From contig JAICQO010000074.1 in assembly GCA_025937835.1 (NCBI GenBank), forward strand, positions 1 through 33,026: a stretch of DNA of 33,026 nucleotides, in the 5' to 3' direction. Position numbers and translations under genes: made by a program. This document shows positions 1-33,026 of the stretch, one piece after another (position 1 is the stretch's first letter; the number at the start of each line of letters is the position of its first letter). This DNA comes from Polyangiaceae bacterium. Its GTDB lineage: Bacteria; Myxococcota_A; Polyangia; Polyangiales; Polyangiaceae. Below the pieces are notes generated by a model that searched no databases, had not been told where the DNA came from, and saw nothing but the letters and a program-made list of their open reading frames with translations.

Positions 1-2
1 TG

Positions 3-131
3 CCCTGGTACTCGTTCCCGATCACGATGGTCGGGCTGTACTTCGCCGCCTGCTCGCTGATGGTGGCGCCCGCGTGGAACCGGCGTGCCGCGCGGCTCGT
101 GCGCGTGAGCCGCTATCACTCCAGGCAGTGA
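3..131 (+). CDS. C-terminus of a membrane protein (partial)
   Basis: The window opens inside a frame that ends with TGA at 129-131. The 42 visible residues begin PWYSFPITMVGLYFAACSLM, a hydrophobic stretch typical of a final transmembrane helix, followed by a basic tail (WNRRAARLVRVSRYHSRQ) that would lie in the cytoplasm by the positive-inside rule. The gene converges on the lamin-tail lipoprotein gene and overlaps its stop by 16 bases. An alternative frame stays open further but runs antisense through that lipoprotein gene, so I prefer this one. The family cannot be named from so short a piece. Confidence 0.45.
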   Translation, partial: PWYSFPITMVGLYFAACSLMVAPAWNRRAARLVRVSRYHSRQ

Positions 132-1162
132 GTACCGAGCCCGCTCAGGGCATCGGACGGGAGCGCCTCCCATTCGAGGCTGGGATCGAACACGTCGTCG
201 GCGAGCGGATCGCCCTCTGTGACGCTGCAGGCGCGGCGCAAGGTCATGTCGGCTGTCTTGAGCTCGGCGGTGCCCCAGTACTTGTCCGGCGCTGGCTGAC
301 CGATGTGTCCGATCACATCGATGAACCCGTTTTCGCATACGAGCGCGACGGCGTCGTCCCCGTTGAAGTTGAGGCCCACTTGGTCGGAGCAAGCCGCTCC
401 GAGCTCCACGAGCTCTTTGGTGCACAACACCCAGGGCACCCCCGGAGCCACCTCGGCGTCGAGCTCTAACTTGCTCGACGCCGTTGCCGAACCGTTCGAG
501 TAAGTCTCGACGCGGCACCCGCGCAGCGTCGTCGACTCCAGCGTCGAAATCTCGAGCGCTTTACGCAGGCCGCTCGAGCCTTCGACGTACTCGCTGAACC
601 AGAGCGCTCGCGACGGAGGTGCGGGTTCGCTGCCGCCCGTTCCCTGACCACCCGTAGACGTGCCGCCAGTTTCGGGGAGCGCTGTCTCTCCTCCGCTCGC
701 GGAGGTGCCGCCGCTGCCGCCGCTCGCAGCGTTGCCGCCCGTGATTTCGGGGACACCGCCCGTGGGCAGCGAGCCGCCGCTCGCTTCTGCGGCGCCACCG
801 GTAGTAGCTGGCTTGCCGCCGGTCGCCGCGCGCCCGCCGGTCGCTGCCTCGGCGCGCCCGCCCGTGACGCTCGACGGCTCGGCGCTGGGTTCCCCGCCGT
901 CGCTGGCCTCGCCAGCGGCCGCCGCATCCGTCGCAGCCGTTCCGCCGCGCGGCGCGGATGCGGTGGGCGCGCGCCCGCCAGTCGCCTTCACTCCTGCGCC
1001 GCCACCCCTGGCGCGGATCCCGCTCGGAACGGCGAACGCGCCGCCCGCTTCGGGCGTAGGTGGAGGCCGATTGAGCTCGTCGAGCGCCGGCTCACCGCAA
1101 CCGACGATGACTCGAGTGGCAACACCGAAACTCACGAGCGAAATCCAGATGCGCTGCTGCAT
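116..1162 (-). CDS. Lamin-tail-domain (LTD) lipoprotein with Gly-rich linker
   Basis: Predicted secreted lipoprotein of 348 residues. The N-terminus MQQRIWISLVSFGVATRVIV is a short signal peptide followed by Gly-Cys, a plausible lipobox. A linker of roughly 130 residues is built of irregular TGG/SGG repeats, a style common in large myxobacterial surface proteins. The last 160 residues fit the lamin tail domain fold: they start LWFSEYVEGSSGLRKALEI, contain FNGDDAVALV and VIGHIGQ, then WG, TLRR and a closing EW...LGTHC. LTD domains are found on secreted bacterial proteins and often accompany nucleases or surface modules; no enzyme domain is present here. I chose the ATG at 1162 over a GTG six codons upstream because it places the signal peptide at the terminus; neither has a strong ribosome site. 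The gene lies about 50 bases downstream of dnaE2 on the same strand and may be read from that transcript. Confidence 0.75.
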   Translation of the reverse strand: MQQRIWISLVSFGVATRVIVGCGEPALDELNRPPPTPEAGGAFAVPSGIRARGGGAGVKATGGRAPTASAPRGGTAATDAAAAGEASDGGEPSAEPSSVTGGRAEAATGGRAATGGKPATTGGAAEASGGSLPTGGVPEITGGNAASGGSGGTSASGGETALPETGGTSTGGQGTGGSEPAPPSRALWFSEYVEGSSGLRKALEISTLESTTLRGCRVETYSNGSATASSKLELDAEVAPGVPWVLCTKELVELGAACSDQVGLNFNGDDAVALVCENGFIDVIGHIGQPAPDKYWGTAELKTADMTLRRACSVTEGDPLADDVFDPSLEWEALPSDALSGLGTHCLE

Positions 1163-1214
1163 GCCCGAGCTGTCGGTCACGCGCGCGTCGAGTTGCGCGC
1201 TCTCTCGCGCGCAC

Positions 1215-4200
1215 TCAATGAAAGTCGCGCGACACCTTGCCGATGTCGCGCCCGGGAACGTCCATGCGCTCGAGGTGATCGACGACGACGTGCACGACCG
1301 TCTCGCTCCCGTCTCGCTCGAGCTCGGGATCCGCGTGTTCCAGCTTGCCTTCGACGAGCAAGATCGAAGAGTGCACGGCCGGCAGCCGGAACTGCTCGAA
1401 CACCCGTCGAAACAAGACCAGGTTGATGAAGCCGGTCTCGTCTTCCAACGTCATGAACACCACGCCGCTGGCGGTCGCTGGCTGTTGCCGGCAGATCACC
1501 ACCCCCGCCGCTCGCACGCGCCGATCCGGCGGAAGCTTCTGGAGCTCGAGGGCGCTCCGCACGCCCCTCCCTGCGAGCTTCGGGCGCAGCAACGCCATCG
1601 GGTGCCGATCGACGCTCAGCCCCTTTCTCCGGTAATCGAGCAACACGCTCTGTTCGGGGCGGAGCGCCGGTAATTGCGGCGCCGGCTCTTGCCAGCTCTG
1701 GTCTTGGAACAAGCCCGAAAGCCGCGGCGCTCGGCTCACCCACAGGGCTTGCCGCCGGCCGCGCACCAGCGACTCGAACGCGCCCGCCTCGGCCAGCGCC
1801 TCGATCTCGTTCTTCTGGAGCGCGGCGCGCCGGGCCACGTCGTCGATGTCGGAGAAGCGCCACTCTTTGCGCGCGGCTTCGATGCGCCGCCCGCTCGCCT
1901 CACCGATGCCCTTCACGAGCCGGAACCCGACGCGGATCGCGCGGTCCACCGTCACCCCTGCGCGCGCATCCGGCTGGCACGGCTCGAGCGTCGAGTCCCA
2001 GTTGCTGTGCGCGATGTCCACGTCGCGCACAGCAACTCCATGACGCCGCGCATCCCCCAAAATCGTGGACGGTGAATAGAAGCCCATCGGCTGCGAGTTG
2101 AGCAGCGCGCACGCAAAATGCGCCGGATAGTGCGTCTTCTCCCAGGCCGAGGCGTACACGAGCAGCGCGAACGACGCCGCGTGCGACTCGGGGAAGCCGT
2201 AGTCGCCGAAGCCCTTGATCTGCTCGAACAGCGCCTCGCCGAACTCCCGCGCGATGCCCTTCTTCGCAAAGCCCTCGAGCAGCCGCTCGCGGTGCCGCAT
2301 CAGCTTGCCGTTCCTGCGCCAGGCCGCCATGTCGCGCCGCAGCTGATCGGCCTCGCCGCCCGTGTAACCGGCTCCGGTGATCGCGATCTGCATGACCTGC
2401 TCTTGAAAGAGCGGCACCCCGAGCGTCCGCTCCAGGATCGACGCGAGCTCCGGGTGCGGCATCACCACTTCTTCCTGCTTGTTCCGGCGGCGCAGGTACG
2501 GGTGCACCATGCCGCCCTGGATCGGGCCCGGCCGCACGATCGCCACCTCGATCACGAGGTCGTAATACGACTTCGGCCGCAGGCGCGGCAGCATCGCCAT
2601 CTGCGCGCGGCTCTCGATCTGGAACACGCCGACCGTGTCGGCGCGCGCCAGGCTCTCGTACACTCGCTGGTTCTCCGGCGGGATGCGCACCACGACGTCG
2701 AGCGGGTCGAACTCTTCTCCAGGCTTCGCGCCGAGCCCGCCGTCTTCGTGGATCAACGCCAGGGCTTTGCGGATCGCCGTCAGCATGCCCAGGCCGAGCA
2801 CGTCGACCTTGAAGAACCGGAGCGCGTCGAGGTCGTCCTTGTCCCAGGGCACGACCGTGCGCCCCGGCATGCGCGCCGGCTCGACGGGCGCCACCTCGTC
2901 GAGCGCCGTGGCAGACAGCACGAAGCCGCCGACGTGAATCGACAGATGCCGCGGGAAACCCTGGAGCTCTTGGGCAAGCGCCAGGATCCGCCCGAGCCGC
3001 GCGTCCTCGGGATCGAAGCCCATCTCCCTGAGCCGGCCTCGCGACTGCTCGGCCTCGTCCCAATGCCCGATCGTCGAGGACAGCTGTTCGATCATCTCGA
3101 GCGACAAGCCGAAGGCTTTGCCCACTTCTCGCAGCGCGCTCCGGCCCCGGTAACAGATCACCTCCGAGACCATGGCCGCGCGCTCGCGACCGTAGCGCTC
3201 GTAAATCTCCTGGATCACCTCCTCGCGCCGCTCGTGCTCGAAATCGATGTCGATGTCCGGCGGCTCGCAGCGTTCCACGCTCAAGAAGCGCTCGAAGAGC
3301 AGGCTCGAGCGCGCCGGATCGACCGCGGTGATGCCGAGCGCATAGCAGACCGCGCTGTTGGCGGCGCTGCCCCGCCCCTGACACAGGATCCGCCGCCGCC
3401 GCGCGATCTGCACGATTTCCCAGGTGCTCAAAAAATACGGCGCGACGTCGATGGTGCGGATCAGCGCCAGCTCTTTCTCGATTTGCTCGAGCACCCTGGG
3501 CGGCGCCCCGCCCGGGTAACGCTCCTTCACGCCCGCGAACGTGAGCTCGCGCAGCTTCTCGTCCGCGCTCTCTCCCTCGGCGATTTCGCAGGGAAATCGA
3601 TAGTTGAGCTCGCCCAGCGAAAACTCGAGCCGCTCCGCGATTTCTCCGCTGAGCTCGACGAAGCCGGGGCGATCACGGAACAGCTCCAGCATCTCGCGCG
3701 GTGAGCGCAGGTGCGCCTCGGTGTTGGCGGAGAGCGCAGTCCCGGCGCGATCGAGCGTCGTGCTGTTGCGGATGCAGTACACGACGTCGGCCAGCGCCTT
3801 GCGCGAAGCGTCGTGATACAGCGGGCGCGCGCTGGCCGCGATCGGTATCCCGTAACGCGCCGAGCTCACCTCGGCCCAGTGCAAGCGCTCGGCGTCGAAG
3901 CCGTCCTTGTGCCGGTACATGCCCAGAGCCGCGCGCTCGCCGAACGCCGCGCGCACCGACACGAACAGCTCGTGCCGCGGCGTGCTCGCGCTGCCGGGCC
4001 GTTTGGGCGCCGGCACGAGCGCGAATAACCCTTCAGAGTGCTCACGGAGCCAGCCGAGCTCGAGCTCGCTCTCGCCTTTCGGCAAGTCGGCGTGGGCGCG
4101 GGTCAGGAGCCGGCACAGATTGCGGTAGCCCGCGTGGTTCTCGACCAACAGGGCCAGCGTCGGCCGCTCGACTGGAACCTTGCGCTTCGGAGCCGCCACG

Positions 4201-4427
4201 CCGCGGCGCGGGCTGCCGTCGCCGAGCGTGAGCTCGGCTCCCACGATCACGCGCTGCGAGAGCTCTCGCCCCGCGATGAAGGCGCGCGCCGAGCCGTACA
4301 GCCCGTCGCGATCGCAGAGCGCCAGCGCAGGGAGCTCGAGCTCCTTGGCTCGGGCCACGACCTCGTGCGGGTGAGAGGCGCCGCGCAGGAACGAAAAGGA
4401 CGAACAGCCGAGGAGCTCGGCGAACAT
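1215..4427 (-). CDS. dnaE2: Error-prone DNA polymerase III alpha subunit DnaE2 (ImuC)
   Basis: Full-length DnaE2 (1070 aa), the translesion replicative-type polymerase that works with ImuA and ImuB in damage-induced mutagenesis. A PHP domain occupies the N-terminus (SFSFLRGASHPHEVV, LALCDRDGLYG). The polymerase core has GRGSAANS at 351-358 and the catalytic-acid motif PPDIDIDFEHERR around 389-401, with the further VDVLGLGML motif near 545. An OB domain precedes the C-terminus, which ends SRDFH as is typical of DnaE2 rather than the housekeeping DnaE. The ATG at 4427 begins MFAELLGCSSFSFL, a standard start for the family. Its partners imuA and imuB lie 2.9 kb upstream on the same strand. A LexA-box-like site fills the promoter spacer directly upstream, so induction by DNA damage is likely. 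Confidence 0.96.
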   Translation of the reverse strand: MFAELLGCSSFSFLRGASHPHEVVARAKELELPALALCDRDGLYGSARAFIAGRELSQRVIVGAELTLGDGSPRRGVAAPKRKVPVERPTLALLVENHAGYRNLCRLLTRAHADLPKGESELELGWLREHSEGLFALVPAPKRPGSASTPRHELFVSVRAAFGERAALGMYRHKDGFDAERLHWAEVSSARYGIPIAASARPLYHDASRKALADVVYCIRNSTTLDRAGTALSANTEAHLRSPREMLELFRDRPGFVELSGEIAERLEFSLGELNYRFPCEIAEGESADEKLRELTFAGVKERYPGGAPPRVLEQIEKELALIRTIDVAPYFLSTWEIVQIARRRRILCQGRGSAANSAVCYALGITAVDPARSSLLFERFLSVERCEPPDIDIDFEHERREEVIQEIYERYGRERAAMVSEVICYRGRSALREVGKAFGLSLEMIEQLSSTIGHWDEAEQSRGRLREMGFDPEDARLGRILALAQELQGFPRHLSIHVGGFVLSATALDEVAPVEPARMPGRTVVPWDKDDLDALRFFKVDVLGLGMLTAIRKALALIHEDGGLGAKPGEEFDPLDVVVRIPPENQRVYESLARADTVGVFQIESRAQMAMLPRLRPKSYYDLVIEVAIVRPGPIQGGMVHPYLRRRNKQEEVVMPHPELASILERTLGVPLFQEQVMQIAITGAGYTGGEADQLRRDMAAWRRNGKLMRHRERLLEGFAKKGIAREFGEALFEQIKGFGDYGFPESHAASFALLVYASAWEKTHYPAHFACALLNSQPMGFYSPSTILGDARRHGVAVRDVDIAHSNWDSTLEPCQPDARAGVTVDRAIRVGFRLVKGIGEASGRRIEAARKEWRFSDIDDVARRAALQKNEIEALAEAGAFESLVRGRRQALWVSRAPRLSGLFQDQSWQEPAPQLPALRPEQSVLLDYRRKGLSVDRHPMALLRPKLAGRGVRSALELQKLPPDRRVRAAGVVICRQQPATASGVVFMTLEDETGFINLVLFRRVFEQFRLPAVHSSILLVEGKLEHADPELERDGSETVVHVVVDHLERMDVPGRDIGKVSRDFH

Positions 4428-4436
4428 GACGGCTTC

Positions 4437-4465
4437 GTGATACTGAACGCGCGCTCAGTTGTCCA
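4437..4465 (-). promoter_or_regulatory. dnaE2 promoter with LexA-box-like operator in its spacer
   Basis: Read on the minus strand: TGGACA (4460-4465) as -35, a 17-base spacer, then TATCAC (4437-4442) as -10. The site CTGAGCGCGCGTTCAGT (4442-4458) covers nearly the whole spacer and matches 15 of 17 positions of the Myxococcus xanthus LexA box as I recall it (CTRHAMRYBYGTTCAGS). It also contains an inverted repeat, CTGA-N8-TCAG. LexA bound here would block RNA polymerase. The predicted transcript would start only a few bases before the ATG at 4427. The promoter hexamers are imperfect; the operator is the stronger part of the call. Confidence 0.6.
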
Positions 4466-4512
4466 AGCCTTCCGCCGCCTGCCGCGAGACCCCAATGAGA
4501 TCGGTAGCTTGC

Positions 4513-4554
4513 CCGGCCCGCCCGCGGCGCGAGGATTTTGCCGGCCCGCCCGCG
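4513..4554. repeat. Pair of 14-bp direct repeats between dnaE2 and mscL
   Basis: CCGGCCCGCCCGCG occurs at 4513-4526 and again at 4541-4554, a 28-bp period, in the divergent gap between dnaE2 and mscL. It may be a binding site for an mscL regulator or merely GC-rich slippage; nothing further supports a function. Confidence 0.3.
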
Positions 4555-4595
4555 AACGATCGCGATAGCGTCGGCGGCCCAAGGGAGCTTCGCGC

Positions 4596-5006
4596 ATGAA
4601 AATCGTGGACGAGTTCAAGCAGTTCGCCGTGAAGGGCAACGTCGTCGACATGGCGGTCGGCGTGATCATCGGCGCAGCCTTCGGGAAAATCGTCTCGTCA
4701 CTGGTCGCAGACGTGGTGATGCCGCCGCTCGGCTTCTTGATCGGCGGCATCGACTTCAGCCATTTCCAGGTCGTGCTGCGGGAAGCGGTCGGACCGGACA
4801 CGCCAGCCGTCACCCTCAAGTATGGCGTGTTCCTCCAGGCTATCTTCGATTTCTTGATCGTCGCGCTCGCCGTGTTCGCGCTGATCAAGCTCATCAACAC
4901 GCTGCGCCGCAAAGAGGAAGCCAAGCCCGCCACTCCGCCCGAGCCGTCGAAGCAAGAGCTGCTGTTGACCGAGATCCGCGATCTGCTGAAGCAGCAGCGA
5001 ACCTAG
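4596..5006 (+). CDS. mscL: Large-conductance mechanosensitive channel MscL
   Basis: Inner-membrane channel that opens under membrane tension and releases solutes on osmotic downshock. The 136 residues match the family length. They start [20 protein letters not shown] (N-terminal amphipathic helix) and continue into [17 protein letters not shown] (first transmembrane helix). A periplasmic loop follows, then a second transmembrane segment ([17 protein letters not shown]) and a charged cytoplasmic helix ending [13 protein letters not shown] ribosome site AAGGGAG sits about 9 bases before the ATG. The gene is transcribed away from dnaE2 and converges on a lipoprotein gene with a 4-base gap. Its position inside the split mutasome locus looks incidental. 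Confidence 0.95.
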
Positions 5007-5010
5007 CGCT

Positions 5011-5643
5011 TCAGAACGTATTCACCCAGTCCTGGATGCATTTCACGTCGCCAGCGCCGAGCTGCATGCCGGTCGGCATCTCCGGGCCACACACGCCTTT
5101 GCCGACGACGCGCTTGGTGAGCACGCTGTTGGCGGGGTTGTCCGCGTCGATCAGCTTGCTGCCGCAAGCGGCCTTGTCCGTGGCCATCATGTTCTGAGCC
5201 ATGGCGTTGCGCAGGCGCTCGCCGACGTTGTCGCCGCCTAGGTCGAGGCCACCACCGATTAGGGCTGCAAACTGGGGGTTGTGGCAAGTCATCGCGCAGT
5301 TCCCGGCGAAGAGCGTCTTGACGCACGGAGCAAGCGGCGGAACTCCGCCGCCCATCATGCCTCCGGTCGCGGCAGCGCCTGCAACGGGTGCGCCACCCGT
5401 GGCAGTGACGGTGCCGCCAGTGCCACCGCTACTGCCGCCGTTGCTCGAGATGATGCCGCCGGTCGGGCCCAGTCCGCCGGTTGGGCCAGCGCCGCCGCCG
5501 CCCGCGACCGTGTACGAGTCCGGCTCATCGAGCTCGGAAGCGCAGCCTGCTGCCAGCGCTGCTCCGACGACTGAACCCAGCGCCGCGACCAGCGCTGCGC
5601 GAGACCAAGACCGGGACGACCCCTGAAGCGCGCTGTTCTTCAT
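5011..5643 (-). CDS. Cytochrome c-like lipoprotein with CX3CH site (paralogue 1)
   Basis: Predicted lipoprotein of 210 aa: a signal peptide ending LAAG before Cys34, then a Gly/Thr-rich linker (about 45-100) with TGG repeats, then a domain of roughly 105 residues. That domain has CAMTCH at 116-121, a spaced variant of the haem c motif (CX3CH instead of CX2CH). It also has GLDLGG, KLIDADNPANSVLTKR and CGPEMPTGM, where a Met could be the distal haem ligand. It closes with CIQDWV. The pattern matches small one-haem c-type lipoproteins common in Myxococcota; the redox partner is unknown. The gene lies 51 bases downstream of a clear paralogue on the same strand, so the two are probably co-transcribed. 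The extra residue in the haem motif may mean weakened or lost haem attachment. Confidence 0.75.
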   Translation of the reverse strand: MKNSALQGSSRSWSRAALVAALGSVVGAALAAGCASELDEPDSYTVAGGGGAGPTGGLGPTGGIISSNGGSSGGTGGTVTATGGAPVAGAAATGGMMGGGVPPLAPCVKTLFAGNCAMTCHNPQFAALIGGGLDLGGDNVGERLRNAMAQNMMATDKAACGSKLIDADNPANSVLTKRVVGKGVCGPEMPTGMQLGAGDVKCIQDWVNTF

Positions 5644-5694
5644 GATTGACGCTCGAAAGCTCTAGCACGCGGCTGCCACGGACCCCAGCCGCGT

Positions 5695-6321
5695 TCAGAA
5701 CGACATAATCCAGGTTTTGAGGCATTCCAGATCGGGACCCGTCACGCCGTTACCGGAGGGCATCGCTGGACCGCAATCGGACGTCCCGGAAATGCGCTTG
5801 AGCAGCACGCTCTGAGCGGGGTTTTCGGAGTCGATCAGCTTGGTGCCGCAAGTCGCTGTGTTCGTGGCCAGCATGTTCACGGCGGTGACGTTCAGCAGCC
5901 GCTCGGTGACGGTGGGCCCCATCAAGTCGAGCCCGCCGAAGGAGTCCTTGGTCGCCGGGGCATGACAGATCGTACACGTCGCGTTCGTCAATGCCGTCGT
6001 GACGCACGCCGGGAGCGCCGGAGGGCCGCTGCTCGAGCCACCCGTTGCAGGAGCCCCACCCGTGACCGTACCGGGCGTCCCACCCGTGACCGTACCAGGC
6101 GTCCCGCCCGTGACCGTACCGGGCGTCCCGCCCGTGACCGTACCGGGCGTTCCGCCCGCCGCAGGTGCGGACCCACCCCTTGCTGCGGAGTATGCATCCG
6201 GATCGGCGAGCTCCGCCGCGCAGCCTCCAGCGAGCGTTGCGGCGCTTACTAGGCCGAACGCAGCAAGCAGTGTGGAACGAGTCGAAAGCCTGGGGAAACC
6301 ACGAAGGACCTTGAGGGGCAT
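5695..6321 (-). CDS. Cytochrome c-like lipoprotein with canonical CXXCH (paralogue 2)
   Basis: Predicted lipoprotein of 208 aa with its lipidated Cys also at residue 34 (ATLAGGC). The linker holds four exact copies of an eight-residue unit, GGTPGTVT. The C-terminal domain carries a canonical haem c site CTICH (116-120), then GGLDLMGP, KLIDSENPAQSVLLKR, CGPAMPSGN and CLKTWI. It aligns along its length with the neighbour downstream, so the pair arose by tandem duplication. It is expected in the outer membrane or periplasm as an electron-carrying c-type lipoprotein; the partner cannot be read from context. The ATG at 6321 gives a basic n-region (MPLKVLRGFPRLSTR) and a good hydrophobic core. Confidence 0.78.
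   Translation of the reverse strand: MPLKVLRGFPRLSTRSTLLAAFGLVSAATLAGGCAAELADPDAYSAARGGSAPAAGGTPGTVTGGTPGTVTGGTPGTVTGGTPGTVTGGAPATGGSSSGPPALPACVTTALTNATCTICHAPATKDSFGGLDLMGPTVTERLLNVTAVNMLATNTATCGTKLIDSENPAQSVLLKRISGTSDCGPAMPSGNGVTGPDLECLKTWIMSF
6059..6154. repeat. Four-copy 24-bp in-frame tandem repeat in lipoprotein linker
   Basis: Four adjacent 24-bp units (6059, 6083, 6107, 6131) differ from each other by only one or two bases, around the core cccgtgaccgtacc. They encode GGTPGTVT repeats in the minus-strand lipoprotein. Unit length is a multiple of three, so copy-number change would lengthen the linker without shifting frame. Confidence 0.9.
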
Positions 6322-6523
6322 GACTGACGCAGCGCAAAACCTAGCATCGAGAAATCCGAGTGCAGGCGGATTCCATGGGTGAAAACCAAGAACAATTCGA
6401 ATGAAAATTTCTTCGAACTGAGTGCTGTTTTGCGTGCGCGCACCGTGTGGTTACTCACCCGCTCGCACAGAGCTGCGAGCTCACCTTTCAATTCTGCAAT
6501 GTGCGCTGCGACGTTTTCGTCGC

Positions 6524-7231
6524 TCAAGCAACCGCGCTGCGACGCCCTTCGATCAGCACCTCGAGCGCGCGCTCTTCGGTGAGATCACCGAACGCGTGAT
6601 CCGCGCCGCTCGCACGCAGCTCGTTGATCGAAAAGCGCCCGGTCGCCACCGCGATGCACTCGGCGCCGATCGCCATAGCAGCCGCGACATCGCGCGGGGT
6701 GTCGCCGATCACCACCACGCGACAAGCCTCGCGCTCTTTACCGAGCGCTGCCGCGCCGCGCTCGGCGCCGATGCGGATCAGCTGCGTGCGATCTTCGGCA
6801 TCACAACCGAAGCCGCCGAACGCGAAGTGCGCGTGGAGCTCGACGCGTTCGAGCTTGATCCGCGCGCCTTCGCGCACGTTTCCGGTGCCGAGCCCGATCG
6901 CGGCGCCGCTCCGGCTCGCCGCAGCGATCGCTTCCCGCATGCCGCGATGCACGCGGTAGCGCTCCGGCTCCACGCGCGCGCACTCCTCGCCGAGCACGCC
7001 GAGATACGTCGAAAGCAGCTGGTCGATCGCCGCCTCGCTCGCCTCGACGCCGATCCCGACGAGCCCCTGTCGCACGATCAACCGATCGGTCATGCCGTCT
7101 AGCGCGATCTGAGCGAGGGCATCGGGCCGTCCGTGCAGCTCGCCGAAGGCGCGGTTCATCGCGCGCCTCCCCGCTCCTCCCGTAGTGACCAGGGTGCCGT
7201 CGATGTCGAAGAGTAAGACCGTGGGGCGCAT
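6524..7231 (-). CDS. HAD-superfamily phosphatase, phosphoglycolate-phosphatase-like
   Basis: Cytoplasmic HAD hydrolase of 235 aa. Motif I is DIDGT (nucleophile Asp9, acid/base Asp11), motif II is GTGN with Thr116, the motif III lysine is probably Lys126 (ARIKLE), and motif IV is GDTPRD (176-181). The helical cap between residues 15 and 95 puts it in the subfamily of phosphoglycolate phosphatases and beta-phosphoglucomutases; the substrate cannot be set from sequence alone. The gene lies 55 bases downstream of imuB on the same strand, so it may be in the damage-induced transcript. Phosphoglycolate is released from oxidised 3' DNA ends, which would make that pairing sensible, but this is inference. 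Confidence 0.85.
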   Translation of the reverse strand: MRPTVLLFDIDGTLVTTGGAGRRAMNRAFGELHGRPDALAQIALDGMTDRLIVRQGLVGIGVEASEAAIDQLLSTYLGVLGEECARVEPERYRVHRGMREAIAAASRSGAAIGLGTGNVREGARIKLERVELHAHFAFGGFGCDAEDRTQLIRIGAERGAAALGKEREACRVVVIGDTPRDVAAAMAIGAECIAVATGRFSINELRASGADHAFGDLTEERALEVLIEGRRSAVA

Positions 7232-7286
7232 GTGTCGTTGACTGGTCGTAGCGCGTTCCGTGCGTTTTGCCTGATACCCCGTAGCC

Positions 7287-8954
7287 CTAATCGACCACGC
7301 CCTGCAAATAACGGCGATTGGTGTCGCGATCGACGAACGCCAGCGCTTCCCAAACGCCGGACGAGCCGCGCAGCGTGAGGCGGACGTAGTCGCGCGAAAT
7401 CGAGTGCGACCACCACTCGACGGCTTCGAGGCGCGCTTCGAACGAGACGGCTTCGATCACGTACAGGCGCTTGCCCACGCCCAGCGTGGCGCCGGCGCGC
7501 AGCGGAGCTTCGAACTCGACGGGCTCCGGAAACAAGCGAGTCGGCGGGCCGAACGTCGCACCCGACGCCTGCGCCTTCGTCACTGCGACGGGTGAAGGGC
7601 GTGCGGGGCGTGCGGGGCGCGTCTTCTTGAGCTCGGTGCGCGAGGGCGCCTCTTTGGGGAAGACCGGCGCGAGCTGGCTGCGCTGCTCCGGCCGGTGAGA
7701 GTCGAGCACGCCGAGCACGCCGACGCGCTCTTCTCCCAAATCGGCGCAGAGCTCGGCCACGACCAGCGGCAGCTCGTCCTCTGCCTCGGCGCTCGTGCCG
7801 TTCAGCAACGACTCGAGCTCGAGCTGGCGCGGCACGGCCTCGGTCAGGCGCGTGGCTTCCAGGCGCAGACCGACCGACGGCGTATCGAGCGAGGTGCGCT
7901 CGAGGCGCGAGCCGAGCACGCGCCGCAGATCGCTCTCGCGGTACATCGGCTTGGCGAGCGTGAAGCGCAGGCAGCGCTCGGCAGGCACGCCGCGGAAGCG
8001 CGCGCGCCCGCGATCCCCGTGGATCGTCAGATGGATCTCCGCCGCTGCCTCGCCTCGCCCTTGAAGCCGCGCCGACAGCCGCGAAAGCAAGCCGCGGAGC
8101 GCGAAGCCGAGCGGCTCGACGCCGGCCACCGGCTCGTCCCAGCTCGTCTCTTCTACGAGCACGCGCGGCGGCGTGAACGGCACGAGCGGCTCGTGGTCGC
8201 GACCGGCGAGCAAATCGAGCACGCGCGGCGCTTGCGACCCGAGCCGGAGCCCGAGCGCGCCCTTCGGCAGCCCGTGAAGATCAGCGAAGGTGAGCACCCC
8301 GAGCCGGATGAACCAACTCTGCATCTCGTCGGAGAGCGGCAGCGCGCGGACCGGCAGCGCCGCCATTTCCGAGAACGTGCGCTCGCTCGGCACGACGCGC
8401 GCCCCCTCGGCGTCGAGATCTCCATAACGCGCGAAGGCCTGCGCGAGCCGGGGGCCGTCGGAGACCGCCACGCGCGCGCGATGCCCGATCGAGCGCACGA
8501 GCGAGCCGAGCTCGGCGACGAGCGCGCCTTCTCCACCGAACAGGTGCGTGCCGCCCGTGACGTCGACCCAGACCGTGTCCGGGAGCTCCAACGCCACGGT
8601 GGCACCGAACCCCGAGGCGATCTCCGCGACGCGACCCAGGCCTTGCTCGAGCTCGGCGCGCGACACGCGCTGCACGTCGAGCCGCGCCGAGAGAGCTCGC
8701 GCTTCGGCCAGCGTCTGTCCGGCTCTCACGCCGAGCCGGTGCGCGCGGGCGTTGACCGCCGCGAGCACGCTGGTCGCGGAGATCTCTTCCGTATCGTTCG
8801 GATCGCCCAGCACGACTGCGAGCGGGGGGCGCTCGCGCTGCGCCTCGGGCACCGGCCGGAGCTCGACGAGCTCGGACCACAGCGCGGGCAGCACCACGGC
8901 CACGATCCGGCGCTTTGCCCGAAGCTCGGCTGCTTTTTCAGCCCGTTTTGTCAT
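7287..8954 (-). CDS. imuB: ImuB, catalytically inactive Y-family polymerase homologue
   Basis: ImuB (555 aa) is the hub of the ImuA-ImuB-DnaE2 mutasome, linking DnaE2 to the sliding clamp. The N-terminal half has the Y-family fold, but the usual catalytic acids are missing: the first motif reads IVAVVLPALWSELVELR instead of a D-x-D-containing motif, and the second reads VWVDVTGGTHLFGGE, as in other ImuB proteins. A little-finger-like region follows. SQLAPVF at about residue 430 resembles a clamp-binding motif with one extra residue. A C-terminal domain with WWSHSISRDYVRL and RRYLQGV resembles the conserved ImuB tail. The ATG overlaps the end of imuA by 17 bases, so translation is coupled. Confidence 0.92.
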   Translation of the reverse strand: MTKRAEKAAELRAKRRIVAVVLPALWSELVELRPVPEAQRERPPLAVVLGDPNDTEEISATSVLAAVNARAHRLGVRAGQTLAEARALSARLDVQRVSRAELEQGLGRVAEIASGFGATVALELPDTVWVDVTGGTHLFGGEGALVAELGSLVRSIGHRARVAVSDGPRLAQAFARYGDLDAEGARVVPSERTFSEMAALPVRALPLSDEMQSWFIRLGVLTFADLHGLPKGALGLRLGSQAPRVLDLLAGRDHEPLVPFTPPRVLVEETSWDEPVAGVEPLGFALRGLLSRLSARLQGRGEAAAEIHLTIHGDRGRARFRGVPAERCLRFTLAKPMYRESDLRRVLGSRLERTSLDTPSVGLRLEATRLTEAVPRQLELESLLNGTSAEAEDELPLVVAELCADLGEERVGVLGVLDSHRPEQRSQLAPVFPKEAPSRTELKKTRPARPARPSPVAVTKAQASGATFGPPTRLFPEPVEFEAPLRAGATLGVGKRLYVIEAVSFEARLEAVEWWSHSISRDYVRLTLRGSSGVWEALAFVDRDTNRRYLQGVVD

Positions 8955-9675
8955 GACGGAGCTCGTGGGTTCGCGGTTGCCCCTTGCCGAACGCCACGGA
9001 ACGCGGCGCGGTGATCCGGCCCTGGCGATCTTTGGCGAGCCGCACCATCAGGCGGTTCAGGGCCGGTCGCGCGATTTCGAGGCGCTGAGCCACCGGCAGC
9101 GGCAGGCTGCGCGGAGAGCTGGCCGACGTGAGCAGCACCACGCTGCGGTTCGAACCGTCGACCTCGAGCGCGAGCCGCCGCACCAGGCGCGGCCAGTCGC
9201 GCAGCGCCACCTCGTGCGAAGCCCCCGGCACGCCCAGCGTATCGACCACCACCAGCTCGAACGCCGGCGAGTGCGCGAGCCGGATCGCCGTGCGCGACAG
9301 CGCCTCGAGCGACGGGCGCACCACCAGCAGGCGATCGAGCCGCACACCGGCCGCGACCACGCCCGGGGCATGCAGCGTGCCCCCGGGGTCGAGGAACGCC
9401 GCCCAGGGCACGGTCTGCCCGGCGCGCTCGCGCTCGGCTTGGAGGTGGTGGACCAGGCCGAGCGAGAGCGACGTGCCCGGCGCTCCCTCGGCCAGCGAAA
9501 GTTCGATGACGCCCCCGCGCTGGAGCCCCCTGTCGGGGAGGGCCTCGTCCAGCTCGGCGATCCCGAATCCGAACCCGTCCCGAGCCCCCTCGTCTTGGGA
9601 ACGGTTGCCGCCGACCCGCAGGGCGCGGGCCAGAGCCGGAGAGAATCGAGCAGCCAGGTGCGCGGGCAGCGCCAT
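8938..9675 (-). CDS. imuA: ImuA, RecA/SulA-like mutasome protein
   Basis: ImuA (245 aa) is a RecA-related protein needed with ImuB and DnaE2 for induced mutagenesis. The core reads GIAELDEALPDRGLQRGGVIEL, then a RecA-like fold with PWAAFLDPGGTLHAPGVVAAG, LDRLLVVRP, ELVVVDTLG and NRSVVLLTS. The Walker A position is degenerate (LAEGAPGTSLSL), as is usual for ImuA. Start codons GTG (9678) and ATG (9675) are adjacent; I use the ATG. There is no ribosome site; instead a LexA-box-like element abuts the start, which hints at a leaderless message. imuB follows with a 17-base overlap. Confidence 0.9.
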   Translation of the reverse strand: MALPAHLAARFSPALARALRVGGNRSQDEGARDGFGFGIAELDEALPDRGLQRGGVIELSLAEGAPGTSLSLGLVHHLQAERERAGQTVPWAAFLDPGGTLHAPGVVAAGVRLDRLLVVRPSLEALSRTAIRLAHSPAFELVVVDTLGVPGASHEVALRDWPRLVRRLALEVDGSNRSVVLLTSASSPRSLPLPVAQRLEIARPALNRLMVRLAKDRQGRITAPRSVAFGKGQPRTHELRHDKTG

Positions 9676-9676
9676 C

Positions 9677-9693
9677 ACTGAACAAACTAGCAG
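9677..9693 (-). promoter_or_regulatory. LexA-box-like operator 1 at imuA start
   Basis: The minus strand reads CTGCTAGTTTGTTCAGT, 15 of 17 matches to the M. xanthus LexA box consensus as I recall it. It mismatches at positions 5 and 17, the same two positions as the dnaE2 site. It touches the imuA start codon, so a bound repressor would block initiation or early elongation. Confidence 0.6.
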
Positions 9694-9698
9694 CTACC

Positions 9699-9715
9699 AC
9701 TGAACAGGCCAGCAC
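9699..9715 (-). promoter_or_regulatory. LexA-box-like operator 2 upstream of imuA
   Basis: The minus strand reads GTGCTGGCCTGTTCAGT, 13 of 17 matches, with an intact GTTCAG core. It begins 22 bp from operator 1, about two helical turns, so two LexA dimers could bind on the same face. It is the weaker of the two sites. Confidence 0.42.
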
Positions 9716-9808
9716 TCACGGCGCTAGCTAGGACAAACAATGACCGGTTCTGGTTCCGCGGCCGGCGCACAAGCCCTTCGACTTTCGAAGTGTTATGCCT
9801 GATCGGTC

Positions 9809-10657
9809 GTGACGGAAGTGGCCCTCCCCCAGGTAACCGGACAGCTCGATGCGTTGCGCGCCCGTCTGCGAGAGCTCGGCTCGGTGCTGGTTTGCTACTC
9901 GGGCGGCATCGACAGCGCGTTCGTCCTGGCCGTGGCGACCGAAGAGCTCGGCGAGCGCGCGGTGGGCATGACTGCCGTGAGCCCGAGCCTACCCCAGAGC
10001 GAAAAGGACGACGCCTCGCGGATCGCGCTCGCGCTCGGTGCCACCCACCGCTTCGTCGATTCGAACGAGCTCGCGCGCGACGCTTACGTGAAGAACGGCC
10101 CCGACCGCTGCTTCCACTGCAAGACGGAGCTCTACAGCATCGCTCGCGACAAGGCGCGGGAGTGGCAGCTCGCGGCGATCGTCAACGGCACCAACACCGA
10201 CGACCTCGGCGACTACCGCCCCGGGCTCGAAGCCGCGCGCGAAGCCGGCGTGGTGAGCCCGCTGCTCGACGCCGGCATGAACAAGGCGGCTGTGCGCGCC
10301 GCCGCCCAGGCCATCGGCATGGAGATCTGGGACAAGCCCGCCGCTGCTTGCCTCTCGAGCCGCATCCCTTACGGCACCAGCGTTACCCGCGAGCGTTTGG
10401 CTCAGATCGGCGCCTTCGAAGCCGAGCTCCGCGCGCTCGGCTTTCGCCAGGTCCGCGTGCGCTGGCACGACAGCATCGCGCGCATCGAGCTCGACCTGTC
10501 CGAGCTCGAGCGCCTGCTCAATCCGGAGCTCCGCGCCGCTGCGCTCGAAGCCGGCAAGCGCCAGGGTTTCCGCTACGTGACGCTGGACCTCGGCGGCTAC
10601 CGCACGGGCTCACACAACGAAGTCCTGGTCGGTCGTTCGCTTCCGCTGATCACGTAG
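9809..10657 (+). CDS. larE: LarE-type ATP-dependent sacrificial sulfur transferase
   Basis: PP-loop enzyme of 282 aa. In lactate racemase maturation, LarE activates the pyridinium dicarboxylate by adenylation and donates sulfur from its own cysteine to make the nickel-pincer nucleotide. The ATP loop SGGIDS is at 31-36. The conserved cysteine lies in PAAACLSSRIPYG (Cys181), equivalent to the sacrificial Cys of Lactobacillus LarE. CFHC at 101-104 is also family-typical, and NGTNTDDLGDYRPG is conserved. The start is GTG at 9809, with no strong ribosome site. No larB, larC or lactate racemase gene is present in this window, so the cofactor role is inferred from family only. It is divergent from imuA and convergent with pnp. 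Confidence 0.85.
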   Translation: MTEVALPQVTGQLDALRARLRELGSVLVCYSGGIDSAFVLAVATEELGERAVGMTAVSPSLPQSEKDDASRIALALGATHRFVDSNELARDAYVKNGPDRCFHCKTELYSIARDKAREWQLAAIVNGTNTDDLGDYRPGLEAAREAGVVSPLLDAGMNKAAVRAAAQAIGMEIWDKPAAACLSSRIPYGTSVTRERLAQIGAFEAELRALGFRQVRVRWHDSIARIELDLSELERLLNPELRAAALEAGKRQGFRYVTLDLGGYRTGSHNEVLVGRSLPLIT

Positions 10658-10673
10658 CGCCCCACAAAACGAC

Positions 10674-10707
10674 GTCGGGGCCGCGACGTCTCCGTCACAG
10701 CCCCGAC
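10674..10707 (-). terminator. Hairpin terminator candidate for the pnp transcript
   Basis: An 8-bp perfect stem (GTCGGGGC at 10674-10681, GCCCCGAC at 10700-10707) encloses an 18-base loop in the convergent gap between larE and pnp. On the minus strand the stem is followed by GTCGTTTTG, a short U-rich tract. The structure could also stop larE transcription, though it lacks a U tract on that side. Confidence 0.45.
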
Positions 10708-10727
10708 CTCCGCGCTACGGGTGCGCC

Positions 10728-12980
10728 TCAGTTGCGGCGCGGGCCGCGGTCGCGTCCGCCACCGGGACGACCGCCGCGATCGCGATCGCCACCGGGACGA
10801 CCACCGCGGCTCGGCGGCCCGCCGCGCGGCGGACCGGCTTCGCGTGCCTTGGCGATGCGTTCGCGAGCGCGCTCACCCTCTTCCCCTTCGGGGAACGGCA
10901 AGAGCTCACGCCGGGTCAGGCGGATCTTGCCGTCGCGCTCGACGCTGATCACCTTCACGTCTACCTCGTCGCCTTCGGCGAGGACGTCGCCGGGCGACTC
11001 GACGCGCTCGTGCGCCATCTCCGACACGTGCAAGAGCGCCTCCGTGTTCGGCAGGATCTCGACGAACGCGCCGAAGTCGGTGATGCGGCGGACGGTGCCG
11101 TGATACACGGTTCCGACCTCGGGCTCGGCGACCAGGCCCTCGATGATCGAGAGCGCGCGCTTCACCGCGTCCGAATCCGCGCTCGCGACGTTGACCGTTC
11201 CGTCGTCTTCCACGTCGACCGAGCAGCCCGTCTGATCGACGATGCCCTTGATGGTCTTGCCACCGGGGCCGATGATCAGGCGGATCTGATCCGGCTTCAC
11301 CTTGATGCTGGTGATGCGCGGCGCCCAGCGGTTGATCTCCGAGCGCACGGTCGGCAGCGTCTCGATCATCTTGCCGAGGATGTGCAGCCGGCCCTCGCGC
11401 GCCTGCTGCAGCGCGCGCTCGAGGATCGAGCGTTCGAGGCCCGCGATCTTGATGTCCATCTGGATCGCGGTCACGCCGCGCTCCGTGCCGCAGACCTTGA
11501 AGTCCATGTCGCCGAGGTGATCCTCGTCGCCCAGAATGTCGCTCAGGATCGCGACCTTCTGGCCTTCCTGGATCAGACCCATCGCGATGCCGGCCACGGG
11601 GCGCCGCACGGGCACGCCGCAGTCCATCATGCTCAGGGTCGCGCCGCACACGCTGGCCATCGAGCTCGAGCCGTTGGACTCGAGGATCTCGCTGACGATG
11701 CGGATCGTGTACGGGAACTGCTCGTGCGTCGGGATCATGCGTGACACGGCGCGCTCGGCGAGCGCCCCGTGCCCGACTTCACGCCGGCCCGGGCCGCGCA
11801 GCGGCTTGGTCTCGCCGGTCGAGAAGGGCGGGAAGTTGTAGTGGAGCATGAAGCGCTTCCACGACTCACCCGTCAGCGCGTCGATCTTCTGCTCGTCGCT
11901 CGAGGTGCCGAGCGTGGTGGTCACGATGGCTTGCGTCTCGCCGCGCTGGAACAGCGCCGAGCCGTGCACGCGCGGCAACAGCCCGACCTCGCAGGCGATC
12001 GGGCGGATCGTCTTGGTGTCGCGGCCGTCGATGCGCTTGCCCTCGTCGAGCACCATCGAGCGCACGACCTGCGCTTTTCGGTTCTCGAATTCTTCGTCGA
12101 TCAAGCGGCGGTTTTCGGCGAAGCGCTCGGCTCCGAGCTCCTTCGTGAGCTCGTGCTCGACCCGCTCTTCCAGCTGGCCGTAGGTGTCGTAGCGCTTCTT
12201 CTTCTCGCGGATCACGCAGGCGACCTTGAGGTCCGCGTCGACCAGCTCGGACACTCGGCGCGCGATCGCCTCGTCGAGCTTCGGGATCACGAACTCGCGC
12301 TTCGGCTTGCCGACCGCCTGGCGCATCTTCTCGATCAGCCCGATCACGATCTGCGCTTCCTTGTGCGCGAACATCAGGGCGTCGATCAGGTCCGCCTCGC
12401 TAGCCTCGTCGGCGCCGCCCTCGACCATCACGATCGCGTCCTTGCTGGCCGCGACCACCAGGTCCAGATCGGAGCTCTGGATCTGCTCGAAGGTCGGGAA
12501 CGCCACGAGCTCACCCTCGACGCGCGCCACGCGCACGCCGGCGATCGGCCCGTGCCACGGGATGTCCGAGAGGTGCAGCGCGGCGCTGGCACCGCAGATC
12601 GCGAGCACGTCGGTCGGGTTCTCCCGATCGGACGACATCACGGTCGCGATCACCTGGGTGTCCTTGCGGTAGCCGTCCGGGAACAGCGGGCGCAGCGGGC
12701 GATCCATCAAGCGCGACGACAGGACCTCGGCGTCGCGCAGGCGGCCTTCGCGCTTGAAGAAGCCGCCCGGGATCTTGCCGGCGGCGTAAGTCTTCTCCTG
12801 GTACTCGCAGGTGAGCGGGAAGAAGTCGATGCCCGGGCGCTCCGAGCTCGATACGGCGGTCACGAGCACCGCGCTCTCCCCGTAGCTCACCAACACGGAA
12901 CCGTGCGCCAGCTTGGCAAGCCGGCCGGTTTCAAAGGTCAGCGGACGCCCGCCGACTACGACGGATTCACGAACGAACAT
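10728..12980 (-). CDS. pnp: Polyribonucleotide nucleotidyltransferase (PNPase)
   Basis: Phosphorolytic 3'-to-5' exoribonuclease of the RNA degradosome, 750 aa. Two RNase PH-type domains are separated by an all-helical domain; the first starts TFETGRLAKLAHGSVLVSYG and the second HGSALFQRGETQAIVTTTLG. A KH domain follows (IRLIIGPGGKTIKGIVDQTG, around 560-615), then an S1 domain (VYHGTVRRITDFGAFVEIL, around 625-690). The C-terminal tail of about 45 residues is rich in Arg and Gly (GGRPGGDRDRGG units) and probably binds RNA or RNase E; its coding DNA is itself repetitive. The ATG at 12980 gives the usual MFVRESVVVGG. It lies downstream of rpsO in the common rpsO-pnp order, with a structured 235-bp gap that may mediate autoregulation. 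Confidence 0.97.
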   Translation of the reverse strand: MFVRESVVVGGRPLTFETGRLAKLAHGSVLVSYGESAVLVTAVSSSERPGIDFFPLTCEYQEKTYAAGKIPGGFFKREGRLRDAEVLSSRLMDRPLRPLFPDGYRKDTQVIATVMSSDRENPTDVLAICGASAALHLSDIPWHGPIAGVRVARVEGELVAFPTFEQIQSSDLDLVVAASKDAIVMVEGGADEASEADLIDALMFAHKEAQIVIGLIEKMRQAVGKPKREFVIPKLDEAIARRVSELVDADLKVACVIREKKKRYDTYGQLEERVEHELTKELGAERFAENRRLIDEEFENRKAQVVRSMVLDEGKRIDGRDTKTIRPIACEVGLLPRVHGSALFQRGETQAIVTTTLGTSSDEQKIDALTGESWKRFMLHYNFPPFSTGETKPLRGPGRREVGHGALAERAVSRMIPTHEQFPYTIRIVSEILESNGSSSMASVCGATLSMMDCGVPVRRPVAGIAMGLIQEGQKVAILSDILGDEDHLGDMDFKVCGTERGVTAIQMDIKIAGLERSILERALQQAREGRLHILGKMIETLPTVRSEINRWAPRITSIKVKPDQIRLIIGPGGKTIKGIVDQTGCSVDVEDDGTVNVASADSDAVKRALSIIEGLVAEPEVGTVYHGTVRRITDFGAFVEILPNTEALLHVSEMAHERVESPGDVLAEGDEVDVKVISVERDGKIRLTRRELLPFPEGEEGERARERIAKAREAGPPRGGPPSRGGRPGGDRDRGGRPGGGRDRGPRRN

Positions 12981-13148
12981 GGGACATTGCGCTCCTCGGC
13001 GCGAAAGCCGCTACGTGCGGCCTGACGCCGAACGCGAATGCCCAGGGCTTCAGCCTCGATTCCTGCCGTCGGCAATGGCAGCCGGTCAGCCTGCGCAGAG
13101 CGCGGCGACGGCTCACCAGGACAGTCGACGGCACGAAGCGAAGTTGAA

Positions 13149-13181
13149 GTGGTTAGGCGGACTCGCGTCCGGAAAAACCAC
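13149..13181 (-). promoter_or_regulatory. Two-tier stem with GCGA loop between rpsO and pnp
   Basis: In the minus-strand transcript an outer stem GTGGTT/AACCAC (13176-13181 with 13149-13154) encloses an inner stem CGGAC/GTCCG (13067-fold pairing at 13158-13162 with 13167-13171) closed by a GCGA tetraloop of the GNRA class. It starts 35 bases after the rpsO stop. In E. coli the equivalent place carries the rpsO terminator and the RNase III site through which PNPase controls its own mRNA. No U tract follows, so a processing or regulatory stem is more likely than a terminator. Confidence 0.45.
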
Positions 13182-13215
13182 GAACGAACTTCGAACTACG
13201 ACCGGACGACTCGAC

Positions 13216-13485
13216 TCACTTACGGAGCTCGAGCGCGGCCACCACCTTGCGGTAGCGTTCCACGTCGGACCGCTTGAGGTAGTCGAGCAGGCGGCGCCGC
13301 TGACCGACGAGCTTCAAAAGGCCGCGCCGCGAGTGATGATCCTTGCGGTGCACCTTGAAGTGCTCGGTGAGGTAGTCGATGCGCTGGCTCAGGAGTGCGA
13401 CCTGCACCTCCGGGGAGCCGGTGTCGCCTTCGTGGATGCGGAACTTGCCAATGACGCCCTGTTTGGCTTCAGGCTGAAGGGGCAT
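13216..13485 (-). CDS. rpsO: 30S ribosomal protein S15
   Basis: Primary-binding protein of the small subunit platform, contacting 16S rRNA helix 22 and bridging to 23S rRNA. The 89 residues are exactly family length, with [39 protein letters not shown] and [19 protein letters not shown] lies 12 bases before the ATG. A sigma-70-like promoter precedes it, so it can be expressed separately from the upstream ptsI block. S15 often represses its own translation through a leader structure; I did not identify one here. Confidence 0.98.
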
Positions 13486-13524
13486 GGGGACTCTTTATCC
13501 TCCGGTCTTTCTTTTGGGGGGCGG

Positions 13525-13552
13525 AGTATACGCTGGCAGATCCCATGGTCAA
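13525..13552 (-). promoter_or_regulatory. Sigma-70-type promoter for rpsO
   Basis: On the minus strand TTGACC (13547-13552) and TATACT (13525-13530) are separated by 16 bases, each one mismatch from the housekeeping consensus. The start of transcription would be near 13518, giving a leader of about 33 bases with GGAGGA at 13498-13503 before rpsO. Confidence 0.65.
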
Positions 13553-13630
13553 CCGTGCAGGTGTGTGCGCCGGTTTGATAAGCGATTTCGGCCGCCTATC
13601 CAGGCGCCCGGCGCACGCCGGCCAACAGGC

Positions 13631-15412
13631 CTACTCGACCGCGATCCGCTCTCCGAAGCGCTCCGTCAACAGGCGCTCGACGTCGAGCGCGGTCAGCGAA
13701 AACAAGGCCTCTTTTGCGGCGTGCTCCGCCTCGGCCAGGCTGACGGCGCCGATCGCCTCGCGCACCGGAGCGATCGCCGAGGCCTCCATGCTGAGCTCGC
13801 GCAGCCCGAGCCCCACGAGCAGAACGGCCGCCAGCGGATCGCTCGCCATGGCGCCACACAGCGCCACCGTCCGGTCGTGCCGCCGCCCCGCCTGCACCAC
13901 CGCGGCGATCATCCGCAGCACCGACGGCTCGAAGAACGAAGACAGGTACGCGAGCTCGGGGCTCGAGCGGTCCACCGCCAGCGCGTACTGCACGAGATCG
14001 TTGGTGCCGATGCTGAAGAACTCGGCTTCGCGCGCGAACTCGTCGGCCATCAACGCGGCCGACGGCACCTCCACCATCATGCCGAGCGGCACGTGAGCGG
14101 CGCGCGGGTAACCCTTTTGGTCCACCTCCGACATCGCGCGCTCGAACAGGCTCCGCACCGCGCGCAGCTCGCCGAGAGACGCGATCATCGGGATCATGAT
14201 CCGCATCGAGCCGTGTGCGGACGCGCGGATCATCCCGCGCAGCTGGGTCATGAAGATCTCCGGGCGTGCGAGCGCCAGGCGCACCGCGCGCAGGCCGAGC
14301 GCGGGGTTCATATCCGGCGGCACTTGCAGGGCCGAAACGAACTTGTCACCGCCGATGTCGAAGGTGCGCAAGGTCACCTGCAGCGGCGTCACCGCCTCGA
14401 TCACGCGCCGATAGACCTCGTAGTGTTCGTCTTCGGTCGGCGGTTGTCCGCGGTCCACGTAGAGGAACTCGGTGCGGTACAGGCCGATGCCGCGCGCCCC
14501 CTGCCCGAGCGCGAGCTCTGCCTCGATCGGCAGCTCGATGTTGGCGCGTAGATCGACGGCGACCCCGCAGCGCGTGACGACCGGGCGATCGCGCTGCTTG
14601 TGGCGCGCCTTGGCCATGTCGGAGTGGCGCTTGGCGCGGTCCTCGTACTCGGAGATCAGCGTCGGGAACGGGTTGACCACTACCCGGCCATGCACGCCGT
14701 CCACCGCCAGCACGTCACCGTTGCCGACCTTCTCGAGTAACCCCGAGACCCCGACCACCGCCGGGATCTCGAGCGCGCGGGCCAGGATCGAAGTGTGGCT
14801 GGTGCGGGTTCCGGCTTCGGTCACGATCGCGAGCACGCGATCGCGCGTGAGCCCGACCGTCTCGGCGGGCGACAAATCACGAGCCACCAGGATCCCCGGC
14901 GGGCGATCGGTCGGGATCGTGAAGGCCGAGCTCCGGCCGGTGAGCGCGCCGAGCAGCCGATCACCGATGAACTCGATGTCGTGGCTCCGCTCTGCAAGGT
15001 ACGGATCGCTACCTTGACGCATCTGCTGCGCCATCTCTTCGGTGGCGGCGCTGATCGCCCACTCGGCGCACAAGAGGTCGATGCGGATCCTGCGTTCGAC
15101 CTCCGCGCGCAGCATGTCGTCCTCGACCATCAGGATGTACGCCTGCAAAATCGAGGACTCGGCCTTGACCGAGCGCGAACGCGAGCGCTCTTCCGCCGCG
15201 CGGAGCTCGCTCGCGGCGAGCGCCACGGCCTCGTCGAAGCGCGCCATCTCGTCGTCCACGGCACGCTTCGGCACGTGCCTTCGGACCACGCCGTGGCGGC
15301 GGACGTCGACCACCACGGCGGCTGCGATGGCATAGCCGACCGAGCCGGCGATGCCCTCGAGCACGAGCGAGCGCAAGCCGGACTCGGGGACGGGGCTGCG
15401 GCTCCGCGTCAC
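13631..15412 (-). CDS. ptsI: PTS enzyme I (phosphoenolpyruvate-protein phosphotransferase)
   Basis: Cytoplasmic first enzyme of the PTS (593 aa): autophosphorylates from phosphoenolpyruvate and passes phosphate to HPr. The active-site His206 lies in GTRTSHTSILARALEIPAVVG. The PEP-binding barrel has GARGIGLYRTEFL, FDIGGDKF and FFSIGTNDLVQYALAVDR, and the catalytic Cys lies in LCGAMASDP near residue 520. In most enzyme I proteins the residue after CG in that motif is Glu; here it is Ala. No GAF domain is present, so it is not the PtsP form. The GTG start overlaps the ptsH stop by 4 bases. With no sugar-specific EIIB or EIIC nearby, a regulatory rather than transport role is likely. Confidence 0.94.
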   Translation of the reverse strand: MTRSRSPVPESGLRSLVLEGIAGSVGYAIAAAVVVDVRRHGVVRRHVPKRAVDDEMARFDEAVALAASELRAAEERSRSRSVKAESSILQAYILMVEDDMLRAEVERRIRIDLLCAEWAISAATEEMAQQMRQGSDPYLAERSHDIEFIGDRLLGALTGRSSAFTIPTDRPPGILVARDLSPAETVGLTRDRVLAIVTEAGTRTSHTSILARALEIPAVVGVSGLLEKVGNGDVLAVDGVHGRVVVNPFPTLISEYEDRAKRHSDMAKARHKQRDRPVVTRCGVAVDLRANIELPIEAELALGQGARGIGLYRTEFLYVDRGQPPTEDEHYEVYRRVIEAVTPLQVTLRTFDIGGDKFVSALQVPPDMNPALGLRAVRLALARPEIFMTQLRGMIRASAHGSMRIMIPMIASLGELRAVRSLFERAMSEVDQKGYPRAAHVPLGMMVEVPSAALMADEFAREAEFFSIGTNDLVQYALAVDRSSPELAYLSSFFEPSVLRMIAAVVQAGRRHDRTVALCGAMASDPLAAVLLVGLGLRELSMEASAIAPVREAIGAVSLAEAEHAAKEALFSLTALDVERLLTERFGERIAVE

Positions 15413-15684
15413 TCGTCCTCTCCGAAGCGATTGTCGATCAAGGTCCCGAGCTCCTGGATCGCGCGCTGCGCCTCGTCACCCTGGGCCTCGAGCGAAAGGC
15501 GGGTGCCCTTCGAGCCGCACAGGAGCAGCACACCCATCACGCTCTTGGCGTTGGCGCTCTGCCCGGCGCGGCTGATCACGATCTCGCACGGGAAGCGCGA
15601 CGCGAGCTGCACCAGCTTGGTGGCGGCGCGCGCGTGCAGCCCGAGCTTGTTCTTCACCTCGAACGTTCCCCTCGCTACCGTCAT
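15409..15684 (-). CDS. ptsH: HPr-family phosphocarrier protein
   Basis: Small PTS phosphocarrier (91 aa). His17 in LGLHARAATKLV accepts phosphate from enzyme I. Ser48 in AKSVMGVLLL is the site that HPr kinase modifies in other bacteria, and the hprK gene is two genes upstream, so both modes of phosphorylation are expected. The rest of the fold is standard (CEIVISRAGQSAN, GDEAQRAIQELGTLI). Its start overlaps the rapZ stop and its stop overlaps the ptsI start, each by 4 bases. Confidence 0.95.
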   Translation of the reverse strand: MTVARGTFEVKNKLGLHARAATKLVQLASRFPCEIVISRAGQSANAKSVMGVLLLCGSKGTRLSLEAQGDEAQRAIQELGTLIDNRFGEDE

Positions 15685-16672
15685 CTCGGTTCCCCTCTCG
15701 GCAACACGGATTTATCGGGAGGGGCGTGGTCCGGATCGGCGCCGGGCCCGCTCGCCTTCACGCGGTCCACGTCGCGATGCACCACCTCCACCTCCAGGGA
15801 AAGCTTGCTGCGAATGCGCTCGGCGAGCTCCACGGCCAGCGTCACCGAGCGGTGGCGCCCTCCCGTGCACCCGACCGCGACGGTCAGGTAGCTCCGCCCT
15901 TCCCGCTCGAAGCGCGGCAAGGTGAACTCCAGAAGCTCGGCGGTGAGCTTCAGGAACTGTTGGCTCTCTTCGGCGTCGAGCACGTAGCTCTTCGCCGCCG
16001 CGTCGAGCCCCGACAGCTCGCGCAGGCCGGGGACGAAATGCGGGTTTTTGAGGAAGCGCACGTCGAGCACCAGATCGGCGTCCAGCGGCGTCCCGAACTT
16101 GAAGCCGAACGACATCAGCCGCGTGTGCATCCTGAGCCGCTTGCCCGAGCCGGGACCGAAGCGCTCGATCACGCTGCGACGCAGCTCGTGCACCGACAGC
16201 TGCGTGGTGTCGATCACGAACGTCGAGCGCAGGCGCAACGGCGTGAGCAGCTCGCGCTCGATGCGCACGCCGTCGAGCACGGCCGTGGCGGAGCGCTCGC
16301 TGCCGGGCTCGGCGCTGGTGCTGAGCGGGTGCGGGCGCCGCGTACTGCTGAAGCGCCGCAAAATCGCCTCGTCGGAAGCATCCACGAACACCACGGTCAC
16401 GTCCCGGCCTTCGATGCCCTCGAGCTCCCCGAGCACGCGGGTCGCGTCTTTCAAAAAGCCGCGAACGCGCACGTCGATGCCGAAGCCGACCTTGCGCACG
16501 CCCGCATCGCCGAGCGCGGCGAGCGTGCTCGGGAGCACCGGCGTCGGCACGTTGTCCACGCAGAAGTATCCGAGATCCTCCAGCGCGTTGACGACCGTCG
16601 ACTTGCCGGCGCCGCTCACGCCGGTGACGACCACCACCTCGGGGCGGGACACGACGGGTTCGGAGCGCGTCG

Positions 16673-16676
<4 letters not shown>
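15681..16676 (-). CDS. rapZ: RapZ-family nucleotide-binding protein (RNase adapter)
   Basis: P-loop protein of 331 aa. In enterobacteria RapZ binds small RNAs and guides RNase E to control glucosamine-6-phosphate synthase; in other phyla the role is less clear. The Walker A motif GVSGAGKS is at 19-26, followed by ALEDLGYFCVDNVPTPVLP. The Walker-B-like strand is VTVVFVDASDEAILRRF. The conserved C-terminal domain has FGFKFGTPLDADLVLDVRF, NPHFVPGLRELSGLD and VAVGCTGGRHRSV. The frame stays open far upstream, but the ATG at 16676 gives the family N-terminus and overlaps the hprK stop by 4 bases, so I place the start there. Confidence 0.93.
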
Positions 16677-17740
<1,064 letters not shown>

Positions 17741-17741
17741 G

Positions 17742-18212
17742 TTACCTCGCTTGCCCGTCGCGGGCTTCGATCAGCTGGTAGGCGAACTCGGAGCTCGCGG
17801 CGGAGATCAGGCTCTGACGCGTGTTCTCGTCGCGGAGCAGCCGCGAGATCCGCGCCAGGGTGCGCAGGTGCTCGCCCGTGTCGCGCTTGGGGCCGACCAC
17901 TCCGAAGACGATGTTCACGGGAGCTCCGTCGATGGCGTCGAAGGCGACGCCGCGTGGGCACAGCAAGAGTGCGCCGGTTTGTTTCTCCGCCTCCTCAAGC
18001 GCGGTGTGCGGAATCGCGACGCCGTCGCCGATCCCGGTGCTCTGGAGCCGCTCGCGTTCGACGAGGTGCTCTTCGAGTCGTGCTTTTTCGACGTGCAGAG
18101 CCGGCGCGAGGAGCTCGGAAAGCACCCGCAACGCGTCGCTCTTGCCTCGCACGAAGCCGCCATCGCCATCGATCACGATGCGATCGACGGTAAGTATGTC
18201 ACAGAGTCGCAT
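17742..18212 (-). CDS. ptsN: PTS EIIA-Ntr-type regulatory protein
   Basis: EIIA of the nitrogen-related PTS branch (156 aa), a phosphate-accepting regulator with no permease attached. The active His69 lies in STGIGDGVAIPHTAL, the hallmark motif of the family. GVAFDAIDGAPVNIVFGVVGP and HLRTLARISRLLRD complete the fold. GGAG sits 7 bases before the ATG. Downstream of hpf and one base ahead of hprK, it starts the tightly coupled part of the operon. In other bacteria EIIA-Ntr phosphorylation tunes potassium transport and stress signalling; the target here is unknown. Confidence 0.92.
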   Translation of the reverse strand: MRLCDILTVDRIVIDGDGGFVRGKSDALRVLSELLAPALHVEKARLEEHLVERERLQSTGIGDGVAIPHTALEEAEKQTGALLLCPRGVAFDAIDGAPVNIVFGVVGPKRDTGEHLRTLARISRLLRDENTRQSLISAASSEFAYQLIEARDGQAR

Positions 18213-18290
18213 GGTAAGCTCCGTCGGATCTCAAAGGCGGTCGTAGCACTCCGCCCGAGCCCTCGCCGAGGCGCCGGGGGCGCCACCCGG

Positions 18291-18707
18291 CTACCGTGCC
18301 CTTTTTGCCGTCTTCGCCGGCGCCTTCGCGGATTTGGCCTTGGCCTTCGCGGTCCGCTTGACGGGGCGCGCCCCGTCGGTGAGCGGCACGACCTTGGCTG
18401 CCGTCTTCTCGATGCCGCGGCGCTTCGACTCCTGAGCGCCCTTGTCGCGCCGGATCTGCCGCTCGAGCTTGGCCATAACCAGGTCGATCGAGGCGTACAT
18501 GTCGTCGCCGATTTCTTTGGCCTCGAGGTGTTCGCCTCCGCTCGAGATGCGCGCCTCGGCGATCTGCTTCAGGCCGTCAATCGAGCACGTGACCTTCGCG
18601 GTCATCGGCTGCCGCAAGAACTTTTGGAGTTTGCCCAACTTTTCGCTCGCATGCTTCTTGATCGCGTCACTCGACGTCATGTGGCGAAAGGTGATGCTGA
18701 TATTCAT
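18291..18707 (-). CDS. hpf: Ribosome hibernation promoting factor (HPF/YhbH family)
   Basis: Binds the decoding centre of the small ribosomal subunit and stores ribosomes in a dormant form when growth stops. The conserved domain covers residues 1-100: MNISITFRHMTSSDAIKKHA, KLGKLQKFL, CSIDGLKQIAEARI and DDMYASIDLVMAKLERQIRRDK. The long-form dimerisation domain is absent; in its place is a tail of about 35 residues made mostly of Lys and Ala (AKAKAKSAKAPAKTAKRAR), which may contact rRNA. GGAGG lies 5 bases before the ATG. The position just after rpoN is the standard one for this gene. Confidence 0.92.
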   Translation of the reverse strand: MNISITFRHMTSSDAIKKHASEKLGKLQKFLRQPMTAKVTCSIDGLKQIAEARISSGGEHLEAKEIGDDMYASIDLVMAKLERQIRRDKGAQESKRRGIEKTAAKVVPLTDGARPVKRTAKAKAKSAKAPAKTAKRAR

Positions 18708-18747
18708 TGGACCTCCGGCTCGCCGAGCATATCAACAAGCCTCCGAA

Positions 18748-18769
18748 AGGTCTCAGGTTTTGGAGACCT
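18748..18769 (-). promoter_or_regulatory. Hairpin in the rpoN-hpf gap
   Basis: AGGTCTC (18748-18754) and GAGACCT (18763-18769) form a 7-bp perfect stem with an 8-base loop, about 40 bases before hpf in the transcribed strand. On the minus strand it is followed by TTCGG, not a proper U tract. It may partly terminate rpoN transcription or stabilise the hpf message. Confidence 0.35.
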
Positions 18770-18850
18770 CGGCGTGGCCCATGTATGTTTCGGTAAGCGC
18801 AGAGTCCGCGCGATCCGCGCGGCCGCGCGCCCCACCCCCGACCAGAAAAC

Positions 18851-20356
18851 CTAGAACAGCCGCTTACGCTTGGAGCTCGCCAGGATCCCCAGAAGTTCCC
18901 GGTACTTCGCGACCGTGCGCCTGGCGATCTTGATGCCTTCGGTCTTCTCCAGCATCTCGACGATCTGCTGATCGCTGATCGGGCTCGCCTTGTCTTCCTC
19001 TTCGATGAGCTTCTTGATCGCCTGCTTCACGCTCTCGCTCGCGATGTCCTCGTTCGCGACGCGGCGGATGCTCGAGTTGAAGAAGTACTTGAGCTCGAAC
19101 AGCCCCTGGGGCGTGTGCATGTACTTGTTGGTCGTGACGCGCGAGATCGTGGACTCGTGCATGCCGACCGACTCGGCGACGTCGCGCAAGATCATCGGCC
19201 TCAAGTACGCGACGCCCTTCTCGAAGAACTCTCGCTGCTTCTCGATGATGCACTCGGAAACGCGGATGATGGTCTTGCGCCGCTGCTCGATGGCGCGGAT
19301 CAACCACTGCGCGTTGCGGAGCTTCTCGCCGACGAACTCCTTGGCAGACGGATCCTTCATCAGGCGCTTGGTGAGCGCCTCGTTGATGAACAGCCGCTGC
19401 ACGCCGCGGTCGTTGTCGAGCACCACCCAGTCATCGCCGTCCTTGATCACGTAAACGTCGGGGGTGATGCCGATCGAGCGCTCGTCCGTGTCGGTGAAGT
19501 TACGCGCGGGGCGGCTCTCGAAGTCCTGGATTTCCTTGGCGGCTTCGTAGACGTCCTCGAGCGGGATCTTCATCTCGCGCACGATGGCCTGGTAGTTGTG
19601 CTTCTCGAGCTGGTGCAGGTGGTTCTTGATGATCTCGACTACCGGCTCGCCCTCTTCGTAGCCGGCGCTCTCGGCCTGGATCAGCAGGCACTCGCGGAGG
19701 TCGCGAGCGGCCACGCCGATCGGGTCGAAGTTCTGGATCATCTGCAGAACCAGCGGCGCGTCGTCGGGGTGCAGCCCCGCTTCTTCCGCCAGATCCTCGA
19801 TCGTCAAATCGGGGGTGCGCGTGCCGTCCGGACGCTCGACGCCCGCGAGGTCCAGATACCCCTTCTCGTCCAGGTTGCCGATCACGAGCTCGGCGAAGCG
19901 CCGCTCGACGTCGGTCAGGTCGCTCATCTGCAGCTGCCAGAGCATGTGATCCTGCAGATTCCTGGGCTTGGTCAGGTTCTGCTCGATCGGCGGCAGCTCT
20001 TCGAACCCGCCGCGGCCGGGCGCGGGCGCCTGCTGCAGCGTGCGGTTCTCCAGGAACTTCTCCCAGTCCACCTCGCGGGAGGCCCGCTCTTGCACCTTCT
20101 GTTCCTGATTCCGCAGGAACGAAGTCGGATCGTCGATGCGCTGCTCGTGAGCCGCAGAAACCGAGCGGCTTTCGCCGGTGTCGCTGCGGCCGCGCCCCTC
20201 CGGCTCCTCGTCCGAGAGCATCGGGTTGTTGTCGAGCTCTTTCCGAACTTCCTCGATCAGCTCCAGGCGCGAGAGCTGCAAGAGCCGGATGGCTTGCTGC
20301 AGCTGCGGTGTCATCACCAGCTGCTGCGAAAGCCGAAGTTGCTGCTTGATCTCCAT
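18851..20356 (-). CDS. rpoN: RNA polymerase sigma-54 factor
   Basis: Alternative sigma factor that recognises -24/-12 promoters and needs an AAA+ activator; in myxobacteria it drives many developmental and motility genes. The protein of 501 aa has region I at the N-terminus (MEIKQQLRLSQQLVMTPQLQ, then AIRLLQLSRLEL), an acidic linker, the core-binding domain, the HTH (AESVGMHESTISRVTTNKY) and the RpoN box ARRTVAKYRE at 478-487. The frame is open 20 codons further upstream, but the ATG at 20356 gives the invariant MEIKQQL-type start. The region right before the ATG can pair with an upstream complementary stretch. It heads the hpf-pts cluster and is divergent from a protein kinase gene. Confidence 0.97.
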   Translation of the reverse strand: MEIKQQLRLSQQLVMTPQLQQAIRLLQLSRLELIEEVRKELDNNPMLSDEEPEGRGRSDTGESRSVSAAHEQRIDDPTSFLRNQEQKVQERASREVDWEKFLENRTLQQAPAPGRGGFEELPPIEQNLTKPRNLQDHMLWQLQMSDLTDVERRFAELVIGNLDEKGYLDLAGVERPDGTRTPDLTIEDLAEEAGLHPDDAPLVLQMIQNFDPIGVAARDLRECLLIQAESAGYEEGEPVVEIIKNHLHQLEKHNYQAIVREMKIPLEDVYEAAKEIQDFESRPARNFTDTDERSIGITPDVYVIKDGDDWVVLDNDRGVQRLFINEALTKRLMKDPSAKEFVGEKLRNAQWLIRAIEQRRKTIIRVSECIIEKQREFFEKGVAYLRPMILRDVAESVGMHESTISRVTTNKYMHTPQGLFELKYFFNSSIRRVANEDIASESVKQAIKKLIEEEDKASPISDQQIVEMLEKTEGIKIARRTVAKYRELLGILASSKRKRLF

Positions 20357-20407
20357 TAAAGCTGCTCGGGCTTGTTCCGGGCGAGACCCCTTTGGGGGGC
20401 AGCTTAA
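20356..20407 (-). promoter_or_regulatory. Leader hairpin that could mask the rpoN start
   Basis: On the minus strand TTAAGCTGC (20399-20407) can pair with GCAGCTTTAA (20356-20365), with one bulged base, and the latter directly abuts the ATG. A small CCCC-AAA-GGGG stem (20387-20397) lies inside. If the transcript starts upstream of 20407, this fold would hide the weak ribosome site and the start codon, suggesting translational control. Confidence 0.35.
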
Positions 20408-20477
20408 CACCCCCACGCAAAAAGCGCGCCCCCTGATCTATGGGTACTTTCGCCGCAGCCCGCGCAGCCAGGTTGGG

Positions 20478-20520
20478 TTCCAGTGATGGGGCGCCCGTGA
20501 CCAGAACACTGGCACTGGAA
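20478..20520. promoter_or_regulatory. Inverted repeat in the rpoN/kinase divergent gap
   Basis: TTCCAGTG (20478-20485) is matched by its exact complement CACTGGAA (20513-20520), and CACTGG is also tandemly duplicated at 20507-20518. Such an arrangement, lying between two divergent genes, looks like an operator for a dimeric regulator, but no regulator can be named. Confidence 0.35.
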
Positions 20521-20550
20521 TACTGACTGCACGCCCAAACGGGCCCTTGA

Positions 20551-20568
20551 CGTCCCGGCGGCGGGACG
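20551..20568 (+). promoter_or_regulatory. Short hairpin upstream of the kinase gene
   Basis: CGTCCCG (20551-20557) and CGGGACG (20562-20568) form a perfect 7-bp stem with a GCGG loop, ending 13 bases before the kinase GTG. A TTGACG at 20547-20552 overlaps its left arm. No U tract follows. It could be an operator or a 5' mRNA structure. Confidence 0.3.
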
Positions 20569-20581
20569 GGAACCTTCGCGT

Positions 20582-22300
20582 GTGCAGAGGCGGACAGGGA
20601 GCGGGCGCACCACGGCCTCCCGCTTGAAGAGCTTATACCTGTATGTACAGGCTGAGCACGGGTCTGCCGCCGCCGACGCATTTCTACTGAGCTTGCGGCT
20701 CGACCGCGACTACCTCGGCGACGAGACGCGGCTCATCCCCCACGAGCTCTGGCACTCCGCTCTGGTGCGCTTTGCGTCGCGCTTCGGTCGCGCCGCGATC
20801 GGCGAAACGCTGCGCGCCGTGGTGCACGCCGAAAATCTCGGAGTGTGGACGCACGTGCTGCGCGGCTCCAGCGACGTCGTGGCCGCGTTCCAGCGCCTCG
20901 ATCAGTTCGGCGGCGAGCGCATGGGAACCGAGCGCTGGCGCACGGTCTCCGCGCGACCCGGCCGCTGGCGCGGCTCGATCCGCTTCTCGGGGAGCCCCTT
21001 GCACGAGCGGGACGGACTGTGTGCTTTGGCGCGCAGCGCCGAGCTCTCGGCGCTACCCCTACTGTTCGGTCTCGGTCCCGGACGCGTCACCTTGAAGCCG
21101 GAGCCTGCATCGAATCCGGACTCGCAAGAGTTCGAAGTCACGTGGAACGAGCCGTCGCTGTCGGCGCCGGTCGCCATCGGCTCGACCAGCGGCGCTGCGG
21201 GCGCGCTCGGGATCTCGGCCGCGGTCAACGGACAGATCCTGGCGCTGATGTTGGCGTCCGCATCGGGCGCGTTGATCGGGGGGCTCACCGGGCTCACCGT
21301 CGGGCGTGAGCTGCGCCGCCGAGCCCAGGCCGCGGCCCAGCTCACGCGCATCCAGGCGCTCGAGCGCTCGGCGACGATCCGCGAGGCCCGCGAAGGCGGC
21401 GCGCTCGGTTCCTTCGCGACTGGCTTCACCGTCGCCGGCCAATACCGCCTGAACGTGCAGCTCGGCGCGGGCGCCAACGGCACGATCTGGGAGGCCGAGC
21501 GGCTCTCCGACGGCTGCATGGTCGCGGTGAAGCTGCTGCGCGCTGCGGTCGCCCACGACACGCTGACCGCCGACCGCTTGCGTCGCGAAGCCGCGGCGCT
21601 CGGCCTGGCCTGGCACCCCAACGTCGTCGAGGTTTACGAAGACGGCCACCTGCCGGACGGCACGAGCTACCTCGTCATGGAGCGGCTGTTCGGTGAGTCG
21701 CTCGATCAGCGGATCCGCCGCCGCGGCGCGCTGAGCCCGACCGAGGTGCTGCCGATCGCGCTCGAGAGCTGCGACGCGCTGACCGCCGTTCACGCCGCCG
21801 GCATCGTTCATCGCGACGTCAAGCCGAGCAACATCTTCCTCGCGCGCGAGGGCAGCGCGATCGAGAACAACGAGCGCGAGACGGTGAAGATGCTGGACTT
21901 CGGGATCGCGCGCGTCGAATGGGCCGAGACGCGCCTGACGAACTCCGACATCGCGCTCGGCACGCCCGGCTACCGCTCGCCGGAGCAGGAGCAGGGGCTC
22001 GAGGTCGACGCGCGCACCGATCTGTACGGGCTCGGCGCCGTGCTCTACGAGTGTTTGACCGGTAAGCTGCCTCCGCCCGGCCCGCGCGCGCTCGACTCCC
22101 GGGACTCGATCCCGACGCGGAGCGGGCCGCCCGAGAGCGGCGTGCACTTCGCGCTCAGCAACCTGCCGAATGAATGGCGGCGGATCATCGAGCGAGCGAT
22201 GGCGATCGAAGCGCGGGACCGCTACCCCGACGCCCGCGCACTGCGCGAGTCCCTGCTGTCGACCACCGAAGCGCGACGCGAGTCCGCGCGCAGCGCCTAG
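20582..22300 (+). CDS. Membrane-anchored Ser/Thr protein kinase with N-terminal sensor-like domain
   Basis: Eukaryotic-type kinase of up to 572 aa. The kinase domain is C-terminal: glycine loop LGAGANGTIW (294-303), ATP-binding Lys317 in VAVKLL, catalytic loop HRDVKPSNIFL (410-420), DFG at 439-441 and GTPGYRSPEQ in the activation segment. All key residues are present, so it should be active. One hydrophobic segment (about 212-240) is rich in Ala and Gly and probably spans the membrane. The N-terminal 170 residues (LIPHELWHSALVRFASRFG, AENLGVWTHVLRGSSDVVAA, LSALPLLFGLGPGRVTL) recall the ligand-binding half of some AraC-family regulators in pattern, but I cannot assign a named domain. The GTG start is uncertain; internal TTG/GTG codons are possible. 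It ends sharing CTAG with the convergent glycosyltransferase gene. Confidence 0.85.
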   Translation: MQRRTGSGRTTASRLKSLYLYVQAEHGSAAADAFLLSLRLDRDYLGDETRLIPHELWHSALVRFASRFGRAAIGETLRAVVHAENLGVWTHVLRGSSDVVAAFQRLDQFGGERMGTERWRTVSARPGRWRGSIRFSGSPLHERDGLCALARSAELSALPLLFGLGPGRVTLKPEPASNPDSQEFEVTWNEPSLSAPVAIGSTSGAAGALGISAAVNGQILALMLASASGALIGGLTGLTVGRELRRRAQAAAQLTRIQALERSATIREAREGGALGSFATGFTVAGQYRLNVQLGAGANGTIWEAERLSDGCMVAVKLLRAAVAHDTLTADRLRREAAALGLAWHPNVVEVYEDGHLPDGTSYLVMERLFGESLDQRIRRRGALSPTEVLPIALESCDALTAVHAAGIVHRDVKPSNIFLAREGSAIENNERETVKMLDFGIARVEWAETRLTNSDIALGTPGYRSPEQEQGLEVDARTDLYGLGAVLYECLTGKLPPPGPRALDSRDSIPTRSGPPESGVHFALSNLPNEWRRIIERAMAIEARDRYPDARALRESLLSTTEARRESARSA

Positions 22301-23661
22301 CGGCGATACACGACGTAGCGCTGGGCCGTACCCGTGAGCGGAACGCTCGCGACGGGCCGGAACTGCTCGAAGCCGTCGAGCGACTGCACGCGCCGCTCGA
22401 CACCGCGCTCCGGCGTGAGCAGCACGAGCGCGTCGAGCCGCCGCCGCTCGAGGAAATCGGCGGGCAAACGCTTGGTCGTGTGCCCGCCCGCGAGCCGCGC
22501 CACGCTCGGATCGGTCACGCCAGCGAAGTCGATCACCGTCTGCTCTGTCGCGGCGCCGACCCAGCCGACGTCGAGCGTCCCGACGCGCTCGGCACCGGCG
22601 AGCGCCGGCCGCGCGGCCTCGATCAAATGCGCCCGCTGCGCGCCAACGGCGGCCGCGCTCGCACCGTGACTCAGCGTCAGCTGAGCCGAGGCCGCCAGTG
22701 TCACGCCGAGCCTCAAGAGCGGCGGCCAGCGCGACACCGCGCCACCGTTCAGCTCGGCACCCGCGAGCACGAGCCCCGGCAACACCGGCACCGCCAGGCG
22801 ATACAGCGGCATCCAATCGCCGCCCACCAACACCAGCACCAGGAAATGAGCGAACGCCGCCAGCACCACGGCGACGAGACGCGAGCCGAGCCGCCGGTAC
22901 GCAGCCAGGCCTGCCACGACCAGCCACGGCGGCCCGGCGTGCAAGAAAGCGCTCAGCGCGTACAGCGCGCCGTGCGTGGTATCCGACGGCTTGGCCACCA
23001 CGGACAGCGGGTATGCCTGGCCGAATACGGCGATGCGAACCGCTGCGACCACGACGAGCGGCGCGAGCGCGATCGCCATCGCGGCGAACGCGCGTCGAAA
23101 GCGCGTCTCCGCGGGACCCTCGAGCAAGGCGCGCGCCGTCGCGAGCACGAGCGCCCATGCGCCGAGCTCTGGCCGTAAGCCGGCCGCGAGCCCCGCGAGC
23201 CAGGGCGCGTAGCGCCAGGGCAGAACGGCCAACGTCGCGAGCGCCGTCACGAGCCCCGTTTCCATCCCTGCCCCGGCCCACGCCGCGAGCGGCAGGCAGC
23301 TCGCGACCGCGAGCGCGGTGGTGCCGAGCGCGAGACGCCCCGAGCGCGCGGCCTCACGACCGAGCAGCGCCGCGGCTCCGAGCCAGCTCAGCGCGCCCAG
23401 CCACTTGGCGAACAGCAGCGCCGCAAGCGGGCCCGAGCCGCCGGCCGGTGCCAGCAAGTACGCAAACCCGAGGGGTGTCACCGCGTCGACCACCGGCCCG
23501 TCCGCGTTGAAGCGATAGCCGTGCCCGGTGGCGAGCTGGTGGGCGACCCGCGCCGTGATCAGCGCGTCGTCGACCGTGAACCCGAACAGCCAGAAGAGCG
23601 GCAGCGCAGCGCTCGCCAGACCCAGCGCCGCGCCCCCGAAATCCCTCGTAAAGCGCTGCAT
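22297..23661 (-). CDS. GT-C-type membrane glycosyltransferase-like protein
   Basis: Polytopic membrane protein of 454 aa. After a first hydrophobic helix comes FTVDDALITARVAHQLATGH, the DD-containing loop seen in GT-C glycosyltransferases that use polyprenyl-phosphate sugars, followed by TPLGFAYLL. Around ten further hydrophobic segments follow, with GGDWMPLYRLAVPVLP, a second family-like motif resembling the arabinofuranosyltransferase-like group. The last 130 residues form a soluble domain (RVGTLDVGWVGAATEQTVIDFAGVTD in outline). The sugar and acceptor are unknown. ATG at 23661 is well placed. The stop codon shares CTAG with the kinase stop, and the gene is divergent from the PQQ-like gene. 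Confidence 0.78.
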   Translation of the reverse strand: MQRFTRDFGGAALGLASAALPLFWLFGFTVDDALITARVAHQLATGHGYRFNADGPVVDAVTPLGFAYLLAPAGGSGPLAALLFAKWLGALSWLGAAALLGREAARSGRLALGTTALAVASCLPLAAWAGAGMETGLVTALATLAVLPWRYAPWLAGLAAGLRPELGAWALVLATARALLEGPAETRFRRAFAAMAIALAPLVVVAAVRIAVFGQAYPLSVVAKPSDTTHGALYALSAFLHAGPPWLVVAGLAAYRRLGSRLVAVVLAAFAHFLVLVLVGGDWMPLYRLAVPVLPGLVLAGAELNGGAVSRWPPLLRLGVTLAASAQLTLSHGASAAAVGAQRAHLIEAARPALAGAERVGTLDVGWVGAATEQTVIDFAGVTDPSVARLAGGHTTKRLPADFLERRRLDALVLLTPERGVERRVQSLDGFEQFRPVASVPLTGTAQRYVVYRR

Positions 23662-23771
23662 CGACCGGGTTTTGCCGCTCTAGCTGCCTCCGCGCGGCCT
23701 GTCCACTCTTCCGCGATCCGTCCTCAAAAGTGGGGAAGTGTGCGTGGGCCCTCGTACGCTCCCGATTGCGA

Positions 23772-26048
23772 ATGTCAGCCATCGAGGTCGTCGTCCGCCC
23801 GCGTCCGGAACCGTCACCCGTCAGCGCGCTCGAACCGCTGTACGGCCTGCTCGACGTCATCGTCGACGGTGTGAACATCACGGCGCGGGTCGGTGAGAGC
23901 CAGTCCCTGTCGTTGCTTGCGGATCTGGGCCAGGCGACCGCCGAGCTCAGCCGCGGTCAGCGCGAACGCGCGGTGCTGCCGCTGTACGCCGACGAAGAAG
24001 CCTGGGAGATCGGGCTCGAGGCCGACGGCCCCGACGTCCTCTTGAGCGTGTACCGCGTGGGCCCCTACCCCCACGTGGCCGTGCACGACCGGCGTGTGGA
24101 CCTGGTGGCGCTGCGCACCGCCGTGGCTCGCGCGATCACCGATGCCCGCACCCGCGGGCTCGCACCGCGCTCGGAGCGCGCGCTCGAACGCGTGGCCCGC
24201 GACCTCGGCACGCCCTGGCCGAGCTCGGTGCGCCGCCCGCTCGAGATGCGCAACGTCAGCATCGCCGGGCGAGCTTCGACCGCGCTCGCGCTGACGGCCG
24301 AGCTCTGCCTCCGCCAGCGCCCGCGCGCCGCGACCCGCGAGGTCTCGGAAGTGGAGCGCGCCGACTTGCACGCGCTGCTCTGCTCGGGCTCGATCACGGC
24401 CAAGGCTCGCCGTCGCGACGTTCGCCTCGACGGTGTGCACCCGTTCCTGGTCGTCGAGCGGCTGGTGGCACTTGCTGAAGAGGTTCTGGAAGCGTTTCGC
24501 CTCGGCCGCGCGTTGTTCCGGCGCGTCAGCGTCGGCGGGGTGCAGCTCGCGGTGCAGCGCAGCCCGACCGGCAAGCTCTCGCTCACGCTCGCCAATCGCG
24601 ACGCCGACCGCGACACCGAGGGCGTGACGCTCACGGAGCTATCGCCCACGCATTTCGTGACCGCGGCGTTCCGGCTCGCGCACGAGCTGTGCGAAGCCTG
24701 GCTCGAGGCCGATCCCAGCCAGAGCCGCAACCTGCGCCTCACCGCCCTGGCCGGGGCCGCCGACGAGCTCGAGGCCGGCGTCGCCGACATCACGGCCGAG
24801 GACTCGCTCACCAACCCCGAGCCCGAGCGCTACCGCGCCTTCGGGCTGCCCCGGGTCGACGACCGCGCGATCTGGGAGCACGGCGGGAAAATGCGCTTCC
24901 AGCCGCGCTGGGTCGCGACCGTGCCGAACATCGATCTCGCGGCCACGTTCCACTGCGGCTCTCGCTTCGTGATCGGCTCGCAGCGGGAGACGAGCTGCCT
25001 CGAGAGCGGGAGCGGGCGCGTGCTGTGGAAGGTCGCGGGGCCGTCGTTCGGCAACGTCGCGACGCCGCTCGGCATCGCACGCCTGCACGCCGACGGCCGC
25101 GTCGAGCTGGTCGAGCTCGAGACCGGAGAGACCCGCTTCGTCACCCGGCTGAAGCCGCGCGCGACCGGCGGCGCCGCGGGTGCGCTCGTCAACGCCCACG
25201 GCCTGCCACGGCTCTTGGTCGTCGGCGAAGGCGACCGCTCCGTCACGGCCCTCGACCTCGTCTCCGGCGAGGTGCGCTGGCGATACACGGCGCGCCGCCC
25301 CGCGAGCTACCGCCTGCGCCGTGCCGGAAAGTTGTTGCTCGTGGCCGGCGGCGACTCGGCGCTGATCGCCCTCGACGTCGCGACCGGCGAGCTCGTCTGG
25401 CGCGTCCGCGATCGCTTGCCCTTTTCGGGCGCGATTTCCGTCCACAAGGACGCGGCCTTCGCGCTCGCGGGCGGACCGATCGGCCCTTCGCGGCTCTTCC
25501 ACGTGGATCTCTGGAGCGGCTCGCTCAAGTGGTCCCGCGACCTCGAAGAGCGTCCCGTCGCCGGCCAAGCTCCGCTCGTGACCGCCAACGCCATCATCGT
25601 GCCGGTGCGTGACCGCCGCGGCTCCGGCGCGGTCGCCTACGATCGCGAAACCGGCGAAGCGCGCTGGACCCACGAGCCGGGCCTCGCCTCGGCGGTCACC
25701 GCCTGGCTCGCCTTGGACGACGTGCTCGTCGCGAACTCGGCGTCCGGCGTGCTCTTCTGCCTGGACGCCGACACCGGGGTCGTCCGCTACAACCACGTGT
25801 TCTCACGCCACGTCGAAGCCGACAAGCCGCGCCGGCTGGAGCCCGTGCTCCGAAACGGCGCGCTGTTCGTGCCGCAGCACCAGGTGCAGGTCGTGCGCCC
25901 GCGTGACGGCGAGCTGCTCGGCGCGATCCCGAGCGACTTGATCCCCGATCTCTTGCGCGTAGACGAGCACTGCAGCGTTTACATCGCCGAAGAGAGCGGC
26001 CACGTCGCAGCGTTCGGCGTGGCGCCGAAGCTCGCGCTGGTTCGCTAG
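23772..26048 (+). CDS. PQQ-like beta-propeller protein with uncharacterised N-terminus
   Basis: Protein of 758 aa without signal peptide or membrane helix, so probably cytoplasmic. The C-terminal half (about 380-758) is a series of beta-propeller blades with the PQQ-repeat signature of alternating Gly-x-x-x-W and x-x-LD: ESGSGRVLWKVAG, DLVSGEVRWRYTARR, DVATGELVWRVRD, DLWSGSLKWSRDL, DRETGEARWTHEPG, DADTGVVRYNH. The N-terminal half is unfamiliar to me; it begins MSAIEVVVRPRPEPSP and has two alpha/beta-looking sections. Propellers of this kind are mostly scaffolds, as in BamB; PQQ binding is not implied. The ATG at 23772 is chosen because upstream residues look non-coding. It is convergent with the Fe-S protein gene, sharing CTAG stops. 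Confidence 0.8.
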   Translation: MSAIEVVVRPRPEPSPVSALEPLYGLLDVIVDGVNITARVGESQSLSLLADLGQATAELSRGQRERAVLPLYADEEAWEIGLEADGPDVLLSVYRVGPYPHVAVHDRRVDLVALRTAVARAITDARTRGLAPRSERALERVARDLGTPWPSSVRRPLEMRNVSIAGRASTALALTAELCLRQRPRAATREVSEVERADLHALLCSGSITAKARRRDVRLDGVHPFLVVERLVALAEEVLEAFRLGRALFRRVSVGGVQLAVQRSPTGKLSLTLANRDADRDTEGVTLTELSPTHFVTAAFRLAHELCEAWLEADPSQSRNLRLTALAGAADELEAGVADITAEDSLTNPEPERYRAFGLPRVDDRAIWEHGGKMRFQPRWVATVPNIDLAATFHCGSRFVIGSQRETSCLESGSGRVLWKVAGPSFGNVATPLGIARLHADGRVELVELETGETRFVTRLKPRATGGAAGALVNAHGLPRLLVVGEGDRSVTALDLVSGEVRWRYTARRPASYRLRRAGKLLLVAGGDSALIALDVATGELVWRVRDRLPFSGAISVHKDAAFALAGGPIGPSRLFHVDLWSGSLKWSRDLEERPVAGQAPLVTANAIIVPVRDRRGSGAVAYDRETGEARWTHEPGLASAVTAWLALDDVLVANSASGVLFCLDADTGVVRYNHVFSRHVEADKPRRLEPVLRNGALFVPQHQVQVVRPRDGELLGAIPSDLIPDLLRVDEHCSVYIAEESGHVAAFGVAPKLALVR

Positions 26049-26533
26049 GCCTCGCTTCCCAGCTTTCGCGGCGGCAACGAAGACACGGTCCGCGGCAAGG
26101 GCAGCGCCCCGCCCACCGCGTCGGCCTTGCTTCGCACGAATCGCGACAGCGCGACCATCTGCACGCGCGTCGGACAGATCTTCTCTTTCTCCTCGAGCAC
26201 CGACTCCGGCACGAACGAGAAGCTGTACGCCGCCGCTCGGAAGTCGGGCATGCTGCGCGCTCCCGACAACATCAGCGCCATCACCCCGCGGTACGCTCCG
26301 CCGGAGCGCGCGATGCGCTCGGCTTCGCCGCGGTCACACAGACCGCAGGCGATGCAGCGCTGGAACCCGACCATGCTCGCGCGCTCGTCGGGTGTCACCG
26401 GCGGCAGGCCGTCCGCGTCGTAGTTCTCGCGGAACGCCTCGATGCCGTGACGCCCGCGTCCGACGAGGCGCTTCAGCAGCGTCGTGAACAGGGAGAGAGC
26501 CAGCAGCAGCAACGCCTTGAGCCGGCCCGTCAT
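26045..26533 (-). CDS. Small membrane-anchored 4Fe-4S protein
   Basis: Protein of 162 aa. An N-terminal hydrophobic helix (LKALLLLALSLFTTLLKRLV) anchors it to the membrane. A ferredoxin-type half-site CIACGLC places Cys at 60, 63 and 66, and a distant CP (Cys120-Pro) supplies the fourth ligand. The long spacing resembles the C-terminal domain of succinate dehydrogenase or glycolate oxidase iron-sulfur subunits, but only one cluster site is present. I do not recognise the family; an electron-transfer role is inferred. An in-frame GTG lies six codons upstream, but the ATG at 26533 puts the hydrophobic helix close to the terminus. It faces the PQQ-like gene and its stop overlaps that gene's stop. 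Confidence 0.7.
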   Translation of the reverse strand: MTGRLKALLLLALSLFTTLLKRLVGRGRHGIEAFRENYDADGLPPVTPDERASMVGFQRCIACGLCDRGEAERIARSGGAYRGVMALMLSGARSMPDFRAAAYSFSFVPESVLEEKEKICPTRVQMVALSRFVRSKADAVGGALPLPRTVSSLPPRKLGSEA

Positions 26534-26613
26534 CGTCCCGAAAACTATCACGCGCGCTCACGGGCAGGTCGTCGCGCCTCGGGCCGTAGGATAGGTCGAG
26601 CGCAACGCTCCGA

Positions 26614-26630
26614 GCGTCACAGTGTGACGC
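26614..26630. promoter_or_regulatory. Perfect palindrome upstream of the ECF sigma gene
   Basis: GCGTCACAGTGTGACGC has 8-bp arms around a single central base, 117 bp before the sigma factor ATG and 80 bp beyond the divergent Fe-S protein start. It looks like an operator for a dimeric helix-turn-helix regulator controlling one or both genes. Confidence 0.45.
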
Positions 26631-26672
26631 GCGTCGGCCGGTGTTACGCCTCGTAAACCAGCGAATTCACCT

Positions 26673-26702
26673 GGAATTTGGTCGGCACGCCACGTGCTCT
26701 AA
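26673..26702 (+). promoter_or_regulatory. Possible ECF-type promoter for the sigma factor gene
   Basis: GGAATTT (26673-26679) and TCTAA (26698-26702) with an 18-base spacer resemble the GAACTT/TCTGA layout of ECF promoters, suggesting autoregulation. The spacer is slightly long and the -35 is imperfect. Confidence 0.3.
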
Positions 26703-26746
26703 GTCCCTCCGTCGCCCACGGGGCGCCGCACAAGGAACTCAGCACG

Positions 26747-27487
26747 ATGGACCTCGCTCTCGCCGTCTCGACCTCCTCGTCACTCTCTTCCCTTCCCCTC
26801 GGCTCCAGCCTGCCCGCGAGCTGGACCCTCGAGCCGGCTCCGGCCTCGGGCCCGCGCGCCTCGTCCGGGCCGCTCGTCCCGGAACCCGCCCTGACGGAAG
26901 CGCAGAGCGAAGACGCCGCGCTGCTCGAGGGCCTGCTCAAGAACGATCGCGCTGCCTGGCGCAGCTTCGAGAGCCGCTACGGCCGGCTGATCCTGAGCTG
27001 CATCGCGCGCGTCACCTCGCGCTTCGTGTGCGTGCGCCCCGACGACGTCCGTGAGATCCAGGCGACGCTGTACCTCGAGCTGCTCAGCAACGACAAGAAG
27101 AAGCTCCGTAGCTTCGAGCAGAACCGCGGCACCCGCTTCGGAACCTGGCTCGGCCTGCTCGCGACGCACACCGCCTACGACTTTCTGCGCCGCGCGCGGC
27201 GGGACTCCAAGTGCGACGGCATCGAAGGCGCCGAAACTCTGCGCGCCGACACGCCGGATCCGAGCGACTACACGCTGGTCCGCGAACGCGCCGCGCTCGT
27301 CTCGCGCCTGCTCGACACGCTGAGCGCCAAAGACCGAAAGTTCGTCGAGCTCTACTACGGCGAAGGCTTGGCTGCCGAAGAGGTCGCCGAGCGCATGCAG
27401 ATCAGCGTGAAGACGGTCTACACCAAGAAGCACAAGCTGCGCGGGCGCCTCGAGAGCCTGCTTTCGAGCGGGCGCGAGGCGGCGTGA
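26747..27487 (+). CDS. ECF-type RNA polymerase sigma factor
   Basis: Sigma-70-family factor of 246 aa. The first 55 residues are low-complexity Ser/Ala/Pro. Region 2 follows (LLKNDRAAWRSFESRYGRLI, then FGTWLGLLATHTAYDFLRRA), and region 4 spans about 187-240 (LSAKDRKFVELYYGEGLAAE, then EVAERMQISVKTVYTKKHKL), with a clear helix-turn-helix. Region 3 is absent, as in the ECF group. AAGGA lies about 10 bases before the ATG at 26747, which decides that start over upstream non-ATG codons. No anti-sigma gene is adjacent; the next gene downstream is an M16-like lipoprotein. The target promoters and signal are unknown. Confidence 0.88.
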   Translation: MDLALAVSTSSSLSSLPLGSSLPASWTLEPAPASGPRASSGPLVPEPALTEAQSEDAALLEGLLKNDRAAWRSFESRYGRLILSCIARVTSRFVCVRPDDVREIQATLYLELLSNDKKKLRSFEQNRGTRFGTWLGLLATHTAYDFLRRARRDSKCDGIEGAETLRADTPDPSDYTLVRERAALVSRLLDTLSAKDRKFVELYYGEGLAAEEVAERMQISVKTVYTKKHKLRGRLESLLSSGREAA

Positions 27488-27626
27488 CGCCGGCGCCAAG
27501 ATCCTGACTGTGATTTTGCACTGATTCGGGATCCCGCGCGGCAGCAGCCGATCTGGAGCGCTCTTCGAGCCGCGCTCGAGCGATTCCGCGTGCCATCGGC
27601 TGCGCTCGGTATGGTAAACGGGCTCG

Positions 27627-29996
27627 GTGCCAGCCCCGCGTGCGCGACCTACCGCTCTGATCCTGTACGCGCTCTTTGCGCAAGCGTGTAGCTCCGGACC
27701 CAGCGTCACGGGAGCTCCCTCGGCGCCTGCGAATGCGGCCGCCACGCTCGGGCGCGTCGACGTGGACGATCGGCCGCCGCTCGCCGTGGTCGGGCGTAGC
27801 GGCGATCCTCAGTGGGCGCTTGCCTTCACGGCGAATCACGCACGCGGCGCGACGCTGTCGGCAGCGCTGGCGGGCCTGGTCGGGGCTCGCCTGGAGGCGC
27901 GCGGTCTTTCCAACATTGATGCGCGCGCGCACGCGCTCGGCTTCGAGATCGCCTGGCTCGCGTCGAACGCCGACCAGGCCGCTCGCTTCATCGGCGCCGT
28001 GCACGATGCGCTGCAAACGCCGGTGCGCGCCAACGATCCGGCGCTTGCGCGCGCCCGGCGCGAAGCGCTCACGGTGCGCGCCCTGCCCTTCGCCGGGCCT
28101 GGTGAAGCCGCGGTCGCAGCCTGTTCTGGCGATCTCGGCGTGCTCGCGCCCTCGCACGAGCCCGATCTGAACACGCCCGCCGGCCTCGCGCGGCTCGAGA
28201 GCGCACGGAACGCCGTGTTCCGCGCCCGCGCCGCCGCCTTCGGGGCGCTCGGTCCGAGCGAATTCCTCGATGCCGCCGCCGACGCGCTCGCGAGCGGGGA
28301 AGACTGGCCGACGGCGGCGCCCGACGCCGACCCCTGGCCCGCGGGCGACATGGTCACGGCCGAAGCGGGCGGCATCGCGCGGCGCCTCAGCGTGGCGCTG
28401 CGCATCGCGGACGCGGACGCCGCTGCCTCCGCGGGAGCCGCGCTCGGTGCGCCTGGCTCCGATCTGGTCGCGCGGCTCGCAGCCTTCGCCCCGGCCTGGA
28501 CGCTCGAGCGCAGCGCGGCGATCGCGCGCCCGCGCGGTGCCTGTCTGCGCCTCGACGTCGCGCCTCCACGCGGCGATCAGGGCCCGGCTTCCGCCGAAAT
28601 CGCCCGCGCCGCAGCGCTCGTCGAGAGCAGCGCCCGCGCGGAGCTCGCCCGCGCCGAACCGGGCGCACTCGACGAGAGCCTGCTCCGCCCCACCGATCCG
28701 CGCCGCGCTGCCGCTCTCGCGGCCTGGCGCGCTCTCGAGGGGCGGGAGCGCCCGGGCCCCGAGCGCCTCGCCATCGCCTACGTCGCCGAGGCGACCGACA
28801 GCATCGCCGCGCCCGAGATCGCGCGAGCGGTGGCTGCCGCGCGTGCCCGCACCGAAAAACGCAGCATCGAGCTGATTCAGCGCGTCGAGGCCGGACAAGG
28901 CGAGCTCTGGCTGCTGCTCGCTTCGCCCTGCGGCACGCTGCTCGAATCCGCCGCCGACGCGGGCTCGCTTTCCCTCGCGTTGCGCGCCGTCAGCGAGGCC
29001 GCGAGCGACAGCGGCGTCGAGCTCGAGCCCTGGGTCAGCGCCGACGGCGTCGGTCTGCTCGCGCACTCTGCGCGCTCCGATCCACGCGAGACCCCCGAGC
29101 TCCACGCGCGCCGCGTCGCTGGCATCCTCGGCCGCGCCTTCGTCGAGCGCCTGGAGGGCCCGCACGTGGCGGTCGCGCGCGACGCCCTGCAGACGGAGCT
29201 CGGCGGTCAGGCGTTTCCGGCGTGGACCCACGCACTCGAGGGCCTTTCGCCCGAGCACCCGTCGCTGCTCGAGCCGCGCGGCACCTGGTCCACCGTGACC
29301 TCGCTCACGAACGACACCCTCGAGCGCGTCCGCCGTGCGCTCGCGCAAGCGCCGCTCCGCCTGTCCATGCTCGCCAACGTCAACGAGCACCAGGTCGCCG
29401 CGGCCGAGGCCGAGCTCGAAGCGTGGCTGCTCCCGCTGCGCGCCGAGCTGCGAGCCTGTTCACCCACTGGGGTGACTGCGTCGCGCCGCGGCCTGCTCGA
29501 GCTCGCAGGCCCGGAGGCGGATTCTCGCGAGGGCGCCTATATCGGAGCCGTCCTCGACGAAGCCACGCCTCGCGCCGCTCGCGCCCTCGAGCTCACCGCG
29601 TTCCTGCTGAATCGCAGGAACGGGCTGCTCGAGCAGGCGCTCGACGGGAGCAAGCTGCGCGCCACCGCCCGCGCCCACGCCCTGGGCGGCGCCCGCCGCC
29701 CTGCGCTCGTGATCGAGATCCGCGCGCTACCCCAGGACGTCCCCGACGCCGTCGCCCGCGTCCGGTCGCTGCTGGAACGCCTGGCTCAGGGCGGCGTCAC
29801 CGCGGCGGAGCTCAAGTATGCGGAACAGGAGCTGGACCGGACCGACGCGCTTGGCCGGCTGGACCCGCGCAGGCGGGTGGTGGACCTGTGGCGGGGAGCT
29901 CGCGCAGCCCCGCTGGATCTCGGAACATTGCGGATGATCCAGGCCTCCCTGCGCGGAGCTTCCCAGTGGATCGTCCAGGTCAAAGCCTCCAGATAG
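27627..29996 (+). CDS. Large lipoprotein, M16-peptidase-like without zinc motif
   Basis: Predicted exported protein of 789 aa: signal peptide TALILYALFAQA before Cys21, a rather weak lipobox. The body has the texture of insulinase-family (M16) proteins: repeated alpha/beta domains of about 200 residues, helix ALSAALAGLVGARLEARG-like near 75, VHDALQTPV near 130, and a final domain with VLDEATPRAARALELTAFLL, SKLRATARAHALGG and VARVRSLLERLAQGGVT. The zinc motif HXXEH is absent, so any peptidase activity is unlikely; inactive M16 subunits pair with active ones in other systems. The assignment is by pattern and tentative. Start GTG at 27627, without a strong ribosome site. It follows the sigma factor gene by 139 bases and precedes guaA by 51. 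Confidence 0.62.
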   Translation: MPAPRARPTALILYALFAQACSSGPSVTGAPSAPANAAATLGRVDVDDRPPLAVVGRSGDPQWALAFTANHARGATLSAALAGLVGARLEARGLSNIDARAHALGFEIAWLASNADQAARFIGAVHDALQTPVRANDPALARARREALTVRALPFAGPGEAAVAACSGDLGVLAPSHEPDLNTPAGLARLESARNAVFRARAAAFGALGPSEFLDAAADALASGEDWPTAAPDADPWPAGDMVTAEAGGIARRLSVALRIADADAAASAGAALGAPGSDLVARLAAFAPAWTLERSAAIARPRGACLRLDVAPPRGDQGPASAEIARAAALVESSARAELARAEPGALDESLLRPTDPRRAAALAAWRALEGRERPGPERLAIAYVAEATDSIAAPEIARAVAAARARTEKRSIELIQRVEAGQGELWLLLASPCGTLLESAADAGSLSLALRAVSEAASDSGVELEPWVSADGVGLLAHSARSDPRETPELHARRVAGILGRAFVERLEGPHVAVARDALQTELGGQAFPAWTHALEGLSPEHPSLLEPRGTWSTVTSLTNDTLERVRRALAQAPLRLSMLANVNEHQVAAAEAELEAWLLPLRAELRACSPTGVTASRRGLLELAGPEADSREGAYIGAVLDEATPRAARALELTAFLLNRRNGLLEQALDGSKLRATARAHALGGARRPALVIEIRALPQDVPDAVARVRSLLERLAQGGVTAAELKYAEQELDRTDALGRLDPRRRVVDLWRGARAAPLDLGTLRMIQASLRGASQWIVQVKASR

Positions 29997-30047
29997 GCTT
30001 GTCTCCTAGAACGCCGGCCGGCTCCGTGATAGCCCGGCCTTCTCGAA

Positions 30048-31594
<1,547 letters not shown>

Positions 31595-31598
<4 letters not shown>

Positions 31599-31906
31599 CG
31601 CTCCCCCGTCGCCTGCTCCCGCTGGCCGCCCTCGCCCTCGGCATCGCCGCCTGCGGCCCGAACGTCCGCGCCGCCGTCTCGCTCAAGGTGAACCGCGACA
31701 AGCGCACCCCGCGCGACGCAGGCGTCTGGATCGACGAAGAGTTCATCGGCCCCCTGAGCTACGTCGCCGCCTACGGCGTCCGCCTCCCGGTCGGCGAGCA
31801 CCGCATCACCGTCCAGAAGGCCGGATACTTCCCCTGGGATCGCCTCGTCACCGCGGACCGCGAGCCGATCTCCCTCGACGTCGTGCTCGAGCCCATTCCC
31901 GACTGA
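31595..31906 (+). CDS. PEGA-like domain lipoprotein
   Basis: Small lipoprotein of 103 aa. The signal peptide [12 protein letters not shown] ends in a good lipobox. The mature part has a single PEGA-type beta domain: [20 protein letters not shown], then [19 protein letters not shown] and a closing strand ([13 protein letters not shown]). PEGA domains are surface modules common in myxobacteria; the partner is unknown. Two ATGs are possible (31589, 31595). I take 31595 because it forms an ATGA overlap with the guaA stop and has GGGA close upstream. It is translationally coupled to guaA, with no obvious functional link. Confidence 0.75.
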
Positions 31907-31931
31907 AACCGAGCACTTCGCGTGCTATAAG
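31903..31931 (+). promoter_or_regulatory. Promoter of tRNA-Pro
   Basis: CTGAAA (31903-31908) and TATAAG (31926-31931) with a 17-base spacer fit a sigma-70 promoter, placing the start of transcription about 5 bases before the mature tRNA. The -35 box overlaps the stop codon of the preceding lipoprotein gene. Confidence 0.55.
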
Positions 31932-31942
31932 CCCGCTCCCCT

Positions 31943-32016
31943 CGGGGTGTACCTCAACCTGGTAGAGGGCCGGCTTTGGGTGCCGGCTGTTGGAGGTTCA
32001 AATCCTCTCACCCCGA
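31943..32016 (+). tRNA. tRNA-Pro (anticodon UGG)
   Basis: A 74-base cloverleaf. Acceptor arms CGGGGTG/CACCCCG pair over 7 bp with discriminator A at 32016. The D arm is CCTC/GAGG with loop AACCTGGTA. The anticodon arm is CCGGC/GCCGG with loop TTTGGGT, giving TGG at 31977-31979. The T arm is GGAGG/CCTCT with loop TTCAAAT, closing four Watson-Crick pairs and one G-T pair. The 3' CCA is not encoded (the sequence continues CCG). UGG reads CCA and, with wobble, other proline codons. Confidence 0.96.
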
Positions 32017-32032
32017 CCGCTCTCCCTGAATA

Positions 32033-32050
32033 CGGCCGTCCCCACGGCCG
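32033..32050 (+). terminator. Hairpin after tRNA-Pro, possible terminator
   Basis: CGGCCGT (32033-32039) and ACGGCCG (32044-32050) form a 7-bp perfect stem with a CCCC loop, 16 bases after the tRNA. There is no U tract, so intrinsic termination is uncertain. The remaining bases up to the IS end at 32211 show no gene. Confidence 0.35.
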
Positions 32051-32240
32051 CGGGCGGCGCTTCACGTCCGCACTTCACGGCTCGTCGCCCGCGGCACGGC
32101 TCGCGGTGGGCGGGGCCCTCCCCACGGGCTGAAGCGCCTGGGTGTCTGAAGCTCCGTAGGCGGGCTACGCCACGCAAGGGTGCTGTCTCCCGCGTTCGCT
32201 CGATCGTGGGTGAATCGCCCCGGAAATCCCGGAGGCTGTT

Positions 32241-32968
<728 letters not shown>

Positions 32969-33026
32969 TCTCCCAATTCTTGGAGCCTTCGGGAAACCCG
33001 GGGCGATTCAAAAAATGTCGTCTCAA

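Follow-up and report, generated by a model that had tools for sequence, protein, structure and literature searches.

Organization of the imuA promoter region

The window analysed here is the whole stretch of 33,026 nucleotides from a Polyangiaceae bacterium, and the gene set of a RecA-like ImuA, a Y-family ImuB and DnaE2 is all present in it. The dnaE2 gene lies downstream of imuA-imuB and is separated from them by other ORFs. The imuA gene was identified by the family alignment and by a Pfam RecA match, whose score of 23.4 bits is below the curated cut-off of 27. The features of the region are as follows.

1215..4427, minus strand: dnaE2, error-prone DNA polymerase III alpha type (Pfam DNA_pol3_alpha, finger, HHH_6 and PHP)
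4443..4458, minus strand: LexA-type box CTGAGCGCGCGTTCAG (T at 4442), 14 nt ahead of the dnaE2 ATG
7287..8954, minus strand: imuB, Y-family-like, overlapping the imuA end (Pfam IMS and IMS_C)
8938..9675, minus strand: imuA, RecA-like accessory gene, ATG at 9675-9673
9678..9693, minus strand: proximal LexA-type operator CTGCTAGTTTGTTCAG (T next at 9677), abutting the imuA start
9684..9689, minus strand: likely -10 element TAGTTT inside the proximal box, proposed from the sequence and the family TANNNT
9699..9705, minus strand: distal GTTCAGT half-site, within the likely -35/-10 spacer
9700-9715, minus strand: distal 16-mer GTGCTGGCCTGTTCAG, containing the distal GTTCAG
9707..9712, minus strand: possible -35 element CTGGCC, 17 bp upstream of TAGTTT, read from the sequence as a weak TTGACA match
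9731..9745, minus strand: palindrome GGTCATTGTTTGTCC, a member of KGWCAN5TGTCC and candidate operator of a second regulator
9809-10657: divergent gene (Pfam Asn_synthase; LarE-like by reading), sharing its intergenic region with imuA

Read along the minus strand toward imuA, the order is GGTCATTGTTTGTCC at 9745-9731, CTGGCC at 9712-9707, GTTCAGT at 9705-9699, CTGCTAGTTTGTTCAGT at 9693-9677, a single G, and the ATG at 9675-9673. Between imuB and dnaE2, the window also carries a lipoprotein-like ORF (5695-6321, minus strand) with GTPGTVTG repeat units and no Pfam match.

The imuA-imuB-dnaE2 set is a known LexA-regulated mutagenesis cassette, and the present locus resembles it in gene content and in its damage-type promoter. 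It differs in that dnaE2 stands apart from imuAB with a box of its own, the imuA message is likely leaderless, and a palindrome is added to the promoter.

LexA-type boxes at imuA and elsewhere in the genome

A sequence-only reading of this DNA had described two GTTCAGT copies 22 bp apart, with the proximal one touching the imuA start codon. The exact match search agreed, placing them on the minus strand at 9677-9683 and 9699-9705, 22 bp start to start, and the proximal one reads GTTCAG-TG-ATG into the start codon. The number of bare GTTCAGT copies is not unusual, with 4 in the window versus 1.56 expected and 10 of 100 shuffles reaching 4. When a motif derived from 38 imuA boxes at other loci was used to score the window, the proximal box came first (27.0), the dnaE2 box second (16.7) and the distal site third (12.6), while the best score per window in 20 shuffled control windows had a mean of 9.9 and a maximum of 18.2. 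The proximal box alone stands out by sequence, because its score exceeds the shuffled maximum. This motif is tuned to imuA and scores the lexA box of this genome at 6.1, and thus it is not a general LexA model.

The box is also conserved in the family, since CTG-N7-GTTCAG abuts imuA at 39 of 45 distinct loci. These promoters derive from 59 imuA loci, 30 from a family search and 29 named GTDB loci (Sorangium, Minicystis, a Nannocystis MAG and many Polyangiaceae/Myxococcales MAGs), after removal of 14 duplicates. The family search matched 60 of 60 genomes, its weak matches being RecA-like proteins and not ImuA, and a phylum search with ImuA at 1e-25 matched 12 of 140 genomes, all 12 in the same family. 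L032, which has no box, is counted within the 45, and L030 has a spurious anchor; counts out of 43 omit these two, and counts out of 41 omit also L025 and L028. GTTC-N7-GTTC, the alphaproteobacterial type of LexA box, was absent by reading.

The genome contains one Peptidase_S24 match, a lexA gene whose ATG lies 14 nt downstream of the box CTTAACACCCGTTCAGT. An exact search of the 6.9 Mb for CTNNNMNNNNGTTCAGT found 7 places, versus 3 for the reversed control: ahead of lexA, uvrA, imuA and dnaE2, in a radical-SAM-like/dnaG gap, in an rplU/xylanase-like gap, and once inside a gene (the names uvrA, dnaG, rplU, radical-SAM and xylanase were given from reading translations). The box in the interval between the radical-SAM-like gene and dnaG is CTGATAATCCGTTCAGT, near 1501-1517 of L005. 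Of 29 dnaE2 upstream regions read, 14 have a LexA-type box (at least 9/12, within 260 bp) and 15 show none, the set being 30 loci minus L278, whose match begins inside the gene. Several of the 15 genomes with a boxless dnaE2 (G006, G014, G039, G040 and G046) have dnaE2 and imuA on one strand, within a few kilobases of each other.

In the available part of the M. xanthus study, the SOS box is given as CTRHAMRYBYGTTCAGS (PMC9705874). The boxes here are like it in the GTTCAG right half, the CT left end and the location before lexA, uvrA, dnaE2 and imuA, and unlike it in having a final T instead of C/G and, at imuA, in sitting on the likely -10 element and the start codon. The proximal and dnaE2 boxes have 2 mismatches each to this consensus, which alone is a weak test, as 13 window matches with at most 3 mismatches were found versus 11.4 expected. 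It had been claimed that the imuA and dnaE2 boxes share the same two deviations, in support of a common regulator. Both boxes do depart from the consensus at positions 5 and 17. By reading, however, imuA has T and dnaE2 has G at position 5, and the T at 17 is found also in the lexA box of this genome and in 33 of 38 family boxes. The shared deviation is thus no special evidence, and the final T is the lineage norm and local consensus.

Could a regulator other than LexA read the GTTCAGT boxes? According to the available part of PMC9705874, M. xanthus LexA binds well to the boxes of lexA and recA2 but weakly to that of pafBC and not to that of recN; of boxes similar to the present ones it binds CTGCTTGTTTGTTCAGG weakly and CTGCTAGGGTGTTCAGG not at all. 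In addition, mitomycin (10 h) raises ImuB in M. xanthus, yet its level falls rather than rises when lexA is deleted, as reported in the available part of PMC12288472, and this failure of derepression would also fit another reader. However, the same type of box precedes lexA, uvrA and dnaE2 in this genome, and a relaxed LexA-type site precedes recA in 48 of 51 genomes, and we consider a reader other than LexA very unlikely. The sequence-only reading is supported in placing a LexA-type operator at the start of imuA; this box belongs to one type with those before dnaE2, lexA and uvrA and is conserved in the family.

Start codon and leader of imuA

The ATG at 9675 is supported because many family proteins begin MALPA- directly after the box. 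An imuA start further downstream, which would have undone the earlier assignment, was ruled out by the conserved N-terminus (MALPAHLL type). An in-frame GTG at 9678-9676 takes the last G of the proximal GTTCAG. As the sequence-only reading had stated, no ribosome site is visible, and the ATG has no preceding Shine-Dalgarno core. In 28 of 41 loci, 0-5 nt separate the box from the start, with 1 nt commonest (11), and 26 of 41 have TANNNT at the corresponding -10 place. An AGGAGG is present in L027, where the gap is 12 nt. Since imuA starts 0-5 nt after the box in most loci and the box overlaps the likely -10 element, the imuA mRNA is probably leaderless or nearly so, which would explain the absent ribosome site. 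No report of a leaderless imuA was found in the literature searched, which mostly lay outside subscription journals. If true, a start codon within reach of the repressor footprint would make a clean leaderless SOS case, in which repression and translation start share the same few bases.

The distal GTTCAGT is not a conserved partner of the proximal box

The sequence-only reading took the two boxes as a pair two helical turns apart, to be looked for in relatives. The proximal box is conserved there and the distal one is not, as an extra GTTCAG within 30 bp upstream occurs at 6 of 43 loci (0.24 expected), with spacings of 22 bp in L009, 20 in L015, 21 in L018, 20 in L020, 18 in L023 and 18 in L034. 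L015 and L020 belong to one genus, so that the six loci span five genera, and the sole same-genus relative, L010, has no extra GTTCAG. The distal 16-mer opens with GTG, not CTG, and holds 2 of the 6 left-half bases of CTGAAC. Judged as tandem LexA operators, that is two complete sites at constrained spacing, the pair fails in that the distal left half is absent, and a fixed 22-bp pair was ruled out by the variable spacing and poor conservation. The boxes themselves and their likely regulator had been correctly recognized, and the pair had been taken as the feature though only its proximal member is conserved.

Two readings of the distal site were weighed against each other. It is possible, but doubtful, that LexA binds both GTTCAGT copies cooperatively as two operators separated by two turns. 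In favour of this, the extra GTTCAG is 25-fold enriched over expectation, all six loci have it at 18-22 bp, and a weak proximal box would gain from a second site. The poor match of the left half argues against this, as do a spacing that varies by 4 bp and the absence of the extra copy from L010 and from 37 of 43 loci. That the proximal box alone matters and the distal copy is functionless is a plausible reading to which we give somewhat less than an even chance; it agrees with the poor left half, with the absence from the nearest relative and with a score of 12.6 that falls within the range of the shuffled windows, whereas the enrichment of the extra GTTCAG at six loci from five genera speaks against it. 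We read the distal GTTCAGT as a possible accessory half-site peculiar to this lineage, or else as a site with no role.

A conserved palindrome upstream of imuA and recA

The palindrome GGACAN5TGTCC at 9731-9745, 25 bp further up than the boxes, had not been mentioned in the sequence-only reading. The pattern KGWCAN5TGTCC was first spotted by reading the family promoters upstream of the box, and each promoter was scored by its matches out of 10 to GGACA/TGTCC in the interval from 70 to 20 bp ahead of the box. Of 43 imuA promoters, 28 scored at least 8/10 (0.34 expected, estimated from the same loci) and 15 did not; among 15 held-out loci that were not used to spot the palindrome, 11 reached this score versus 0.08 expected. 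By these counts, the palindrome is better conserved than the pair of boxes. As it sits in the shared intergenic region, the palindrome might instead serve the divergent gene at 9809-10657, but it stays before imuA where the upstream neighbour is another gene by reading (L134 in G036 and L137 in G014), and its distance to imuA is constrained; we regard service to the divergent gene as highly improbable.

The recA promoters showed a similar arrangement. An exact LexA-type site, CTGAAC-N7-CAGTA, lies upstream of recA at 29 of 30 loci (L090-L119), and in most of these 29 it fills, by reading, the gap between TTGACA-like and TATNNN-like elements; a relaxed match was found in 48 of 51 recA upstream regions. 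At 10 of the 29 loci, a palindrome scoring at least 8 starts 40-42 bp before the site, where 0.021 would be expected from these same loci. A wider table covers 48 recA promoters with a LexA-type site, of which 15 carry the palindrome and 33 do not; 13 of the 15 have it at 40-42 bp, and the remaining two at 31 and 52 bp. The main recA here thus has a LexA-type site, unlike M. xanthus recA1, which is reported to be without a LexA box in the available part of PMC7029660. The second recA of this genome has neither GTTCAG nor CTGAAC in the 500 bases around its start.

When we measured from palindrome start to -10 start, the distance was 56-58 bp in 13 of the 15 palindrome-bearing recA promoters, 56 bp in imuA of this genome, and 52-57 bp for 12 of the 18 imuA promoters in the non-redundant set, the remaining six falling at 42-46 and 64-68 bp. 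The palindrome centre would then lie at about -61 to -62 relative to the predicted transcription start, and a position near -61 is the classic place of a class I activator. A test of helical phasing on 18 offsets, after removal of 8 close relatives and of L014, L023 and L030, gave a modest result, P 0.015 over periods of 10-11.2, with the best fit at a period of 12.3 and not at 10.5, and the evidence for spacing by helical turns is no more than suggestive.

Distribution of the palindrome in the genome and the family

A search of this genome for GGWCAN5TGTCC gave 24 strand hits at 18 places, and the reversed control gave 5. We read 8 of the 18 places; five are ahead of imuA, recA, recN, an AAA-ATPase-like gene and a DNA-methyltransferase-like gene, and three are intragenic. 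The dnaE2 upstream region of this genome has no palindrome. Loci L053, L046 and L112 share the palindrome with window positions 9731-9745 (imuA, recA and this genome's recN promoters). In 12 family genomes, picked mostly for an imuA palindrome or a good assembly, GGACATWNNNTGTCC gave 51 strand hits versus 0 for the reversed control, with one genome lacking a hit. The neighbours were read at 47 loci of these 12 genomes and 4 of this genome. Among the matches listed, some palindromes precede dnaB-like, RecD2-like and PolX-like genes (names by reading). Similar DNA-methyltransferase-like genes of two genera, in L050 and L123, both have the palindrome upstream. Also among the matches listed, palindromes adjoin transposase-like genes in L145, L146, L157, L159, L163 and L164, and insertion elements may therefore account for part of the genome-wide excess.

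A recN match was obtained in 51 of 60 genomes, and 31 recN upstream regions were read; in a recN protein search at 1e-60, this genome was the sole match. The recN palindrome scores 10/10 in this genome and 9/10 at nearly the same distance in G030, with no other above 8. As 9 or 10 was reached at only 2 of 31 genes, recN was rejected as a regular target.

Candidate regulators binding the palindrome

This genome has three WYL matches, and the protein of locus L057 aligns over residues 2-327 with PDB chain 8tp8 (named DeoR-family regulator; E 3.3e-11), which we take to be DriD, the Caulobacter WYL activator. It is conceivable, though we lean against it, that a DriD/PafBC-like WYL protein encoded there binds the palindrome. 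Beside this structure-chain match, the DriD site ATACGAC-N7-GTCGTAT, as given in the available part of PMC12340889, has GAC-N7-GTC in common with the palindrome. Moreover, a palindrome of at least 8 at imuA or recA occurs in 22 of 28 genomes with an L057-like protein of at least 58% identity, in 0 of 26 with a less similar WYL protein, and in 1 of 4 without an orthologue-level WYL match (58 genomes, some with only one of the two promoters; the split matches of G020 and G024 were averaged). On the other hand, 6 of the 28 genomes with the protein show no palindrome, and in a RecA tree of 30 genomes those whose WYL protein is divergent group as one clade, so that the correlation may be one event. 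No strong palindrome precedes the WYL gene itself; autoregulation through it was rejected after the best scores in 30 upstream regions were 9 (G006) and 8 (G055 and G058), with the rest below 8. Known WYL activators also bind nearer to the promoter core, at -35 or further downstream: the usual span of PafBC motifs is -35/-10 (PMC8151990, available part), and the SiwR palindrome is likewise at -35/-10 (PMC10693628, available part).

The palindrome is like the DriD operator in its GAC-N7-GTC palindromic core and its association with DNA-damage genes, but only this inner core is matched and not the full consensus; the flanking base is C in DriD versus G here, and the DriD site overlaps -35 whereas the palindrome is centred near -61. 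With the mycobacterial PafBC motif (TGTCGG-N10-TANNNT; PMC8151990, available part), it has in common the TGTC core and the DNA-repair genes, whereas that motif is a directional half-site usually spanning -35/-10 and the palindrome lies further upstream; by reading, TGTCGG/AG/AC-N10-TANNNT is not matched here, the TGTC being far upstream of the -10 element (56 bp). The XRE regulator DdiA of M. xanthus is, like the putative palindrome binder, a damage-responsive co-regulator beside LexA in a myxobacterium, but it acts on dnaE2 and recX, and here dnaE2 is not preceded by the palindrome; in the available part of PMC12288472, no DdiA binding site was found. XRE-type regulator genes lie about 260 bp downstream of GGACAN5TGTCC in L142 (G014) and L154 (G056), and their products are a second candidate for the binder.

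A proposed model of dual control

Based on these observations, we suggest that 9673-9745 is probably a damage-inducible imuA-imuB promoter under two controls, LexA and a second regulator. A LexA dimer would bind CTGCTAGTTTGTTCAG, covering the -10 element and the transcription start, and would block RNA polymerase until RecA-stimulated LexA cleavage. Transcription would then start at or within a few bases of the ATG, giving a leaderless or near-leaderless message. A second damage-responsive regulator, probably an activator, may bind GGWCAN5TGTCC near -61 and serve recA too, and the distal GTTCAGT, as a lineage-specific extra LexA half-site in the promoter spacer, may strengthen repression. If the two-control model is true, one protein lifts and the other pushes.

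LexA control of imuA is expected. The more specific proposal, that Polyangiaceae possess a second DNA-damage regulator whose operator GGACAN5TGTCC lies at class I distance (about -61) before recA and imuA and which acts with LexA, is one to which we give about an even chance from the sequences at hand. In the literature searched, mostly without subscription-journal papers, we found neither a report of GGACAN5TGTCC nor a description of such a regulator. The myxobacterial DNA-damage response is partly LexA-independent, and its other regulators are largely undescribed. Further LexA- and DdiA-independent regulators have been called for in M. xanthus (Jung et al. 2025; PMC12288472, available part), and the second regulator could be of this kind. 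The palindrome, with its constrained place before recA and imuA, would offer a concrete bait for the protein that binds it.
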